DNA of 64,000 nucleotides from Burkholderia sp. WP9 (GTDB lineage: Bacteria > Pseudomonadota > Gammaproteobacteria > Burkholderiales > Burkholderiaceae), in NCBI RefSeq assembly GCF_900104795.1, contig NZ_FNTG01000002.1:682001-746000 (forward strand), given 5' to 3'. A program made the translations under genes and the position numbers. Position 1 is the stretch's first letter. The number at the start of each line of letters is the position of its first letter. The notes under the pieces are model-generated. The model saw only the letters and a program-made list of their open reading frames with translations. It was not told the DNA's origin and ran no database searches. Positions 1-64,000 of the stretch are shown here, piece after piece.

Positions 1-12
1 GTCGGAGAGTTC

Positions 13-819
13 ATGAAATTTGATGTGGCAACGCTTACTTCGTTGTGGTTGATCACGTTTTTATGCGGTGCCCTCGTTACGACCGCGCTGTCGCATATGT
101 TCGCGCGCGTCGTCGCGTTCCGCTTCTGGGCAGTTGGTTTCTATCTGCTCGCGGCGTCTTCGGCCTGCTTCGCGTTGCATTTCACATGGCATTACGACGC
201 GCTCTTGATCGCCACCGCGACGCTCGCGCTGCAAAGCCGCATGCTGATCTGGGCGGGCGCGCGCGAACTGTTCGGCATGAAGGCGCCGTGGCGTGCCGGA
301 CTTGCCGGCACGGCCGTGTTCTGCGCGCTCTACGGATGCGCTCTGCTCTTCAAGGTTCCGATGGTGTTGCGCGCCGGCCTGCTCGTGCTGTTTTTCCTGC
401 CCGTTCGCGCGGCCACGCTGTATGAAGTGTGCCGCCGGCGCCGTCCGCACCTCGGGCCTGCTCGCCTGATCGCGATGATCGGCGGCACGATCGTCACACT
501 CAACGCAGCCGCGCCGCTTGTTCTCGTGCTGCTCGATCGCACCAACGTGTCGCTGCTGCTCGGCAATCCGCAATACACGTCCGCGCTTTACGCGGTCGTG
601 TTCGCGGGCGACCTGCTGCTGGCGAGCGGACTGATGGTGCTGGCGTTCAAACTGCAGATGGTCGAAATGAACATGCTCGCCACGCTCGAGCGTGGCGCCA
701 TGGAACACCTTGCCACCACCCAGGCAACGCGCGCGGATCGCCATACCCGGCACGCGCCCGACGATGGGTTCGGCCGGGACACGCCCGCGCAGCGCCAATC
801 GCTGCCGGGACCGGTCTGA
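13..819 (+). CDS. Polytopic membrane protein, MASE-like sensor region without output domain
   Basis: A 268-residue protein with about six hydrophobic segments between residues 8 and 215 and a hydrophilic, probably disordered tail after about residue 230. The ATG follows a purine-rich GGAGAG at good spacing. The arrangement of helices resembles the N-terminal membrane region of Burkholderia diguanylate cyclases, but no GGDEF, EAL or kinase domain follows. The reading frame stops cleanly at 819 and the next gene lies on the other strand. It is either a stand-alone membrane protein or the remnant of a longer sensor. Function is not recognised; membrane location is well supported. Confidence 0.65.
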   Translation: MKFDVATLTSLWLITFLCGALVTTALSHMFARVVAFRFWAVGFYLLAASSACFALHFTWHYDALLIATATLALQSRMLIWAGARELFGMKAPWRAGLAGTAVFCALYGCALLFKVPMVLRAGLLVLFFLPVRAATLYEVCRRRRPHLGPARLIAMIGGTIVTLNAAAPLVLVLLDRTNVSLLLGNPQYTSALYAVVFAGDLLLASGLMVLAFKLQMVEMNMLATLERGAMEHLATTQATRADRHTRHAPDDGFGRDTPAQRQSLPGPV

Positions 820-928
820 TATTCCGGCCGTTCAGCCGGTCGCGCGCTCGTCGAGTGCGCTGCCGGCCAGCGAAGCAAGACGCCGCGCCATGACCCGCAC
901 GCGGGCTCATTCGCCATGAGCGCTTCGC

Positions 929-1852
929 TCAAACCGACGCCGCGGCTTCCCGCGATTCGATCCGCTCCCGTTCAGCCAACGCTTCGAGCCGCTCGCGCAG
1001 CGCACTGCTGGCACGCGTCATCGGCATGCGCAGTTCGTCGCGTATCAGTCCTTGCGCGGCGAGCATTGCCTTGACGGGCGCGGGGTTCGGTTCGGCGAAC
1101 AGCGCCTGGATCAGCGGCGCGAGCGCGTGAAAAATGCGCCGGCCTTCGTCGAGCCGCCCTGCCGCCAGCGCGCGATATAGCGCGACAAAGCGCTCGGGCC
1201 GCAGATGCGCGGACGCCGCAATCGCCCCACTGCCACCCAGACACAGGGTGCTCAATATATTGATGTCCTCACCCGCGAGCACCCGCAGGCGGCCGTCGCG
1301 AATCAGCGCGAGCGTGGTGTCGAGCGAACCGGCGCAATCCTTTATCGCCTGAATCCGCGGATGGGCGGCAAGCGTGAGCAGCGTGTCGAGTTCGAGCCGC
1401 ACGCCGGTTCGATACGGAATGTCGTACAGCACCACCGGCTTCTCGCTCGCATCCGCAAGCGCTGTGAAGTGATCGACAATTCCGGCTTGCGAAGGCCGGA
1501 TATAGTACGGGGCGGCCATCAGCACACCGGCAATCGGCAGCGGATTCAGCTGCTCGATGCGCTCGCGCATGCTCGCCGTGTGATTGCCCGACACGCCGAC
1601 CACCACCGGCAGCGCCCGCGCGTCTTGCGCATGGCGAGCGGCGGCCTGCGCTTCGTCGAGAATCGTCGCCAGCACGGCGTCCTGTTCGGCGGCGTCGAGC
1701 GCGGCCGGTTCGCCGGTCGTGCCGAGCGCGACCAGCCCGGCAATGCCCGCGCCTGTATAGCGGCGTACCAGCGCGCGCAAGGCGGCGTGATCGACGGCGC
1801 CGTCGGCGAACGGCGTGATGAGCGGAACCCAGATACCCGAAAAAATAGACAT
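929..1852 (-). CDS. DapA/DHDPS-family aldolase or lyase
   Basis: A 307-residue class I aldolase-fold protein of the dihydrodipicolinate synthase / N-acetylneuraminate lyase family. Visible family marks are GTTGEPAAL near residue 45, YDIPYRTG near 143 (catalytic Tyr region) and the Schiff-base lysine in IKDCAGS near 168. Such enzymes add or split pyruvate, for example with aspartate semialdehyde in lysine synthesis. The gene stands alone rather than with lysine genes, so a catabolic relative (sugar-acid or hydroxyproline-type lyase) is as likely as housekeeping dapA. Length matches the family. It is divergent from pyrB across 383 bases. Confidence 0.85.
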   Translation of the reverse strand: MSIFSGIWVPLITPFADGAVDHAALRALVRRYTGAGIAGLVALGTTGEPAALDAAEQDAVLATILDEAQAAARHAQDARALPVVVGVSGNHTASMRERIEQLNPLPIAGVLMAAPYYIRPSQAGIVDHFTALADASEKPVVLYDIPYRTGVRLELDTLLTLAAHPRIQAIKDCAGSLDTTLALIRDGRLRVLAGEDINILSTLCLGGSGAIAASAHLRPERFVALYRALAAGRLDEGRRIFHALAPLIQALFAEPNPAPVKAMLAAQGLIRDELRMPMTRASSALRERLEALAERERIESREAAASV

Positions 1853-2235
1853 GTCCTTACCTCGATGACGACCGTATCGATTCCGTGCAGCGTGCGAGGG
1901 AGGAAAGACAGGAAGTGCCCAAGGGGCGTTGACCGGCTGTTCCGTCGCATCTGACGGAACAGCGTGCTCCGGTCAGATGAGCGGCTGTTTTTTGGCTTTG
2001 GCGCTGACGTTCGAATCACACGCGCGTGCGACTACGGCGCTCGCAAAAGCGAGGCGTGCGAAGGTCGACAGGCGGAGTCTGAACGTTGGGCCGGAATGCA
2101 TGAGACGCAGTGTAACCGTGAGCGGCGCGGCTTGGCAAAGCCCATCTCGAAATGACTTGACTTCTGGCGCAGGGAAATTAATATACGCAACGCGTACATC
2201 GCAGCCACTACTCCCTTCTTCCGACAGGTGCCTCA
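1853..2235. other. Divergent intergenic region between the DapA-family gene and pyrB
   Basis: This 383-base gap contains no convincing gene. It must hold the promoters of both flanking divergent genes. The only clear structure is the palindrome at 2184-2196, about 40 bases before the pyrB start. No terminator or RNA gene is recognised. Confidence 0.6.
2184..2196. promoter_or_regulatory. Palindrome TACGC-N3-GCGTA upstream of pyrB
   Basis: The sequence TACGCAACGCGTA is a perfect inverted repeat with a 3-base centre, in an AT-rich context about 40 bases before the pyrB start codon. The same arms with a different centre recur inside pyrB at 2445-2457. Two copies at one locus, one in a promoter position, suggest an operator. 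The helix-turn-helix on PyrB itself is the obvious candidate binder, which is inference. Confidence 0.5.
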
Positions 2236-3528
2236 ATGAGCGTCCCGCAGCAAGCCTTCCTACGCGACGCGATGCGTCGCCTGAATATGACGCGCGACAC
2301 GTTCGCGAGTCGCATCGGGGTGTCGCGCCGGGCGCTCGATACCTGGCTCCTGCCGGACGATTCGCAGGAATCGCGGGCCATGCCGGAAATCGTCGAGCGT
2401 TTCGTGTCGGAAATCGTCGTGCATGGTGAGCCGGGAGAAAAATATACGCAAAGCGTAGATTCGCAGTCGCTCGCGAGCCAGATGCTATTCGAGGGCAAGC
2501 CGCAGTTGCTCTCCGTGGATCAATTCTCGCGCGACTCAGTGGAAGCGCTGTTCCGCGTGGCCGACATCATGCAGCCCATCGCCCGCCGCCGCAAAATCTC
2601 CCGTGTGCTGGAAGGCGCGGTGCTCGGCAATCTGTTCTTCGAGGCCAGCACACGGACCCGTGTGAGTTTCGGCTCGGCGTTCTGCCGGCTAGGCGGCTCG
2701 GTCTGCGACACCACCGGCTTCACCTTTTCGTCGATGGCCAAGGGCGAGTCGATCTACGACACCAGCCGCGTGATGAGCGGCTATGTGGACGCGCTGGTGA
2801 TCCGCCACCCGGAGCAAGGCTCGGTGGCCGAATTCGCACGCGCCACGAATGTGCCGGTAATCAATGGCGGCGACGGTCCGGGCGAACACCCGAGCCAGGC
2901 GCTGCTCGATCTGTACACCATTCAGCGTGAGTTCTCGCGCCTCGGCAAGATTGTCGACGGCGCCCATATCGCGCTGGTCGGCGACCTGAAATACGGGCGC
3001 ACCGTGCACTCGCTGGTCAAGCTGCTGGCGCTGTATCGCGGCATCAAGTTCACGCTGATTTCGCCGCCCATGCTTGAAATGCCGAGCTATATCATCGAGC
3101 AGATTTCGCGCAACGACCACGTGATCGAGCAGACCCACGACCTGACCGCCGGCCTGCGCGGCGCCGACGTGGTGTACGCCACGCGCATCCAGAAAGAGCG
3201 CTTTACCGACGAATCGTTCGAAGGCTACACGCCGGATTTCCAGATCAATCAGGCTCTCGTGGATAGCGTGTGCGGCGCCGACACACTGATCATGCACCCG
3301 CTGCCGCGCGACAGCCGGCCGGGCGCGAACGATCTGAGCGTGGACCTGAACCACGATTCGCGGCTGGCGATCTTCCGGCAAACCGACAACGGCATTCCGG
3401 TGCGGATGGCGATTTTCGCGGTACTGCTGGGCGTCGAGAAACTGGTCCAGCATTCCATGCGCGATGCCGCATGGCGTCCGCCGGCCTATCTCGGACCGGA
3501 CGACGCGGTGTTTCACGGCATCGATTGA
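2236..3528 (+). CDS. pyrB: Aspartate carbamoyltransferase with N-terminal helix-turn-helix
   Basis: A 430-residue protein. Residues about 90-410 form an aspartate carbamoyltransferase, which condenses carbamoyl phosphate with aspartate in pyrimidine synthesis. STRTR (138-142) is the carbamoyl-phosphate site, AKGES near 168-172 the mobile loop, HPSQ (218-221) and HPLPR (354-358) further active-site motifs. Catalytic chains of the family are usually about 310 residues. The extra length is at the N-terminus, where residues 8-58 look like an XRE-type DNA-binding domain (TFASRIGVSRRALDTW as turn and recognition helix). No pyrI or pyrC is adjacent. The fusion suggests DNA binding or autoregulation by the enzyme itself; that role is inferred. 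Confidence 0.9.
   Translation: MSVPQQAFLRDAMRRLNMTRDTFASRIGVSRRALDTWLLPDDSQESRAMPEIVERFVSEIVVHGEPGEKYTQSVDSQSLASQMLFEGKPQLLSVDQFSRDSVEALFRVADIMQPIARRRKISRVLEGAVLGNLFFEASTRTRVSFGSAFCRLGGSVCDTTGFTFSSMAKGESIYDTSRVMSGYVDALVIRHPEQGSVAEFARATNVPVINGGDGPGEHPSQALLDLYTIQREFSRLGKIVDGAHIALVGDLKYGRTVHSLVKLLALYRGIKFTLISPPMLEMPSYIIEQISRNDHVIEQTHDLTAGLRGADVVYATRIQKERFTDESFEGYTPDFQINQALVDSVCGADTLIMHPLPRDSRPGANDLSVDLNHDSRLAIFRQTDNGIPVRMAIFAVLLGVEKLVQHSMRDAAWRPPAYLGPDDAVFHGID
2445..2457. promoter_or_regulatory. Second TACGC-N3-GCGTA palindrome, inside pyrB
   Basis: TACGCAAAGCGTA is a perfect 13-base inverted repeat at codons 70-74, exactly in the linker between the HTH domain and the enzyme domain. Outside the core the flanks are also nearly symmetric (AATATACGC against AATCTACGC on the other strand). 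It matches the promoter copy at 2184-2196 in both arms. Confidence 0.45.
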
Positions 3529-3579
3529 CGGATCAGCGGGCGGCCTGAAACCGCCCCAAAGCACGGCACGGCGCGAGAC

Positions 3580-4431
3580 TCAAGCCGCGGCGCTCGTCGC
3601 GCTGCTCCCATTGCGCTTGAACGCCCCGGCGAAGAACAGCACCTGATACTGCACCGCATTGGCCCAATACTTCCAGGTGTGGCCGCCGGGCCGCTCCGCG
3701 TAGTCGTGGGGCACGCCGAGTTCGACCAGCCGCTCGTGCAGCGTGCGGTTCGACTGCACCAGCGAGTCGTTCACCCCGCAATCGATCGTGAGAGCGATAT
3801 GCGCGTTGCCGAAACTGCGCGCATTTTCCACGATCGCCTCGTTGTTCCAGAAATCGGCATGCCGCGTGGGATCGCCGAAAACACGGTCGATGCCCGGCTC
3901 ATCCTCGCAGCCGCGCGGATCCACCGCTCCGCTGATACTGCCCGCGGCGCCAAATTCGTCCGGACGGTCCAGCGCGATATGCAATGCGCCGAATCCACCC
4001 ATGCTCAAGCCGGTAATGGCGCGCGCCGCGCGCGTCGCGATCGTGCGGAAATGCGCGTCGACGTAAGTCACGACCTCCGTACCGACATAGGTTTCGTATC
4101 GGCTGCGCGGATCGACCGGGCTGTCGATATACCAGCTTTCGTGACCGCCGTCGGGCATGACGAGTATCACGTGATAGCGGTCGGCCAACTTGCCTATCTG
4201 CGAATTCGAGGTCCAGTCGGTATAGTCGCCGCCCGAACCGTGCAACAGATAGACGACGGGAAAGCGGTCAGCCCCCTTGCCGCGCGCATATTGGTCGGGC
4301 AGCACGACCGTCGCTTCGAGCGACTTATGCATCGCAACGCTAGGAATGGCGACGACCCGGGCCTGGAATGCCCAGGCGGGCGTCGTTAAAAGCAGCATCA
4401 GAATGAGCCAGAACGCACGAGCTTTGTTCAT
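3580..4431 (-). CDS. Secreted esterase, esterase D / antigen 85 type
   Basis: A 283-residue alpha/beta hydrolase of the putative esterase family (PF00756). The start at 4431 is chosen because it is preceded by a GGGAAGAG-like ribosome binding site and gives a Sec signal peptide ending near TPAWAF. The nucleophile elbow is GLSMGG, the oxyanion region YLLHGSGGD, and the likely catalytic His lies in RPGGHTW. It should act in the periplasm or outside the cell on acyl esters; the substrate is unknown. It converges with pyrB. Confidence 0.85.
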   Translation of the reverse strand: MNKARAFWLILMLLLTTPAWAFQARVVAIPSVAMHKSLEATVVLPDQYARGKGADRFPVVYLLHGSGGDYTDWTSNSQIGKLADRYHVILVMPDGGHESWYIDSPVDPRSRYETYVGTEVVTYVDAHFRTIATRAARAITGLSMGGFGALHIALDRPDEFGAAGSISGAVDPRGCEDEPGIDRVFGDPTRHADFWNNEAIVENARSFGNAHIALTIDCGVNDSLVQSNRTLHERLVELGVPHDYAERPGGHTWKYWANAVQYQVLFFAGAFKRNGSSATSAAA

Positions 4432-4612
4432 GGTTTGTCGCTCTTCCCTATCTAGGTGTCCGAAGAACACTGTCCGGTATCCGGCGGCAAAACTCTTCGA
4501 GAACTCTAGCAACGGCGACTTACAACCAAATTTCAGCGAAGCATACGATCCCGTCAGCTTGGGTCGGCTCCGGGCGCCGCGCGATCCTTGAGGGACCCGG
4601 CGAGAGCCTTTA

Positions 4613-5494
4613 TCACGCCTCGCCGTTAGCGCCGCCTATCGCATCCAGCCGGGCGCACACGTCGTCGGTCAATTTCAACTGCGCCGCCTGCAGATTTTCG
4701 CGCAGATGCCCCAATGTCGACGTGCCGGGGATCAGCAGAATGTTCGGTGACCGATGCAACAGCCAGGCGAGCGCCACCTGCATCGGCGTCGCGCCGAGTG
4801 TTCGCGCAATGTCGGAAAGCGCGGTCGACTGAATCGGCGTGAAGCCGCCAAGTGGAAAGAACGGCACATAAGCAATGCCCTTCTCCGCGAGGTCGTCGAT
4901 CAGCGTGTCGTCTTCCCGGTGAACGAGGTTGTAGTGATTCTGCACGCAGACGATTTCGGCAATCCTCTGCGCCTCCGTTATCTGCGTGGCGGTCACGTTG
5001 CTCAAGCCGATGTGGCGCACGAGCCCGCGCCGTTGAAGTTCGGCAAGGGCAGTCACCTGTTTTTCGAGCGAACCTTCAGCGGGTGCATGCACGTTGCCCA
5101 TCATCCGCATATTGACGACCTCGATCACGTCGAGCCCGAGGTTGCGCAGATTGTCGTGCACGCCACGCTCGATATCTTCCGGTTCGAGTGCCGGCAACCA
5201 CGCGCCATCGCTGCCACGCACGGCGCCGACTTTGGTGACGATCACGAGGTCGTCGGAGTAAGGATGCAGCGCTTCGCGAATCAACTGGTTGGTGACGTGC
5301 GGCCCATAGAAGTCGCTCGTATCGATGTGATTGACGCCCGCCGCCACGGCCTCGCGCAGCACGGCAAGCGCCGCGTGGCGATCTTTCGGCGGCCCGAATA
5401 CGCCAGGTCCGGCCAGTTGCATGGCACCGTAGCCCATGCGGCGCACAGGACGGCCGGCCAGTGGGAACGTGTCCATAAGGATGGGATTCGACAT
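4613..5494 (-). CDS. Aldo/keto reductase family oxidoreductase
   Basis: A 293-residue (beta/alpha)8 NADPH-dependent reductase. Visible marks are DTSDFYGP with the catalytic Asp/Tyr region, the lysine in VTKVGAV, HIGLSN, QNHYNL and the cofactor-binding IPGTS near the C-terminus. The histidine usual after the lysine motif is replaced (VVNMRMM), so substrate choice may differ from classical members. Start at 5494 is set by AGGAG seven bases upstream. It is divergent from a LysR gene, which probably controls it. Confidence 0.88.
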   Translation of the reverse strand: MSNPILMDTFPLAGRPVRRMGYGAMQLAGPGVFGPPKDRHAALAVLREAVAAGVNHIDTSDFYGPHVTNQLIREALHPYSDDLVIVTKVGAVRGSDGAWLPALEPEDIERGVHDNLRNLGLDVIEVVNMRMMGNVHAPAEGSLEKQVTALAELQRRGLVRHIGLSNVTATQITEAQRIAEIVCVQNHYNLVHREDDTLIDDLAEKGIAYVPFFPLGGFTPIQSTALSDIARTLGATPMQVALAWLLHRSPNILLIPGTSTLGHLRENLQAAQLKLTDDVCARLDAIGGANGEA

Positions 5495-5541
5495 GCTGCT
5501 CTCCTGGGTGAGTGGTTGAGCAGGAGTATGGTCGTGGTTGC

Positions 5542-5586
5542 GTTGTTTAATAAAGCCATCTAACGTGTACAGGTTGTTTAATAAAG
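5542..5586. promoter_or_regulatory. Two exact 14-base direct repeats, 31 bases apart, in a divergent promoter
   Basis: GTTGTTTAATAAAG occurs at 5542-5555 and again at 5573-5586. The core TTTA-A-TAAA is itself an inverted repeat. A 31-base period is about three helical turns, so bound proteins would face the same side. The position between the aldo/keto reductase and LysR genes fits LysR recognition and activation sites. Confidence 0.6.
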
Positions 5587-5598
5587 TGAACAATCGAC

Positions 5599-6501
5599 AT
5601 GGAATTGAACGATCTGGCGGCATTCGTCTCGGTTGCCCGCGCAGGCGGCTTTCGGGACGCCGCGCGCATCAGCAACGTTTCGGCGTCGAGTTTGAGCATC
5701 GCCGTGCGGCGTCTCGAAGCAAAGCTCGGTCTGCGCCTGCTCAACCGCACCACGCGCAGTGTGGCCCCGACTGAAGCCGGGTTGCGCCTCATCGAGAAGC
5801 TGACGCCGCTGTTCAGCGAGATGGAAGCGGCGCTGGACGTGCTGAACGTATTCAGGGACAAGCCGGCCGGTACACTCAAACTGAACGTGCCGTCGAGCGC
5901 CGCGCGGATCGTCTTGCCGACCCTCATCGCGGCGTTCCTGAAGGCGTATCCCGACATCCGCGTCGAGGTCGTGGTCGAAGATGGCTTCGTCGACGTGCTC
6001 TCTATCGGCTGCGACGCCGGCATTCGCTACGACGAGCGACTCGAACAGGACATGATCGCGATTCCCATCGGGCCGCGCGTGCAACGCTTCGCCACGGCGG
6101 CGGCGCCGGGCTATCTCGACGAGCACGGCCGACCCGACCATCCGGGCGAACTGCTTTCGCATGCGTGCCTGCGCGGCCAGTTCGCAGGGGGCGCAATGCC
6201 GATCTGGTATTTCGAGCGCGACGGCGAAGTGTTGCAGTTGAATCCATCGGGACCGCTGCTGGTGCGGCCCGGCGCGGCGATCGACCTGGCCATCAGCGCG
6301 GCTGTCGCCGGCGTGGGTGTCATTCATTTGTTCGAAGACATGCTGCGCGCGCATCTGGACAGCGGAGCGTTGGAGCCGATTCTGGAGCCTTGGTGGCAGC
6401 GTTTTTCAGGCCCGTTTCTCTACTATCCGGGGCGTCGCCATTTGCCGGCACCGTTACGCGCGTTCGTCGACTTTTTGAAAGCGCTCGATCCACCTGCCTG
6501 A
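5599..6501 (+). CDS. LysR-family transcriptional regulator
   Basis: A 300-residue regulator with an N-terminal winged helix-turn-helix (DLAAFVSVARAGGFRDAARI, then SSLSIAVRRLEAKLGLRLLN, within residues 4-60) and a periplasmic-binding-protein-like effector domain from about residue 90. It is divergent from the aldo/keto reductase gene and probably regulates it through the repeats at 5542-5586. Effector unknown. Confidence 0.9.
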   Translation: MELNDLAAFVSVARAGGFRDAARISNVSASSLSIAVRRLEAKLGLRLLNRTTRSVAPTEAGLRLIEKLTPLFSEMEAALDVLNVFRDKPAGTLKLNVPSSAARIVLPTLIAAFLKAYPDIRVEVVVEDGFVDVLSIGCDAGIRYDERLEQDMIAIPIGPRVQRFATAAAPGYLDEHGRPDHPGELLSHACLRGQFAGGAMPIWYFERDGEVLQLNPSGPLLVRPGAAIDLAISAAVAGVGVIHLFEDMLRAHLDSGALEPILEPWWQRFSGPFLYYPGRRHLPAPLRAFVDFLKALDPPA

Positions 6502-6650
6502 CGCGGGTCCATAGCGAGCCATGCCTTCTACATTGACCGTGGCGGAAGCCGCCGGAGCCAGCGTCGCTGCAATGCTCTGCCAGCCGCGCTGGAGATGCTC
6601 CACAATGCGCGATTGCGGCGATAATGTTGCGAACTGATCCGAACCCCACC

Positions 6651-7868
6651 ATGACCGATACACGCGTTAGCCCCCTGCGCAAATTTGCCGACTTCATTCG
6701 CTCGGAGCGCACCCGGTTCACCCAGCAGTGGATGAACGCCGTATTCGGCGACGTCGATCTCATCGAAGCGGACAAGCTCACTTACCAGCAGCTGGCGGAT
6801 CATCTGCCGGAAATTCTCGAAGGCCTGTGCGCGGCGCTCGATATCGAAGATCTCGAACGGGTCGAACCGGCCATCGAGCGCGATGCGAGAAAACACGGCA
6901 AGGTGCGCTGGCGCCAGGGCTACCGTATCGAAGAACTGGTCCGCGAGCTCGATCTCTTTCATCAGGTGCTCGCCGACGCGCTCGAAGAATTCGCCGTTCT
7001 CGACGACACCTTCACGCGCCGCCATGAAAGCCGGGCACGCCGCCTGATTGCCGAAACGCTCAGCATGGTCACGCTCACGTCGATTAAAGAGGTGGTGAGC
7101 GAACGGGACCGCAAGATCGACGAATACACCGGCCGGCTCGAACGCGCCAATCACGAACTCACACTGAAACAGCGTCTGGTGAGCGACCTGTACGAGTCGC
7201 GCATGCAGATCACGCGCAGCGTGGTCCACGATCTGCGCAACTTTCTGAACGCCTTTTCCATCGCCTTGCAGTTGATCGCGCGCGCGCCAGCGAAAGCCGA
7301 TACCGCACTGACGCTGGCGAACCGCCAGGCCGCCGATATGAAGCAGCTCGTCGATCAGATCGTCGAGTATTCCGTAGTGCTTGGCGACGGCGCCCCGCTC
7401 GTGCTCGAACAGGTCGATCCGCGCGAGCTCTACGATGAACTCGTCACGTCTTCACGTCCTTCGATCGAGGCCAAAGGGCTCACGTTGCGTGCCTCTTATG
7501 ACCCGGCATTGACCGCGGTCACGTCCAATCGTCTCAAGCTCAAACAGATTGCGGTCAATCTGCTCTCCAACGCCATCAAGTACACGAAGTCCGGTGAAAT
7601 CGAACTCAACTTCGCGCTGGCCGGCGAGTCGCACTGGTCGATTCGCGTCTCCGACACGGGCGTGGGTATTGCGCCTTCGGACGCGGACCGCGTGTTCGAC
7701 GAATTCGAGCGCGCCGCAGGCGAAGATATTCCCGGCACGGGCCTGGGTCTCGCGATCGTGAAGGAGTTGTGCCGGGTGTTGAATGGGCACATCGATTTTG
7801 TGTCGCGCGAAGGTGTAGGGACCACGTTTGAAATTCGCTTCCCGCTGGTGATCGCGGAACCGCAATAA
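6651..7868 (+). CDS. Soluble sensor histidine kinase with RsbRD-like N-terminal domain
   Basis: A 405-residue protein with no membrane segment. Residues about 10-150 resemble the RsbRD/RsbR N-terminal domain (helical, TRFTQQWMN... type), followed by a coiled coil near 160-185, an H-box VVHDLRNFLNAF and a HATPase domain with N-box NLLSNAIKYT, G1 DTGVGIAP and G2 GTGLGLAIVKEL. It should autophosphorylate on the H-box histidine. No response regulator is adjacent, so its partner lies elsewhere. An alternative start at 6624 would add nine residues; neither has a clear ribosome binding site. Confidence 0.85.
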   Translation: MTDTRVSPLRKFADFIRSERTRFTQQWMNAVFGDVDLIEADKLTYQQLADHLPEILEGLCAALDIEDLERVEPAIERDARKHGKVRWRQGYRIEELVRELDLFHQVLADALEEFAVLDDTFTRRHESRARRLIAETLSMVTLTSIKEVVSERDRKIDEYTGRLERANHELTLKQRLVSDLYESRMQITRSVVHDLRNFLNAFSIALQLIARAPAKADTALTLANRQAADMKQLVDQIVEYSVVLGDGAPLVLEQVDPRELYDELVTSSRPSIEAKGLTLRASYDPALTAVTSNRLKLKQIAVNLLSNAIKYTKSGEIELNFALAGESHWSIRVSDTGVGIAPSDADRVFDEFERAAGEDIPGTGLGLAIVKELCRVLNGHIDFVSREGVGTTFEIRFPLVIAEPQ

Positions 7869-8013
7869 GGCTTCGGGAGACAGGTAATTGGCGAGGCTGA
7901 CTGCGAATCAGCCCCACGTTCTTGCGGCAGGAAGCGGGTAGTGCGAGCTTACTTGCGCGGGAATGACGCGACCGATGGCATCAGCCGGCGTGCGCTGGGT
8001 GTCGATCTTACCG

Positions 8014-8373
8014 CTACTCCACTGGCTCATTGTTGGCCGCCGACACACATCCACTCATCGCGCCGCCCTTGTCGCTCAGCCCGCGCACGACCACTTCGGA
8101 TGATTTGCCATCACGTCTCGCCAGCTCCGCAAGGTCGAGCAGCGCCGCGTACCGGGTGGAGCAATCCCGCGACGACCCACTCGCCCTGCGCGTATCCGCT
8201 GCTGTCCCGAAGCGGCTCATTGCAATCACCAATCCTGTCGCAACGACGATCGCTGCGAGCGCACCTGGTTTGTAGAATCGCCGGGGCCGCGATTCATCGA
8301 AAGGGAGCACGCGCACTGCGCTTTCACCCTGCTCAACCGTCCCGCGTGATTTGTCTCGCATGGCAGCTCCCAT
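8014..8373 (-). CDS. Small single-pass membrane protein coupled to the repeat protein
   Basis: About 119 residues with one hydrophobic segment (GALAAIVVATGLVIAM) and a hydrophilic C-terminal part that probably faces the periplasm and contains two cysteines. The first ATG (8373) shares one base with the TGA of the upstream repeat-protein gene, which points to translational coupling. A second ATG at 8361 is also possible. No family recognised; the coupling suggests it works with the repeat protein. Confidence 0.6.
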   Translation of the reverse strand: MGAAMRDKSRGTVEQGESAVRVLPFDESRPRRFYKPGALAAIVVATGLVIAMSRFGTAADTRRASGSSRDCSTRYAALLDLAELARRDGKSSEVVVRGLSDKGGAMSGCVSAANNEPVE

Positions 8374-9386
8374 CAAGACCAGTGCGCCGGCACCCACACA
8401 CGCCCGACCCAATGGCCCGGCACCCAAACCACCGGACGCGGCGCCGGCGCGACATACACGACCCGCGGAGCGACATACACGGACGGCGGAGGCGGCGGTG
8501 CGTAGACAACCGGCGGCGCAACCACCACCGGCTTCGGTGCCACGACCACCGGAGCGGGCGCCACGACCACCGGAGGCGGCGCCACATAGGCCACAGGCTG
8601 CGTGACCACCACCGGCTTCGGCGCCACGACGACCGTCGTGCCACCTGTCGCAACAACACCTGTGCTTGCCACAACCGTCCCGCGCGACGTCACCGTGTTG
8701 CCGTGCGTGCCCGTCACGCTCGACGAGGTCGTCACGACACCTGGCGCAACACGTGTGGCCGAACCGGAGTGATCGACGCTACCGCCATCCCAACCGGTCA
8801 CCGTGCCCGAACGCGAGCATGTCGAGCCAGCGCAGTTCGTCGACGCCGAATGGTTGACCGTATTGCCGTTCGAGCCAGTCACCGATCCGGACGACGAATA
8901 CTGCCCCGGGCCGTTCTTCGTGACATCGCCTGAGGTGGTCGCGGTTTTGCCGTCAGGACCCGTGAGGGAGCCGGTATGCGAGCACGTTCCACCGGCGCAG
9001 TTGGTGTCGCCCGAGTGTTGGACCGAGTTGCCATAGCGGCCCGTCGCGGTGCCCGAATTCGAGAACTGGCCGGGTGCGGTGCGCGTGACCGTGCCGGTGT
9101 TGGTGGCGAGGCCACCGTAGGGGCCGGCAACGCCGCCGGCATGCGAACAACTGGCGCCGCCGCACGAGCCGTAACGCGCGCCGTTATAGGTGCCGTGCGA
9201 GGTGTACGCCGTGCCATGTTGCGACCAGGCGAACGCCGATGCACTGCCGAGCGCGAGCACGGCCGCGGCGGCGGAGAAAATGAGCTTGCGCAGCGCGTTG
9301 CGTGCGCATGAACGGGCCTGCTCCGAGGCGGAAACAGAGGCAACGGCGGAGACGGTGGCCGGGGCAACGAACGAACGATTCTTCAC
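8373..9386 (-). CDS. Secreted Gly/Ser/Thr-rich repeat protein with CxxxxC units and Pro-Val tail
   Basis: A 337-residue exported protein. A GTG start at 9386 is preferred because AAAGGA lies seven bases before it. The signal region is unusually long (about 55 residues) and ends near GSASAFA. The mature part has about three imperfect units of 45-50 residues, each with a CxxxxC pair followed by SH or SR (CGGASCSH, CAGGTCSH, CAGSTCSR) and TG-x-x-G-N/G-x-V motifs. Then comes a Val/Pro/Ala-rich stretch (PPVVVAPAPVVV) and a final WVPGHW / WVPAHW pair resembling YXWGXW repeats. Likely a surface or periplasmic structural protein; function unknown. It is the first gene of a two-gene unit. Confidence 0.75.
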   Translation of the reverse strand: MKNRSFVAPATVSAVASVSASEQARSCARNALRKLIFSAAAAVLALGSASAFAWSQHGTAYTSHGTYNGARYGSCGGASCSHAGGVAGPYGGLATNTGTVTRTAPGQFSNSGTATGRYGNSVQHSGDTNCAGGTCSHTGSLTGPDGKTATTSGDVTKNGPGQYSSSGSVTGSNGNTVNHSASTNCAGSTCSRSGTVTGWDGGSVDHSGSATRVAPGVVTTSSSVTGTHGNTVTSRGTVVASTGVVATGGTTVVVAPKPVVVTQPVAYVAPPPVVVAPAPVVVAPKPVVVAPPVVYAPPPPPSVYVAPRVVYVAPAPRPVVWVPGHWVGRVWVPAHWS

Positions 9387-9479
9387 GATATGTCCTTTCT
9401 GGATTCGGGCCACTCCGGTCACTGCGGCGTGGCAACGAACGGACTATAGAAGGACGCATCGACATAATCGACAAGGAAG

Positions 9480-9556
9480 ATATGTCGCGCTGTTTCACCA
9501 CGAGGAAGCCCCGTGGGACAAGGGTTTGCGGCCTCTTTCCCGGCTGCGCGACATAT
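9480..9556. repeat. 11-base inverted repeat with 55-base spacer in the leader of the repeat-protein gene
   Basis: ATATGTCGCGC (9480-9490) is exactly complementary to GCGCGACATAT (9546-9556). Within the spacer is a smaller CACG...CGTG pair around GGAAGCCC. The element lies between the dld 3' end and the start of the repeat-protein gene, so it could be a leader structure or a pair of operator half-sites. Confidence 0.45.
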
Positions 9557-9647
9557 TCCGACATAGATTGTTACAGGGCAATCGGTGACTCGCCGCCGCT
9601 TCACGCGAACCACGTCCGCGCTCATCATGTCGCCCGGTCGCGGCGCT

Positions 9648-11387
9648 TCAACCCGCCGCTTCGCGGTACTTCGCGAACTTCGAAGTCTGTCCGATTCCCG
9701 GGTTGAAGCAGTTGCAAGGATCGAGCTGCTGATAAAACGCGGCGAGTTGCGGCTTCGCGTGATACAGATGGCCGACGTTATGTTCCGCCGGATATTCCGC
9801 GCCGCGGCGATCGAGCAGCGTCCACATCTTGTGTTCGACTTCGAGGCAATCGTTGCCCTTCCTGACGATGTAATCCTGGTGAAACACGTGGCACAGGAAG
9901 TGGCCGTAGTACAGCTTGATGGAGATCGTCTGCTCGATCTCCGGCGGCAGCGTTTCGATCCAGTCGCGATCATTGCGGCGCAGCGCCACGTCGAGCGCGA
10001 CGATGTCCTCCACCTCGCGCGCATGCACGGCGCGATAGCGGACCGCGGCGCCGGCGGCGGCAAAGCGCTGCAGGAACGCTTTTCTGCCCTCTTCGTCGGT
10101 GCATTCGAAATAGCCGCCCGTCGCGTTCTCAAAGTAGCCCGAAAGAAACGCACGCGTTTCGGCGACACTGTCGGCCGCGACCTTCAGCATCAGGTGATGC
10201 TCGTACTTGTCACGATACTGCTTCATGCGCGGCGGCAGATGGCTCGGGAACAGGCGGCTCGCGGCCTGCATGACGCGGTCGGTAAAATGCGCAGGAAGAA
10301 AACCGAGGCGATCGAACAGCGCGTCGAACCGGCTTTTCAAGCCGAACAGCGCCGGCAGCCGCGACGTGCCGAGATAATTGATCGCGAGGAACATATCCTT
10401 GCCGTATTCCTCGGCAATGTCGAAGGCGTCGCGATGCAGATACTCACCCGAGATCGGCAGATGCTTGAAGTCGTGCAGCGCGTGCCGACGAATATCGGTG
10501 AGTTCGTCCGGCAGATTCGTGCCGATATAGAACACCTTGGCGTTCTGCTCGATCGGAAACGTGTCGAGCCGCACGCCGAACACCATCAGCTTGCCGGCCG
10601 AGCCCGACGCTTCATGGAGGCGCTGCGGATCGGCGTTGAAGCGCGCCGGCGTGTCGGCATCGATCTCGCGCACGTGAGTCGCGTAACCGTGGTCCGATCC
10701 GGCGCCCGCGTCGTGCCGGACGTCGGCATCCGAAAACTCACCGCGTTCGAGCCGGCCAAGAATCTCGTCGGGCGTCTTGCCGAGTTCGATTCCCAGATGA
10801 TTGACGAGGCTCAGTCTGCCCGTCGCATCGACCCGCGCAAATGCCGCCATTTCCGTATAGGCCGGGCCGCGCTGCACCAGCGCACCACCGGAGTTGTTGC
10901 AGACCCCGCCGAATACCGACGCGCCGATACAGCTCGAGCCGATCACGGAATGTGGCTCGCGGCCGAGCGGTTTCAGCACTTTCTCCAGTTGATCGAGCGT
11001 TGCCCCCGGAAGGCAGACGACCTGCTTGCCGTCGTCGATGACATACACCTTCTTCATGCGGGTCGTGCTGACGATCACGATGTCGCGATCGTAGTCGTTG
11101 CCGTCAGGCGTCGAGCCGCCCGTGAGGCCCGTATTCGAAGCCTGCGTAATGACGATCACGTTCGCCGCGATGCATGCCTGCAGCACCTTCCATTGTTCGA
11201 CGACGGTGCCTGGGCGCACCACCGCCAGCGCCTTGCCTGCGCCGAAACGAAAACCCGTGCGGTAGCGTCGGGTCGCGCTGTCATCCGTCAGGATGTGCTT
11301 CTTGCCGACGATGTTGCGCAGATCCGCAACGAGGCCTTGGGCCGCGCCGGCCGGCAGGTTTGCTAGTGCTGCGCGCGCTGCTGACAT
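9648..11387 (-). CDS. dld: Quinone-dependent D-lactate dehydrogenase
   Basis: A 579-residue FAD flavoprotein close in length to E. coli Dld (571). It oxidises D-lactate to pyruvate and passes electrons to quinone at the inner membrane. Residues about 40-215 form the FAD-binding PCMH domain (QASNTGLTGGSTPDGNDYDR, VIGSSCIGASVFGG). The long C-terminal half carries the membrane-binding and cap region, including HVFHQDYIVRKG and NVGHLYHAKP. ATG at 11387 follows GAGGAGAAG. A LysR gene is divergent 156 bases away and may control it. Confidence 0.95.
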   Translation of the reverse strand: MSAARAALANLPAGAAQGLVADLRNIVGKKHILTDDSATRRYRTGFRFGAGKALAVVRPGTVVEQWKVLQACIAANVIVITQASNTGLTGGSTPDGNDYDRDIVIVSTTRMKKVYVIDDGKQVVCLPGATLDQLEKVLKPLGREPHSVIGSSCIGASVFGGVCNNSGGALVQRGPAYTEMAAFARVDATGRLSLVNHLGIELGKTPDEILGRLERGEFSDADVRHDAGAGSDHGYATHVREIDADTPARFNADPQRLHEASGSAGKLMVFGVRLDTFPIEQNAKVFYIGTNLPDELTDIRRHALHDFKHLPISGEYLHRDAFDIAEEYGKDMFLAINYLGTSRLPALFGLKSRFDALFDRLGFLPAHFTDRVMQAASRLFPSHLPPRMKQYRDKYEHHLMLKVAADSVAETRAFLSGYFENATGGYFECTDEEGRKAFLQRFAAAGAAVRYRAVHAREVEDIVALDVALRRNDRDWIETLPPEIEQTISIKLYYGHFLCHVFHQDYIVRKGNDCLEVEHKMWTLLDRRGAEYPAEHNVGHLYHAKPQLAAFYQQLDPCNCFNPGIGQTSKFAKYREAAG

Positions 11388-11543
11388 CGAACTTCTCCTC
11401 GGGAAAGGGTGACTGTGACGCGCCTCGCTTCCGGCCAGTGGCTTCGGGTGCGGCCTTTAAGCGCATCGGATTGACGCCAAGGTTAGAATCAGCGCGGTCA
11501 TTAGTCCAATATCTCGAAGCCACATTTTGGAGACGAAAAAGAT

Positions 11544-12443
11544 ATGGAATTTCGTCAGTTGCGCTATTTCCTCGCCGTTGCCGAGCATCTGCATTTCACG
11601 GACGCCGCCACGCACCTCGGCATTGCCCAGCCGCCCTTGAGCCAGCAGATCCTGAAGCTCGAACGGGAGATCGGCACGCCGTTGTTCATTCGTCATCCGC
11701 GCCGTGTCGAGTTGACCGAGGCCGGGCGGCTGTTTCGCGAGCGTGCTCAGCGAATCGTCGAAGACGCGCGCGAGGCTTTCGTCGAAGTGCAGAATGCGGG
11801 ACGCGGGGAGACGGGTCGACTGTCGCTCGGGTTCGCGGGCTCCACGGTGTTCCACCCCACTGTCGCGCTGACGATGCAACGCTATCGGCACGCCTATGAG
11901 CGCGTGTCGATCAGTTGCGAGGAGAGCAACAGCTCGCTGCTGCTCGACAAGGTTGCCGAGCGGCAACTCGATGCCGCGCTCGTGCGTATGCCGCTGAACT
12001 GCCGAGATCTGATCGTGGAACCGCTGGTGGACGAAGACATGCTGGTTGTGCTGCCGGCGAGCCATCGGTTGAACCGGCGGCGGCGCGTCAATCTGGCAGA
12101 CCTTGCGCACGATCCGTTTATCTTCTTTCCGCGGCCGATCGGTCCTGACCTGTACGACTCGATTATTAGCGCCTGCCGCGAAGCAGGCTTTGCGCCCATC
12201 ATCAGCATGGAGTCGCCGCAGATATCGTCGGCGGCGAACCTCGTGGCAGCAGGATTCGGGGTCGCGGTGGTTCCCGCATCGATCCGGCAGATCCAGGTCG
12301 AAGGGGTGTCTTACCATGAACTGCAAGGCAAGCCGCTTTCAACGGGTATCGCGTTGATTCATCGGCAACGCGAGAAGTCGCCGACCGTGCTGAATTTCGT
12401 GAGGACTTTGCGGCAGCAGCGGGCTGCCTCGCGCGCGGCATGA
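11544..12443 (+). CDS. LysR-family regulator, BenM/CatM-like
   Basis: A 299-residue LysR protein with the typical N-terminal MEFRQLRYFLAVAEHLHF and HTH, and an effector domain resembling the BenM/CatM/CbnR group. It is divergent from dld, so control of D-lactate use is the simplest guess. The general subfamily also regulates aromatic degradation, and pcaF lies about 1.3 kb downstream, so that link cannot be excluded. Confidence 0.9.
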   Translation: MEFRQLRYFLAVAEHLHFTDAATHLGIAQPPLSQQILKLEREIGTPLFIRHPRRVELTEAGRLFRERAQRIVEDAREAFVEVQNAGRGETGRLSLGFAGSTVFHPTVALTMQRYRHAYERVSISCEESNSSLLLDKVAERQLDAALVRMPLNCRDLIVEPLVDEDMLVVLPASHRLNRRRRVNLADLAHDPFIFFPRPIGPDLYDSIISACREAGFAPIISMESPQISSAANLVAAGFGVAVVPASIRQIQVEGVSYHELQGKPLSTGIALIHRQREKSPTVLNFVRTLRQQRAASRAA

Positions 12444-12550
12444 GGCCACCTCGCCACTGACAAACAGATGCCTTTGCCATGCAGGGTGTGAGGTGTAATG
12501 GAGGCGGCCGCCTGCAGACAGGCATGCGGGCTCCGAAGAGCCCACATGTA

Positions 12551-12584
12551 CCGCCTGGCATGGCGGTGTCGTCATGCCAGGCGG
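12551..12584. terminator. 12-base perfect stem-loop between convergent genes
   Basis: CCGCCTGGCATG (12551-12562) pairs with CATGCCAGGCGG (12573-12584) across a 10-base loop. It lies between the 3' ends of the LysR gene and the exported-protein gene, so it can serve both strands. There is no clear T tract, so termination is probable but not certain. Confidence 0.5.
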
Positions 12585-12620
12585 CTTGACGTCACGGCGG
12601 TGATTGCGTTGACCGCCGTG

Positions 12621-12692
12621 ACTGCGGCGATTACTGCGGCAACTACTGCAGCGATTACTGTGGCGATTACTGCGCCGAATCTTGCGGCGACA
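12621..12692. repeat. 12-base tandem repeat spanning a stop codon
   Basis: Six imperfect units with the pattern ACTGCGGCGATT follow one another from 12621. They cross the 3' end of the exported-protein gene. The gene's TAA (12667-12669) lies within a unit, and other units carry the same TAA in the same frame because the period is a multiple of three. Confidence 0.6.
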
Positions 12693-13251
12693 CCTGAACG
12701 GCGGCTGCCGAGACAAAGACAGCGTGAATCGTATCGCCCACCTTAACGTCCTTCAGATCCACGTCGGGACCGACCTGGAGCGTTTGCGTCTGATATGCGC
12801 CGCGCAGCGTGACCAGACGCTTCTTGCGATCGATCTTCTGCACGGTGGCAAGCACCTCGACCTGGCGCGCCGATTCGAAACCGCCCGAGGCCGGGGCGTA
12901 CACCTGCGTGTCGACACGCGCGCGAACACCCTTGTCTTTGCCGGTGACCTTCTCGGCCTTCACGAGCAGCGCGTTCTTGTAGAGCACGTCGACCCGGTCA
13001 CCTATTTTCAACTGGTCGAAACCCGCCACCTGCTGGCTCACCAGTACGACCACCGCGTTACCGCCCGGCCCCTTGAGCGTGAGCGTGCGGGTGCCCGGAT
13101 CGATACCGACGATCTGTGCCTTCACGTGCACCGGCTCCACGGCGCTGACAACGCCCTGCGCCGCATTGGCCATGGCATCTTGCGCCCATGCCGGCTGAGC
13201 TGCGGCGAACGCCGCGACCATCAACGCTGCGCCAATTGTCGCTGCCTTCAT
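12667..13251 (-). CDS. Exported protein of unknown function
   Basis: A 194-residue protein with a clear Sec signal peptide (MKAATIGAALMVAAFAAAQPAWA, shown here only as a type) and a mature part of about 170 residues. The mature part seems to hold two related beta-rich halves: AQIVGIDPGTRTLTLKGPGG and VLATVQKIDRKKRLVTLRGA, each followed by a D-x-L/V-K-V/I-GD pattern. That duplication suggests two OB-like or SH3-like beta domains. No enzyme motif is visible. The gene ends inside a 12-base tandem repeat. Periplasmic location is well supported; function unknown. Confidence 0.75.
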   Translation of the reverse strand: MKAATIGAALMVAAFAAAQPAWAQDAMANAAQGVVSAVEPVHVKAQIVGIDPGTRTLTLKGPGGNAVVVLVSQQVAGFDQLKIGDRVDVLYKNALLVKAEKVTGKDKGVRARVDTQVYAPASGGFESARQVEVLATVQKIDRKKRLVTLRGAYQTQTLQVGPDVDLKDVKVGDTIHAVFVSAAAVQVSPQDSAQ

Positions 13252-13673
13252 ATACGTGCTCCTTGGAAAAATGGTTTGATGCAGCGTAACGGCGATCTGA
13301 AACTTGGGAATGCCGATATTTAACGCCGCGAGTACCTGTACGTCTTCAGGATGATAGTTTTAAGAGGTACGACTCGGACGATTTTACATGGCTTACTGCA
13401 CGCCGTGATTGATCGAATTGTGATTTTCGAATCAATGCGAAATCGATGTAAATCGCCGCGACGTGGCGTCGCAGCGGCACTTTGAATATTGACAATGGTG
13501 TGACATTTCGAGGCTATTCATATTGAGCGGCGTGTCTCAAATGCAAACAGCATTAAACACATACTGCAATACCCGCGAATGGGCAATCAATGTGCCGTGA
13601 TATTCGGATTTAATCCCAACCTTCCATGGTTCGAATTAGATTCACAGTCGAAATACGCCCGATCTACGCAAGG
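13252..13673. other. AT-richer intergenic stretch without recognised gene
   Basis: About 420 bases of lower GC content than the surroundings, between the 5' end of the exported-protein gene and the thiolase terminator. It should contain the promoter of the exported-protein gene near its left end. No open reading frame, RNA gene or insertion sequence is supported. A small RNA cannot be excluded. Confidence 0.5.
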
Positions 13674-13712
13674 CAAAAAAACAGCCTCGTCGCGTGAGCG
13701 AAGAGGCTGTTT
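13674..13712 (-). terminator. Rho-independent terminator of pcaF
   Basis: Read leftwards, AAACAGCCTC (13712-13703) pairs with GAGGCTGTTT (13688-13679) and runs straight into more T residues (the A tract at 13675-13680 on the plus strand). It begins about 65 bases after the pcaF stop codon. The other strand also has a T-rich tail, so it may work in both directions. Confidence 0.85.
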
Positions 13713-13778
13713 CCTTTTTACTTGAACCCGAGCTTGGACCGACGCGCGCGCTGGCCCCTAATCAATCACACTGCTCTA

Positions 13779-14981
13779 TCACACCCGTTCAATCGCGATC
13801 GCAATACCCTGGCCAACGCCGATACACATGGTGCACAGCGCAAAACGGCCTTGCGTGCGATGCAGCTGATACATCGCCGTAGTCACCAGACGCGCGCCGC
13901 TCATCCCGAGCGGGTGGCCGAGGGCGATCGCGCCGCCATTCGGATTCACGCGAGCGTCGTCGTCGGCCACGCCGAGTGCGCGCAGCACCGCGATGCCTTG
14001 CGAAGCGAAGGCCTCATTCAGTTCGATCACGTCGAATTGATCGATGGTCATGTTCAGGCGCGCCAGCAGTTTTTGCGTGGCGGGCGCGGGGCCAATGCCC
14101 ATCACGCGCGGCGCGACGCCGGCCGTTGCGATACCCAGCACGCGAGCACGCGGCGTGAGGCCGAAGCGCTTCGCCGTTTCTTCATTGGCAAGCAGCAGTG
14201 CCGCTGCGCCGTCGTTCACGCCCGACGCGTTGCCTGCCGTGACCGTGCCGTCCGGACGCACCACGCCCTTGAGCTTGGCGAGCGTTTCGAGGCTCGTTTC
14301 ACGCGGATGCTCGTCTTGCAACACCGTGATCGGGTCGCCCTTCTTCTGCGCGATCGTCACGCCGACGATTTCCTGCGCGAGCGTGCCGTCACGTTGCGCG
14401 CGCGCCGCTTTCTGCTGGCTGCGCAGCGCAAAAGCGTCCTGATCGGCGCGGCTGATGTTGTAGTCGGTCGCGACGTTTTCGCCGGTCTCCGGCATCGAAT
14501 CGACACCGTACAGTTTCTTCATCAACGGGTTGACGAAACGCCAGCCGATGGTCGTGTCATAGATCTCGGCCTGACGCGAGAACGCGCTGGTCGCCTTACC
14601 CATGACGAACGGCGCGCGGCTCATGCTTTCCACACCGCCCGCCACCATCAACGCGGCCTCGCCCGACTTGATGGCGCGCGCGGCAATGCCGACGGCGTCC
14701 ATGCCCGAGCCGCACAGACGATTCACCGTCGTGCCCGGCACGCCTTGCGGCAAACCGGCCAGCAACAGCGACATACGCGCGACGTTGCGGTTGTCGTCAC
14801 CGGCCTGGTTCGCGCAGCCGTAGATCACGTCGTCGATCGCGTTCCAGTCGACGTCTTTGTTGCGCTCCATCAGCGCCTTGAGCGGCACCGCGCCCAGATC
14901 GTCGGCGCGCACCGACGACAGCGATCCCGCATAGCGGCCGATGGGGGTGCGAATCGCGTCGCACAGGAATGCTTCGGTCAT
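13779..14981 (-). CDS. pcaF: 3-oxoadipyl-CoA thiolase
   Basis: A 400-residue thiolase that splits 3-oxoadipyl-CoA with CoA into succinyl-CoA and acetyl-CoA, the last step of the beta-ketoadipate and phenylacetate pathways. Catalytic Cys90 is in [11 protein letters not shown], the histidine in [10 protein letters not shown] and the second cysteine in [10 protein letters not shown]. The N-terminus ([14 protein letters not shown]) and [14 protein letters not shown] are very close to PaaJ/PcaF rather than to general acetyl-CoA acetyltransferases. Start at 14981 has a GGAGA site. It stands alone, with a strong terminator and its own promoter region. A paaJ role is the alternative. Confidence 0.88.
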
Positions 14982-15186
14982 GTGATGTCTCCAGTTGATG
15001 TGCTGCGTGCGCCACGCCACGAGCGGATTGCCGGCGTGGCGCGGGCTGGATGCACGGATGCACGGATGCGCCGGCCCGGCGTCCCGCAAGAGAATTCGAA
15101 CGCGACGGGAAGCGGCTGCAAAGCAGCCCTCACGTCAGATCAGCTTAACGCAGATGATGAACAGCGGGTTCGAGATTCGGGAAATT

Positions 15187-15223
15187 TGTTCTTTATACGA
15201 ACATACGGTCATATATCGAACAA
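15187..15223. promoter_or_regulatory. Repeated GAACA half-sites upstream of pcaF
   Basis: TGTTC-N7-GAACA (15187-15203) is an inverted repeat, and a further GAACAA (15218-15223) repeats the right arm and is complementary to TTGTTC at 15186-15191. The stretch is AT-rich amid GC-rich sequence, about 200 bases before the pcaF start. IclR-family PcaR proteins bind GTTCGA-like sites in pca promoters, so such a regulator is plausible; this is inference. Confidence 0.4.
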
Positions 15224-15419
15224 CTAGCCTCGATAATAGGCGCGCGGCCGAAACCATGTCAAGCGCGGCCACGCCCGCACCAGGGAATACGTGCAGGCCG
15301 CGAAGCTGGTCGAAAAGGATCAGACGATTGACGCGCTCATGCCGGCGCGCCTGTGTTCACGGCGCCGGCACGAGGCTCGATGACAGCTCAAAGACAGCTT
15401 GGGGATCGCTGGAGGATGG

Positions 15420-15437
15420 CCCGGAGAGCGCTCCGGG
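15420..15437 (-). terminator. Stem-loop just after denD
   Basis: CCCGGAG (15420-15426) and CTCCGGG (15431-15437) form a 7-base stem with a 4-base loop, nine bases beyond the denD stop codon at the end of the tetronate operon. There is no T tract, so it may act as an mRNA end stabiliser or weak terminator. Confidence 0.4.
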
Positions 15438-15445
15438 GTCCGCGA

Positions 15446-16426
15446 CTACCGGATCTGGATGTTCTCGTCCGCGACATAGCTGCGGATCACGTCGGCAAAG
15501 CTGCGCTCGCCGCTCAACCCCAGCCTTTCGGCGCGCGACGTATCCCACCGGCCCGGCCAGCTGCCCACGATTTTTTCGACCCGCTCATCCCGCTCCCAGA
15601 CGATGCGCGCGGCGGCGGCGTCGCCCGCGACTTCGCGCAGCGCGGCGACCATCTCGTCGACGCTCACTGAAATGCCCGGCAGGTTCAGCACACGCTGGTT
15701 GCCAAGCGCGGCGGAGTCGAGTTCGAGTCCGGCGATCAGGCTCTCGATCGCCTTGCGCGGCGACAGCAGCCACAGGCGCGTCGAGCCCGCGACCGGGCAC
15801 ACCGCCGCTTCGCCGTTCAGCGGCTCGCGAATGATGCCGCTCGCGAACGACGAAGCCGCCGCGTTCGGCTTGCCCGGCCGCACGCTGATGGTGGGCAGCC
15901 GCAACACACGGCCGTCGACGAAACCACGCCGCGCGTAATCGTTGAGCAGCAACTCCGCGATCGCCTTCTGCGCGCCATATGACGACTGCGGATTCAACGC
16001 CGTATCATCCTGCACGACCTCGGGTAACGCGCCGCCATACACCGCCACGGAGCTCGTGAACAGCACGCGCGGCCGGTGGCCACGCTGCCGGCACGTTTCC
16101 AGCAGCAGCCGTGACGCATCCAGATTGATGCGCATGCCGAGATCGAAGTCCGCTTCGGCCTGCCCGCTCACGATCGCGGCCAGATGAAAGATCGCCGAAG
16201 TCTGGTCGTCGATCACGCGTTCGAGCACGCTGCGCTCGGCGATGTCGCCGACTTCCGTGCGTACACGCTTGTCGTCGAAATCGTTGGCTTGCACTACGTC
16301 GAGCAGCACCAGTTCGGTAATCGTTTGCGGTGTGCCCTGTTTGTCTTTCAGGGAACCGCGCGCGAGCAGTTCACGCGCGAGACGCTGGCCGAGAAAACCC
16401 GCGCCGCCGGTAATCAGTACTTTCAT
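15446..16426 (-). CDS. denD: D-erythronate dehydrogenase
   Basis: A 326-residue short-chain (extended) dehydrogenase with the NAD site ITGGAGFLG at residues 5-13 and the active-site YGAQK pair (Tyr and Lys) near 150. DenD oxidises D-erythronate to 2-oxo-tetronate. The assignment rests on the neighbours: otnI, otnC, otnK and ltnD all lie upstream on the same strand, as described for Ralstonia eutropha. The start at 16426 is supported by AAGGA upstream and by the Rossmann motif lying at the expected distance. It is the last gene of the operon. Confidence 0.9.
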   Translation of the reverse strand: MKVLITGGAGFLGQRLARELLARGSLKDKQGTPQTITELVLLDVVQANDFDDKRVRTEVGDIAERSVLERVIDDQTSAIFHLAAIVSGQAEADFDLGMRINLDASRLLLETCRQRGHRPRVLFTSSVAVYGGALPEVVQDDTALNPQSSYGAQKAIAELLLNDYARRGFVDGRVLRLPTISVRPGKPNAAASSFASGIIREPLNGEAAVCPVAGSTRLWLLSPRKAIESLIAGLELDSAALGNQRVLNLPGISVSVDEMVAALREVAGDAAAARIVWERDERVEKIVGSWPGRWDTSRAERLGLSGERSFADVIRSYVADENIQIR

Positions 16427-16443
16427 GATGGGTTGTGTCCTTG

Positions 16444-17232
16444 TTAGCGGTTCGCGTTCAGATACGGTTTGAGCCAGCCGAGACCGGCCGAGGTGCCTGC
16501 GCGCGGCCGGTATTCGCAACCGATGTAGCCGTCGTAACCGAGCGAGTCGATCAGGTCGAGCAGATACGGATAATTCAGCTCGCCCGTGTCGGGCTCATGC
16601 CGTTCCGGCACGCCCGCGATCTGAATGTGGCCGATGCCCGCCATATCGCGTTTGAGTTTCACTGCAAGGTCGCCTTCGACGATCTGGCAGTGATAACAGT
16701 CGAACTGCACCTTGAGGTTCGGCGCGCCGACTTCCGCGCAGACCGCTTGCGCTTCGTCCTGACGGGTCAGAAAGAAGCCCGGCATGTCGCGCGTATTGAT
16801 CGGCTCGATCACGACCGTGATGCCTTCGGCTTGCGCGGCCTTCGCGGCATACGCGAGATTGTTCAGATACACCTCGCGATGCTTCGCGCGCGGCTGATCC
16901 GCGCCGATCAGGCCGGCCATCACGTGCAGCTTGCGATTACCAATCACGCGCGCGTAGTCGAGCGCCATTTCGATACCGCGCTGGAACTCGTCTTCGCGTC
17001 CCGGCAGCGAGGCAATGCCGCGCTCGCCAGCGGCCCAGTCGCCAGGCGGCGCATTGAAGAGCGCTTGCGTCAGACCGCTCGCCACGAGGCGCGATTTGAT
17101 GTCGGCAGCGGGGAAATCGTAGGGGAACAGAAACTCGACCGCCTCGAAGCCGTCTTTCGCTGCGGCGGCAAAACGGTCGAGGAACGCGTGCTCGTTGTAC
17201 ATCATCGTGAGATTGGCGGCGAAGCGAGGCAT
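16444..17232 (-). CDS. otnI: 2-oxo-tetronate isomerase
   Basis: A 262-residue TIM-barrel protein of the hydroxypyruvate isomerase family (PF01261). Metal-binding and catalytic marks include [22 protein letters not shown] and IGCEYRP. OtnI converts 2-oxo-tetronate to 3-oxo-tetronate for the kinase OtnK. The family also includes Hyi; the operon context decides the call. Start at 17232 has AAGGAG seven bases upstream. It lies 17 bases before denD. Confidence 0.88.
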
Positions 17233-17301
17233 GGCAGCAACTCCTTGAAAACGGTGTGATCCCGCGCGCGGCAGCGACTCATGCCGCACGCGCATATCGA
17301 T

Positions 17302-18636
17302 TTATCGGTTGACCAGCTTGGGCGGCGTGAGCCACGTGGCAATCGCGCCGATCACGAGCATGCCGGCCAGCACGTACATGCCGGTCTGCGTGCTGTGGGT
17401 GAGGTCCTTCAGATAGCCGATCATGTACGGGCTCGCGAAACCCGCGAGATTGCCGATCGAATTGATGATTGCAATGCCGGCCGCGGCGGTCGCGCCCGAC
17501 ATGAACGCGGTCGGCAACGACCAGAAGAGCGGCGCGCAGGTCAGCACACCGGCTGCGGCCAGCGAGAGAGCCACGATCGAGACCACCGTGTTGTCCGCGA
17601 AAGAAGCCGCCACCGTGAAGCCGATCGCACCGAACAGCGCCGGCACGATCAGATGCCAGCGGCGCTCACGGCGCTTGTCGGCGCTGTGGCCCATCAGATT
17701 CATCACGACGATCGCGCACAGAAACGGAATGGCGCTCAACAGGCCGATATTGAATGCGCCCGTCACACCGGTCGATTTCACCAGCGTCGGCATCCAGAAC
17801 GTCAGACCGTATTGTCCGGTCACGAACGCGAAATAGATCAGCGACATCCACCATGTACGCGGATCGCGGAACACCGCGCCGACAGAATGTTTCTGCGCCT
17901 TGTCCCGCGGTTGCGCAGCGGCGATTTCATCGGTGAGCAACTGCTTTTCGCGTTCGCTCAGCCACTTCGCGCTGGAAATGCCGTTGTCGAGATACAGGAC
18001 CGTGGCGATACCGATCGCGATGGCGGGGATCGCTTCGATCAGGAACATCCACTGCCAGCCCGCGAAACCCAAGCTGTTGTGGAAGGTCTGCATGATCCAG
18101 CCGGACAGCGGATTGCCGAAAATGCCCGACACCGGAATCGCCGACATGAACACTGCGATAATCTTCGCGCGCCGATGCGACGGAAACCAGTAGGTCAGGT
18201 ACAGGATCACGCCGGGATAGAAACCGGCTTCGGCGAGACCCAGCAGGAAACGCAAGATATAGAACTGCATCGGGGTCTTCACGAACACGAACACCGCCGA
18301 GAGCAAGCCCCACGTAATCATGATCCGCGCGATCCAGATGCGCGCGCCGATCTTGTGCATCAGAATGTTGCTCGGCAACTCGAACAGAAAGTAGCCGATG
18401 AAGAACACGCCGGCGCCGAGGCCGAACACCGTTTCGCTGAACGCCAGGTCCTGCGACATCTGCAGTTTCGCGAAGCCGACATTCACGCGGTCCAGATAGG
18501 CGACCACATAACACAGCATCAAAAACGGCACGATGCGCCAGAACACCTTCTTGTAGGTGTGCTCGATTTCAGCGGCGCCGGGTTGTCCCGCGGCGGCTGT
18601 AACCGGGCGGCTGGATTCGGCCTGATATGAGTTCAT
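17302..18636 (-). CDS. MFS transporter, anion:cation symporter family, probably for tetronates
   Basis: A 444-residue, 12-helix major facilitator protein of the ACS (phthalate/glucarate-like) type. It has the early YLDRVNVGFAKLQM signature and PGVILYLTYWFPSHRRAK between helices. Its position between otnC and otnI in a seven-gene unit makes uptake of D-erythronate or L-threonate the likely role. An AAGGAG site precedes the ATG at 18636. Substrate is inferred only from context. Confidence 0.88.
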   Translation of the reverse strand: MNSYQAESSRPVTAAAGQPGAAEIEHTYKKVFWRIVPFLMLCYVVAYLDRVNVGFAKLQMSQDLAFSETVFGLGAGVFFIGYFLFELPSNILMHKIGARIWIARIMITWGLLSAVFVFVKTPMQFYILRFLLGLAEAGFYPGVILYLTYWFPSHRRAKIIAVFMSAIPVSGIFGNPLSGWIMQTFHNSLGFAGWQWMFLIEAIPAIAIGIATVLYLDNGISSAKWLSEREKQLLTDEIAAAQPRDKAQKHSVGAVFRDPRTWWMSLIYFAFVTGQYGLTFWMPTLVKSTGVTGAFNIGLLSAIPFLCAIVVMNLMGHSADKRRERRWHLIVPALFGAIGFTVAASFADNTVVSIVALSLAAAGVLTCAPLFWSLPTAFMSGATAAAGIAIINSIGNLAGFASPYMIGYLKDLTHSTQTGMYVLAGMLVIGAIATWLTPPKLVNR

Positions 18637-18708
18637 GCATTGTCTCCTTGAATGGATGGCCCGACGCGGCGCATCGCGCGCGGCCGGGCTTTGTTTTGTC
18701 GGCTTCTT

Positions 18709-19371
18709 CTACCAGCGCGCTCCGAACACGCTGCGCAGTTCTTCGAGTGCGGCTTCGTCGAGCGGTGTGGGCCGTGGCTGGGTCATCAACCACAAACGCG
18801 CGGTTTCTTCGAGTTCTTCGAGCGCATAGGCGGCTTGCGCCACCGAACGCTCCCACACCACCGGACCAAGACGCTCCAGCAGCACGGCGCGAACGCTATC
18901 GGCGAGCGCGGCGATCTGCTCGGCGACTTGCGGAGCGCCGGGGCGCTCATAACGAATCAGGGGGACGTGGCCCACTTTCATCACGTAATACGGCGTGATG
19001 GGCGGCAGCACGTCGGTTTCGCGCCAGACGCCCGCGAGCGTCAACGCGACCAGATGCGTCGAATGGGTATGGACGATGCCGCGCGCTTCGCTATTACGCG
19101 CATAGATGCCGCGATGCAGCGCCAGCGTTTTCGACGGCCGACCGCCTGACATTGCGTTGCCGGCGAGGTCTACCTTGGCGATGGCGGCGGGATCGAGCCG
19201 GCCAAGACACGCATCGGTCGGTGTAATCAGCCAACCGTCGTCGAGCCGCGCGCTAATGTTGCCGGCCGTGCCCACCGTGTAGCCGCGTTGATAGAGACTC
19301 GCGCCGGTCACGCAGATTTCTTCGCGAACGCGCGCTTCATTCGTCGTGTGAAGTGCGGGCGCGCCACTCAT
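18709..19371 (-). CDS. otnC: 3-oxo-tetronate 4-phosphate decarboxylase
   Basis: A 220-residue class II aldolase/adducin family protein, zinc-dependent. GTAGNISARLDDGWLITPT is the N-terminal phosphate-binding region and HTHSTH near residue 105 supplies zinc ligands. OtnC removes CO2 from 3-oxo-tetronate 4-phosphate, giving dihydroxyacetone phosphate. The ATG overlaps the otnK stop as ATGA, a sign of translational coupling, which also fixes the start. Confidence 0.9.
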   Translation of the reverse strand: MSGAPALHTTNEARVREEICVTGASLYQRGYTVGTAGNISARLDDGWLITPTDACLGRLDPAAIAKVDLAGNAMSGGRPSKTLALHRGIYARNSEARGIVHTHSTHLVALTLAGVWRETDVLPPITPYYVMKVGHVPLIRYERPGAPQVAEQIAALADSVRAVLLERLGPVVWERSVAQAAYALEELEETARLWLMTQPRPTPLDEAALEELRSVFGARW

Positions 19372-20678
19372 TGCACATCTCCGTCCAGATGCCGCAGCGC
19401 CTTTTCGAAGAAGTCCGTCGTACCGAAGTTGCCGGATTTCAAGGCGAGCGCGAGCGGCTCGGCGCCGGTCGTCGCGGTAGCCGGCACGCCGGGATCGATC
19501 TGCGCGCCGATCCGCAGCGTGTGCACGTCGAGCGCCTGCACGACCGCGCCCGAGGTTTCGCCCCCCGCCACCACGAACTTGCGCACGCCACGCTCGCGCA
19601 AACCACTCGCGATCGACGCCAACGTGTTTTCGACCAGATGCCCCGCTTCGTTCACACCGAGCTGCCCTTGCACTGCCTTGACTTCGTCGGGCGTCGCGGT
19701 CGCATAGATCAGCATGGGCTCGGCTTTGTCGAGGTATGGCTGCGCAAAGGCCAAAGCCTGTTCGACCACGGCTTCGCCGCGCGCCGCCGCGAGCGGATCG
19801 ATGCGAAACGCGGGCCGTGTGGCGCGCCACTGCGCCACCTGGGCATTGGTCGCTTTCGACGCGCTGCCGGCCAGCACCGCGGACAAGCCGTCGACGCGCG
19901 GCAACTGCGCGGCGTCCGCCTGTTCCGCCAGCAAACCCGCGCGGCGAAAGTTGGCCGGCAAGCCCAACGCGACGCCCGAACCGCCGGTGATCAGCGTGAG
20001 ATCGGCGCAGGCTTCGCCGAGTACGTAAAGGTCAGCGTCGGACACCGCATCGGCAATCGCCATGCGCACGCCTTCGTTGCGCAATGTATCGAACCTTTCG
20101 CGCACCGCCGACACGCCTCGCGCCACGGCGTCATAACGCACGAGACCGACTTTCGATCCGGTCTGACGTTGCAGCACGCTCACGAGGTTCGCATCGCGCA
20201 TCGGCGTGAGCGGATGGTTTTCCATGCCCGACGCGTTGAGCAACGCGTCGCCGACAAACAGATGGCCGCGAAAGATCGTGCGGCCGTTCTCGGGAAACGC
20301 GGGACACGCAATCGTGAATGCGCCGGTCGTGCTGTCGGCGGACAACGCGTCGAGCAGCGCATCCGTCACCTGGCCGATATTGCCCGCGTCGGTCGAATCG
20401 AAGGTCGAGCAGTATTTGAAGAAGAACTGGCGGCACCCTTGCGCACGCAACCAGTCCAGCGCGGCAAGCGATTGCGCGACCGCGTCGGCGGCGGGAATGG
20501 TGCGCGATTTCAGCGCGACCACCAGGGCGTCGGCCTCGAGCAGGTCATTCGATGCGGGCACGCCGATGGTTTGCACCGTGCGCATACCGCCGCGCACCAG
20601 CATGTTGGCCAGATCGGTGGCGCCGGTGAAGTCGTCGGCGATGCAGCCGAGCAGCGCGCGTTTCGTAAGTGTCGTCAT
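19368..20678 (-). CDS. otnK: 3-oxo-tetronate 4-kinase
   Basis: A 436-residue four-carbon acid sugar kinase (DUF1537 type). The N-terminal substrate domain begins with CIADDFTGATDLAN; KYCSTFDSTDAGNIG follows, and the C-terminal nucleotide-binding domain has VAGGETSGAVVQAL and GNFG near the end. It phosphorylates 3-oxo-tetronate at position 4. It lies 15 bases after ltnD and overlaps otnC by four bases. Confidence 0.92.
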   Translation of the reverse strand: MTTLTKRALLGCIADDFTGATDLANMLVRGGMRTVQTIGVPASNDLLEADALVVALKSRTIPAADAVAQSLAALDWLRAQGCRQFFFKYCSTFDSTDAGNIGQVTDALLDALSADSTTGAFTIACPAFPENGRTIFRGHLFVGDALLNASGMENHPLTPMRDANLVSVLQRQTGSKVGLVRYDAVARGVSAVRERFDTLRNEGVRMAIADAVSDADLYVLGEACADLTLITGGSGVALGLPANFRRAGLLAEQADAAQLPRVDGLSAVLAGSASKATNAQVAQWRATRPAFRIDPLAAARGEAVVEQALAFAQPYLDKAEPMLIYATATPDEVKAVQGQLGVNEAGHLVENTLASIASGLRERGVRKFVVAGGETSGAVVQALDVHTLRIGAQIDPGVPATATTGAEPLALALKSGNFGTTDFFEKALRHLDGDVQ

Positions 20679-20692
20679 GGCGCTCCTCCTGC

Positions 20693-21583
20693 TTACTTCG
20701 CCGCCGGCACGTCGATGCCGGGGAAAATCTTGATCACCGCGGAATCGTCTTCACCACCGTGGCCGGCCGAAGACGCCATCATGAACATCTGATGCGCCGC
20801 CGCCGACAACGGCAACGGGAATTTCGAGCGGCGCGCGGTATCGAGCACGAGGCCCAGATCCTTGACGAAAATATCGACGGCCGAAAGCGGCGTGTAGTCG
20901 CCGTTGAGAATGTGCGGCACGCGGTTTTCGAACATCCACGAATTGCCCGCGCTGTGCGTGATGACCTCGTACAGCGCATCTGGATCGACGCCTTCGCGCA
21001 AGCCGAGCGCCATGGCTTCGGCCGCCACCGCGATATGCACGCCGGCCAGCAACTGATTGATGATCTTCACCTTCGATCCCGCACCGTGCCCGGAACCGAG
21101 GCGATACACCTTGCCGGCCATCGCGGCCAGCACGTCCTCGCAGGCGGCATAGGCCGCCGCGGGGCCGGACGTCATCATGGTCATCTCGCCGGAAGCCGCG
21201 CGCGCCGCGCCGCCCGAAACCGGTGCGTCGAGCATCTGCAAACCGGCGGCCTCGATCCGCTTGCCGAGTTCGATTGCGAAGTCCGGCGCCACGGTCGCAC
21301 TGGCGATCACCACGCCGCCCTTTTTCATCGCGGCGAGCGCGCCCTGCTCGCCGAACAGCACGGCTTCGGTTTGCGCGGCATTCACGACCAGCGTGACGAC
21401 CACCTCGCACTGCGCGCCGAGTTCGGCCGGTGTCGCGCAGCCCACACCACCTTCAGCGACGAACGCATTCAGGATCTCGCTGCGCAGGTCGCACGCGTGA
21501 ACCCGAAAACCCGCGCGCAGCAGCGAACGCGCGACACCCAGGCCCATTGCACCAAGACCGATGACACCAACATTTCTGGACAT
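20693..21583 (-). CDS. ltnD: L-threonate 2-dehydrogenase
   Basis: A 296-residue beta-hydroxyacid dehydrogenase with NAD-binding GVIGLGAMGLGVA at the N-terminus, the substrate motif DAPVSGGAARAASG and the catalytic lysine in GSKVKIINQLL. LtnD oxidises L-threonate to 2-oxo-tetronate, feeding the same route as DenD. It is the first catabolic gene after the regulator. Related enzymes act on glycerate or 3-hydroxyisobutyrate; the operon supports threonate. Confidence 0.9.
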   Translation of the reverse strand: MSRNVGVIGLGAMGLGVARSLLRAGFRVHACDLRSEILNAFVAEGGVGCATPAELGAQCEVVVTLVVNAAQTEAVLFGEQGALAAMKKGGVVIASATVAPDFAIELGKRIEAAGLQMLDAPVSGGAARAASGEMTMMTSGPAAAYAACEDVLAAMAGKVYRLGSGHGAGSKVKIINQLLAGVHIAVAAEAMALGLREGVDPDALYEVITHSAGNSWMFENRVPHILNGDYTPLSAVDIFVKDLGLVLDTARRSKFPLPLSAAAHQMFMMASSAGHGGEDDSAVIKIFPGIDVPAAK

Positions 21584-21650
21584 GCTTGACCTCTATGAAT
21601 TCGTTGAACACCCGGGCCTGAATCCGGGCGCTGAGTCTGAGCACTGAAGC

Positions 21651-22355
21651 TCAGCAAATCCCCGCTTCCGCGAGACGCCGTGCCGCGTTGTACATATGCG
21701 TTCGTGCCGCATTGCGCGCCGCCATCGGATCGCCGGCCCGAATCGCGGCGGCGATCGCGGCATGCTCTTCGCGCACCTGACGCGAAAAGTCCTCGCGCAA
21801 CGCTTCGTTGCGGCGCGTGACGACCGTGCCGGCCTCGAGGTACTGGTTCAGGAACGTGAGGGTCTTGAGGAAATACGGATTGCCGGTGGCCGCCGCGATC
21901 GCGCGATGAAAGGCGACGTCTTCAGCCACGCCATCCTCGCCTTCGGCCACCGCTTCGTCGATCTTCGCGAGCGCCGTGTCGATCGACACCATGTCAGCGT
22001 CGCTGCGGCGCATGGCGGCTTCCGACGCGACTTCCGCCTCGATCGCCCGGCGCAACGCGAGAATCTGCACCACCGAACCCGGCTCGACCGCTTCCGCGTA
22101 ATCGATACGCAACGGCCGGATCGCACCATGCGCGGCGATGAACACGCCGCTGCCCTGGCGCGGTTCGACCACACCCTCGTTCTTCAGCCGCGAGATCGCC
22201 TCGCGGATCACCGTGCGGCTCACGCCGAACTGCTGCGCGAGCACGGCCTCGGTGGGCAGCTTGCCACCGCGCTTGAAGGTGCCTTTGTCGATCTGCTTCA
22301 GCAACTGTTGCGCGACCGTGTCGCTCAGCGCTCGCGCAGGAATCTTGTCGAACAT
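21651..22355 (-). CDS. FadR-type GntR regulator of the tetronate operon
   Basis: A 234-residue GntR protein: winged HTH in residues 8-75 (GGKLPTEAVLAQQFGVSRTVIREAISRL) and a C-terminal FCD helical ligand domain with metal-binding histidines (HRAIAAATGN, EEHAAI, HMYNA). It lies 67 bases upstream of ltnD on the same strand and is probably the first gene of the operon, so autoregulation with a sugar-acid effector is likely. The AT-rich stretch 22369-22400, with TGATCA and TCATCATAC, is a possible operator. Confidence 0.9.
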   Translation of the reverse strand: MFDKIPARALSDTVAQQLLKQIDKGTFKRGGKLPTEAVLAQQFGVSRTVIREAISRLKNEGVVEPRQGSGVFIAAHGAIRPLRIDYAEAVEPGSVVQILALRRAIEAEVASEAAMRRSDADMVSIDTALAKIDEAVAEGEDGVAEDVAFHRAIAAATGNPYFLKTLTFLNQYLEAGTVVTRRNEALREDFSRQVREEHAAIAAAIRAGDPMAARNAARTHMYNAARRLAEAGIC

Positions 22356-22562
22356 CCATGCCTCGATTGATCATGTTATCGGGTCATCATACAAATTTTC
22401 GATGCGGCCTGCATCCATGCAAACCCTGGCATTTTTGAGCATCAGGCAGCGAAGTTGGCGAAACAGAAGGCTTAAGCTATCGTCACGCCTTTGCGCCGCA
22501 TCGTGCCGGGTGAACCGGCGCGGCGCGTGCCCGCCCTTCCTCGAACGCACCTTTCAAGGTCC

Positions 22563-23387
22563 ATGAGCCCAGCCCTGCCGCCGTCTTCCGCCGTTCCCGC
22601 CAGCGCCGAACCGGCCCCGGACAAACCGGGCGACTCCTACGTGCAGTCGTTCGCGCGCGGCCTCGCCGTGATCCGCGCGTTCGACGCCACGCGCCCCGAA
22701 CAGACGCTCACGGATGTCGCCGCCGCCACCGGCCTCACGCGCGCCGGCGCACGGCGCATTTTGCTGACGCTGCAAACGCTCGGTTATGTGGAAGCCGAAG
22801 GGCGCCTCTTTCGCCTCACGCCGAGAATTCTCGACCTGGGCTTCGCGTATCTGACCTCCATGCCGTTCTGGAACCTCGCCGAGCCGGTGATGGAGCAACT
22901 GTCGGCGCAGGTTCACGAGAGCGTCTCGGCGGCCGTGCTCGATCGCACCGAGATCGTCTACGTGCTGCGCGTACCGACGCACAAGATCATGACGATCAAC
23001 CTGTCGATCGGCAGCCGCTTGCCGGCGTATTGCACGTCGATGGGCCGCGTGCTGCTCTCCGCGCTCGACGAGGAAACACTCGAGGCGACGCTGAGTTCGG
23101 CGCCGCTCTACGCGCACACGCCGCGCACGGTCACTGACAAGGAAGAGTTGAAGAAGCTGATCGCGCAGGTTCGCCGCCAGGGCTGGGCAATCGTCGATCA
23201 GGAGTTGGAAGGTGGATTGATTTCGCTGTCCGCGCCGATTCGCAACCGGCAGGGGCGCGTGATCGCCGCGATGAACATCAGCGGCAATGCGCAGCGCAAT
23301 TCGGCCAGGCAGATGGTGAAGGCATTTCTGGAGCCGCTGCAGCACGCCGCGCAGAACGTCTCGGAGATGGTGGCGAGGCGCGGCTGA
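22563..23387 (+). CDS. IclR-family regulator, PcaR-like
   Basis: A 274-residue IclR protein: HTH at about residues 25-85 (ALTDVAAATG-type, then ARRILLTLQTLGY) and an effector domain with the typical PAYCTSMGRVLLSAL and GWAIVDQELEGGLISLSAPI. These stretches are very similar to PcaR of the beta-ketoadipate pathway. It is 7.6 kb from pcaF, with the tetronate operon in between, so control of pcaF is possible but not shown. Start at 22563 follows CAAGG. Confidence 0.85.
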   Translation: MSPALPPSSAVPASAEPAPDKPGDSYVQSFARGLAVIRAFDATRPEQTLTDVAAATGLTRAGARRILLTLQTLGYVEAEGRLFRLTPRILDLGFAYLTSMPFWNLAEPVMEQLSAQVHESVSAAVLDRTEIVYVLRVPTHKIMTINLSIGSRLPAYCTSMGRVLLSALDEETLEATLSSAPLYAHTPRTVTDKEELKKLIAQVRRQGWAIVDQELEGGLISLSAPIRNRQGRVIAAMNISGNAQRNSARQMVKAFLEPLQHAAQNVSEMVARRG

Positions 23388-23441
23388 CACTAATGGACTG
23401 ACGGACGGGCGCCGCGCGATGCCGGCGCCCTGTCCGATCGA

Positions 23442-24743
23442 TCAGTCGATCGGCCGTTCCGCGGTTTCCTTCAGCATCGACACCGCGATCAACGACACTA
23501 CGACGCACGCCGCCACATACCCGGCCGGCGCCAGCTTGCTGCCCGTCAGCTTGATGAGCCACGTCGCAACCAGTTGCGCGGTGCCGCCGAACACGCAGAC
23601 ACTCAACGCATAGGCGATCGAAATGCCGGTGGCGCGCACGCGCCGCGGAAACGACTCGCACATCAACGCGAATTCCGACGCCGAGCCCATCGAATAGAAC
23701 AGCAGCATCAGCGCGGTCAGCGACATGATGACGGGCAACTGCGGAAAGCGGTTGATCAGCATGAAGGCCGGAAACAGCAGCAGCACCAGCACGCCGCGTC
23801 CGAACAGGATCGGCCGCTTGCGGCTGCCGATCCGGTCCGACAGCATGCCGAACAGCGGGCACGTAACCAGCATCACGAAGCCCGAGGCGACGCCCACCAG
23901 CATCGACAGCGACATCGGCAGGCCGAGCGTGTGGATCGCGTAGGTCGGCATGTAGAAGGTCAGGATATAGGTCGAGACCGTGCCGCCCATCACCGTCAGC
24001 GTGATCAGGATCAGCGGGCGCAGATGCTGCGTGAAGAGTTCGTGCAACACGCCGCGCTCGATCGCGTGGCTGTGCGCGCTGGCCGCGTCGTCGGCCAGAC
24101 GGCGGCGCAGGTACATGCCGACCGGCGCAATCAATACGCCGAGCAGGAACGGAATGCGCCAGCCCCAGCTTTCCAGCGATTCCTTCGGCAACGCGCCGGA
24201 CAACGCCGCGGCGATGCCCGAGCCCATCAGCGCCGCGCCGCCTTGCGTGGCCAGTTGCCAGCTCGCACGGAAACCGCGCCGCGTGCCGCCGCCCTGTTCG
24301 AGCAGCGTGGAGGTGGCCGCGCCGAACTCACCGCCTTGCGAAAAGCCTTGTACGAGACGCGCCAGCACGATCAGAAGCGGCGCCGCAAGACCGATTTGCG
24401 CATAGGTCGGCGCAATCGCGATCAGGCCGGTGCTCACCGCCATGAGCATGATGGTCAGATTCAGCGCGGCTTTGCGGCCCTTGCGGTCCGCGTACACGCC
24501 GAGCATGACGCTGCCGAGCGGGCGCGTGATAAAACCTGCCGCAAAGGTCGCCACGGAGAGCAGCAACGAAGTAGTCGGGTCCGCCGACGGGAAATACAGC
24601 TTGCCGATGATCACGGCAAAAAACCCGTACACGGTGAAGTCGAAGAACTCGAGCCAGTTGCCGATCACCGCGGCGGCAATCGCGCCGCGGCTGGTGGATT
24701 GGCTCGCCTGAACGGCGTGGCTCGCATCGGTCGTGGTGTTCAT
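23442..24743 (-). CDS. MHS-family proton symporter
   Basis: A 433-residue, 12-helix transporter of the metabolite:H+ symporter family. Characteristic marks are IGNWLEFFDFTVYGFF in helix 1, GVYADRKGRKAAL after helix 2 and GFSQGGEFGAATSTL in helix 4. Relatives carry citrate, ketoglutarate, proline or shikimate. It lies 82 bases after an M20 amidohydrolase gene on the same strand, so it may import the amide substrate or a related acid. Substrate unknown. Confidence 0.88.
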   Translation of the reverse strand: MNTTTDASHAVQASQSTSRGAIAAAVIGNWLEFFDFTVYGFFAVIIGKLYFPSADPTTSLLLSVATFAAGFITRPLGSVMLGVYADRKGRKAALNLTIMLMAVSTGLIAIAPTYAQIGLAAPLLIVLARLVQGFSQGGEFGAATSTLLEQGGGTRRGFRASWQLATQGGAALMGSGIAAALSGALPKESLESWGWRIPFLLGVLIAPVGMYLRRRLADDAASAHSHAIERGVLHELFTQHLRPLILITLTVMGGTVSTYILTFYMPTYAIHTLGLPMSLSMLVGVASGFVMLVTCPLFGMLSDRIGSRKRPILFGRGVLVLLLFPAFMLINRFPQLPVIMSLTALMLLFYSMGSASEFALMCESFPRRVRATGISIAYALSVCVFGGTAQLVATWLIKLTGSKLAPAGYVAACVVVSLIAVSMLKETAERPID

Positions 24744-24825
24744 CGCGTGGTCTACCTCGTCGTTATGATTGTGCGGCTGGCCGATTGCGGTGCGGCTTGC
24801 TGGGTCCTGCGGCGTCACTTCGGCG

Positions 24826-26016
24826 TTACTGCGCCAGATAGCGCTCCACCAGCCGCGTCCAGAACGCCGCGCCGACCGGCAGATTGCGGTCGTTGAAGTC
24901 GTAGTGCGGGTTGTGCACCATGCAGCCGTCTTCGCCCGCGCCGTTGCCGATCCGCAAAAACGTGCCCGGCCGCTTCTGCAGCATGAAGGCAAAGTCTTCG
25001 CTACCCATCAGAATGTCGGTTTGCGCGACCACCTTGTCGTCGCCGACCAGTTCGCGCGCCACTTCCACTGCGAAATCCGTTTCGGCATCCGAATTGACCA
25101 CGACCGGATAGCCTTCGATGTATTCCACCACCGCCTTGCCGCCATAGCTCGCCGCCTGGGTTTCGGCGAGTTCGGTAATACGCTTCTTCAACAGTGCGCG
25201 CACTTCGGGGCTGAACGAGCGCACGCTCAGCTCCAGCTTCGCGCTGCTCGAAATCACGTTGTTCGCGGTGCCCGCATGCATGGAGCCGACCGTCACCACC
25301 GCCGGTTGCGACGGATCGACATTGCGCGCGACGATCGTCTGCAATGCCATCACGATGCTGGCCGCCACCACGACCGGATCGACCGTCAGGTGCGGACGCG
25401 CCGCGTGCCCGCCCACGCCTTCGATCGTGATGATCGCCTTGTCGCCCGCCGACATGAACGGCCCCTTGCGGAACAGCAGCACGCCCGGTTCCTCGCCGGG
25501 ATGGTTGTGCACGCCGAACACGGCGTCACAGGGAAAGCGCTCGAACAGGCCGTCGTTGATCATCTTCAGCGCGCCGCTGTCGATGCCGCTCTCCTCGGCA
25601 GGCTGAAAGTACAGATGCACCGTGCCCGAAAAATTGCGCGTAGCCGCGAGGCGTTGCGCCGCGCCGAGCAGCATCGTGGTGTGCCCGTCGTGGCCGCATG
25701 CGTGCATCTTGCCGTGCGTGCCGCTCGCATACGGCAGACCGGTTTGCTCGATGATCGGCAACGCGTCCATGTCCGCGCGAATGCCAACGCTGCGCTTGCC
25801 GTCGCCCACCTTCAGCGTGCCCACCACGCCCGTCTGACCGACGCCGCGCGTGACCTGCCAGCCCCATTGTTCGAGCTTGTCGGCGACCAGGGCGCCCGTC
25901 TGGTGCTCCTCGTAAGCCAGCTCCGGATGGTGGTGAATGTGATGGCGAATCTCGCGCAGGCTCTCGGCGGCAGGCACCAGGTCGGACACTTCGGTAAAAC
26001 GCGCGGCTTCGCTCAT
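24826..26016 (-). CDS. M20 amidohydrolase, hippurate hydrolase type
   Basis: A 396-residue metallopeptidase-fold amidohydrolase. Metal ligands are visible as HHHPELAYEE, RADMDALP, HACGHDGHTTMLL and PAEESGIDSG, with a distal HNPHYDFND. Members remove N-acyl or N-aroyl groups from amino acids (hippurate, N-acetyl amino acids, IAA conjugates). It is followed by an MHS transporter. A group II intron sits 30 bases before its start codon, so its mRNA leader is interrupted. Confidence 0.9.
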   Translation of the reverse strand: MSEAARFTEVSDLVPAAESLREIRHHIHHHPELAYEEHQTGALVADKLEQWGWQVTRGVGQTGVVGTLKVGDGKRSVGIRADMDALPIIEQTGLPYASGTHGKMHACGHDGHTTMLLGAAQRLAATRNFSGTVHLYFQPAEESGIDSGALKMINDGLFERFPCDAVFGVHNHPGEEPGVLLFRKGPFMSAGDKAIITIEGVGGHAARPHLTVDPVVVAASIVMALQTIVARNVDPSQPAVVTVGSMHAGTANNVISSSAKLELSVRSFSPEVRALLKKRITELAETQAASYGGKAVVEYIEGYPVVVNSDAETDFAVEVARELVGDDKVVAQTDILMGSEDFAFMLQKRPGTFLRIGNGAGEDGCMVHNPHYDFNDRNLPVGAAFWTRLVERYLAQ

Positions 26017-26078
26017 CTCTATGGCTCCAGGGGTTCACGGATTGCGGTAGGGATGCCCATTACTGAGCACCCCCCGCA

Positions 26079-26113
26079 CAGATCCCGGCGTGCCCAATTC
26101 GGGCACCGGGCTC
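26079..26113 (-). ncRNA. Group II intron domain V
   Basis: On the minus strand a 34-35 nucleotide hairpin starts with GAGCCCGGTGCCC and closes with GGGCACGCCGGGATCTG around a GAAT-like tetraloop. The AGC triad side, the two-nucleotide CG bulge and the length are those of the catalytic domain V. It follows the maturase stop codon directly, and a domain VI hairpin follows it. Confidence 0.85.
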
Positions 26114-27592
26114 CTACCTCGGGTGTTTGACGGCGAAGCGCCGATCAGGCCACGGATGAAGGATTCGAGGGGGCGGAAGCCAGGCATTGGCGATTCGTCT
26201 CATTCGCTCCCACGTCATGGCGTCCTTCTGACTGCGCCGCCGGAGCGTGCGCCGCCATAGATCGGTGACGTGATGTCGGAATGCGACGAGTGCCCGCGAG
26301 TTGGTAGGCACCGCGTGATACGCGAAGTATCCGCGAACCACCTGCCTGAGCCATTGCCCTTGCACTGGAATCGGTTCGTGCATGCGCTTCCGGAGCGCCT
26401 CCTTGATCTGCCTGAGTCTCGCCCGCATGCGATCCCCTCGGGTCTTCCGCTGTAACTGGAAAGCCCCGCGACGAGATCTGCCGCAGATAAAGATGAAACC
26501 CAGAAAGGTGAAGGTCTCCGGTCGGCCAAGACCCCGTCTCTGGCGGTTGACCGCTGCATAGCGGCCGAACTCCAGCAGTCTCGTCTTGTCCGGATGTAGC
26601 TCAAGCGAGAACTCTTCCAGCCTCGATCGCATCGCGTCCCAGAAGCGCCGCGCGTCAGCTTCGTGCTCGAAGCCGACAACGATGTCATCCGCATACCGCA
26701 GGATGATCACGTTGCCCGTTGCTTCCCGCCGTCGCCACCGGTTGGCCCAGAGATCGAAGACATAGTGCAGGTACACGTTCGCGAACAGCGGTGAAGCCAC
26801 TGATCCCTGTGGTGTACCGGTCTCACTGACGCTCAGCTCTCCGTCTTCCAGAACACCCGCCTTGAGCCACTTGCGCACAAGGCGGATGATGCGCTGGTCG
26901 CCGATCCGGTGCTCAATGAAACGGACTAGCCAACTCTGGCTAACCGAGTCGAAGAAGCTCCGAAGGTCCGCGTCCAGAATCCAGTTCACCGGGGTGTGGG
27001 TGATGGCCGTCGCTAACGCATCCAGCGCATCATGTTGACTACGCCCGGGCCGAAACCCGTACGAGAAACCAAGAAAGTCTTCCTCGTATATCGCGTTCAG
27101 CACTTCCACCACCGCACGCTGGACGATCTTGTCTTCCAGCGCGGCAATCCCCAGCGGGCGCTGTTTGCCGTCCGGCTTCGGTATGTACTGTCGCCGAACA
27201 GGCAGTGCCCGGTACGCTCCGCTCTGTACCTGCGAGAACAGGCGCTGGAGATTCTCTTCCAGTCCTGCCTCGTAGTACCGCCACGTCAGGCCATCCACTC
27301 CGGGAGCCGCACTGCGTTTGAGCGCAAAGAATGCCATCCGAAGTCGGTCGACTGTGACGTGGTGTAGAAGCGCGGTGAACCGCTCCTTCTTCCGCTGTCT
27401 TGCAGCCTGCCGTACACGTTCCAGCCGCTGTGGCACGCTTGCCCGGTTCTGCGCCCGGTGCGTGTGTGGCTGACCCGTGTTCCCCTTGGTCCCCGCCCTT
27501 GGCTCCACCCACTCCGCAGCTGGTTCCCCAGCCTTGTTCGCAGGCTTCATCGCTACTACGGCGGAGTCTGACTTCTCCCGTCCGTTCATCAT
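26114..27592 (-). CDS. ltrA: Group II intron reverse transcriptase/maturase
   Basis: A 492-residue intron-encoded protein. The reverse transcriptase domain spans about residues 75-370: APGVDGLTW, QYIPKPDGKQRPLGI, FSYGFRPGRSQHDALDAL, the catalytic ILRYADDIVVG and LELHPDKTRLLEFG. The maturase domain X follows (about 390-475, with WLRQVVRGYFAYHAVPTN). No HNH endonuclease domain is present, as in several bacterial intron classes that insert without second-strand cleavage. The ATG is the first of two in a row. All motifs look intact. Confidence 0.95.
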   Translation of the reverse strand: MMNGREKSDSAVVAMKPANKAGEPAAEWVEPRAGTKGNTGQPHTHRAQNRASVPQRLERVRQAARQRKKERFTALLHHVTVDRLRMAFFALKRSAAPGVDGLTWRYYEAGLEENLQRLFSQVQSGAYRALPVRRQYIPKPDGKQRPLGIAALEDKIVQRAVVEVLNAIYEEDFLGFSYGFRPGRSQHDALDALATAITHTPVNWILDADLRSFFDSVSQSWLVRFIEHRIGDQRIIRLVRKWLKAGVLEDGELSVSETGTPQGSVASPLFANVYLHYVFDLWANRWRRREATGNVIILRYADDIVVGFEHEADARRFWDAMRSRLEEFSLELHPDKTRLLEFGRYAAVNRQRRGLGRPETFTFLGFIFICGRSRRGAFQLQRKTRGDRMRARLRQIKEALRKRMHEPIPVQGQWLRQVVRGYFAYHAVPTNSRALVAFRHHVTDLWRRTLRRRSQKDAMTWERMRRIANAWLPPPRILHPWPDRRFAVKHPR

Positions 27593-27948
27593 CGGCTACG
27601 GCTCCTCGCCTTCCCGATGCGGACCTGTCCATCCTGCGACAGGCCAGACTGGAGATCTCCCGGTTCCCTAACAAGGAGCGTGCGCACATGCCAGGTTCTA
27701 CGACCACGCCGGGTCATCCGGGCGCTCGCGATTGCGCGCTCAGACGTTTTGCCTTCCGCTACACAGACAGCGTCGGCACCCGGAATCAGTTTTCTATCGT
27801 GGCTCAATGGCTGGCCTGCACGTACCCCTGCCGACGCTTCGCCGACATCCTCGCGGATGCCTGCGCACGGCTCGGGGCCGATGTGGTTCGCTATTCCTTC
27901 ATCGCAGTGGACTTGCACCACTTACTCCTTGCCGGTCTCCCGGCGCAC

Positions 27949-27964
27949 CCGCGTCAAAACGCGG
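27949..27964. repeat. Short hairpin abutting the intron 5' end
   Basis: In the 5' exon, CCGCG and CGCGG flank TTTTGA (minus strand), ending exactly at the intron's first base. Some bacterial group II introns choose sites beside stem-loops, so this may be part of the target. Confidence 0.5.
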
Positions 27965-28058
27965 CAAACAGGCGAGCACTATAGCCACGCCGTTTTGTTC
28001 GAATAAGATGCTGTTTTTTTCACCCCGATTAACAAACGTTATATACGGGATTACCCGA

Positions 28059-28967
28059 ATGAAACTGCAGCAGTTGCAAGCGTTCGTCGCCGCCGCCCAT
28101 CACCGCAGCCTGCGCGCCGCCGCGCGCGAGCTTGGCGTCACGCAGCCGGCCGTCACGCATACGATCCGCGAGCTCGAAAGCGCGCTGAATGCGGAATTGA
28201 TGGTGCGCAGCGTACGAGGCATCGAACTGACGGCTTGCGGGCTTGCGCTGCTGCCGCGCGCCGAACAGTTGCTCGGCGATATGCGGCGCACGGTGGAAGC
28301 CGTCGAACAGGTGAAGGGAGAACTGGCCGGCAAGGTCAGCGTGGGCACCATGCCGTCGATTGCGCTCACGGCGCTGCCGCACGCGGTCTCGAAGTTTCGC
28401 CGCGCGATGCCGCTCGTCAATCTGCATCTGGAAGAAGTGACGATACCGGACGCGGTCGCGCGTTTGCGCAATGGCGCGCTGGATATCGCGGCGATCCACC
28501 ACGTGCAGGCGCTCGACAGCGACCTGGTGCAAGCGCCGCTCTACTCCACGCAGTTCGTCGTCGCCATGCGCGCCGGGCATCCGCTCGCCAACGTGACGCG
28601 CCTGCACGAGCTACTCGACGCGGAGTGGATCGTGACCGTGGGCGCCGATCATTTCCCCCATAGCGTGATGATGGCCATGTTCAACGCACATGGCTTGCCG
28701 GTGCCGAAGCGGCTGGTGCGGGCGCCGTCGTCGTTCGCGGTGACGCTCGGGCTGGTGTCGCAAACCGACGTGATCGGCTGCTTCACGCGACCGCTGGCGC
28801 AAATGGTCGCGCCGCTCGGCATCCGCGTCGCGCAGATCGAAGAGGCGCTGCCGAACTACGATCTCAGCATCATTTCGCGGCGCGATCTGTTGCCGACACC
28901 GGCCGTGCTGCAGTTCGTAGCGTGCTTGCAGGAAGCGACGCGGGAACGGATGGCGGCAGCCGGATAG
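28059..28967 (+). CDS. LysR-family transcriptional regulator
   Basis: A 302-residue LysR protein: MKLQQLQAFVAAAHHRSLRA and TQPAVTHTIRELESALNAEL form the N-terminal HTH, followed by an effector domain (VGTMPSIALTALP onwards). Before the intron inserted, this gene and the M20 amidohydrolase gene were divergent with about 140 bases between them, a typical LysR-target arrangement; the intron now sits between them. The start at 28059 has no strong ribosome binding site. It converges with phnN. Confidence 0.88.
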   Translation: MKLQQLQAFVAAAHHRSLRAAARELGVTQPAVTHTIRELESALNAELMVRSVRGIELTACGLALLPRAEQLLGDMRRTVEAVEQVKGELAGKVSVGTMPSIALTALPHAVSKFRRAMPLVNLHLEEVTIPDAVARLRNGALDIAAIHHVQALDSDLVQAPLYSTQFVVAMRAGHPLANVTRLHELLDAEWIVTVGADHFPHSVMMAMFNAHGLPVPKRLVRAPSSFAVTLGLVSQTDVIGCFTRPLAQMVAPLGIRVAQIEEALPNYDLSIISRRDLLPTPAVLQFVACLQEATRERMAAAG

Positions 28968-28973
28968 TACGGC

Positions 28974-29534
28974 TTACTGAACGTCGGCTTCCGCTTTCAG
29001 AAACGCGATCAACGCGTGGCCCGCCTCATCCAGCGTGCCGGAATTGTCGATCGTGGTGCAGCGCACGCCGTCCGGCAGCGAGAACGGCGCGCGGCGCGCG
29101 AGCCGCGCCGCCACCTGTTCCGCCGATTCGCGCGCCCGCGCGCCGAGCCGGGCTTCGAGAATATGCGGCGCGGCGTCGACGTGCACCACTTCCGTCTTCG
29201 GATAACGCGCCAACGTGTGCTGCAAATGCTGACGCGAGCCGTTGACGACCACCGTGCAACCACGCGCCAGCCACGCATCCAGTTCGATACCGATGCCATA
29301 GCGCAGCGAGTGGCTGGACCATTCGAGCGCGAACAGACCAAGCACGGAGCGCGCGGCAAACTCTTCGACGCTCAACGCCACATGCGCTTCGCCGTTGCCG
29401 CTCGGCCGCGTGATATAGCGGTGCGCAAACAGAATCGGCTCGCCCATCAGCCGCTTGCGCGCGAACTCCAGCAGCGAGTCCTTGCCCGCGCCGGACGGCC
29501 CCATTACATAGATCAAACGACCTGTCATTGTCAT
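28974..29534 (-). CDS. phnN: Ribose 1,5-bisphosphate phosphokinase
   Basis: A 186-residue P-loop kinase of guanylate-kinase fold, with Walker A GPSGAGKDS at residues 12-20. PhnN phosphorylates ribose 1,5-bisphosphate to PRPP, the last step of C-P lyase metabolism, so the ribose is returned to nucleotide synthesis. Length matches E. coli PhnN (185). The upstream stop and this start share a base (TAATG). It is the last gene of the phnF-DUF1045-phnN unit. Confidence 0.92.
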   Translation of the reverse strand: MTMTGRLIYVMGPSGAGKDSLLEFARKRLMGEPILFAHRYITRPSGNGEAHVALSVEEFAARSVLGLFALEWSSHSLRYGIGIELDAWLARGCTVVVNGSRQHLQHTLARYPKTEVVHVDAAPHILEARLGARARESAEQVAARLARRAPFSLPDGVRCTTIDNSGTLDEAGHALIAFLKAEADVQ

Positions 29535-30253
29535 TACACCTCGCCGGTCTGGAAGGGCACACGTTGCCACAACACGAACGGCTCTCCGGGCGCCGGTTCG
29601 ACGAAGAGCGCAGCATGATCGACAATCAGCGGCCCAAGCGCGGCCGTGCGCGCTTGCCACCATGCGACCAGCGTGGCGCGTTCCTTCGCGTCGGCGAGCG
29701 AACTGGAGAGCGTCATGTGAAAACGGAATTCGTCGAGCACGTACGGATAGCCCCATTCGATCAACAGCGCACGTTGCCGTTCGCTCAGCGGCGCGGCCAG
29801 TCGACGCGCGAGATCCGCGGCCAACGGCCGTGCGCGCAAAGCATCGAGCGTGTGCAAGGCGCTCGTGGCCACGTCGCGAATGTGGGATTCGCCTTCTGCA
29901 TCGGCTGGCCGCAGCGCGACGAAATCGCCAAGCGTTGCGGCTTCCACCGGCAGCGCGAATGCGCTTTGCGTGCGGGCCCATTCACGCGTGGCGTGCAATA
30001 CGTGTGCCTGTGTCACGCCTTCGGCGAGTCTAAACGGCGCGACCAGTGTGCCGTGCCAGCCGTAGCGGCGCGGCGCTTCAGTCAACGCCGCGAGCGGTCG
30101 CGTCAGTTCCGGAGGTTGCGGAGCCTCGCAGCACTCGCCGCTTTCCGCGTCGCGCGCGAGCCACGCCGAACCGGCCTGCCACCACGCCGATTCACGCGCG
30201 GGCGCGTAATACACGGCAAAACGAGCCTCGGCGCCCCAGGCCGCGCCGCTCAT
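29534..30253 (-). CDS. DUF1045 2H-phosphoesterase-like phosphonate protein
   Basis: A 239-residue protein with two H-x-T motifs, H67-G-T69 (YGWHGTL) and H179-M-T181 (FRFHMTLS), the signature of 2H phosphoesterases, which open cyclic phosphates. DUF1045 proteins are regularly found in C-P lyase clusters. It is coupled at both ends: ATGA with phnF and TAATG with phnN. PhnP, which opens the ribosyl cyclic phosphate made by PhnJ, is not encoded here, so this protein may do that job; this is inference. Confidence 0.85.
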   Translation of the reverse strand: MSGAAWGAEARFAVYYAPARESAWWQAGSAWLARDAESGECCEAPQPPELTRPLAALTEAPRRYGWHGTLVAPFRLAEGVTQAHVLHATREWARTQSAFALPVEAATLGDFVALRPADAEGESHIRDVATSALHTLDALRARPLAADLARRLAAPLSERQRALLIEWGYPYVLDEFRFHMTLSSSLADAKERATLVAWWQARTAALGPLIVDHAALFVEPAPGEPFVLWQRVPFQTGEV

Positions 30254-31008
30254 AGGTCGTGCTCCACCAGCAGTTGCACGCGGTCCGCGGCAAAGTGGGT
30301 GAAGCCGTATTTGACCGGCGTGCCCTGCAGATCCACATCGACGTTTTCGACCCACAGCACGGGCTGCTGACGGTTGATATTCAAACGCCGTGCCACCTCC
30401 GGTTCGGGCAGCACGCTGCCGATGCGACTCCACTTGCGCAGATAGTCGTTCACGCCGAATTCCGCCATGGCCTTGGTGATGCTGCCGGTACGCTCCAGCA
30501 CCTCCGGCAAGTCCGCGAACCGCGCCGCGGGATACCAGTTGCGCGCGAAGGTGAGCGGCACGCCGTCGGATTCGTGCAGCGATTCGATCCGGTAGACCGG
30601 CGCACCGGCGCGCAGACTCAGCGCCTTGGCAACGCTCGGCTCGGCCTTCACGCGCGCGGCCGACAACATCGTGCCGGCCGCCGCGTGATGCTGCTGGCGC
30701 AGGTTTTCCGTGAACCGCGTGCGGCGGCCGATCGTATAGTCAATCGCGCCGGGTTGCACGAAGGTGCCACGCCCCTGCTCGACGCTGACGAGGCCCAGCG
30801 CGGCAAGACCCAGCATGGCCCGGCGCACGGTATGCCGGTTCACGTCGAAGCGTTTGGCCAGTTCGCCTTCGCTCGGCAGACGCCCTTCTTCGCCGAAACC
30901 GCTGGCGGCGATTTCCGCCGCCAGGATCTGCTCGATCTGCCGCCACACGGCAACGCCCGCGCCGCGTTCGAGCATCGTGCCCGGCGTCGCGTTGTCGTTC
31001 GATGTCAT
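30250..31008 (-). CDS. phnF: Phosphonate operon regulator, HutC-type GntR
   Basis: A 252-residue GntR protein. The HTH (about 20-90) has GRLPSEGELAKRFDVNRHTVRRAML, and the C-terminal UTRA domain holds VYRIESLHESDGVPLTFARNWYPAARF. It is divergent from phnG across 181 bases that contain a 20-base palindrome with the GTCTAGAC core expected for HutC-type proteins. It probably represses both directions until a phosphonate or phosphate signal is sensed. Confidence 0.9.
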   Translation of the reverse strand: MTSNDNATPGTMLERGAGVAVWRQIEQILAAEIAASGFGEEGRLPSEGELAKRFDVNRHTVRRAMLGLAALGLVSVEQGRGTFVQPGAIDYTIGRRTRFTENLRQQHHAAAGTMLSAARVKAEPSVAKALSLRAGAPVYRIESLHESDGVPLTFARNWYPAARFADLPEVLERTGSITKAMAEFGVNDYLRKWSRIGSVLPEPEVARRLNINRQQPVLWVENVDVDLQGTPVKYGFTHFAADRVQLLVEHDL

Positions 31009-31122
31009 GGTGCTGTCATTCCCTTGGGTTCAAATAATCGCTATGACGTGCATTGTAGTGCGCAAGCCGTGATGGAAATGTGAAACGGCGGGTATGCGCT
31101 ACACGGCTCGACAAGCATACCC

Positions 31123-31142
31123 CTAAACGTCTAGACGTTTAG
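31123..31142. promoter_or_regulatory. 20-base perfect palindrome, probable PhnF operator
   Basis: CTAAACGTCTAGACGTTTAG is a perfect inverted repeat between the divergent phnF and phnG genes, about 48 bases before phnG. HutC-subfamily GntR regulators bind GT-N-TA-N-AC cores, and the centre GTCTAGAC fits this. Confidence 0.75.
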
Positions 31143-31189
31143 ATGAATAGATGGTCAAATGTTGACTCGCTGGAACAACAGGACATTCG

Positions 31190-31687
31190 ATGAGTGCCAC
31201 TTCCACCTCGCCTTCCACCGCTCTGCCCTCGTCGGCCCGGCGCGCATGGATGGCCGTGCTGGCCCGCACGCCACGAGCCGATCTCGAAGCCGCGCTCGAA
31301 CGCGCATTGCGGGGAATCCCCACTCCAACGTATGACTGGCTGCGTCCGCCGGAAATCGGCCTCGCCATGGTGCGCGGGCGGATCGGCGGCAGCGGCGACC
31401 CGTTCAATCTCGGCGAAGCCACGGTCACCCGCGCCACCTTGCGTTTGCGCGCGTCGGCCGACGCTGACGCGACGGTTGGCGTGGCGTGTCATCTGGGCCG
31501 CGACCGCCGCCGCGCCGAACTGGCGGCGCTGGCAGACGCCCTCTTGCAAATGCCGGCGCATCACGCCGTCTTGCATGAGCAACTGATTGAGCCGTTAGCC
31601 GCACAGCAGGCCGCGAAACGCGCCGGGCGGCAACAGGACGCCGCGGCCACGCGCGTCGAATTCTTCACGATGGTTCGGGGCGACTAA
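31190..31687 (+). CDS. phnG: C-P lyase core subunit PhnG
   Basis: A 165-residue PhnG, slightly longer than the E. coli protein (150) because of an N-terminal Ser/Thr-rich extension. WMAVLARTP, RPPEIGLAMVRGRIGGSG and the FNLGE-T-TRA stretch are typical. PhnG, H, I and J form the core complex that attaches phosphonate to the ribose of ATP and splits the C-P bond. AGGA precedes the start. Its TAA overlaps the phnH ATG. Confidence 0.92.
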   Translation: MSATSTSPSTALPSSARRAWMAVLARTPRADLEAALERALRGIPTPTYDWLRPPEIGLAMVRGRIGGSGDPFNLGEATVTRATLRLRASADADATVGVACHLGRDRRRAELAALADALLQMPAHHAVLHEQLIEPLAAQQAAKRAGRQQDAAATRVEFFTMVRGD

Positions 31688-32310
31688 TGGGAAACTCACA
31701 GATTGCGTTGTCTAGCGCGTTGACCGACTTAACGCCAAGCTTCGCCGATCCGGTGCACGACACCCAGGCCGTGTTTCGCACCTTGCTCGATGCGCTGTCG
31801 CGTCCGGGCACGGTCGGCGTGATCGAGAACGTGTTGCCCGAAGTGCGAGCCACCCGCGCGGACCTTGCCGCCTTCGCCGCGCTGCTCGCACTCTGCGACT
31901 ACGCCACGCCGGTGTGGCTCGCGCAACCCGATACGGCGCTCGGTTCGTCATTGCGCTTTCACACCGGCGCGCCGCTCGTCGACGAACCCGCACAAGCCGC
32001 CTTTGCCTATATCCATGACGCCGGCGCGTTGCCGCCGCTGCAGAGCTTCGCGCTTGGCGCGGCGGAATCGCCCGAACAGTCGGTCACGCTGTTGATCCGC
32101 GTCGAAGCACTCACGGGTGGCGCGCCAATCGTGCTGAGCGGCCCGGGTATCCAGCACACCGCGACGATTGCTCCAGTCGGCCTGCCCGAACGTTTCTGGC
32201 GCGAACGCGCCGCCCTCGCTCCGCTCTTTCCCTGCGGTGTCGATTGTTATCTCGTCTGCGGCGCACGCCTGATCGGCCTGCCGCGCACAACTCAAGCGAA
32301 GGTGAACTGA
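31687..32310 (+). CDS. phnH: C-P lyase core subunit PhnH
   Basis: A 207-residue PhnH, near the usual 194. FADPVHDTQAVFRTLLDALSRPG at the N-terminus, LRFHTGAPL and LSGPGI are the family's conserved stretches. It is a structural partner in the PhnGHIJ complex, related in fold to PLP transferases but without cofactor. It is coupled to phnG (TAATG) and phnI (TGATG). Confidence 0.92.
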   Translation: MGNSQIALSSALTDLTPSFADPVHDTQAVFRTLLDALSRPGTVGVIENVLPEVRATRADLAAFAALLALCDYATPVWLAQPDTALGSSLRFHTGAPLVDEPAQAAFAYIHDAGALPPLQSFALGAAESPEQSVTLLIRVEALTGGAPIVLSGPGIQHTATIAPVGLPERFWRERAALAPLFPCGVDCYLVCGARLIGLPRTTQAKVN

Positions 32311-33488
32311 TGTACGTTGCCGTCAAGGGTGGAGAACGCGCGATCGAAGCGTCGTGGCGTCTGCTCGACAAGGCACGCCGCGGCGACACGCGGCTAGCCG
32401 AACTCAGCGTCGCGCAGATTCGCGAACAATTGCGCCTGGCGGTAGCGCGCGTCATGACCGAAGGTTCGGTCTACGATGAAGACCTCGCCGCGCTCGCCAT
32501 CAAGCAGGCCGCCGGCGATCTGGTCGAAGCGATCTTCCTGCTGCGCGCGTATCGCACCACACTGCCGCGCTTCGGCTACACGCAACCGATCGATACCGAA
32601 GCGATGCAGGTGGAGCGCCGTATTTCAGCGACCTTCAAGGACGTGCCCGGCGGCCAGTTGCTGGGCGCGACTTACGATTACACGCAGCGTCTGCTGGATT
32701 TCGCGCTGTTAGCGGATGGCGATGCGGATAGCGATGCGCATGGCAACACGGCGGCAAGCGCGACGTCGTCGTCTTCGAGTCGAACTGCCGGCTCTGAAGT
32801 GGAAGCCATGCCCCGCGTCGTCACCTTGCTCGACAAAGAAGGTCTGATCGAACAGGAACGCCCCACGCCGAACGCGCCGGAACCCGGCGACCTCTCGCGT
32901 GAGCCGCTCGCCTTTCCGGCGAGCCGCGCCACGCGTCTGCAAAATCTCGCGCGCGGCGACGAAGGCTTTCTGCTCGCCATGGGATACGCGACGCAGCGCG
33001 GTTACGCGCACTCGCATCCGTTCGCGGGCGAGATCCGCTTCGGCACGATCGCCGTGGAAATGGAACTCGACGAGTTGGGCGAAGCGGTTGAAATCGGCGA
33101 CATCGACATAACCGAATGCCAGATGATCAATCAGTTCGCCGGCAGCGGCGCCGTGCCGCCCACCTTCACGCAAGGCTACGGTCTCGCGTTCGGTCACTCA
33201 GAGCGCAAGGCAATGGCGATGGCGCTCGTGGATCGCGCATTGCGCGCCGAGGAACTCGGTGAAACGCTGGCCTCGCCCACGCAAGATATCGAATTCATGC
33301 TCTCGCATAGCGATAACGTCGAAGCGTCCGGGTTCGTGCAGCATCTGAAACTGCCCCACTACGTCGACTTTCAGTCGGAGCTGGAACTCGTGCGCCGTTT
33401 GCGCGCGCAGCACGCCGCGCAGAGTCAGGATCAGGGCATCGAGCAACGCGCGGATCAAACCAACGGTCAGCAGGAGCAGGCAGCATGA
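32310..33488 (+). CDS. phnI: C-P lyase core subunit PhnI
   Basis: A 392-residue PhnI, about 38 longer than in E. coli. With PhnG, H and L it displaces adenine from ATP by phosphonate to give ribose 1-phosphonate triphosphate. MYVAVKGGERAI, GGQLLGATYDYTQRLLDFALL and GYGLAFGHSERKAMAMALVDR are typical. The extra length is mainly a Ser/Ala/Asp-rich insert at about residues 135-168 (seven serines in a short span) and a Gln-rich tail after 370. Start ATG overlaps the phnH stop and its own stop overlaps phnJ. Confidence 0.93.
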   Translation: MYVAVKGGERAIEASWRLLDKARRGDTRLAELSVAQIREQLRLAVARVMTEGSVYDEDLAALAIKQAAGDLVEAIFLLRAYRTTLPRFGYTQPIDTEAMQVERRISATFKDVPGGQLLGATYDYTQRLLDFALLADGDADSDAHGNTAASATSSSSSRTAGSEVEAMPRVVTLLDKEGLIEQERPTPNAPEPGDLSREPLAFPASRATRLQNLARGDEGFLLAMGYATQRGYAHSHPFAGEIRFGTIAVEMELDELGEAVEIGDIDITECQMINQFAGSGAVPPTFTQGYGLAFGHSERKAMAMALVDRALRAEELGETLASPTQDIEFMLSHSDNVEASGFVQHLKLPHYVDFQSELELVRRLRAQHAAQSQDQGIEQRADQTNGQQEQAA

Positions 33489-34408
33489 ACGCGCCCGACA
33501 CATCCCACGCCAACGCCTCGTACGACAGCGCGGCCGACGGCTACAACTTCGCGTACCTCGACGAGCAGACCAAACGCATGCTGCGCCGCGCCTTGCTCAA
33601 GGCGGTGGCCGTGCCGGGGTATCAGGTGCCGTTCGCTTCGCGTGAAATGCCGCTGCCGTTCGGCTGGGGCACCGGCGGCATTCAGGTCACCGCGGCGATC
33701 ATCGGCCGACAGGACACGCTGAAGGTGATCGATCAGGGCTCCGACGAAACCACCAACGCGGTCAATATTCGCCGTTTTTTCGCGCGCACCACCGGCGTGG
33801 CGACCACGCGCCGCACGGTCGAGGCGACGATCATCCAGACCCGTCACCGCATTCCCGAAACACCGCTCACGGACAGGCAGATTCTGGTCTATCAGGTACC
33901 AATGCCCGAGCCGCTCTTTCGCCTCGAACCGCGCGTCGCCGAGTGCAAGAAGCTGCATGCGCTCGCCGATTACGGCCTGATCAGCGTGAAGCTCTATGAG
34001 GACATCGTGCATCACGGCAGCATCGCGACCACCTACGACTACCCGGTGATCGTCAACCACCGTTATCTGACTTCGCCTTCGCCTATTCCGAAGTTCGACA
34101 ACCCGAAGATGCATATGAACCCCGCGCTGCAATTGTTCGGCGCCGGCCGCGAGCGTCGCATTCACGCGATTCCGCCTTACACGCACGTGCGCAGCCTCGA
34201 CTTCGACGATCATCCGTTCGAAGTGCAGAAGTGGCAACACGCCTGCGCGCTATGTGGTTCGACTGAGAGCTTCCTCGACGAAATGATCGTCGACGATGCG
34301 GGCAAACGCATGTTCGTCTGCTCCGACAGCGACTACTGCCACGAACGCCGCGGCGACGAAGAACCCGATTTGCCGTTGCGTGCCGCGCGCGAGGGAGAAC
34401 ACGCATGA
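33485..34408 (+). CDS. phnJ: C-P lyase radical SAM subunit PhnJ
   Basis: A 307-residue PhnJ, the iron-sulfur radical SAM enzyme that cleaves the carbon-phosphorus bond and leaves ribose 1,2-cyclic phosphate 5-phosphate and alkane. Cysteines 254, 257, 279 and 285 have the same spacing (3, 22, 6) as the four functional cysteines of E. coli PhnJ. NFAYLDEQTKRMLRRA and PYTHVRSLDFDDHPFEVQ are typical. The N-terminus is about 13 residues longer than in E. coli. Overlaps phnI and phnK by four bases each. Confidence 0.95.
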   Translation: MNAPDTSHANASYDSAADGYNFAYLDEQTKRMLRRALLKAVAVPGYQVPFASREMPLPFGWGTGGIQVTAAIIGRQDTLKVIDQGSDETTNAVNIRRFFARTTGVATTRRTVEATIIQTRHRIPETPLTDRQILVYQVPMPEPLFRLEPRVAECKKLHALADYGLISVKLYEDIVHHGSIATTYDYPVIVNHRYLTSPSPIPKFDNPKMHMNPALQLFGAGRERRIHAIPPYTHVRSLDFDDHPFEVQKWQHACALCGSTESFLDEMIVDDAGKRMFVCSDSDYCHERRGDEEPDLPLRAAREGEHA

Positions 34409-35175
34409 CGCCGCTCCTCACCGCCCGCTCGCTCACCAAACAATACGGCGGCCGCAATGGCTGCAGGAACGTCAGCTTCGACCTGTATCCGGGCGAAGTG
34501 CTGTGCATTGTCGGCGAATCAGGTTCGGGCAAGACCACGCTGCTGAACACGCTCGCGCTCAAGACCGCGGCCGACAGCGGCTCGCTTCACTACACGGCTA
34601 CTCACGGCGACCAGCTCGATCTGCTCGCCTTGTCCGAACCACGCCGCCGTTTGCTGATGCGCACCGAATGGGGTTTCGTTCAGCAGAATCCGCGCGACGG
34701 ACTGCGCAGCGGCGTCTCGGCCGGCGCGAACATCGGCGAGCCGTTGATGGCTGTCGGCGCGCGCCACTATGGGGATATCCGCTACGCGGCCACGCAGTGG
34801 ATGGAGCGCGTCGAACTCGATTCCTCACGCATCGACGAATTTCCGGCGGCGTTTTCGGGCGGCATGCAGCAGCGTTTGCAGATTGCGCGCAATCTCGTCA
34901 CCGGTCCAAGGCTCGTCTTCATGGACGAACCGACCGCCGGCCTCGACGTATCGGTGCAGGCGCGCCTGCTCGATCTGCTGCGCACGCTGACGTCGACGCT
35001 GCATCTGTCGGTGCTGATCGTCACGCACGATATCGGCGTCGCGCGTTTGCTCGCGCACCGGCTGATGGTCATGCAAGGCGGCGAAGTGGTCGAGGCGGGA
35101 CTGACCGACCAGGTGCTCGACGATCCGCAGCACCCGTACACGCAAACGCTGGTTTCCTCGGTTCTGCCGGTTTGA
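34405..35175 (+). CDS. phnK: C-P lyase ATP-binding subunit PhnK
   Basis: A 256-residue ABC-type ATPase: Walker A GESGSGKTT, signature FSGGMQQRLQ, Walker B LVFMDEPTAGLD and switch HD in VTHDIG. PhnK binds PhnJ in the core complex and is needed in vivo, and is not a membrane transporter subunit. Similar sequences occur in oligopeptide importers, but the operon fixes the identity. Confidence 0.93.
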   Translation: MTPLLTARSLTKQYGGRNGCRNVSFDLYPGEVLCIVGESGSGKTTLLNTLALKTAADSGSLHYTATHGDQLDLLALSEPRRRLLMRTEWGFVQQNPRDGLRSGVSAGANIGEPLMAVGARHYGDIRYAATQWMERVELDSSRIDEFPAAFSGGMQQRLQIARNLVTGPRLVFMDEPTAGLDVSVQARLLDLLRTLTSTLHLSVLIVTHDIGVARLLAHRLMVMQGGEVVEAGLTDQVLDDPQHPYTQTLVSSVLPV

Positions 35176-35183
35176 GGCACACA

Positions 35184-35948
35184 ATGCGATCCATTGAAAC
35201 AAGCACTGAAGCGCGCGCCGCCGAGCACGCATTCGTCGACAACGCGGCGCTGATGCTGCGCGCGGTCGGCATTGGCAAGACCTTTGTGTTGCACGGCCAG
35301 GGCGGCGTGCGAATCGAAGCGCTGGCGGGCGTCTCGCTCGAAATCGAGCGAGGCGAATGCGTGGTGCTGGTCGGGCCGTCGGGTGCGGGCAAGAGCACAC
35401 TGCTGCGCTGCCTGTACGGCAACTATCTGGCGACGAGCGGCTCGATTGCGATTCGCGACCTTGGAAACGACGGCAGGTCCCTATCGATCACCGGGGCTGA
35501 GCCGCACGACGTACTGCGCCTACGCCGAAGCGTGGTCGGTTACGTGAGCCAGTTTCTGCGCGTGATTCCGCGCGTGCCGACACTTACGCTCGTAGCCGAA
35601 CCGCTGCTCTCGCGCGGCGTACCGGAAGACGAAGCACGCTCGCGCGCCGCTGCGCTACTCGCCAGATTGAACGTGCCTGAAAGACTGTGGTCGCTCGCGC
35701 CCGCCACGTTCTCAGGCGGCGAACAACAGCGCGTGAATATCGCGCGTGGTTTGATTGCCGAGCACCCGCTGCTTTTGCTCGACGAACCGACGGCCTCACT
35801 CGACGCCGACAACCGCGACGTGGTCGCCGACCTGATCGTCGAAGCACGCGAGCGCGGCGCGGCGATCGTCGGCATCTTTCACGACGAAGACACGCGCAAC
35901 AAGGTCGCCACGCGCCGCCTGGAACTGAAGCCGCCGCTGCGTCACTGA
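35184..35948 (+). CDS. phnL: C-P lyase ATP-binding subunit PhnL
   Basis: A 254-residue ABC-type ATPase: Walker A GPSGAGKST, signature FSGGEQQRVN and Walker B LLLLDEPTASLD. PhnL assists PhnI in forming the ribose-phosphonate triphosphate. It has an N-terminal extension of about 25 residues compared with E. coli PhnL (226). It starts eight bases after phnK; the gap to phnM is about 98 bases. Confidence 0.93.
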   Translation: MRSIETSTEARAAEHAFVDNAALMLRAVGIGKTFVLHGQGGVRIEALAGVSLEIERGECVVLVGPSGAGKSTLLRCLYGNYLATSGSIAIRDLGNDGRSLSITGAEPHDVLRLRRSVVGYVSQFLRVIPRVPTLTLVAEPLLSRGVPEDEARSRAAALLARLNVPERLWSLAPATFSGGEQQRVNIARGLIAEHPLLLLDEPTASLDADNRDVVADLIVEARERGAAIVGIFHDEDTRNKVATRRLELKPPLRH

Positions 35949-36046
35949 ATGACACAAATCGGGCGCGCAACGGCACTACACTGACACATGCGGCCCCAGT
36001 GCGTAAAAAGCCCACACTCAAGTCTGACTGACTACGGAGCAAGTCG

Positions 36047-37180
36047 ATGTTGATCAGGAACGCTCGCATCGTGACGCGAGACGAAGTATTCACCGGTGTG
36101 GTTCGCGCCGAAGACGGCGTGATCCGCGAAGTCGAGCGCGGCACGACCGCGGCGCGCGAAGCCGAAGATTGGGACGGCGACTATCTGTTGCCCGGCCTGA
36201 TCGAACTGCACACGGACAACCTCGAGAAGCATCTCGCGCCGCGTCCGGGCGTGCAATGGAATACCGATGCGGCCTTCGTGATTCACGACGCCCAGGTGGC
36301 CGCGGCCGGCATCACCACCGTATTCGATGCGCTCGCCATCGGTTCGCGCACGAACGTGGGATTGCGGGGCCGCGATCTGCAAACGCAATGCGCCGAAGCG
36401 CTCACGCGCTTCTCCGAGCGCAAGCTGCTGCGCGCCGAACACTTTCTGCATCTGCGCTGCGAAATCGCCACCGCCGACGTGGTGGACGTGTTCGATTCGT
36501 TGTGCGCGCATCCGTTGCTGCGGCTCGCCTCGGTAATGGATCACACGCCCGGTCAGCGTCAGTGGCACGACCGCGAACAATGGCGCCGCTTTCAGGAACG
36601 CAACGGCAAACTGAGCGACGAACACGTGGCGACCGCGCTCACCGAACTCTCGGTCGAACAGGCACGGTACGCCGACGCGCACCGCCGCGAGATCGTGGCG
36701 CGCTGCAACCGGCTCGGCATTCCGGTGGCAAGCCACGACGACACGCTGATCGAACACGTCGAACAGGCCAAAGCCGAAGGCATCGTGCTCGCGGAGTTTC
36801 CGACCACCCGCATCGCCGCCGAAGCCGCGCGCGAGCACGGCATTTCGACCATCATGGGCGCGCCGAATATCGTGCGCGGCGGCTCGCATTCGGGCAACGT
36901 GTCGGCGCTCGAACTGGCACGAGCGGACCTGCTCGACATCCTGTCGTCGGATTATGTGCCGTCGAGCCTGATGACCGCCGTGTTCGAACTGGTCGACCAG
37001 GCCGGCTGGACGTTGCCGCGCGCAATGGCGACCGTCTCCGCCGAACCGGCGCGCACCGCCGGTTTGCACGACCGAGGCGCGATCGAACCGGGCTTGCGCG
37101 CTGACTTCGTGCGCGTAACCATGCTCGACAGGCTGCCGGTGCCGCGCGCTACATATCGCGGCGGCGCACGGATCGTTTGA
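36047..37180 (+). CDS. phnM: Alpha-D-ribose 1-methylphosphonate 5-triphosphate diphosphatase
   Basis: A 377-residue amidohydrolase-fold enzyme, matching E. coli PhnM (378). It removes pyrophosphate from the ribose-phosphonate triphosphate before PhnJ acts. Metal ligands H55 and D57 are in LIELHTDNLEKH, with further marks in VMDHTPGQRQW, VASHDDT and GAPNIVRGGSHSGN. It ends the phnGHIJKLM unit. Confidence 0.95.
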   Translation: MLIRNARIVTRDEVFTGVVRAEDGVIREVERGTTAAREAEDWDGDYLLPGLIELHTDNLEKHLAPRPGVQWNTDAAFVIHDAQVAAAGITTVFDALAIGSRTNVGLRGRDLQTQCAEALTRFSERKLLRAEHFLHLRCEIATADVVDVFDSLCAHPLLRLASVMDHTPGQRQWHDREQWRRFQERNGKLSDEHVATALTELSVEQARYADAHRREIVARCNRLGIPVASHDDTLIEHVEQAKAEGIVLAEFPTTRIAAEAAREHGISTIMGAPNIVRGGSHSGNVSALELARADLLDILSSDYVPSSLMTAVFELVDQAGWTLPRAMATVSAEPARTAGLHDRGAIEPGLRADFVRVTMLDRLPVPRATYRGGARIV

Positions 37181-37263
37181 AGGGAAGGCGCTCAAGACCT
37201 TGATGGCTCGCCGGACGCGCGGTCCGCGCCTGGTGCATGGTGCCTGGTGCCTGGTGAGCGGGT

Positions 37264-37710
37264 TCAGCGCGCGGACGGCAACTGCCCCCATGCCACCAGC
37301 ACCTTCTGAATTCCGCGCGCATAGGCGTCGCGCTGTTTCGGCGTTTCCGAATGGTAGGCGCCGATCGCGCGCCACGTATTGCCGTGCTTGACCATCTTCT
37401 GTTTCAGCAGCCAGGCCGCCACATACACGTTCACGCACGGATCGACCAGCGCGCGATGCGGAACGCCTTCGCGCGCGAGGTCGTCGAAGTGAATCGAGTT
37501 GATCTGCAACTGACCCACGTCGATCGAGCCATTTGCGTTCTGCCGTATCGCGCTCGCGTCACCCTTCGATTCGTACCATGCGAGTGCGCGCAGCACCCAC
37601 GGATTCACGCCCTGATAAGCCGCTGCTTCGTTGAAGCAGTCGTCGGCTGCTTGCGCGGCGCCGCATACCGACAGGCAGGCAAGTGCTGAGAAGATAATCT
37701 TCAAGGACAT
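37264..37710 (-). CDS. Periplasmic lytic transglycosylase, IagB/VirB1 type
   Basis: A 148-residue exported SLT-domain protein. The start at 37710 follows AAGGA and gives a short Sec signal peptide. CFNEAAAYQGVNPWVLRALAWYESKGD contains the catalytic Glu (YES), and NGSIDVGQLQINSIHF the second motif; two cysteines probably form a disulfide. Such small enzymes make openings in peptidoglycan for secretion systems, pili or conjugation. Here it is the last of three exported-protein genes on one strand, so a related envelope machine is possible. Confidence 0.88.
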   Translation of the reverse strand: MSLKIIFSALACLSVCGAAQAADDCFNEAAAYQGVNPWVLRALAWYESKGDASAIRQNANGSIDVGQLQINSIHFDDLAREGVPHRALVDPCVNVYVAAWLLKQKMVKHGNTWRAIGAYHSETPKQRDAYARGIQKVLVAWGQLPSAR

Positions 37711-37768
37711 GACGCATCCTTCCGTTTGATAGTGATGCAGCGTGACCCGCGTCGAAGCGCCGGCCGGT

Positions 37769-38125
37769 TTATCTGGCCAACGCCAGATCGATCTGCCGTT
37801 GCACCGAGTCGAGATACGCATGCGAGGCGTCGGACACGACGATCCGCACGACCGGGGCGGGCGGGCTTCTGCGCTCCTGCGCCTGCGCCGCCACATGCGT
37901 TTTCTTTCGATGCGTTACCGGCTTCACCGGCAATTCGTCATCGCCCGTGCCCGGCGGCGGCAGCATGGCCAGCGACGGCAACGGCGGATACACCTTGTCC
38001 GCCGCGGCGGGAAACGCGCCAGCAGATTGCAGGTCCGCGCCAGGCTGTCCGGCGAAGGCCGGCGCGCTGAGGAGCATGGCCAGCGCCAGCAAAGTGATGC
38101 GAACGGTCACGGTGCCCTCCTTCAT
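37769..38125 (-). CDS. Small exported protein, proline-rich
   Basis: A 118-residue protein with a signal peptide (ITLLALAMLLSAPAFA) and a proline-rich middle (PPLPSLAMLPPPGTG), then a basic stretch and a short C-terminal segment VVRIVVSDASHAYLDSVQRQ. No family recognised. Its ATG overlaps the stop of the lipoprotein gene (ATGA), and it lies 58 bases before the lytic transglycosylase gene, so the three are probably one unit. Confidence 0.65.
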   Translation of the reverse strand: MKEGTVTVRITLLALAMLLSAPAFAGQPGADLQSAGAFPAAADKVYPPLPSLAMLPPPGTGDDELPVKPVTHRKKTHVAAQAQERRSPPAPVVRIVVSDASHAYLDSVQRQIDLALAR

Positions 38126-38487
38126 TGGACCGTCCTGATCGATACGCTATACGGCTGACCCAATCCGGCGGTGCGGTTCTCGAAGTTCACCCGGGCCGCG
38201 CGCTGTGCCGGCACGCCCTTCCACACCGCCTGATTCAGGTACGCGAAGTCCTGCCCCAGCGCCGTCACGAGAACGATTGTGGACTGCGGCTGCGCGGCGG
38301 CGAGTGCGCCCGCTTTCGCGAGCACGGTGGTCAGTTGCGGATCGCGCGCGCCGAGCGCGTCAGGCGGAATGTCGAAACTGAGCACCTCGTTCGGCGCCTT
38401 GTCCGTATGGGCCGCGCTCGGCGGCGGCATCTGGGCGCAGCCGGCGAGCGCGAACACGGCAGCCAGCAACCCTATCTGTCGCTTCAC
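38122..38487 (-). CDS. Small lipoprotein of unknown function
   Basis: About 121 residues beginning MKRQIGLLAAVFALAGCAQ, with lipobox LAGC near residue 17. A GTG start at 38487 is preferred since GGGAG lies six bases upstream; an in-frame ATG at 38508 would hide that site inside the gene. The mature part (FDIPPDALGARDPQ..., NQAVWKGVPAQRAARV) matches no family I recognise. It should be anchored in the outer membrane. First gene of the three-gene exported set. Confidence 0.65.
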   Translation of the reverse strand: MKRQIGLLAAVFALAGCAQMPPPSAAHTDKAPNEVLSFDIPPDALGARDPQLTTVLAKAGALAAAQPQSTIVLVTALGQDFAYLNQAVWKGVPAQRAARVNFENRTAGLGQPYSVSIRTVQ

Positions 38488-38635
38488 GGAAATCTCCCGT
38501 CGATTCATTGCTATAACGGAGTTTTCGGCAACGTCGAGGGAAAGTTGATACGGCGGAAACGCTTCACCGAAAATCAAAAAGACTTGTCTCAAGATCGGCG
38601 CAAACGATTGCTTCAACGCTCGGCGAAGCGAAGAT

Positions 38636-38653
38636 CGAGGCAAAGTTGCCTCG
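38636..38653. terminator. 8-base stem-loop after the GGDEF gene
   Basis: CGAGGCAA (38636-38643) and TTGCCTCG (38646-38653) form a perfect stem with a two-base loop, about 100 bases after the GGDEF gene and before the lipoprotein gene. There is no T tract. It may separate the two units partly or not at all. Confidence 0.3.
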
Positions 38654-38752
38654 CGATTCCGGCAAGAAAAAAGGAGCAGGCGCAGTAGACGGAAAGCAGA
38701 TCGCAAGCAGCTGGAAAGCTGACTGGAAAGCAGGATGCGCGTTTTGGCTGCA

Positions 38753-40564
38753 TCAGGCCGTCGGTTCGGCCTCGTGTCCTTGCGTTGCGCCCTCGCCGGC
38801 CTGCGCGTGCGCCTCGACCTGCTCGCGCCGGCGCGCTTCGAGCACATCCTGGTAACGCATATACGCGCAACGTCCGCCGGATTTAGCCGCATACATCGCC
38901 GCGTCGGCGTTGAGCAGCAATTCTTCCGCCGTGCCGCTGTCGTCGGGAAACTGGCTAATGCCGATGCTCGCGCCCACCGTCATGTTCTGCCCTTCAACCC
39001 GGACCTCTTCGTTCAGCGCCTCCATGATGCGCGCGGCGATCGCGGGCGCCGCCTCTGCCGCGCGCGGCCCTTCGATCAGCACGATGAACTCGTCGCCACC
39101 CAAACGCGCCACCAGGTCCGCGGAACAGAGCACCTGCTTCAGGCGACGCCCCACCGCGGCGAGCACCGTGTCGCCGACGGAATGGCCGAACTGGTCGTTG
39201 ATCTGCTTGAAACGGTCGAGGTCGACGAACAGCACGGCGAGGCCTTCCTCTCGCCGCGTTGCTTCCTCGATCGCGCTTTCGAGCTTCTCCATGAACAGGA
39301 CGCGGTTCGGCAGTCCGGTCAGTCCGTCATGCGTGGCGAGATGCACGAGTTCACGTTGCTTGGCGTGCAGCACGTCCATTTGCGATTTGATTTCGCGCCG
39401 CAGCCGGTCGAAGCAGCGCGCCAGCACGCCGATCTCGTCGGTCCGGTTGAGCGGCAGCGTAGGCATGGCGTGTTCGGCGAACAGATGCGTTGCCGCATGC
39501 GCGAGCATGTGCAGCGGCTTGGTCAGCGCGCGCGCGAACAGAATGGCGAGGAACAGCGCCAGCACACTGAAAATCAGCACCATGCGCACGATACTGTTGC
39601 CAAGCAGATTCGCGCCGGACAGGACGTCTTCGAGCGGCTTGGCGAGACCGAGCACGATGAAGCGGTTGCCCGCCAGATCACCGAAAGGCCTGCGCACGAA
39701 AGCGAGTACCTGGCCGGCGGCCTGCTTCGGCCGCGCAAGACCGTCCACCAGCACCTCGCCTTGCGACTGTTCGAAGAGCGGCCTCGTGACGGAGAAACTG
39801 TCCTGCATCAGCACGCGCCGGCCCCGATCGAAGCCGAAAGTTTTCGAGGCATCCGGATGAACGAGGAAATCGCCCCACTCGTTGGCGAGGTAGACCCGAT
39901 AGTCGCTCGGCAAATCGCTTTGCAGCCGTTTGAACAGCGCCTCCAGATCGATATCGATCACGACGACGCCCACCACGTCGCCATGCGCGTTCGACACAGG
40001 CGTGCCGAGCCGCAGCGTCGGCTTGCCCTGGGCTGCATGCGAGCCGTACTCATGGTTCACCGAGATCGGCGAAATGTAAATGCGGCCCGGCGCAAACGTC
40101 AGCGTGTCGAATACGTAGGCAAACTGACCTTTCTCCTGCAGGTTCTTCCCTTCGACCCGCACGAGGCCGTCCGCGTCGCGGTCGAAGCGGACCAGTTCGA
40201 GCCCATAGTGCTGGCGCGTAATCAGGCGGATTTGCAGGTACTCGAGGTGATGCACCATGAAACTGGAATACACCTGCGCCAGCCGTTCGCGGGCCGCGTT
40301 CGGGCCGACGCCGTCGTCGGTCTGCGCGATGTCCGCCGTGGACGGCATGCTCGCGAGCACCAGCGCGTCGGAGCCGACGTCGTCGATCGAGGCGGAAAAG
40401 CGCTGGCCCAGCAATTCCGTCGACGTAAGCAGGCTGCGCCCGGCTTCGTTCACGAGCATCGTGCGATTCGCACGATACGCGTAATAGCCGGTCGCGCCTG
40501 ACGCGAGCACGCCGATGCACGCGAGCAGCACGGATAATTTGAAGGTCAGCCCGGGGCGTATCAT
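38753..40564 (-). CDS. Membrane diguanylate cyclase with dCACHE sensor domain
   Basis: A 603-residue protein: membrane helix at about 8-28, a large periplasmic dCACHE-type domain to about 320, a second helix near 325-345, a HAMP-like linker and a GGDEF domain (about 420-580) with an intact RLGGDEFIVL active site. It should make c-di-GMP. The inhibitory RxxD site five residues upstream is not present (CSAD instead), so product feedback may be lacking. No EAL domain. Its ATG shares a base with the stop of the upstream binding-protein gene (TGATG), so the two are made together. Confidence 0.92.
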   Translation of the reverse strand: MIRPGLTFKLSVLLACIGVLASGATGYYAYRANRTMLVNEAGRSLLTSTELLGQRFSASIDDVGSDALVLASMPSTADIAQTDDGVGPNAARERLAQVYSSFMVHHLEYLQIRLITRQHYGLELVRFDRDADGLVRVEGKNLQEKGQFAYVFDTLTFAPGRIYISPISVNHEYGSHAAQGKPTLRLGTPVSNAHGDVVGVVVIDIDLEALFKRLQSDLPSDYRVYLANEWGDFLVHPDASKTFGFDRGRRVLMQDSFSVTRPLFEQSQGEVLVDGLARPKQAAGQVLAFVRRPFGDLAGNRFIVLGLAKPLEDVLSGANLLGNSIVRMVLIFSVLALFLAILFARALTKPLHMLAHAATHLFAEHAMPTLPLNRTDEIGVLARCFDRLRREIKSQMDVLHAKQRELVHLATHDGLTGLPNRVLFMEKLESAIEEATRREEGLAVLFVDLDRFKQINDQFGHSVGDTVLAAVGRRLKQVLCSADLVARLGGDEFIVLIEGPRAAEAAPAIAARIMEALNEEVRVEGQNMTVGASIGISQFPDDSGTAEELLLNADAAMYAAKSGGRCAYMRYQDVLEARRREQVEAHAQAGEGATQGHEAEPTA

Positions 40565-41718
40565 CAAAAACGCTCCGACCGGTCCCCGGACACGATTCTG
40601 GCCCACAGGTCCTCGCGCCGCTGAGTATTTTCCACCGGACCGATCCACACGATACGCGCGTTATCGCTGTTTTCCACGGGCGCCGTCAACGTATTGGCGA
40701 GCCCCTGGCGTTGTGTCAGCAATGCGCTGACGTCCGGTTCGAGCATGTAATTGATCCACGCGAGCGCAAGCGGCTGATCGGCCGCCGCACGTGTCATCGA
40801 CCAGCAATCCAGCCATGCGAGCGCGCCCTCGTCGGGAATCACATAGCCCACGTCGGCGCCCGCCCGGCGCAGCAACTCGACCTGCTGGGTGCCGTAGTTG
40901 CCGAACATCAACGCAACCTTATGCTGGATGAAAAACGCGGTCGCCTCCTCGGGCAACGTGTAATAGGTCAACAGATTGCGGCGCAGATCGACGAGCTTGT
41001 GAGCGATCGTGCGCATGTGCGCGGCATCGAGTTGAAAGGGATGGGAATAGCCCAGCGCCAACGCAGTGAACGAGAAATTGTGCTGCGCACTGTTGAAGTC
41101 GAGCACCTTGCCGCGGTAACGCGGATTCCACAATTCGCGCATGGAGCGCGGCGCCACGGCGACCTGCTTGCGGTCGTAGATCAAGCCCATCGACGAGTAC
41201 GTGAACGGAATGGCGTATGCCTTGCCGCCCGACGTGATGCCGCCAATCGAGGCAAGCGCCTGAAAGCGCGGCAATTGTTTTCTGGTGTTCGGCAACCTGG
41301 CGAGGTCGAGCGGCGCCAAAAGATTCGCCTCGGTATAGCGCTGGATTTCGGCGGTATTGGCGGCGAGCACGTCGAAGGGCGGCGTCCCTTTCGCATGCAT
41401 CTGCGCCCATAGCGCCTCGTCGGAATCGACCAGCGTGACTTCGACGCGGGCCTTGTAACGCGCCTCGAAACGCTTCACCACGTCGGCGTCAGCGTAGCCT
41501 GGCCACGCGAGCACGCGCAGGACGTTGTCGTCGGCTTTAACCGGCGCGGCCGCACAAAGGCCGACGGAAAAAACCACGCCGGGTAGAAATGTCAAAAGTC
41601 CCAGACAAACGCTGCGACACAATAAATAGGCGCGCGCAAACACGCCGATTCGTGATTGAAAGAATCGTTTACAAACGCGCTTTTCATCTGCCGCAAACAT
41701 TATGTGCATATACAACAC
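40564..41718 (-). CDS. PotD-like periplasmic binding protein paired with a diguanylate cyclase
   Basis: A 384-residue solute-binding protein of the spermidine/putrescine type. After an unusually long N-terminal region with a hydrophobic signal segment, the mature part begins near DDNVLRVLAWPGYADADVVKRFE. WLDCW in the second lobe corresponds to the WMD region that holds polyamine in PotD, while the acidic residue of the first-lobe motif (WTEY in PotD) is missing (WPGY). No permease or ATPase gene is near. It is translationally coupled to the GGDEF gene, as NspS is linked to MbaA in Vibrio cholerae. ATGs at 41709 and 41700 are possible alternative starts. Confidence 0.88.
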   Translation of the reverse strand: MLYMHIMFAADEKRVCKRFFQSRIGVFARAYLLCRSVCLGLLTFLPGVVFSVGLCAAAPVKADDNVLRVLAWPGYADADVVKRFEARYKARVEVTLVDSDEALWAQMHAKGTPPFDVLAANTAEIQRYTEANLLAPLDLARLPNTRKQLPRFQALASIGGITSGGKAYAIPFTYSSMGLIYDRKQVAVAPRSMRELWNPRYRGKVLDFNSAQHNFSFTALALGYSHPFQLDAAHMRTIAHKLVDLRRNLLTYYTLPEEATAFFIQHKVALMFGNYGTQQVELLRRAGADVGYVIPDEGALAWLDCWSMTRAAADQPLALAWINYMLEPDVSALLTQRQGLANTLTAPVENSDNARIVWIGPVENTQRREDLWARIVSGDRSERF

Positions 41719-42204
41719 CGTTTAGCAGAAGACCTGATGGCGAGCGTCGACGCACGGAATCGATCCGCGGACTGTCGTCCGGCGACATTCTTCAGACAGA
41801 TACGCTCTGCGTGAGGCATTGGGCCGGGCGCGAGGAGCAACGATGATAGCGCTAAGAAAACCATTTTTGGTTGTCGGCTTCGCCGAGTCGAACAAATTCC
41901 GTCAAACGGGATACAGCAAGCGCGCTCATCTGCATTTAACGGCAGTTTATGCGGAATCTTTAACTCGACTACGGCCGTTTGAAACATTTGAACCCGTGAA
42001 ACACGAGCGATCTGCGTCTTAACACGTAAGAGTCGCGGCTAAATTGTGCGAGGACAAACCCCGCGACACATTGCTAAAGAAACGCCGCGCGGATGCCGAT
42101 AAACGTTCGCCTGCCCAGTCCGCCGCCGGCGGTCGAAGGCAGCGTCGCGCGATGCCGCGCGGCCTGTCTTCCGGGTAGTCGACGAGTCGGACAAGAAACA
42201 GACA
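41719..42204. other. Intergenic region before the small membrane protein
   Basis: Nearly 490 bases of lower GC content. It should hold the promoter of the binding-protein/GGDEF unit at its left end. A short open frame at 41819-42022 has no family features and is not called. No terminator or RNA gene seen. Confidence 0.5.
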
Positions 42205-42447
42205 ATGCGCTTGAGCAAAACAGAATGGGTGTGGGTGGCCGTGGCGGCCGGATCGATTGCGTGCTTCGGCAGTTGGCTTCAGGGCGAAATGAATCGTGCG
42301 GCACTCGAGCGCACCCAGCGCGAAACCCAGGACATGCGCGGCACCTGCGCGGGCATGTCCGCACAGGACGCGCAGATGATGGACAAGGGCGCACTCTGGT
42401 GCGGCGAGGTCGGCGCGGAACGCGCGGATTCGCTCGCCAAGGAGTGA
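42205..42447 (+). CDS. Small membrane-anchored protein
   Basis: An 80-residue protein with one N-terminal hydrophobic segment (VWVAVAAGSIACFGSWL) and a hydrophilic remainder with two cysteines (GTCAGM, ALWCGEV). The ATG has only a weak upstream purine run. The composition and the single anchor are plausible for a real small protein, but no family is recognised. Confidence 0.5.
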   Translation: MRLSKTEWVWVAVAAGSIACFGSWLQGEMNRAALERTQRETQDMRGTCAGMSAQDAQMMDKGALWCGEVGAERADSLAKE

Positions 42448-42876
42448 ATCGCCGTCTTGTGCTCTGCCTGCGCTGGCGCGCGTGGGAACGCGTGGAATCG
42501 CGCACCATCCGGGCAGCCGCGACAACCGCGAAGTGACGTGACGTGACGCACGCACGCACGCACGCACGCAAATTAGCCAACTTCATTACTGCGGCATTAC
42601 GTGCGCGACACGTACGCGAGACGAGCGGACCTTGCCACCCGATACGCATCAGCGACGCTTTCGCATCTCCACCACATTCACGCATTAGAAGCCAGCCTCT
42701 TGCGCCATCCGGTGTTTCACTAGCTACCCAATCTTTTTGAACTGATAAGCTTGGCGCGCGCTGCTGGCCGCCCCGGCTGGCAGCTTCAACCCAAGCCCGG
42801 TCGTGAGTCGCGCCGGGTGCCCCGCAGCGGCACAACCGCATGCGGGCGTATTTGAACTACACCGAGGAGTAAAACA
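42448..42876. other. Intergenic region with simple repeats and the binding-protein promoter
   Basis: About 430 bases without a supported gene. It contains the short tandem repeats at 42533-42570 and, at its right end, the leader of the amino-acid binding-protein gene with AGGAG before the start codon. Confidence 0.5.
42533..42570. repeat. Short tandem repeats: three GTGAC, then six CGCA units
   Basis: Three exact 5-base GTGAC units (42533-42547) run into six exact CGCA units (42547-42570). Such runs can change length by slipped-strand copying. They lie about 300 bases before a binding-protein gene, outside any supported gene. Confidence 0.8.
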
Positions 42877-43659
42877 GTGAAAAAACTGCTAGCGGCTTTG
42901 ACGGTTGCTCTGCTTGCTACCGTCTCGATTGGCGCACACGCTAAAGATTGGTCGACCATCCGTTTCGGCGTTGACGCCAGCTACCCCCCGTTTGAGTCGA
43001 AGGGCTCGGACGGCAAGCTCGTTGGCTTCGATATCGACCTCGGCAATGAAATCTGCGCGCGCCTGAAGGCCAAGTGCGTGTGGGTCGAAAACGACTTCGA
43101 CGGCATGATCCCGGCCCTGAAGGCGAAGAAGTTCGACGGCGTGCTGTCGTCGATGTCCATGACGCCGCAACGCGCCGAGCAGATCGCTTTCTCGAACAAA
43201 CTGTTCAACACCCCGACGCGCCTCGTGGCGAAGAAGGGTTCGGGCATCCTGCCGACGGCCGACTCGCTCAAGGGCAAGACGGTTGGCGTGGAACAAGGCA
43301 CGATCCAGGAAACGTACGCGAAGACGTACTGGGAAGCGAAGGGCACGAAGGTCGTGCCGTATCAGAACCAGGATCAGGTCTACGCCGACTTGCTGTCGGG
43401 CCGTCTGGACGCAGCGCTGCAAGACGCAGTGCAAGCTGAAATCGGCTTCCTGAAGACGCCGCGCGGCGCCGGCTTCGACTTCGTCGGCAAGAACCTCGAC
43501 GATCCGAAGATCCTCGGCAACGGCGCAGGCATCGGCATGCGCAAGGAAGACACCGATCTGAAAGCGAAGGTCGACAAGGCAATCGCCGACATCATCAAGG
43601 ACGGTACGTACAAGAAGCTCGAGAAGAAATACTTCGACTTCGACGTGTACGGCGGCTAA
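42877..43659 (+). CDS. Amino-acid ABC transporter binding protein, HisJ/ArgT type
   Basis: A 260-residue periplasmic binding protein (SBP_bac_3). Signal peptide ends near GAHA; the mature part starts KDWSTIRFGVDASYPPFESK, with LVGFDIDLGNEICARLK, MIPALKAKKFDGVLSSMSMTPQRA and VGVEQGTIQETYA, all typical of lysine/arginine/ornithine/histidine binders. AGGAG lies before the start. No permease or ATPase follows; instead there is a strong terminator and an M14 deacylase gene. Confidence 0.92.
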   Translation: MKKLLAALTVALLATVSIGAHAKDWSTIRFGVDASYPPFESKGSDGKLVGFDIDLGNEICARLKAKCVWVENDFDGMIPALKAKKFDGVLSSMSMTPQRAEQIAFSNKLFNTPTRLVAKKGSGILPTADSLKGKTVGVEQGTIQETYAKTYWEAKGTKVVPYQNQDQVYADLLSGRLDAALQDAVQAEIGFLKTPRGAGFDFVGKNLDDPKILGNGAGIGMRKEDTDLKAKVDKAIADIIKDGTYKKLEKKYFDFDVYGG

Positions 43660-43700
43660 GCTGGCCATGCGCGTCTGACGACGCGCCCTGCCGGTTTGCA

Positions 43701-43733
43701 GAAACGGGCTCCGCCACAGGCGGAGCCCGTTTC
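43701..43733 (+). terminator. 15-base perfect stem terminator
   Basis: GAAACGGGCTCCGCC (43701-43715) and its complement (43719-43733) enclose a three-base ACA loop and are followed by ATTT. It lies 41 bases after the binding-protein stop. Confidence 0.9.
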
Positions 43734-43906
43734 ATTTACAGCGCCGCATAAAACCACACACTGCGTCATATCGGCTAAGATCGTGCGATCGAGGCGCCCG
43801 CAAAGCGCCGCCCGCCGGCCCGAGACTGACCGGCTATCAAGCAAGTTTCCCCACTGTTATCAACGAGATAGCGCGGCACGCCCAGTTGGCCGCGGATTTG
43901 AAAACC

Positions 43907-45022
43907 ATGCAAACCCAAACCCATCCGCTGATTGCTCCGACGCTCGGCACCGCCCGCAACCTGACGAGTTTCCACTACGGTCCGGGCGGCGGCCAGAAGA
44001 TTTACATCCAGTCGTCGCTGCATGCCGACGAGCTGCCCGGCATGCTGGTCTCGTGGGCACTGCGCCGCAAGCTGACGGCGCTGGAAGCGGCCGGCAAGAT
44101 TCGCGGCGAAGTCGTGATCGTGCCGGTGGCCAATCCGATCGGCCTGAATCAGCACTTTCTCGGCCATCTGACCGGGCGTTTCGAAACCAACACGGCCCAG
44201 AACTTCAACCGCAATTTCCACGATCTGTCGGCGCTGGTGCAGCCGGTGATCGAGTCGCGCCTGACCGACAATCTCGACGCAAACCGCACGGCGATCCGCA
44301 CGGCCATGCGCGAGGCGCTCGACGCGCAAACGCCGCAGACCGAACTCGAATCGCAGCGCCTCGCGCTGCAAAAGCTTTCATACGACGCCGACGTCGTGCT
44401 CGATCTGCATTGCGACTGGGAAGCGGCGATGCACCTCTACACGAACCCGGACCTGTGGCCGGAAGTCGAGCCGCTCGCCTGCTACCTGGACGCCAAGGCA
44501 TCGCTGCTCGCGCTCAATTCGGTGGGCAATCCGTTCGACGAAATTCACAGCTTCTGCTGGTCGGATCTGCGTGGCCGCTACGGCGACCGCTTCCCGATTC
44601 CGAACGGGTCGATCTCGGTCACGATCGAACTGCGCGGCCAGCGCGAAGTGTCGTACGAGTACGCCGAGCATGATGCGCAGGCGATCATCGAATACCTGAC
44701 CTCGCGTGGCGTGATCGACGGCACGGCTGCCGCGCTGCCGCCGCTCGAATTCGCCGCCACGCCGCTCGCCGGCGCCGAGCCGATCGTCGCACCGATCAGC
44801 GGCGTGCTGGTGTATCGCTGTGAAGTCGGCACCTGGGTCGACGTGGGTCATGAGATCGCCGATATCGTCGATCCGCTGACGGAGCAAGTCGTCACGCTCA
44901 AGAGCAGCGTGGCCGGCGTGCTGTACGCACGGCATTTGACGCGCTTTGCGACGGCCGGTCTGGAATTCGCGCGCATTGCCGGTGCGAAGGCGTTCCGCAG
45001 CGGCTCGCTGCTGAGCAACTAA
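43907..45022 (+). CDS. M14-type succinylglutamate desuccinylase/aspartoacylase family protein
   Basis: A 371-residue zinc-dependent deacylase. Zinc ligands are His and Glu in SSLHADELPG and His in VLDLHCDW; NFNRNF supplies the Arg-containing substrate motif, and TIELRGQ the catalytic Glu. The last 100 residues (APISGVLVYRCEVGTWVDVG onwards) resemble a biotinyl/lipoyl-like barrel found in this subgroup. It should remove an acyl group from an amino-acid derivative. ATG at 43907 is chosen; its neighbour is an amino-acid binding protein. Confidence 0.85.
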   Translation: MQTQTHPLIAPTLGTARNLTSFHYGPGGGQKIYIQSSLHADELPGMLVSWALRRKLTALEAAGKIRGEVVIVPVANPIGLNQHFLGHLTGRFETNTAQNFNRNFHDLSALVQPVIESRLTDNLDANRTAIRTAMREALDAQTPQTELESQRLALQKLSYDADVVLDLHCDWEAAMHLYTNPDLWPEVEPLACYLDAKASLLALNSVGNPFDEIHSFCWSDLRGRYGDRFPIPNGSISVTIELRGQREVSYEYAEHDAQAIIEYLTSRGVIDGTAAALPPLEFAATPLAGAEPIVAPISGVLVYRCEVGTWVDVGHEIADIVDPLTEQVVTLKSSVAGVLYARHLTRFATAGLEFARIAGAKAFRSGSLLSN

Positions 45023-45081
45023 GGCAAAAATCTCGCTCGTGCCGCCTTATCGCGCGGCACGCCCGCGAGAGTTCGAGCCGC

Positions 45082-45120
45082 AACGCAAATCGCCCGCTGA
45101 AACAGCGGGCGATTTGCGTT
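45082..45120. terminator. 18-base bidirectional terminator between convergent genes
   Basis: AACGCAAATCGCCCGCTG (45082-45099) is fully complementary to 45103-45120, with an AAA loop. It sits between the 3' ends of the M14 gene and metQ and can serve both. Confidence 0.85.
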
Positions 45121-45144
45121 TACACGGCATCAGCCAAACCGTGC

Positions 45145-45951
45145 TCAGAAAGCCGGAATGATCGCGCCTTTGAATTGCGTATCGATGTACTTGCGCACTT
45201 CGTCCGATTCGTACGCCGCCACCAGCTTCTTCACCCACGGCTGATTGCGGTCCTGCTCGCGCACCGCGATCAGATTCGCGTACGGGCCTTTGAGGTCTTC
45301 GATCGCGATTGCGTCTTTGGTCGGTTGCAGGCCGGCCTTGACCGCGTAATCGGTATTGATCGAAGCTGCGTCGAGGTCGCCGAGCGCACGCGGCAATTGC
45401 GCGGCATCGAGTTCCACCAGCTTGATCTTCTTCGGATTTTCAGCGACATCGAGCGGCGTCGCGTTCACGCCGTTCGTGCCGACGCCCGGCTTCAACTTGA
45501 TCACACCGTACTTCTGCAAAAGCAGCAGCGCGCGATTGCCGTTGGACGGGTCGTTCTGGATGCCGACCTTCGCGCCTTCCGGCAAGTCCTTGAGCGACTT
45601 GAGTTTCTTCGAATAGAAGCCCATTGGCGACACATAGGTCAAGCCGACGTTGACGATCTTGTAGCCGCGCTGCTTGATCTGGCTGTCGAGAAACGGCTGG
45701 TGCTGAAAGCCGTTGGCGTCGAGGTCGCCCGCGTCGAGCGCAGCGTTCGGCTGCACATAATCGTTGAATTCGATGACTTTGACGTTCAGACCTTCGCGCG
45801 CCGCCACTTTCGTCACGACCGACCAGATTTGCGCGTCCGGGCCGCTCATCGTGCCGATCTTGAGTTGTTTGTCGTCCGCGTGCGCGAACGTGGCCGTCAG
45901 CGAAAAGGCGGCGATGGCGAGCAGGTTCTGGAGGATTGTCCGGCGTTGCAT
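45145..45951 (-). CDS. metQ: MetQ/NlpA-family methionine binding protein
   Basis: A 268-residue binding protein. GDLDANGFQHQPFLDSQIKQ, YSKKLKSLKDLPEGAKV and IQNDPSNGNRALLLLQK are typical for MetQ, the D/L-methionine binding component of MetNIQ. The signal peptide (LAIAAFSLTATFAHA) has no lipobox, so it is soluble rather than a lipoprotein. No metN or metI is adjacent. Start at 45951 follows GGAAGACGC. Confidence 0.85.
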   Translation of the reverse strand: MQRRTILQNLLAIAAFSLTATFAHADDKQLKIGTMSGPDAQIWSVVTKVAAREGLNVKVIEFNDYVQPNAALDAGDLDANGFQHQPFLDSQIKQRGYKIVNVGLTYVSPMGFYSKKLKSLKDLPEGAKVGIQNDPSNGNRALLLLQKYGVIKLKPGVGTNGVNATPLDVAENPKKIKLVELDAAQLPRALGDLDAASINTDYAVKAGLQPTKDAIAIEDLKGPYANLIAVREQDRNQPWVKKLVAAYESDEVRKYIDTQFKGAIIPAF

Positions 45952-46247
45952 GCGTCTTCCTACATGTGATGTGTTGGTAGGCGCGCATCGTCGCATGCGG
46001 CTGTGACGGCGGAAAACCAATCGTTTTTCACACGCTTATATGCACGAGCGGGAAAAAGCTTATACGCGCATGCCCTGCTCGATTTCAGCTGGCGAAGCTA
46101 TGTGAGTGTCGCGCTCACGCGACAGATTCGGAAATTAAGCAAAGCTGTCACATACCTTACTCTGCGTTCCCTTAAATTTCGGGCCATCGCACGACCCGGC
46201 CAAAGAGCCCGGCGTCGCGATCGCTTAATTTTTAATCGGAGAAAGTC

Positions 46248-47411
46248 TTGAACAAAAAAGTATTTGCCGCCGCTACTCTCGCCGTCTTCGCCTCCGCTGC
46301 TCACGCGCAAAGCAGTGTCACCCTGTACGGCCTGATCGACGCCGGTATCAGCTACGTGAACAACTCGAAGACCGCAACGGGCCACGACAACCTCTTCAAG
46401 TACGACGACGGCGTCGCACAAGGCAGCCGTTGGGGCCTGCGCGGCACGGAAGACCTGGGTGGCGGCCTGAAGGCGCTGTTCGTGTTGGAGAACGGATTTA
46501 ACAGCGGCAACGGCACGCTCGGCCAGGGCGGCGCGCTGTTCGGCCGTCAGGCGTTTGTCGGTCTGTCGCAGAACGGCGTCGGCTCGCTGACGTTCGGCCG
46601 TCAGTACTCGTTTTCGACGGACTATCTGGGCGGCAACTACTCGACCGGCGGCCAGACCGTCGCGGGTAACTACGCTTACCACATCAACGACGTCGACCAG
46701 TTGACGTCGAGCCGTATCAACAACGCAGTCAAGTTCAGCAGCGCGAATTTCGCGGGCCTGACCTTCGGCGCGATGTACGGCTTCTCGAACCAGGCTGGCG
46801 CATTCGCCGGCGCGCCGGCAACCGGCACGACCGCTGCACCGGTCGCGGGTTCGTCGCGCGCTTACAGCTTCGGCTTGAACTACGCAAACGGCCCGTTCGG
46901 CGTTGGCGCGGCATACACGGACATCCGGTATCCGGGTCAGGCAACCCCGACGTTCTCGACGGCCATGGCCAACGTGACGACGGGCACGGTCCGCGATCTG
47001 CGCACGTTCGGCGTGGGCGGCCGTTACTCGATCGGCGCGGCGACGCTGTGGGCGTTGTATACGAACACGCGCTTCGAACCGATCTCGGGCAGCTCGACGA
47101 CGTTCACCGCGTACGAAGCGGGCGCGAAGTACGCGTTCACGCCGGCACTGACGGCAGGCGCGGGCTACACGTACATGCACCTGAGCGACGCGAGCACCGG
47201 CCACTGGAACCAGGTGGACCTGAGCGTCGACTACGCGCTGAGCAAGCGTACGGACGTGTATGCACTGGGTATCTATCAGATCGCTGCCGGCCGCAACAAG
47301 GGCCAGGATCTGCAGGCGCAGATCGGTTCGAGCACGAGCTACTTCAGCACGTCGGGTACGGGTTCGGACAACCAGCTGGCGTTCCGCGTCGGTATCCGTC
47401 ACAAGTTCTAA
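46248..47411 (+). CDS. General porin, Burkholderia type
   Basis: A 387-residue outer-membrane trimeric porin. Signal peptide ends AAHA, the mature N-terminus is QSSVTLYGLIDAGISYVNNS, PEFG-like constriction elements follow (LFGRQAFVGLSQNGVGSLTFG) and the C-terminus is VGIRHKF with the terminal Phe for BAM recognition. The start codon is TTG, fixed by GGAGAAAG directly upstream and by the signal peptide. Followed by a strong terminator. Such porins admit small hydrophilic solutes. Confidence 0.95.
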   Translation: MNKKVFAAATLAVFASAAHAQSSVTLYGLIDAGISYVNNSKTATGHDNLFKYDDGVAQGSRWGLRGTEDLGGGLKALFVLENGFNSGNGTLGQGGALFGRQAFVGLSQNGVGSLTFGRQYSFSTDYLGGNYSTGGQTVAGNYAYHINDVDQLTSSRINNAVKFSSANFAGLTFGAMYGFSNQAGAFAGAPATGTTAAPVAGSSRAYSFGLNYANGPFGVGAAYTDIRYPGQATPTFSTAMANVTTGTVRDLRTFGVGGRYSIGAATLWALYTNTRFEPISGSSTTFTAYEAGAKYAFTPALTAGAGYTYMHLSDASTGHWNQVDLSVDYALSKRTDVYALGIYQIAAGRNKGQDLQAQIGSSTSYFSTSGTGSDNQLAFRVGIRHKF

Positions 47412-47463
47412 GCGGGTTTCTCTCTGCAGGGAACGCGAATTCCTTGCTGGATTGAGAGTCTGG

Positions 47464-47487
47464 AAAAACGCCCTGCGGGGCGTTTTT
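47464..47487 (+). terminator. Rho-independent terminator of the porin gene
   Basis: AAAAACGCCC (47464-47473) and GGGCGTTTTT (47478-47487) enclose TGCG; the right arm ends in a T run. It lies about 50 bases after the porin stop. Confidence 0.92.
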
Positions 47488-47566
47488 CTTTTGGGACGAC
47501 ACAAGGACGTTCGCCGTACCCCACACACCACCCCACTTCTTCTTTAGATGCAAAAAACCGCTTGAC

Positions 47567-47586
47567 TATCTATCTAGTAGTAGATA
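47567..47586. promoter_or_regulatory. Operator copy 1, before the TetR gene
   Basis: TATCTATCTAGTAGTAGATA begins with TATCTA and ends with its complement TAGATA. It ends ten bases before the tetR-type start codon, so binding would block its own expression. The identical 20 bases occur at 48281-48300 before ohr. Confidence 0.85.
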
Positions 47587-47596
47587 AAGTTCGCTC

Positions 47597-48163
47597 ATGG
47601 AAACGACCCCGACAGTCCGCGAGCAGATTCTCGATCACGCCATCACGTTGATGATGCAGCGTGGCTACAACGGTTTCAGCTACCGCGATCTGTCCGAACT
47701 GGTCGGCGTCAAGACTTCGAGCATCCACTACTATTACCCGTCGAAAGACGATCTGGTGCTGGAGGCGGTCAACGAATACAGCAAGGAAGTGCTAGCTGCG
47801 CTGCACGCGATCGACGCCAAACTGCCGGCCAATACGAAGCTCAGCAAGTACACCCGGCTGTTTGGCAAAACACTCGGCGACGGCGACCAGATTTGTCTGT
47901 GCGGCATGCTGGCATCGGATATCGCGTCGTTGCCGGAGAACATTCGTGAGGCGATACAGGCGTTTTTCAAAGCCAACGAAAAGTGGCTGGCGCAAGTGCT
48001 CGCACAAGGCGCGCAGGAGCGCACGCTCGTAGTGAACGGCAAGCCCGAGGCCGCCGCGCGTGCGCTGTACGCCGCGTATCAAGGCAGTGTGCTAGCAAGC
48101 CGTTTGTTCGGAACGAAGGCCCGGCTGGAAGATGTAGAAGCATCGTGGAAGAAATCGCAGTAG
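47597..48163 (+). CDS. TetR-family regulator of the ohr unit
   Basis: A 188-residue TetR/AcrR protein. HTH at about residues 8-55 (GYNGFSYRDLSELVGVKTSSIHYYYPSK, the classical TetR pattern). The C-terminal ligand domain contains C100-L-C102 in QICLCGMLASD, a pair that could sense oxidants. It is followed by ohr and a hydrolase gene and has identical 20-base sites before itself and before ohr, so it is very probably an autorepressor that also controls ohr. The inducer is unknown. Confidence 0.9.
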   Translation: METTPTVREQILDHAITLMMQRGYNGFSYRDLSELVGVKTSSIHYYYPSKDDLVLEAVNEYSKEVLAALHAIDAKLPANTKLSKYTRLFGKTLGDGDQICLCGMLASDIASLPENIREAIQAFFKANEKWLAQVLAQGAQERTLVVNGKPEAAARALYAAYQGSVLASRLFGTKARLEDVEASWKKSQ

Positions 48164-48202
48164 AGCTGTTACGGAGGTGGGCATCCGCCTCTTTATTTTT
48201 AT

Positions 48203-48236
48203 CTTGCAGTCTACCTATAAGTAGATAGACTGCAAG
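48203..48236. repeat. 11-base inverted repeat between tetR and ohr
   Basis: CTTGCAGTCTA (48203-48213) pairs with TAGACTGCAAG (48226-48236). The inner part carries CTAC and GTAG, echoing the operator sequence. It may terminate the regulator transcript or be an extra regulator site. Confidence 0.5.
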
Positions 48237-48280
48237 CATGAGTTACCGGCGCGGATCACGCGTCCTTTTTTAACCTCACT

Positions 48281-48300
48281 TATCTATCTAGTAGTAGATA
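48281..48300. promoter_or_regulatory. Operator copy 2, before ohr
   Basis: Exactly the same 20 bases as at 47567-47586, here 20 bases before the ohr start codon. An identical long site in front of two adjacent genes is strong evidence for a shared regulator, most simply the TetR protein encoded between them. Confidence 0.85.
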
Positions 48301-48320
48301 CCCAACTGAAGGAGTTGACC

Positions 48321-48749
48321 GTGACCAAGATCGACAACGTGCTGTACCGCGCTCACGCCAAGGCAACCGGTGGCCGTGACGGCCGCGCCGTGGTGCCCGA
48401 AGGCAGCCTCGACCTGAAGCTGACCACGCCGAAGCAACTCGGCGGTGCCGGTGGCGAGGGCACCAACCCGGAGCAACTGTTCGCGGCCGGCTACAGCGCG
48501 TGCTTCGTCGGTGCGATGAAGTTCGTCGCGGCGCGCGAGCGCATCGCGATTCCCGCTGACGTTTCCGTCGAGGGCAGCGTCGGCATCGGCGCGATCCCGA
48601 ATGGCTTCGGAATCGAAGTGGAGTTGAAGATCTCGCTGCCCGGCATGGCGCAAGACGCGGCGCAGGCTCTCGTCGACAAGGCGCACATCGTGTGTCCGTA
48701 TTCGAACGCTACGCGCAACAACATCGCCGTCACGCTCACGCTCGTCTAA
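48321..48749 (+). CDS. ohr: Organic hydroperoxide resistance protein
   Basis: A 142-residue OsmC/Ohr family thiol peroxidase. Reactive cysteines are C61 ([13 protein letters not shown]) and C125 ([11 protein letters not shown]); the second motif is typical of Ohr, not OsmC. It reduces organic hydroperoxides using lipoylated partners. The start is GTG at 48321, with AAGGAG seven bases upstream; a TTG six bases earlier lies too close to that site. Ohr is usually controlled by the MarR-type OhrR; none is here. Confidence 0.93.
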
Positions 48750-48792
48750 TCCCAAGCCCTCTTCCTGACTATTGCGCTCACCGGAGTTCATC

Positions 48793-49815
48793 ATGATCAA
48801 GTTCGTCCCAGTGCTGCTGGCCTCTGCTCTCGCCTTCGGTTCCGCTTTTGCGGCAAGCCCCGCTGCACAAGCCACCCCTGACCGCGTAACGTCCGGCTTG
48901 CTGAGCGCGTTAAACAGCGGCAAGGGTCCCGCGATCAATACCTTGCCGCCTGCCCAGGCTCGGCAAGTTCTGGTCGATGCACAGAACGGCGTGAAAGTCG
49001 ATCTGTCGGGTATCGACGTCTCCAACCGCACCATCGAGCAGGACGGCATCAGCGTGCCGTTGACGATCGTCCGTCCGCACGGCGCGAGCGGAACGTTGCC
49101 CGTGTTCATGTTCTTCCACGGTGGCGGCTGGATACTCGGCGACTTCCAGACTCACGAGCGTCTGGTGCGCGATCTGGTGGTGCAATCGGGCGCCGTCGCG
49201 GTCTTCGTGAACTACACGCCTTCGCCGGAGGCTCGCTATCCGGTCGCGATCAACCAGGCCTATGCCGCCACGAAGTGGGTTGCCGCGCACGGCGACGAAA
49301 TCGGCGTGGACGGCAATCGCCTCGCCGTGGTCGGCAACAGCGTCGGCGGCAACATGGCCGCGGTGGTGAGCCTGATGGCGAAAGACAAGCAAGGCCCGGC
49401 AATCCGTTTCCAGGGATTGATGTGGCCCGTCACGGACAATAATTTCAACGACGGTTCGTACAATCAGTTCCAGCAAGGCCACTTTCTGACCCGGCCGATG
49501 ATGAAGTGGTTCTGGGACGCCTACACGAAGGATCCGAAGCAGCGCAACGAGATCTATGCGTCGCCGCTGCGCGCAACGACGGAGCAGTTGAAAGGCTTGC
49601 CGCCGGCGCTGATTCAGGTCGCCGAATCCGACGTGTTGCGTGACGAAGGCGAAGCTTACGGCCGCAAGCTCGACGCAGCCGGTGACGAAGTGGCCACTGT
49701 CCGTTACGACGGCACGATTCACGACTTCGGCTTGCTCAACGCGCTGGCTGAAGATGCGCCGACCAAAGCGGCCACGCGGCAACTTGCCAACGAACTGAAG
49801 CAGCGTCTGCAGTAA
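48793..49815 (+). CDS. Exported alpha/beta hydrolase, HSL lipase type
   Basis: A 340-residue hydrolase with signal peptide (VLLASALAFGSAFAA). HGGGWILGD is the oxyanion motif of the hormone-sensitive lipase family, GNSVGGNMA the nucleophile elbow, and the acid and His fall in AESDVLRDEG and GTIHDFG. It acts in the periplasm on short acyl esters, by family. It lies 43 bases after ohr and is probably cotranscribed, so it may act on peroxide-damaged lipids; that is a guess. Confidence 0.9.
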   Translation: MIKFVPVLLASALAFGSAFAASPAAQATPDRVTSGLLSALNSGKGPAINTLPPAQARQVLVDAQNGVKVDLSGIDVSNRTIEQDGISVPLTIVRPHGASGTLPVFMFFHGGGWILGDFQTHERLVRDLVVQSGAVAVFVNYTPSPEARYPVAINQAYAATKWVAAHGDEIGVDGNRLAVVGNSVGGNMAAVVSLMAKDKQGPAIRFQGLMWPVTDNNFNDGSYNQFQQGHFLTRPMMKWFWDAYTKDPKQRNEIYASPLRATTEQLKGLPPALIQVAESDVLRDEGEAYGRKLDAAGDEVATVRYDGTIHDFGLLNALAEDAPTKAATRQLANELKQRLQ

Positions 49816-49842
49816 GGCTCGCAGTGAAGCCTTTGGCAAGCG

Positions 49843-49879
49843 GCTGCGGCGCGGGTATCGTCGATACTCGCGCCGCAGC
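49843..49879. terminator. 18-base stem-loop after the hydrolase gene
   Basis: GCTGCGGCGCGGGTATCG (49843-49860) and 49862-49879 are complementary with one mismatch. The hairpin starts 28 bases after the hydrolase stop. No T tract follows, but size and position fit transcript end formation. Confidence 0.6.
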
Positions 49880-49956
49880 TGATCCGGCTCGCACGCTATG
49901 CGGTATCGTGCTGGTTCCGATCATCCGACCATGCCGACGCCAGGGAGCAGCACGCC

Positions 49957-50637
49957 ATGACCACCACGCCGCAAACCATTGAAATCGAAACCGCACCGAA
50001 TCCTGAATTTGCCGTGATCCTGCTGCATGGTCTCGGTGCCGACGCCAACGACTTCGTGCCGCTGGTGCCGGAATTGCGTCTCGCCAATGGACCCGCCGTG
50101 CGTTTCGTGTTTCCCAACGCGCCGGAGATGGCGGTGACCGCGAACAACGGCTATGTGATGCGCGCGTGGTACGACATCCGCTCGTTCCAGTCGATCGAGC
50201 GCCAGGTCGACGAGGCGGGCATCGAAGCGTCTTGCGCATCCGTGCGGCAACTGATCGCCGGGCAGAACGAGCGCGGCATTCCGACCTCGAAAATATTTCT
50301 CGCCGGCTTTTCGCAGGGTGGCGCGATGACATACACAGCAGGGCTCACGCATCCGGCGACGCTGGGCGGGTTGATCGTCATGTCAGGTTACTTGCCCTCC
50401 AGAGCCTTTCTCCAGCGTCACCTCGCACCCGCGAACCACGCAACGCCGATCTTTGCCGCGCACGGCGAATATGACGAGGTATTGCCGATCCAGCTCGGCG
50501 AGGCCGCGCGCGACTTTGCGCTGGCGCAGGGCAACAAGGTCGAGTGGCATGCCTATCCGATGGAACATTCCGTGTGCGGTGAAGAAGTCGCCGCACTGCG
50601 CGCGTGGCTCGGTGCGCGTATCACGGCACTGGTGTAG
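49957..50637 (+). CDS. Cytosolic carboxylesterase/phospholipase family protein
   Basis: A 226-residue alpha/beta hydrolase of the PF02230 family (EstB/acyl-protein thioesterase type). LLHGLGADANDF is the oxyanion loop, AGFSQGGAM the nucleophile elbow, and HGEYDEVLP and MEHSVCGEE carry the Asp and His. No signal peptide. Members hydrolyse short-chain esters or lysophospholipids. Length matches the family. It stands alone after a stem-loop. Confidence 0.92.
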   Translation: MTTTPQTIEIETAPNPEFAVILLHGLGADANDFVPLVPELRLANGPAVRFVFPNAPEMAVTANNGYVMRAWYDIRSFQSIERQVDEAGIEASCASVRQLIAGQNERGIPTSKIFLAGFSQGGAMTYTAGLTHPATLGGLIVMSGYLPSRAFLQRHLAPANHATPIFAAHGEYDEVLPIQLGEAARDFALAQGNKVEWHAYPMEHSVCGEEVAALRAWLGARITALV

Positions 50638-50796
50638 AGCGCCGGGCGCGCCGGACTCTTTCAGAATCTTGCGGCGGCAGCGGCCGGTCGCCCGCACCGC
50701 CTCGCGATCCACCTGACCGACGTCAAGAAATCCCGCACCTTCAGGCATTTGAAGTCTGGTACGCTGCGCCCTTTGCTACCGCTTGAATTGGACTCG

Positions 50797-51186
50797 ATGG
50801 AAACCCCTTTCAATGATCGTGGCGTGTCGGTCACGCGCAATGCACTCTCGGCCGCCGGCCAGGTCTTTCCGCTGCGCGATATCGTGAGCGTGCAGGTCGT
50901 CACCGTGCAGAAGAACAAGGCCTTGCCACTCGCGATTTCGCTCGTCGGCCTCGCCGGCGCTATTGTCGGCGGGATATTGCGCTCGCCAGTCGGCATGGTG
51001 TGCGGCACGATGCTGGCCGTGGTCGGCTGGCTCACCTGGGCGACTCAGGACATCACCCATCGCCTGATGGTGCAAACCGCGAATGGCGAGCGCGAAGCGC
51101 TGATGAGCACCGATCGCGATTTCGTCGAGCGCGTCGGCGCGGCCGTGAACGAAGCCAAAAGCACAGCCGCCACGCCGAAGGTCTGA
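50797..51186 (+). CDS. Small protein with two membrane segments, DUF6232-like
   Basis: A 129-residue protein. The N-terminal part (FNDRGVSVTRNALSAAGQVF, then LRDIVSVQVV) is a beta-rich soluble segment, followed by two hydrophobic segments (LAISLVGLAGAIVGGIL and VGMVCGTMLAVVGWLTW) and a soluble C-terminus with HRLMVQTANGEREALMS. This order, PH-like strands around a hairpin of helices, is typical of DUF6232 proteins of unknown function. Start at 50797 is chosen over an upstream TTG. Confidence 0.75.
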   Translation: METPFNDRGVSVTRNALSAAGQVFPLRDIVSVQVVTVQKNKALPLAISLVGLAGAIVGGILRSPVGMVCGTMLAVVGWLTWATQDITHRLMVQTANGEREALMSTDRDFVERVGAAVNEAKSTAATPKV

Positions 51187-51396
51187 CGGCGCGCTCAGCC
51201 ACGCGACGCGCCGCACGGGGCAAGCGTGGGGCAGATGGCCCACGTGGGCCACACGCCGCGCAGCGGCAAATTGCCACCCGCCGTGTTAACACAATTTTGA
51301 TTCGCCGCGCAGCAGCTTTTGCGCGCCGTTGAGGCGCGCGTGGTTAGAGTGAGCTGGTGTCAACAACGCGCCGCCCGCCGGGTCGGCGCAATCACG

Positions 51397-51738
51397 ATGC
51401 TCACTTCCGTTGCAACGTCAGATCCCTCCGCCACGCGTAACTCGCGCACGCCGCGCATGGCGCGCCGCACGCATGTGGTCGTGCCGCTCGTCATTATCGA
51501 AGTCACCGTGCCCGGCACCTCGTCGGCCAATGGGCGGCGCGCGCTACACGCCGCGCTCGGCGAAGATCTGCGTCTCTATGTCGTCACCGTCGATCAGCAA
51601 CGCGAGCGCGTGACGTTTCGCGTGGAAGTGACCTCCCGCACTCTCGACGACGTGATTGGCCTGCTGACCGTCGCGCTCGATCGCGCTACGCTTGGCCGCG
51701 CGCAGGCAACCGTGATCCGTCGTCCGCGCGAACATTGA
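51397..51738 (+). CDS. Hypothetical small protein
   Basis: A 113-residue protein with a basic, Ser/Thr/Arg-rich N-terminus and a regular alpha/beta part (VVVPLVIIEVTVPG, LRLYVVTVDQQRERVTFRVEV, TLDDVIGLLTVALD). The pattern of alternating strands looks like a real fold, but no family is recognised. No strong ribosome binding site is seen. Function unknown. Confidence 0.5.
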   Translation: MLTSVATSDPSATRNSRTPRMARRTHVVVPLVIIEVTVPGTSSANGRRALHAALGEDLRLYVVTVDQQRERVTFRVEVTSRTLDDVIGLLTVALDRATLGRAQATVIRRPREH

Positions 51739-51989
51739 CGTAGATCGAAACTTGCATGCGCCGCTTTCCCGCCGCATGCAAACCTTCACACATCTTTGCA
51801 ATTGCGCTCGAGTGGCCATGTAGAGTCGCCGCTCCTGTTATTGCGTGTTCCTTCCCGCAGGCCTGCACGCGTCGCGGTTTCACTGTCCACGCAGGGGCAA
51901 TCCAGTGAGATTGCTCCCGCGTGTTGTCCGCCTCGCGGCTCGCGATGCCTCGCCTTCGTCAGGGACCGCCTTTTTGCAAAGCGTAATCT

Positions 51990-53081
51990 ATGCTCCTGTC
52001 GTCTCCTCGCGCCGCGCGCCGGCATTTGCGCCTCAGCGGGCGCCGTTCTGGCGCGGCCGCGCTCGTCATCACTGCCGCGCTCGTCGCGCTAAGCGGCTGC
52101 GCTGTCACCTTCCCCACTCCCACGCCGCCTGCGCCCGCTGCCACGCTGCTCAACGGCGGCAACGACGGCCTGCTGATTCCGCTGCAGGTGGATCGCGCCG
52201 ACAGGGACCAGGCGCGCCTCGGCTTGCCGATCCAACTCGACGGCAAGGCGGTCTATATGGCACTCGACACGGGCACGCAAGGCGTGCGCGTGCTGAAGTC
52301 GGTGTTGCCCGCCACCGCCTATCCGAACGCCGGGCCGGTGAGTTCGCTGCCGTTGACGAACGGCGCACAAGTCTCCGGCGCCGCCGTGAAAATACCGATG
52401 AGCATTGCGGGGACGAAGCCGGCGCAGATCGACGCGCAAGCCGTGGACGTGGTGAATTGCCAGTCCACCTCACGGCACTGTGTGGGCATGGACGGTTATA
52501 CCGCTGAATTCGGCTGGGCGTTTTCCGGTCTATTCGGCATCGGCGCGGCGCAACCGGACGACACCTGCTGCACCCAGCCGCTGCGTGCTCTGCCCGGCAA
52601 TATCGGCCAACGCTACCTGGTGCATGCGAACTTCGCGAAGCCTTACCTCGTGCTGAGTCCGTCGAACGCAATCACGAAGGACTACACGATGGTGCCGATG
52701 ACCATCTTGCAGGACGGCACGGCGCAATGGCCGAGAGGTTGCGTCAACGTTGGCGACAAGATGACCTTCTGCGCGCCGCTGGTGTTTGCCACGGCCAGCA
52801 GCGACATGATCCGCATCGAAATGGACAAGGCGCCGAACTGGACCGGCGACGACGACATCGGCAAGGTGCTCAACCAGGGCAACTACAACGCGGCGGTGGG
52901 ATCGGGCAAATGGGTGCATCGCTATGAAGGCGCGCAGGTCACGATCGTCAAGGCGAAACCGGGCGCCGACCGTATCGTGATCGGCCTGATGGGCATGCAG
53001 AATATCGACGTGCTGTTCGACTTCCCGCACGGCCAGATAGGCCTGCGTGCCGCACGCGAGGTCGAGAAGCTCGCGCAGTAA
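51990..53081 (+). CDS. Lipoprotein with aspartyl-protease-like domain
   Basis: A 363-residue lipoprotein: after a basic N-terminus and hydrophobic segment comes lipobox LSGC near residue 37, then a proline-rich linker. AVYMALDTGTQGVRVL near residue 90 has the D-T-G triad of pepsin/retropepsin folds, and FGWAFSGLFGIGAAQ later resembles a second barrel. A cysteine-rich segment (DDTCCTQ, GCVNVGDKMTFC) suggests disulfides. It may be an outer-membrane protease-like protein; activity is not established. Confidence 0.75.
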   Translation: MLLSSPRAARRHLRLSGRRSGAAALVITAALVALSGCAVTFPTPTPPAPAATLLNGGNDGLLIPLQVDRADRDQARLGLPIQLDGKAVYMALDTGTQGVRVLKSVLPATAYPNAGPVSSLPLTNGAQVSGAAVKIPMSIAGTKPAQIDAQAVDVVNCQSTSRHCVGMDGYTAEFGWAFSGLFGIGAAQPDDTCCTQPLRALPGNIGQRYLVHANFAKPYLVLSPSNAITKDYTMVPMTILQDGTAQWPRGCVNVGDKMTFCAPLVFATASSDMIRIEMDKAPNWTGDDDIGKVLNQGNYNAAVGSGKWVHRYEGAQVTIVKAKPGADRIVIGLMGMQNIDVLFDFPHGQIGLRAAREVEKLAQ

Positions 53082-53123
53082 GCGCCGCGGTGGCGAGAGC
53101 CACTGCCACAGCCAGCGAAATGA

Positions 53124-53156
53124 AAAGGCCGCACGACACACCATCGCGCGGCCTTT
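53124..53156. terminator. Stem-loop between convergent genes
   Basis: AAAGGCCGC (53124-53132) and GCGGCCTTT (53148-53156) form a nine-base stem with a 15-base loop between the lipoprotein and glgP 3' ends. The T ends give weak terminator features on both strands. Confidence 0.65.
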
Positions 53157-53189
53157 CCGCTTAAGCCCCGCACCGGAGCGCTCAGTCCG

Positions 53190-55643
53190 CTAATCGATCT
53201 CGAGCGGACTCACATGCCAGATGTTGCGTGCATATTCGCCGATCGTGCGATCCGACGAAAACTGCCCCATGCCCGCCACATTCTCGATCGCGCTGTCGGT
53301 CCACGCGCGCTTGTCGACGAAGCGCGCGTCCACCTCGTTCTGCGCCTTCGCGAATGCGGCAAAATCGGCCAGCACCATGTAGTGATCGCCCCAGTCGACC
53401 AGCGTGTGGAAAATATCCGAGAAGCGCAGCGGATCGTCCGGCGAAAAGAAACCCGTGCGGATCTGGTCGAGCGCCATGCGCAGCTCGGGGTTCTCTTCGT
53501 AGATTTGCCGCGGCCGGTAGCCGGTGGCGCGCAGGCTGTCGACTTCGTCGGCGGTATGGCCGAAGATGAAGATGTTCTCGCGCCCCACCGCATCGCAGAT
53601 CTCGATGTTCGCGCCGTCCATCGTGCCGATCGTCAACGCGCCGTTGAGCGCGAGTTTCATGTTGCCGGTCCCCGATGCTTCCGTGCCCGCCATCGAAATC
53701 TGCTCCGACAGATCAGCGGCCGGAATGATCAGTTCTGCCACGCTTACGCCGTAGTTCGGCACGAACACCACTTTCAGGCGGTCGCCGATCAGCGGATCGT
53801 GATTGACCTTCTGACTGACATCGCCGATCAGCTTGATGATCGTCTTCGCCATCCGGTATGCGGACGCGGCCTTGCCGGCGAACAGCACCACGCGAGGCAC
53901 CCAGTCACGCTCGGGATGCGCGCGAATCTGGTTGTAGCGCACGATCACGTGCAGCACGTTGAGCAGTTGCCGCTTGTATTCGTGAATGCGCTTGACCTGC
54001 AGATCGAAGAGCGCATCCGGATCGAAACGCAGCTTGGTGTGATGGGCGAGGCGATGCACGAGCCGCAGCTTGTTCTGCCGCTTCGCTTCACGGAAGGCCT
54101 CAATAAAACCGCTGTCGTTACGCAGGTTTCGCAGTTGCTCCAGCTCGAACAGATTGGTGCGCCAGTGCTTGCCGATCTGCTGGTCGATCAGCGACGACAG
54201 CGACGGGCTCGCCTGGGCGAGCCAGCGGCGCGGTGTGATGCCGTTCGTGACGTTGGTGAAGCGGTCCGGGTAGATGCGCGCGAAGTCGGCGAAAATATCG
54301 CGGGTCATCAGTTGCGAATGCAGCTTCGACACGCCGTTCACCTTCTGACTCGCAACGATCGCCAGATAGGCCATCCGCACGCGCCGCTGCCCGTATTCGT
54401 CGACGAGCGAAATGCGGCGGATCATCTCGCCGTCATGCCCCGAATGCTCGCTGACATGCTTGAGAAACTGCGCGTTGATCTCGAAGATGATCTCGAGATG
54501 CCGCGGCAACAGGCGCGCGAGCATCTCCACGTCCCACGTCTCGAGCGCTTCGGGCATCAGCGTGTGGTTCGTGTACGAGAAAATCTGCGTGACATGCTTC
54601 CACGCCTTATCCCACTGCAGATGATGGACATCCACCAGCAAACGCATCAGCTCGGGAATCGCCAGCACGGGGTGCGTATCGTTCAGATGCACCGCCACCT
54701 TTTCGGAGAAGCGCCCGAACGTGCTGTGCGTGCGCTGATAGCGGCGAATCAGATCCTGCATGGTCGCCGAAACGAAAAAGTATTCCTGACGCAGACGCAG
54801 CTCGCGACCGGCCGGCGTCGAGTCGTCCGGATACAGCAGGCGCGAGACGTTCTCCGACATGTTCTTCGTGTCGACCGCGTTGCGGTAGTCGCCGCGATTG
54901 AACGCGCCCAGATCGAGCTCTTCGGTCGCGCGCGCCGACCACAGGCGCAGCGTGTTGGTCGCGTCCGTGTCGTAACCGGGAATGACGGTGTCGTAGGCGG
55001 TGGCGTTCACGTGCTCCGTGTCGATCCATTCGACATGCTCGCCACGCTGCACCGTGCGCCCGCCGAAGTGAACCATGTAAGTGACTTCCGGCCGCGGAAA
55101 CTCCCACGGATTGCCCGCGCGCAACCAGTAGTCCGGCGCTTCGACCTGCTCGCCGTTGACGATCTCCTGACGGAACATGCCATATTCGTAACGGATGCCG
55201 TAGCCGAAACCCGGAATGCCGAGCGTCGCCATCGAATCGAGAAAGCAGGCCGCGAGCCGGCCGAGGCCGCCGTTGCCGAGCGCGGCGTCCGGCTCGATAT
55301 CGGTCAGCGCCTCCATATCGACGCCCAGACTCGCGAGCGCTTCCTTCATCTGGTCGTGGATGCCGAGCGCCAGCAAGGCGTTCGTAAAGGTCCGGCCGAT
55401 CAGGAATTCCATCGACAGGTAGTAGACGCGCTTCACGTCCTGTTCGTACTGCAGGCGCGTGGTCTTCATCCAGCGCGCGACCAGCCGGTCGCGCACGGCA
55501 AGCGCCGCGGCGTGCAGCCAGTCATGCGGATGCGCGGTGACGGCGTCCTTGCCGACGCCGTACATCATGCGGTTGGAAATTGAGCGCCGTAGCGCGTCGA
55601 CGGTACTGTTGAGCTGGTCGAATTCCAGATCGACGGCTGTCAT
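53190..55643 (-). CDS. glgP: Glycogen/maltodextrin phosphorylase
   Basis: An 817-residue GT35 phosphorylase that releases glucose 1-phosphate from alpha-1,4-glucans in the cytosol. Family marks include GNGGLGRLAACFLDSMATL, HLNDTHPVLAIPELMR, TNGITPRRWL and the PLP-lysine region TEASGTGNMKLALNGA. Length equals that of bacterial GlgP/MalP. It stands alone here, without glgB, glgC or malQ, so the preferred glucan is not fixed by context. Confidence 0.96.
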   Translation of the reverse strand: MTAVDLEFDQLNSTVDALRRSISNRMMYGVGKDAVTAHPHDWLHAAALAVRDRLVARWMKTTRLQYEQDVKRVYYLSMEFLIGRTFTNALLALGIHDQMKEALASLGVDMEALTDIEPDAALGNGGLGRLAACFLDSMATLGIPGFGYGIRYEYGMFRQEIVNGEQVEAPDYWLRAGNPWEFPRPEVTYMVHFGGRTVQRGEHVEWIDTEHVNATAYDTVIPGYDTDATNTLRLWSARATEELDLGAFNRGDYRNAVDTKNMSENVSRLLYPDDSTPAGRELRLRQEYFFVSATMQDLIRRYQRTHSTFGRFSEKVAVHLNDTHPVLAIPELMRLLVDVHHLQWDKAWKHVTQIFSYTNHTLMPEALETWDVEMLARLLPRHLEIIFEINAQFLKHVSEHSGHDGEMIRRISLVDEYGQRRVRMAYLAIVASQKVNGVSKLHSQLMTRDIFADFARIYPDRFTNVTNGITPRRWLAQASPSLSSLIDQQIGKHWRTNLFELEQLRNLRNDSGFIEAFREAKRQNKLRLVHRLAHHTKLRFDPDALFDLQVKRIHEYKRQLLNVLHVIVRYNQIRAHPERDWVPRVVLFAGKAASAYRMAKTIIKLIGDVSQKVNHDPLIGDRLKVVFVPNYGVSVAELIIPAADLSEQISMAGTEASGTGNMKLALNGALTIGTMDGANIEICDAVGRENIFIFGHTADEVDSLRATGYRPRQIYEENPELRMALDQIRTGFFSPDDPLRFSDIFHTLVDWGDHYMVLADFAAFAKAQNEVDARFVDKRAWTDSAIENVAGMGQFSSDRTIGEYARNIWHVSPLEID

Positions 55644-56297
55644 CGAAGCCTCCGGGGAAAGAGCGACGCGGCATACGCGAACCGCACAGATGACGGACGG
55701 GAGGCGCGTGCCGGTCAGGCGGGTTAAGAATCAGAGTAGGACATTCTACGGCCACCGGGCACCGGCGAGCGCGAGCGCTTGCTCACGCACATGCCATGCC
55801 CGCCGACACACGGTAGCACACCGCTTTTTCGCACACGGGCGGTGCAACGCGCGTGTGGATGGCACTGCGCGCGTGCATCGGCTGCGCAAAACAGGCAAAC
55901 GATTGCGTATCTCCAGATGCGCGGTGAGTGAAAGCAACGCCATTATTTTTTCGCGGCATGACGCGCGGATGAATGCGGCTATGGACCAGGTGTGTGGTGG
56001 AATGAGAGCGCATCGTCTGCCAGGCGGTTGTGCCGGAAGGCGTGTCACAACGTGCGCACCGGCCAGTTCGTGGACGCCGCCCGGGCTTGACCGTTAGTTG
56101 CAATATGAACCGTGAGATCGATGCGCTCCGCGCCGTCGTCTTCAGCACGATTTCCGCGCCTCTGTAACAATCGCTACATTCGCCGCGCGCCCTGCCCTGA
56201 TACGCTTCAAAACGCCGGATTCAGGCTACGCGCGCCTATCGCCACACAACCCCTGCCGCTCGCGCACCACGCTTCTCGACTCGTGCTGCGCGTCGGC
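55644..56297. other. Intergenic region between divergent glgP and the exporter gene
   Basis: About 650 bases. It should contain both promoters. The frame of the exporter is open upstream to 56112, but that extension has no membrane or family features and is not included. No repeat, RNA gene or terminator is recognised. Confidence 0.5.
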
Positions 56298-57743
56298 ATG
56301 CCTAACCCGACGAGCCACGCCTTGTCCGACAAACCCAGCGCAACCGCAGCCCAGCCCTTCCCGGCGGACGCCCCGATGCCCGCCGCCAACCGCCGCGCGA
56401 TGGCCGCGATCATGCTCGCCGTCGCGCTCGCCACGCTCGACACCGCCATCGCCAATACCGCGCTGCCCGCCATTGCCGCCGACCTGCATGCGGCGCCCGC
56501 GGCGTCGGTGTGGATCATCAACGCGTATCAACTCGCGATGGTCGCGACACTCCTGCCGCTTGCCGCGCTCGGCGATATCGTCGGGCATCGGCGGATCTAT
56601 ATCAGCGGCATTGCGCTGTTCACGCTGGCATCGCTGGCGTGCTCGCTCGCGTCCACGCTGCCGCTGCTCGCCGCCGCGCGCGTCGTGCAAGGCCTCGGCG
56701 CGAGCGCGATCATGAGCGTGAATACCGCGTTGATCCGCTATCTGTATCCGCCCCACCGGCTTGGACGCGGCCTCGGCACCAACGCGCTGATCGTCGGCGT
56801 GTCGTTCGCGGTCGGGCCGACGGTGGCTTCGCTGATTCTGTCCGTCGCCGCGTGGCCCTGGCTGTTCGCGGTCAACGTGCCGCTCGGCCTGCTGGCTTTG
56901 GGTTTCGCATGGCCGGCCTTGCCGCACACCGAACGCGGCAGGCACAACTTCGATCCGGTTGCCGCGCTCCTGAATGTGGTCACGTTTGCCGCGCTGATCT
57001 TCGCGCTCGGCGAGGCGGCCCAGCGGGCCTCGACGCAACTGGTGCTGAGCGCCGCGGCTGTCGCGCTCGTGTTCGGGCTGTTGCTGATTCGCCGCGAAGC
57101 CGGCCACCCGGCACCGATGCTGCCGGTCGATCTGTTCCGGCGGCCGGTGTTCGCGTTGTCGGCGGTGACCGCGGTTTGCTCGTTTGCCGCGCAAGGGCTG
57201 GCGTTCGTCTCGCTGCCGTTCTACTTCGAGGACGTGCTGCATCGCAGTCAGGTCGAAACCGGCTTTCTGATGACGCCGTGGCCGGTGGTGGTCGCGCTCG
57301 CCGCGCCGCTGGCGGGCAATCTGTCCGACCGCTATCCGCCGGGGCTGCTCGGCGCGATCGGCCTCGCGGTGATGTCGGCGGGGATGGCTTCGCTCGCGCT
57401 GTTGCCGGTTCATCCGCACGTGCTCGACATCGGCATTCGCATGGCAATTTGCGGCGCGGGCTTCGGCTTCTTCCAGTCGCCGAATCTGAAAGCGTTGATG
57501 GCGAGCGCGCCGCCCGAGCGCAGCGGCGGCGCCAGCGGGATCGTTGCGACCGCGCGGCTGCTCGGGCAGACCACCGGCGCCGCGCTGGTCGCGTTGAGCT
57601 TCGGGATTGCCGGACGGCACGGGCCGACGCTGGCGCTCAGCACTGGCGCCTTCTTTGCGGGCGCGGCGAGCCTGGCGAGCGGGTTGCGTTTGCTGGCGCC
57701 GTCACATCGGTCGGGTGTGCATGCGAAAGCGTCGATGAAATGA
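56298..57743 (+). CDS. DHA2-family MFS efflux transporter
   Basis: A 481-residue, 14-helix drug:H+ antiporter-2 type transporter (EmrB/QacA). LDTAIANTALPAIAADL in helix 1 (motif D1), LAALGDIVGHRRIY after helix 2 (motif A), RVVQGLGASAIM in helix 4 and LGTNALIVGVSFAVGPTVAS (motif C, antiporters) are visible. It should export hydrophobic drugs or toxic metabolites. No membrane-fusion partner or regulator is next to it. Start at 56298 is chosen for signal of family length. Confidence 0.9.
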   Translation: MPNPTSHALSDKPSATAAQPFPADAPMPAANRRAMAAIMLAVALATLDTAIANTALPAIAADLHAAPAASVWIINAYQLAMVATLLPLAALGDIVGHRRIYISGIALFTLASLACSLASTLPLLAAARVVQGLGASAIMSVNTALIRYLYPPHRLGRGLGTNALIVGVSFAVGPTVASLILSVAAWPWLFAVNVPLGLLALGFAWPALPHTERGRHNFDPVAALLNVVTFAALIFALGEAAQRASTQLVLSAAAVALVFGLLLIRREAGHPAPMLPVDLFRRPVFALSAVTAVCSFAAQGLAFVSLPFYFEDVLHRSQVETGFLMTPWPVVVALAAPLAGNLSDRYPPGLLGAIGLAVMSAGMASLALLPVHPHVLDIGIRMAICGAGFGFFQSPNLKALMASAPPERSGGASGIVATARLLGQTTGAALVALSFGIAGRHGPTLALSTGAFFAGAASLASGLRLLAPSHRSGVHAKASMK

Positions 57744-57842
57744 ACAAAGTGGGCGCCCTGGGGTGACAGTGCGTCCGCTTTGTTTTCGGTGCTTTGTTTT
57801 TGGTGCTTTGCCTAACTAACAGCGCGCCACACCGGCAGCCAC

Positions 57843-58850
57843 TCACCGCGCCGCGAAATACGCCTTCACCGCAGCGATGAACGTATCGATATCCCCGCGC
57901 GACACGTCCTTATGCGTCACGAATCGCGACGCATACAGCATCTGCGTGAGAATCCCGCGCTCCTTGAGCCACGCTTCGAGCGGCGCGCAATGCTGCTGCG
58001 GAAACTGAGCGAACACCATATTGGTCGCGACCGACTGCACCTTGACGTGCTCGATGCCTTCCAGACCCGCTGCCAGATGCGCGGCGTGCGCGTGGTCGTC
58101 GGCGAGACGCTCGACGTTGTGATCGAGCGCATACAGGCAAGCGGCCGCCAGAATGCCGGCCTGACGCATGCCGCCGCCCAGCACCTTGCGCCAGCGGTGC
58201 GCCACGTCGATCAGCGCCTGGCTGCCGACCAGCACTGAGCCGACCGGCGCGCCGAGTCCCTTCGAAAAACAGATCGAGATCGAATCGAACGGTTCACACA
58301 ATGCCGCGACCGGCTTGCCCGACGCGACCGCCGCGTTGTAGACGCGTGCGCCGTCGAGATGAACGGACAGCCCGCGCTGACGCGCAAGCTGCACGGCCTC
58401 CGTGACATAAGCAGCCGGCAGCACCTTGCCGCCGATGGTGTTCTCCAACGCCAGCAGCCGCGTGCGCGCGAAATGGTTGTCGATGGGCTTGATCGCAGCG
58501 GCGATCTTCTCCAGCGGAATCGAACCGTCCGCGGCATTCTCGAGCGGCTGCGGCTGGATGCTGCCGAGCACTGCGGCGCCGCCGCCTTCGTACTTGTAGG
58601 TGTGAGCCAACTGCCCGACGATGTATTCGTCGCCGCGCGCACAGTGCGCCATCAAGGCAGCGAGGTTGCTTTGCGTGCCGCTCGGGAAGAACAGACCCGC
58701 CTCCTTGCCGGCGCGTTCGGCAGCCGTGGCCTGCAGACGCAGCACGGTGGGGTCGTCGCCCCAGACGTCATCGCCCACTTCGGCGGCCGACATGGCCGCG
58801 AGCATCGCCGGACTCGGACGGGTTACGGTATCGCTGCGCAAATCGATCAT
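57843..58850 (-). CDS. ltaE: Low-specificity L-threonine aldolase
   Basis: A 335-residue PLP enzyme splitting L-threonine or L-allo-threonine to glycine and acetaldehyde. The start at 58850 gives the typical MIDLRSDTVTRPSPAM terminus. VGDDVWGDDPTV, GTQSNLAAL, the Asp in HLDGARVYNA and the PLP-lysine in CFSKGLGAPVGS are family marks; length equals E. coli LtaE (333). Single gene. Confidence 0.95.
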   Translation of the reverse strand: MIDLRSDTVTRPSPAMLAAMSAAEVGDDVWGDDPTVLRLQATAAERAGKEAGLFFPSGTQSNLAALMAHCARGDEYIVGQLAHTYKYEGGGAAVLGSIQPQPLENAADGSIPLEKIAAAIKPIDNHFARTRLLALENTIGGKVLPAAYVTEAVQLARQRGLSVHLDGARVYNAAVASGKPVAALCEPFDSISICFSKGLGAPVGSVLVGSQALIDVAHRWRKVLGGGMRQAGILAAACLYALDHNVERLADDHAHAAHLAAGLEGIEHVKVQSVATNMVFAQFPQQHCAPLEAWLKERGILTQMLYASRFVTHKDVSRGDIDTFIAAVKAYFAAR

Positions 58851-59000
58851 TGTGTGTCCCTGTGCGTCTATGAATGACAGCCTGCGACGGCCGGTCGCCA
58901 CACCGCTGCGTCGCTGCCGACGGGCGAGCCCGCCGCAGGCAGTTTAGCCACACAGTATATTCAATTAACGCTGCGCTGAAATCGCGCTAAACAGGAAGCT

Positions 59001-59771
59001 TCATCCGCCCGGCTTCGGCAGCCAGGCAAGCGGATCGACGGGCTGGCCGTTCTGACGGACCTCGAACTGGATCGACGCGACGCCGCGGCTGTCCACCCCG
59101 ACTTCGCCGATGGTTTGCCCCTGCGCGACCGCGTCGCCCTCCTTGACCAGCAGCGTGCTGTTCTGCCCGTAGGCGGTGATCAACGAATCGTCGTGTTTGA
59201 TGATGATGAGCGGGCCGTACGCTTCGATACCCGAGCCCGCGTAGACCACGCGGCCGGTGGCGGCCGCCTTGACCGGATCGCCCGGCCGTCCGCCGATCAC
59301 GATGCCGTTCGACTTGCCCGGCGCGAACGCTCTGAGCACCGGCCCTCGAACCGGCCATTGCAACACGCCTTGCTGTGGCCCGGCGGACGCCGTGGGCGCG
59401 CCGGGCGCCGTAGCGGGACCATTCGGCGCGACAGCGACTGGCGGCGTCACCACACTGCCCGAGGCCATTGGCGGCGACACCCGCAGCACTTGCCCCGGAT
59501 TGACCGCGGCGTTGGCCGCGAGGCCATTCCACGCCGCGATTTCCTGAGGTTTATGGCCGTAAGCCGACGCAATGGCGCCGATCGTGTCACCCGGATTGAC
59601 CCGGTAAAAACCGGCGGGAACAGGAACCGTGCTGAGCGTGGTCGGCCGGGACGGCGTGCTGCTGTAAAACGGCGTGCTGTCCCACGGCATCGTCGTGCAG
59701 CCGCTGAACATCACGCCGAGCGCGGCGGCTGTCAGCCACCGGGTCCCCGTCAATTGCCATGGTCTTGTCAT
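59001..59771 (-). CDS. NlpD-like lipoprotein, LysM plus degenerate LytM domain
   Basis: A 256-residue lipoprotein with lipobox FSGC near residue 25, a LysM domain (YRVNPGDTIGAIASAYG..., about 55-100), a Pro/Ala linker and a C-terminal M23/LytM domain from about 140. The zinc-binding histidines of active LytM enzymes are replaced (ITAYGQNS, SIQFEVR), as in NlpD and EnvC, which activate amidases rather than cut peptidoglycan. A role in cell separation is likely. Not next to rpoS or surE, so it is a paralogue rather than canonical nlpD. Confidence 0.88.
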   Translation of the reverse strand: MTRPWQLTGTRWLTAAALGVMFSGCTTMPWDSTPFYSSTPSRPTTLSTVPVPAGFYRVNPGDTIGAIASAYGHKPQEIAAWNGLAANAAVNPGQVLRVSPPMASGSVVTPPVAVAPNGPATAPGAPTASAGPQQGVLQWPVRGPVLRAFAPGKSNGIVIGGRPGDPVKAAATGRVVYAGSGIEAYGPLIIIKHDDSLITAYGQNSTLLVKEGDAVAQGQTIGEVGVDSRGVASIQFEVRQNGQPVDPLAWLPKPGG

Positions 59772-59945
59772 GTGATTTTCCTCGACTCTTTATTCAATCA
59801 ATCGGATTCAATCGATGGCCAAGCATTTGCCGTGCCGCGCGTCGCGCGCGATCTCCCACGCCCTCGCGGCGCCTCGGCGGGTCTCCATTATGCCGCCGCG
59901 CGCGACGATCACCGCGCCGGTATGGCACCGCCCTTGCGCCAACCT

Positions 59946-60257
59946 TCAGACGCTGCCCTCCGACTCGACCACCAGAATGCGCGCCGCGCCGATCGGATGA
60001 GCCACATGTTCGGTGCCCACCGCGGCGTAAAACACGTCGCCCGTTTCCAGAACGGCCGACTGTTCGACGCCGTCCTCGCGATAGCGCATCTCGACGCGGC
60101 CATCGAGCACGGCGAATACTTCCTCGCCGTCGTTGACATGCCACTTATAAGGTTGATCGGTCCAATGCAGCCGCGTCGTAATGCCGCCCATGTTGGCGAT
60201 ATCGAGCGCGCCCCAGGCGCGCGGCGCGGTGAAATCCTTGCTGCGAATGATCTTCAT
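59946..60257 (-). CDS. Small cupin-domain protein
   Basis: A 103-residue single-domain cupin. Motif 1 is WHVNDGEEVFAVLDGRVEM (His and Glu as possible metal ligands) and motif 2 GDVFYAAVGTEHVAHP. Start at 60257 (MKIIRSKDF) is typical in length; the upstream extension has no features. Such proteins may be isomerases, dioxygenase-like enzymes or sensors. Function unknown. Confidence 0.85.
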   Translation of the reverse strand: MKIIRSKDFTAPRAWGALDIANMGGITTRLHWTDQPYKWHVNDGEEVFAVLDGRVEMRYREDGVEQSAVLETGDVFYAAVGTEHVAHPIGAARILVVESEGSV

Positions 60258-60503
60258 GGTCACCAGACAGTTGAGAAGAAACAACGCCGCCAGTCGCGGC
60301 CCGCCGCGCGCGGCGGCTTGGTCTGACGGGCGCGAGCCTCGTAGCGGCTGGCCTCATTATAGGTGTGGCAGGCGGCTTGCTCGCCGCCAACGGGCCGCGC
60401 GGCCGATTCGTGTGATCATTGAATCATTGGAGCCCTGGCCTATACTCAGTCTTGCTGTCGGCACGCCATAAGCTAACGTCTGAAATCTGCTAGGGAGTTG
60501 AGG

Positions 60504-60824
60504 ATGAACAAAGCCACTTTTCTGGCCGTGCAACTCAACGTCGACGATATTGCGGCGTCGCCGGGTCTGGTCGAGCTTTTGAACACCCACCTGGTTTTCG
60601 CCGCCGACGTGGCCGAAGCCGCCGACGCCCTGGTACAACTGGCCAGCGTCGCCGGGTTGTCGAGTGGCGTGGAAGCGAGCGTCGAGATTCCTGCTGTGGC
60701 GATCGAGCGTTTGCGCGAGGCGCTCGACAATCTGAGCGGCTACGACGAATCCTGGCTGCTGGCCCTCGAACCCAGCCGCGCCTTGTTCGATGAAATAGGC
60801 CGCCGGCATCGCTCGCTGCATTAA
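60504..60824 (+). CDS. Hypothetical small cytosolic protein
   Basis: A 106-residue acidic, mostly helical protein without signal or membrane segment (AEAADALVQLASVAG, VAIERLREALDNL). The ATG at 60504 is preceded by GGGAG at good distance, and a terminator hairpin lies about 130 bases after the stop, so it is probably real. No family recognised. Confidence 0.65.
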   Translation: MNKATFLAVQLNVDDIAASPGLVELLNTHLVFAADVAEAADALVQLASVAGLSSGVEASVEIPAVAIERLREALDNLSGYDESWLLALEPSRALFDEIGRRHRSLH

Positions 60825-60955
60825 GACGTACGCCCCCGCCTACACCCGCAATGCCCTGACCCCGGCGCCCATTCCCGGGCGCCGCTGGTCCGCCGCTTAT
60901 TATTCACCGCCCGGCCTGCCACAGATGCACGCGCCCAAGCCGCGCCGTAAACGAC

Positions 60956-60985
60956 AAACGCCGCCCGGCAATCCGGACGGCGTTT
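60956..60985. terminator. Rho-independent terminator between convergent genes
   Basis: AAACGCCG-C-CCGG pairs with CCGG-A-CGGCGTTT with one internal mismatch and a CAAT loop. A and T ends make it useful on both strands, for the 106-residue gene and the DUF4148 gene. Confidence 0.8.
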
Positions 60986-61039
60986 CTATTTGCGCGCCGC
61001 CCGTCAGTCAGGCGACGTTTTCATCACTTTCGGCGCGAA

Positions 61040-61357
61040 TTAGTTGCCGAAGTAGACCGAGTTACGGTCGTTGCTGCTCAGCGGACGGCCGGCTTGCGAA
61101 CTGCCGGCGATAGGTGCGCCGTAGCCGCTGTTCACGGCTTGGGCAGTACCGTTTTGAGCATCGACGCGAGCCTGAGCGGCCTGCAGGTTAGACGGGTAGT
61201 CGGTATGATCGCCCACCGGGTTGTAGCCGGCCTTTTCCAGTTGAACCAGTTCAGCGCGGACTTGAGCGCGCGTCACCGGCTGGTTCGATTGAGCAAACGA
61301 AGCAACAGGAGCAACCAGAGCGGCGGCAACGACGACTGCAGAGATAAGGGATTTCAT
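61040..61357 (-). CDS. DUF4148 exported protein
   Basis: A 105-residue periplasmic protein with signal peptide (LISAVVVAAALVAPVASFA) and the typical DUF4148 core VTRAQVRAELVQLEKAGYNP, followed by a Gln/Ala/Ser-rich tail. This family is common in many copies in Burkholderia and Paraburkholderia; its function is unknown. GGAGG precedes the start at 61357. Upstream lies a cluster of symmetric sequences. Confidence 0.93.
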   Translation of the reverse strand: MKSLISAVVVAAALVAPVASFAQSNQPVTRAQVRAELVQLEKAGYNPVGDHTDYPSNLQAAQARVDAQNGTAQAVNSGYGAPIAGSSQAGRPLSSNDRNSVYFGN

Positions 61358-61431
61358 GATGTAAACCTCCAGAACTTGTTTTAATGCGCCTGGGACTTGG
61401 TGTCCCGCAGCGGTTAAGTAGAAGTTTAGGA

Positions 61432-61457
61432 GTGTCGACACCTAGGGGAAACCCCTA
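61432..61457. promoter_or_regulatory. Adjacent palindromes upstream of the DUF4148 gene
   Basis: GTGTCGACAC (61432-61441) is a perfect palindrome, followed by CCTAGG and TAGGGG-AAA-CCCCTA (61443-61457). They lie 75-100 bases before the DUF4148 start in a promoter position and could bind a regulator. Confidence 0.4.
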
Positions 61458-61574
61458 AAACGACGAAACTCTATTTCAAAAATAGCAATAGTAGGCGGCG
61501 CATCGCCCGTCCAGCCTACCTCTGCGCCGCCCTTCAGCAACAATTTCCTGTCTCGAATTTAAAGCGCCTGCGCA

Positions 61575-61608
61575 GCCCGGCACGCCTTGATGCAAGGACG
61601 CGCCGGGC
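61575..61608 (-). terminator. Stem-loop after gnd
   Basis: GCCCGGC (61575-61581) pairs with GCCGGGC (61602-61608), with an inner CCTT...AAGG pair. It starts 15 bases after the gnd stop codon. There is no strong T tract. Confidence 0.5.
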
Positions 61609-61622
61609 CGTCATTCAAACGC

Positions 61623-63032
61623 TCAGCTCCAGTTCGCGTGGAAGCTGCCCGGCTTGTCGGTGCGTTCGAAAGTATGCGCGCCGAAGAAATCGCGCTGTGC
61701 CTGCACCAGGTTCGCCGGCAGGCGTTCCGAACGATACGCGTCGAAATACGCGATTGCCGACGCGAAAGCCGGCACCGGCACGCCCGCGTTGATCGCCGCG
61801 ATCACGACTTCGCGCAGAGCCGACTGGTAGTTCTTCGCGATGTCGCGGAAATACGGATCGAGCAGCAGGTTAGCGATCGCTTTGTCCTTCGTATAAGCGT
61901 CCGTGATTTTTTGCAGGAAGCGGGCGCGGATGATACAGCCGGCGCGGAAGATCTTCGCGATCGTGCCGAAATCCAGATCCCACTTGTACTCTTCCGAGGC
62001 GGCGCGCAGTTGCGCGAAGCCTTGTGCGTACGAGATCACCTTGCTGAAGTAAAGCGCGCGGCGCACCGACTCGATGAACGCCTGACGCTCGGCGGCGAGC
62101 GGCTTGGCCGCCGGGCCCTCCAGCACTTTGCTCGCGGCCACGCGCTGCGTCTTCAGCGACGACAGCACGCGCGCGAACACGGCTTCCGTAATCAGCGGCA
62201 GCGGCGCGCCGAGATCAAGCGCGTTCTGGCTGGTCCACTTGCCGGTGCCCTTCTGCGCGGCGCGATCCAGGATCACGTCGACCAGATCCTTGCCGGTTTC
62301 TTCGTCTTTCTTGCTGAAAATCTTCGAGGTGATTTCGATCAGATAGCTGTCGAGCTCGCCCTCGTTCCACTCGGTGTAGACCTTGCCCAGCTCTTCGTTC
62401 GAGAGTCCGACCACCTGCTTGAGCACCGCGTAGCTTTCCGCGATCAGCTGCATATCGCCGTATTCGATGCCGTTGTGCACCATCTTCACGAAGTGGCCCG
62501 CGCCGTCCGGTCCCATATAGGCGACGCACGGCTCGCCGTCCGGCGCCTTGGCGGCGATTTCGGTGAGGATCGGGGCCACGAGGTCGTAGGCGTCGCGCTG
62601 GCCGCCCGGCATGATCGACGGGCCTTTCAATGCGCCTTCCTCACCGCCCGAGACGCCGGTGCCGATGAAATGCAGGCCGGACTTGGCGAGATCCTGATTG
62701 CGGCGGATCGTGTCGGTGAAATGCGTGTTGCCGCCGTCGATCAGAATGTCGCCCTTGTCGAGCAGCGGTTTCAACTGGTTGATCGTGGCGTCGGTGCCCT
62801 CGCCGGCCTTGACCATCAGCAGAATGCGGCGCGGCTTTTCCAGCGACTCCACGAATTCTTCCAGCGTGAAGGCCGGCACCAGCTTCCTGTCCGGATATTC
62901 GGCGACGAGTTCGTCGGTTTTTTCGCGGCTGCGGTTGTACACCGACACCGCGTGGCCGCGGCTCTCGATGTTGAGCGCCAGATTGCGGCCCATGACCGCC
63001 AGCCCCACCACGCCGATTGCCTGTTTGCCCAT
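61623..63032 (-). CDS. gnd: 6-phosphogluconate dehydrogenase, decarboxylating
   Basis: A 469-residue enzyme of the pentose phosphate pathway that converts 6-phosphogluconate to ribulose 5-phosphate, CO2 and NADPH. NADP site [15 protein letters not shown] with NRSREKT after the second strand, [11 protein letters not shown], catalytic Lys in [17 protein letters not shown] and the C-terminal IIRARFLQ are typical. The long form (about 470) is the usual homodimeric type. Single gene. Confidence 0.97.
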
Positions 63033-63177
63033 GTGAATTCTCCAGAGTCCAAAAAATGTCGTGACGCCGCGCCGGAAGGAACGTCGGCGGGCGTCGAGGG
63101 TGAAAGAATAAAAGAATTGCCGGCTTGCCGCTCGCCGGCAGGCAGCGGGCGGCGCAATTCATTGCGTCGAACGTTAG

Positions 63178-63810
63178 TCAGACCCGCGCCGCACCCGCGC
63201 GTTTCGTCAACACCAGACTGAAATTGTTGGCCGGCATGGCGACCGGCTCGTCGCACACGAATCCGACCGAAGCGCCCAACGCCACCACGGCTTCCATGTC
63301 GCGCACGCCCCATGCCGGGTCGCGGCCGCGCAACTGCTGATCGAACGCCTCGTTGCTCGGTGAAGTATGCGCGCCGCCGCGTTTGTAAGGACCGTAGAGA
63401 TACAGCACGCCGCCCTCCACGAGACGGCGGCTCGCCCCCGCGAACAACGCCTGCGTCGCGCTCCACGGTGAGATGTGAATCATGTTGATGCAAACCACGG
63501 CGTCGAGCGTATCCACGCCCCAATCCGGCTGATGCACGTCGAGCGCGAGCGGCGCGCGCACGTTCGCGAGCCCCTCGTGCGCGATCCACGCCGCGATCGA
63601 CTCGCGCGCTGTGGCATCGGCATCGCTCGGTTGCCAGTCGAGCCCGGGCATGGCGCGCGCAAAGCAGATCGCGTGCTGGCCCGTGCCGCTCGCAATTTCG
63701 AGCACGCGGCCGGTGGCCGGCAGCGCTTCGCGCAGCACGGCGAGAATCGGTTCACGGTTGCGTTCGGCGGATGGCGAACGTTGCCGCAACGCCGGATGGG
63801 AGTCTGTCAT
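63178..63810 (-). CDS. DUF938 SAM-dependent methyltransferase-like protein
   Basis: A 210-residue Rossmann-fold protein: VLEIASGTGQHAICFA is motif I for S-adenosylmethionine, followed by WQPSDADATARESI, and VVCINMIHISPWSAT. LYGPYKRGGAHTSPSN is characteristic of DUF938. Substrate unknown. Start at 63810 is chosen since the following gene ends just before it. It lies 14 bases after an upstream flavoprotein gene, so the two are probably cotranscribed. Confidence 0.88.
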   Translation of the reverse strand: MTDSHPALRQRSPSAERNREPILAVLREALPATGRVLEIASGTGQHAICFARAMPGLDWQPSDADATARESIAAWIAHEGLANVRAPLALDVHQPDWGVDTLDAVVCINMIHISPWSATQALFAGASRRLVEGGVLYLYGPYKRGGAHTSPSNEAFDQQLRGRDPAWGVRDMEAVVALGASVGFVCDEPVAMPANNFSLVLTKRAGAARV

Positions 63811-63824
63811 GGTCAGCTTCGGTT

Positions 63825-64000
63825 TCAGTACAAGGCCGTGCGCACGCGTTCGGCGAGTTCGCGATCGTAGGTCGCCGCGTCGAACTGCGCACCGTTGATA
63901 CGCCGATGAATCTCGCCGGCGCTCGGCAGGCGCGAGCGCTCGACGTAATGCGCCGGATCCCATAATTTCGAACGCACCAACGCTTTCGAGCAATGAAAGT
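63825..64000 (-). CDS. 3' end of a pyridoxamine-phosphate-oxidase-like flavoprotein gene (partial)
   Basis: The last 58 residues of a gene that runs out of the window, ending LAERVRTALY and stop TGA at 63825-63827. FHCSKALVRSKLWDPAHYVE at the edge matches the C-terminal region of PPOX-type FMN-binding proteins (HC-K-x-x-x-RS-x-LW). The stop lies 14 bases before the DUF938 start. The domain call rests on a short segment only. Confidence 0.65.
   Translation of the reverse strand, partial: FHCSKALVRSKLWDPAHYVERSRLPSAGEIHRRINGAQFDAATYDRELAERVRTALY

Follow-up and report, generated by a model that had tools for sequence, protein, structure and literature searches.

Introduction

In LuxP-LuxQ and ChvE-VirA a periplasmic solute-binding protein (SBP) for a sugar or signal acts on a periplasmic sensor domain, which in LuxQ is dCACHE-like. 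In ScrB-ScrC of Vibrio parahaemolyticus, a system that includes ScrA, a periplasmic SBP acts on a GGDEF-EAL membrane protein; one swarming paper is cited in PMC9602780. NspS-MbaA is known in Vibrio cholerae and Sinorhizobium meliloti, where MbaA of both species is without the RxxD site, and eight NspS residues are predicted to contact norspermidine: W41, D70, D90, F131, Y233, D236, W261 and D263 (PMC9993111). A published nspS-mbaA survey used thresholds of at least 30% identity and at least 60% coverage, and its main text never uses the word Burkholderia. By the account given in one review, SBP_bac_3 alone among 27 PBP-clan families has been studied in c-di-GMP networks (PMC8846402). The inputs of many diguanylate cyclases (DGCs) are unknown.

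The window, a 64,000-nucleotide stretch of Burkholderia sp. WP9 (contig NZ_FNTG01000002.1, positions 682,001 to 746,000), carries an SBP gene overlapping a DGC gene. We recognised no description of this Burkholderia pair in the literature searched, whose coverage was incomplete. A sequence-only reading had proposed a polyamine-to-c-di-GMP module, a variant of NspS-MbaA. The SBP-DGC module is real and conserved. Our best reading is an SBP-gated DGC with an origin of its own, apart from NspS-MbaA, in a transporter SBP of sugar/aldonate type, and on that ancestry the likely ligand would be a pentose, a pentonate or a similar polyhydroxy compound, not a polyamine. We give this full explanation, ligand included, a probability of about 0.48.

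Data and methods

Gene coupling, conservation, folds, co-variation, tree position and pocket residues were computed. The SBP search of genomes returned a discrete family, with matches down to 7.1e-57 and then a gap to 1.7e-29. SBP trees were quick ones; seven loci were thinned from the first, and two further long-branch rows from the second. Locus L130 failed to align and was excluded from trees and counts. Among the seven other matches in the window's own genome, L002-L005 were used, L006 and L008 were excluded as poorly aligned, and L007 was not located. L146 was verified as ABC-type.

NspS rows came from a genus search that started from one gammaproteobacterial match and led through 14 regions to eight NspS-like loci. 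We take the genus to be Vibrio from its gene order (neighbours look like pheA and raiA) and call it Vibrio-type; its rows stand in for NspS here and are not the V. cholerae or S. meliloti sequences themselves.

The gene pair

All features of the pair lie on the minus strand. The SBP gene (40564..41718, probable start 41709) encodes a 384-residue SBP_bac_8 protein with a PotD/PotF fold. It lies directly upstream of a membrane GGDEF gene (38753..40564, 603 residues from its ATG) and overlaps it (we scored overlap or a spacing of at most 20 bp), with one base common to the SBP stop and the DGC start in TGATG (40562..40566). The DGC runs TM, periplasmic dCACHE, TM, HAMP, GGDEF, and its structure model has a pLDDT of 86.4. 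The sensor domain (residues ~35-324, 39593..40462) matches dCACHE structures 2p7j and 3lid, with a long N-terminal helix followed by a Cache fold of two modules. A HAMP-like segment (residues 342-392, 39389..39541) scores below the Pfam cutoff. In the GGDEF domain (residues 410-565, 38870..39337) the catalytic features are intact, with the GGDEF motif at residues 489-493 and D448, N456, D457 and K561 among the invariant columns; C-S-A-D stands where the RxxD inhibitory site is expected (39116..39127). A domain scan found no EAL domain in the protein, and in the window no transporter or catabolic genes were seen adjoining the pair. The layout had thus been read correctly from sequence: the TGATG overlap with no adjacent transporter genes, the large periplasmic domain, the intact GGDEF motif and the missing EAL.

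A promoter and terminator scan gave nothing above chance. Behind the DGC gene (37264-38508) a small cluster combines an SLT transglycosylase with a lipoprotein-like ORF and a short secreted ORF that Pfam does not match. Elsewhere in the window, 42877-45022 holds an ArgT-like SBP gene and then an AstE/AspA-like deacylase gene.

Ancestry and possible ligand class of the SBP

The window SBP belongs to a 39-row signalling clade of GGDEF-linked and orphan SBPs (SH-aLRT 99), which joins alphaproteobacterial ABC-transporter SBPs in a group of 48 rows (support 98 and 99.6 in two trees). These ABC SBPs, at a median of 41% identity, are its nearest transporter-linked relatives. We call them nearest, and do not describe the signalling clade as nested inside them, because the ABC group as a clade of its own is neither supported nor rejected (p-AU 0.238).

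In Mesorhizobium, Rhizobium and Kaistia the operons of the ABC relatives contain arabinonate-dehydratase-like, xylose-dehydrogenase-like and GguC/AraD1 genes. Of the corresponding NCBIfam models GguC passed (488 bits, cutoff 340), L-arabinonate dehydratase just missed (857, cutoff 882) and D-xylose 1-dehydrogenase missed (352, cutoff 400). We surveyed the best 80 loci of a named collection of 575 relatives, chosen by ABC-type likeness and so not a census: downstream of the SBP was an ATPase in 51, a DGC in 20 and neither in 9 (6 of those 9 then had permeases). The 51 ATPase loci, 33 of them from Mesorhizobium, had nearby genes for IlvD/EDD (48), SDR (50) and GguC (47); the same three queries matched at 0 of the 20 DGC-linked loci, some of which are on short contigs. 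Such operon content suggests oxidative breakdown of pentoses or pentonates, so the ABC SBPs probably carry a pentose or an aldonate.

The ABC-type relative L145 has none of the IlvD/EDD, SDR and GguC genes at its locus. Six ABC-type loci (L255, L256, L257, L260, L261 and L264) have two permeases after the SBP and no ATPase match at the usual place. The distant ABC relatives L166-L168, with differing pockets, lie beside RbsD/FucU, altronate-dehydratase-family, mandelate-racemase-family and SMP-30/gluconolactonase genes.

Five motifs describe the pocket of the window SBP. They are W72-P-G-Y75 in the first lobe (41494..41505; WTEY in PotD, WEDT in NspS), N121-T-A-E124 (41347..41358; STYY in PotD, DNVS in NspS, NTAQ in the ABC relatives), N209-S-A-Q-H-N214 in the second lobe (41077..41094; DDAREV in PotD, whose D168 and E171 become S210 and H213), N274-Y-G276 (40891..40899; W229-N-G in PotD) and W302-L-D304 (40807..40815), retained from PotD W255 and D257. 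The signature W-G-Y / N-T-A / H-N / N-Y-G / W-L-D is shared, apart from a few exceptions, by the GGDEF-linked members, the orphans and the ABC members. At 11 positions that we take to be the spermidine contacts of PotD, the window SBP has the same residue as the ABC SBPs at a median of 10 (56 rows, spanning 8-10) and as NspS at 3; in this comparison no fewer than four loci per group are counted twice. The ABC rows match it at 5 of the 8 NspS positions.

Beside the pocket there are systematic changes. E124 is found in 58 of 59 DGC-linked SBPs, against Q in 55 of 56 ABC relatives; P73 replaces the D/E/Q of those relatives in 55 of the 59, and N209 their D in 45. Changes such as E124 for Q suggest, at the level of sequence, that the ligand may differ from that of the ABC relatives. 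For the window SBP we infer a ligand of sugar or sugar-acid type at close to even odds.

The strongest competitor, which we consider unlikely, keeps the architecture and mechanism and changes the ligand to some other molecule with an amine or carboxylate group (opine-like, GABA-like or an amino sugar). E124 and D304 are candidates for holding an amine, and the near-universal E124 of DGC-linked SBPs, where the ABC relatives have Q, would fit one. The solved SBPs in the fold neighbourhood include binders of mannopine, glucopinic acid and agropinic acid, besides one titled glucose-6-phosphate-binding protein, and GABA binders also lie there. Against this, the remaining PotD contact positions are those of the pentonate-operon SBPs.

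Conservation of the pair and probable control of the DGC

At E <= 1e-40, counting the own genome in every sample, the SBP is present in 16 of 40 relatives. Across the family it reaches 71 of 299 genomes, from 5 of 25 genera; for the order the count is 22 of 300 and for the phylum 15 of 398. The class sample yields 12 of 369 genomes at 1e-25, of which the own genome alone also matches at 1e-40. A sensor region lies within 1.5 kb of the SBP at 57 of 78 loci tested, including 42 of 42 in Burkholderiaceae, the conservation that the sequence-only reading had named as a check. The other 21 loci comprise 9 orphan SBPs from other families of the order, 6 ABC-type SBPs and 6 distant SBPs.

Of 36 pairs, one being the window's, 29 show a 1- or 4-base overlap if the DGC start closest to the end of the SBP gene is used, 5 have other spacing and 2 are unparsed (L112 and L139, where GGDEF is otherwise visible), which upholds the earlier description of a translationally coupled module. 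In the same 36 the RxxD site is kept in 21, absent from 13 and unparsed in 2. Its absence from the window DGC looks like a lineage-specific loss, which would leave output in that lineage with one brake fewer.

Partner proteins vary in other ways. An EAL-like motif, seen at motif level, is also present in the partners at L123 and L136 (845 and 1027 aa); matches to the EAL regular expression in the L105 and L138 partners are taken as chance, given protein lengths of ~570-607 aa. The partner DGCs of L119, L120 and L121 have GGDEY in place of GGDEF. At L126 (2791-6780) a methyl-accepting chemotaxis protein gene (MCPsignal, with HAMP below cutoff) directly precedes the pair, a layout that might let a single SBP feed chemotaxis as well as c-di-GMP.

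Across 37 pairs, evolutionary distances between SBPs follow those between sensors with a correlation of r=0.97; with column number matched, the correlation is 0.87 between SBP and GGDEF domain and 0.86 between the sensor and its own GGDEF domain. This is the pattern expected if SBP and sensor touch, to which differing GGDEF rates could contribute.

A quite improbable alternative gives the SBP no role in DGC control: it would serve a distant ABC transporter or be a relic, and the dCACHE domain would sense its own ligand directly. dCACHE domains do often bind small ligands directly, some SBPs stand as orphans with no DGC (9 of the 21 loci lacking a sensor match), and in the own genome ABC ATPase ORFs occur in 5 of the 7 regions around other Pot-like SBPs. 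This alternative has to face the retention of the pair at 42 of 42 Burkholderiaceae loci, mostly with overlap, and a sensor that tracks the SBP more closely than its own GGDEF domain. At the 20 DGC-linked loci of the best 80, moreover, the permease query had no match and the ATPase query one (L288, 2.8 kb away on the other strand). We regard it as very probable that the SBP gates the window DGC.

The orphan SBPs at L127-L129 and L131-L134, from other families of the order, share the clade and the pocket and have no adjoining DGC; downstream lies an exporter-like ABC ORF at L131 and an MCP-like one at L127. An unlinked partner DGC was sought in the nine orphan-SBP genomes. Four (G372, G027, G448 and G365) had no match at 1e-6, and the other five had weak sensor matches (6.5e-12, 9.4e-12, 1.4e-11, 2.4e-8 and 3.8e-7) inside large open frames. 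PF21623 was found in all three proteins scanned, two of these five and one from G382, and as it is therefore a general sensor domain the matches are not convincing as partners.

Relation to NspS-MbaA

At the eight Vibrio-type loci an NspS-like SBP gene overlaps a gene whose product, an SGDEF protein of 778-784 aa, has an EAL-like motif; Pfam finds GGDEF and EAL in the one MbaA scanned. All 8 NspS rows keep all 8 contact residues, one of them at the published numbers. The genus carries both kinds of SBP, the window's family being present in 4 of 61 genomes (L144, L207, L208 and L209). L204 (1408-4878) and L205 (3935-7408) hold a second NspS-like SBP of this genus, with a different acidic pocket and a partner of 800-812 aa; by Pfam the L205 partner has GGDEF and EAL, and our script found the canonical GGDEF motif in neither partner.

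Identity of the window SBP is 17-20% with three NspS rows (median 17 over the eight) and 21% with PotD. NspS forms a separate branch of the SBP tree, and forcing NspS and the signalling rows into one clade is rejected (p-AU 0.0033, 73 rows). Of the 8 NspS contacts 3 are identical in the window SBP (W72, W302 and D304) and one is conservative (E101 for D70), while D90, Y233 and D236 become N, N and T. PotD is matched at 5 of its 11 contact positions; E36, Y85, D168, E171 and W229 are replaced, the first and the last three by G, S, H and N. The sequence-only reading had rightly seen that the first-lobe acid of PotD is gone and that WLD is kept. At 13 pocket positions the median number of acidic residues is 6 for NspS, 4 for PotD, 3 for four Pot-like SBPs of the own genome and 2 for the window SBP. 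Several database entries for close relatives bear spermidine/putrescine names; the window SBP passes neither NCBIfam equivalog (PotF 74.4, cutoff 636; PotD 65.8, cutoff 582). The sensors of MbaA and the window DGC align by hhalign with a probability of 8.5 over the first 115 residues only, with no detectable match beyond them.

Orthology with NspS is accordingly rejected as descent, on the identity, the separate clade and 3 of 8 contacts, and recruitment of the window SBP to c-di-GMP signalling with an origin separate from that of NspS is highly probable. A diverged polyamine sensor of NspS-MbaA type that makes and does not degrade c-di-GMP is the least likely reading, very improbable despite the PotD/PotF fold, the retained W72, W302 and D304 with E101, and the shared gene order, overlap style and missing RxxD, given the rejected clade, the replaced NspS and PotD residues, and an MbaA that has EAL and a sensor not detectably related.

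The polyamine claim is not supported, since the SBP groups with SBPs of sugar-acid operons and has most polyamine contacts replaced, and only binding data could justify keeping it; with it goes descent as a variant of NspS-MbaA. Of the suggestion that the pair senses a different, cationic ligand, the difference probably stands, and nothing shows a cation. The missing RxxD site is likewise real, and as a special feature relative to MbaA it fails, MbaA being without the site too (PMC9993111).

Proposed mechanism and comparison with known systems

The products of the overlapping genes probably form a sensor of two parts, with a periplasmic SBP controlling an enzyme that makes c-di-GMP. The secreted SBP would capture a ligand in the periplasm and, closed on it, would dock on the dCACHE domain of its membrane-bound partner. 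Movement would then be relayed through HAMP and set GGDEF activity, giving output without built-in hydrolysis and, in the window's lineage, without RxxD product inhibition. The SBP would derive from a lineage of sugar/aldonate-type ABC-transporter SBPs, recruited separately from NspS-MbaA.

More tentatively, and with rather less than even confidence, the pair may represent a widespread, apparently undescribed class of SBP-gated DGCs that couples plant-derived pentoses or sugar acids in the periplasm to c-di-GMP, with a sugar-acid ABC origin independent of NspS-MbaA and with I-site loss leaving output unbraked in Paraburkholderia-type lineages. If the preferred reading is true, a defined nutrient-type input would feed the sessile/motile switch in Burkholderiaceae and other beta- and gammaproteobacteria, and c-di-GMP enzymes would have captured transporter binding proteins on more than one occasion. 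The spermidine/putrescine names on relatives' entries invite an easy mis-annotation, which is corrected here.

The alphaproteobacterial IlvD-SDR-GguC ABC transporters have the closest transporter-linked SBPs, alike at 10 of 11 PotD contact positions, but are linked to an ATPase, permeases and pentonate-type catabolic genes, and have Q for E124 and D/E/Q for P73. LuxP-LuxQ and ChvE-VirA differ in their histidine kinase output and in SBPs of other families. ScrB-ScrC, by its general description, likewise sets a periplasmic SBP on a membrane GGDEF protein, but has ScrA and EAL. NspS-MbaA shares a PotD-type SBP, a gene overlap with a membrane c-di-GMP enzyme and the absence of RxxD; the window pair differs in an SBP of another clade (p-AU 0.003) with another pocket, a sensor sequence not detectably related, and GGDEF only where MbaA has SGDEF and EAL. 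The module resembles NspS-MbaA or ScrB-ScrC in working outline and is not a member of NspS-MbaA.
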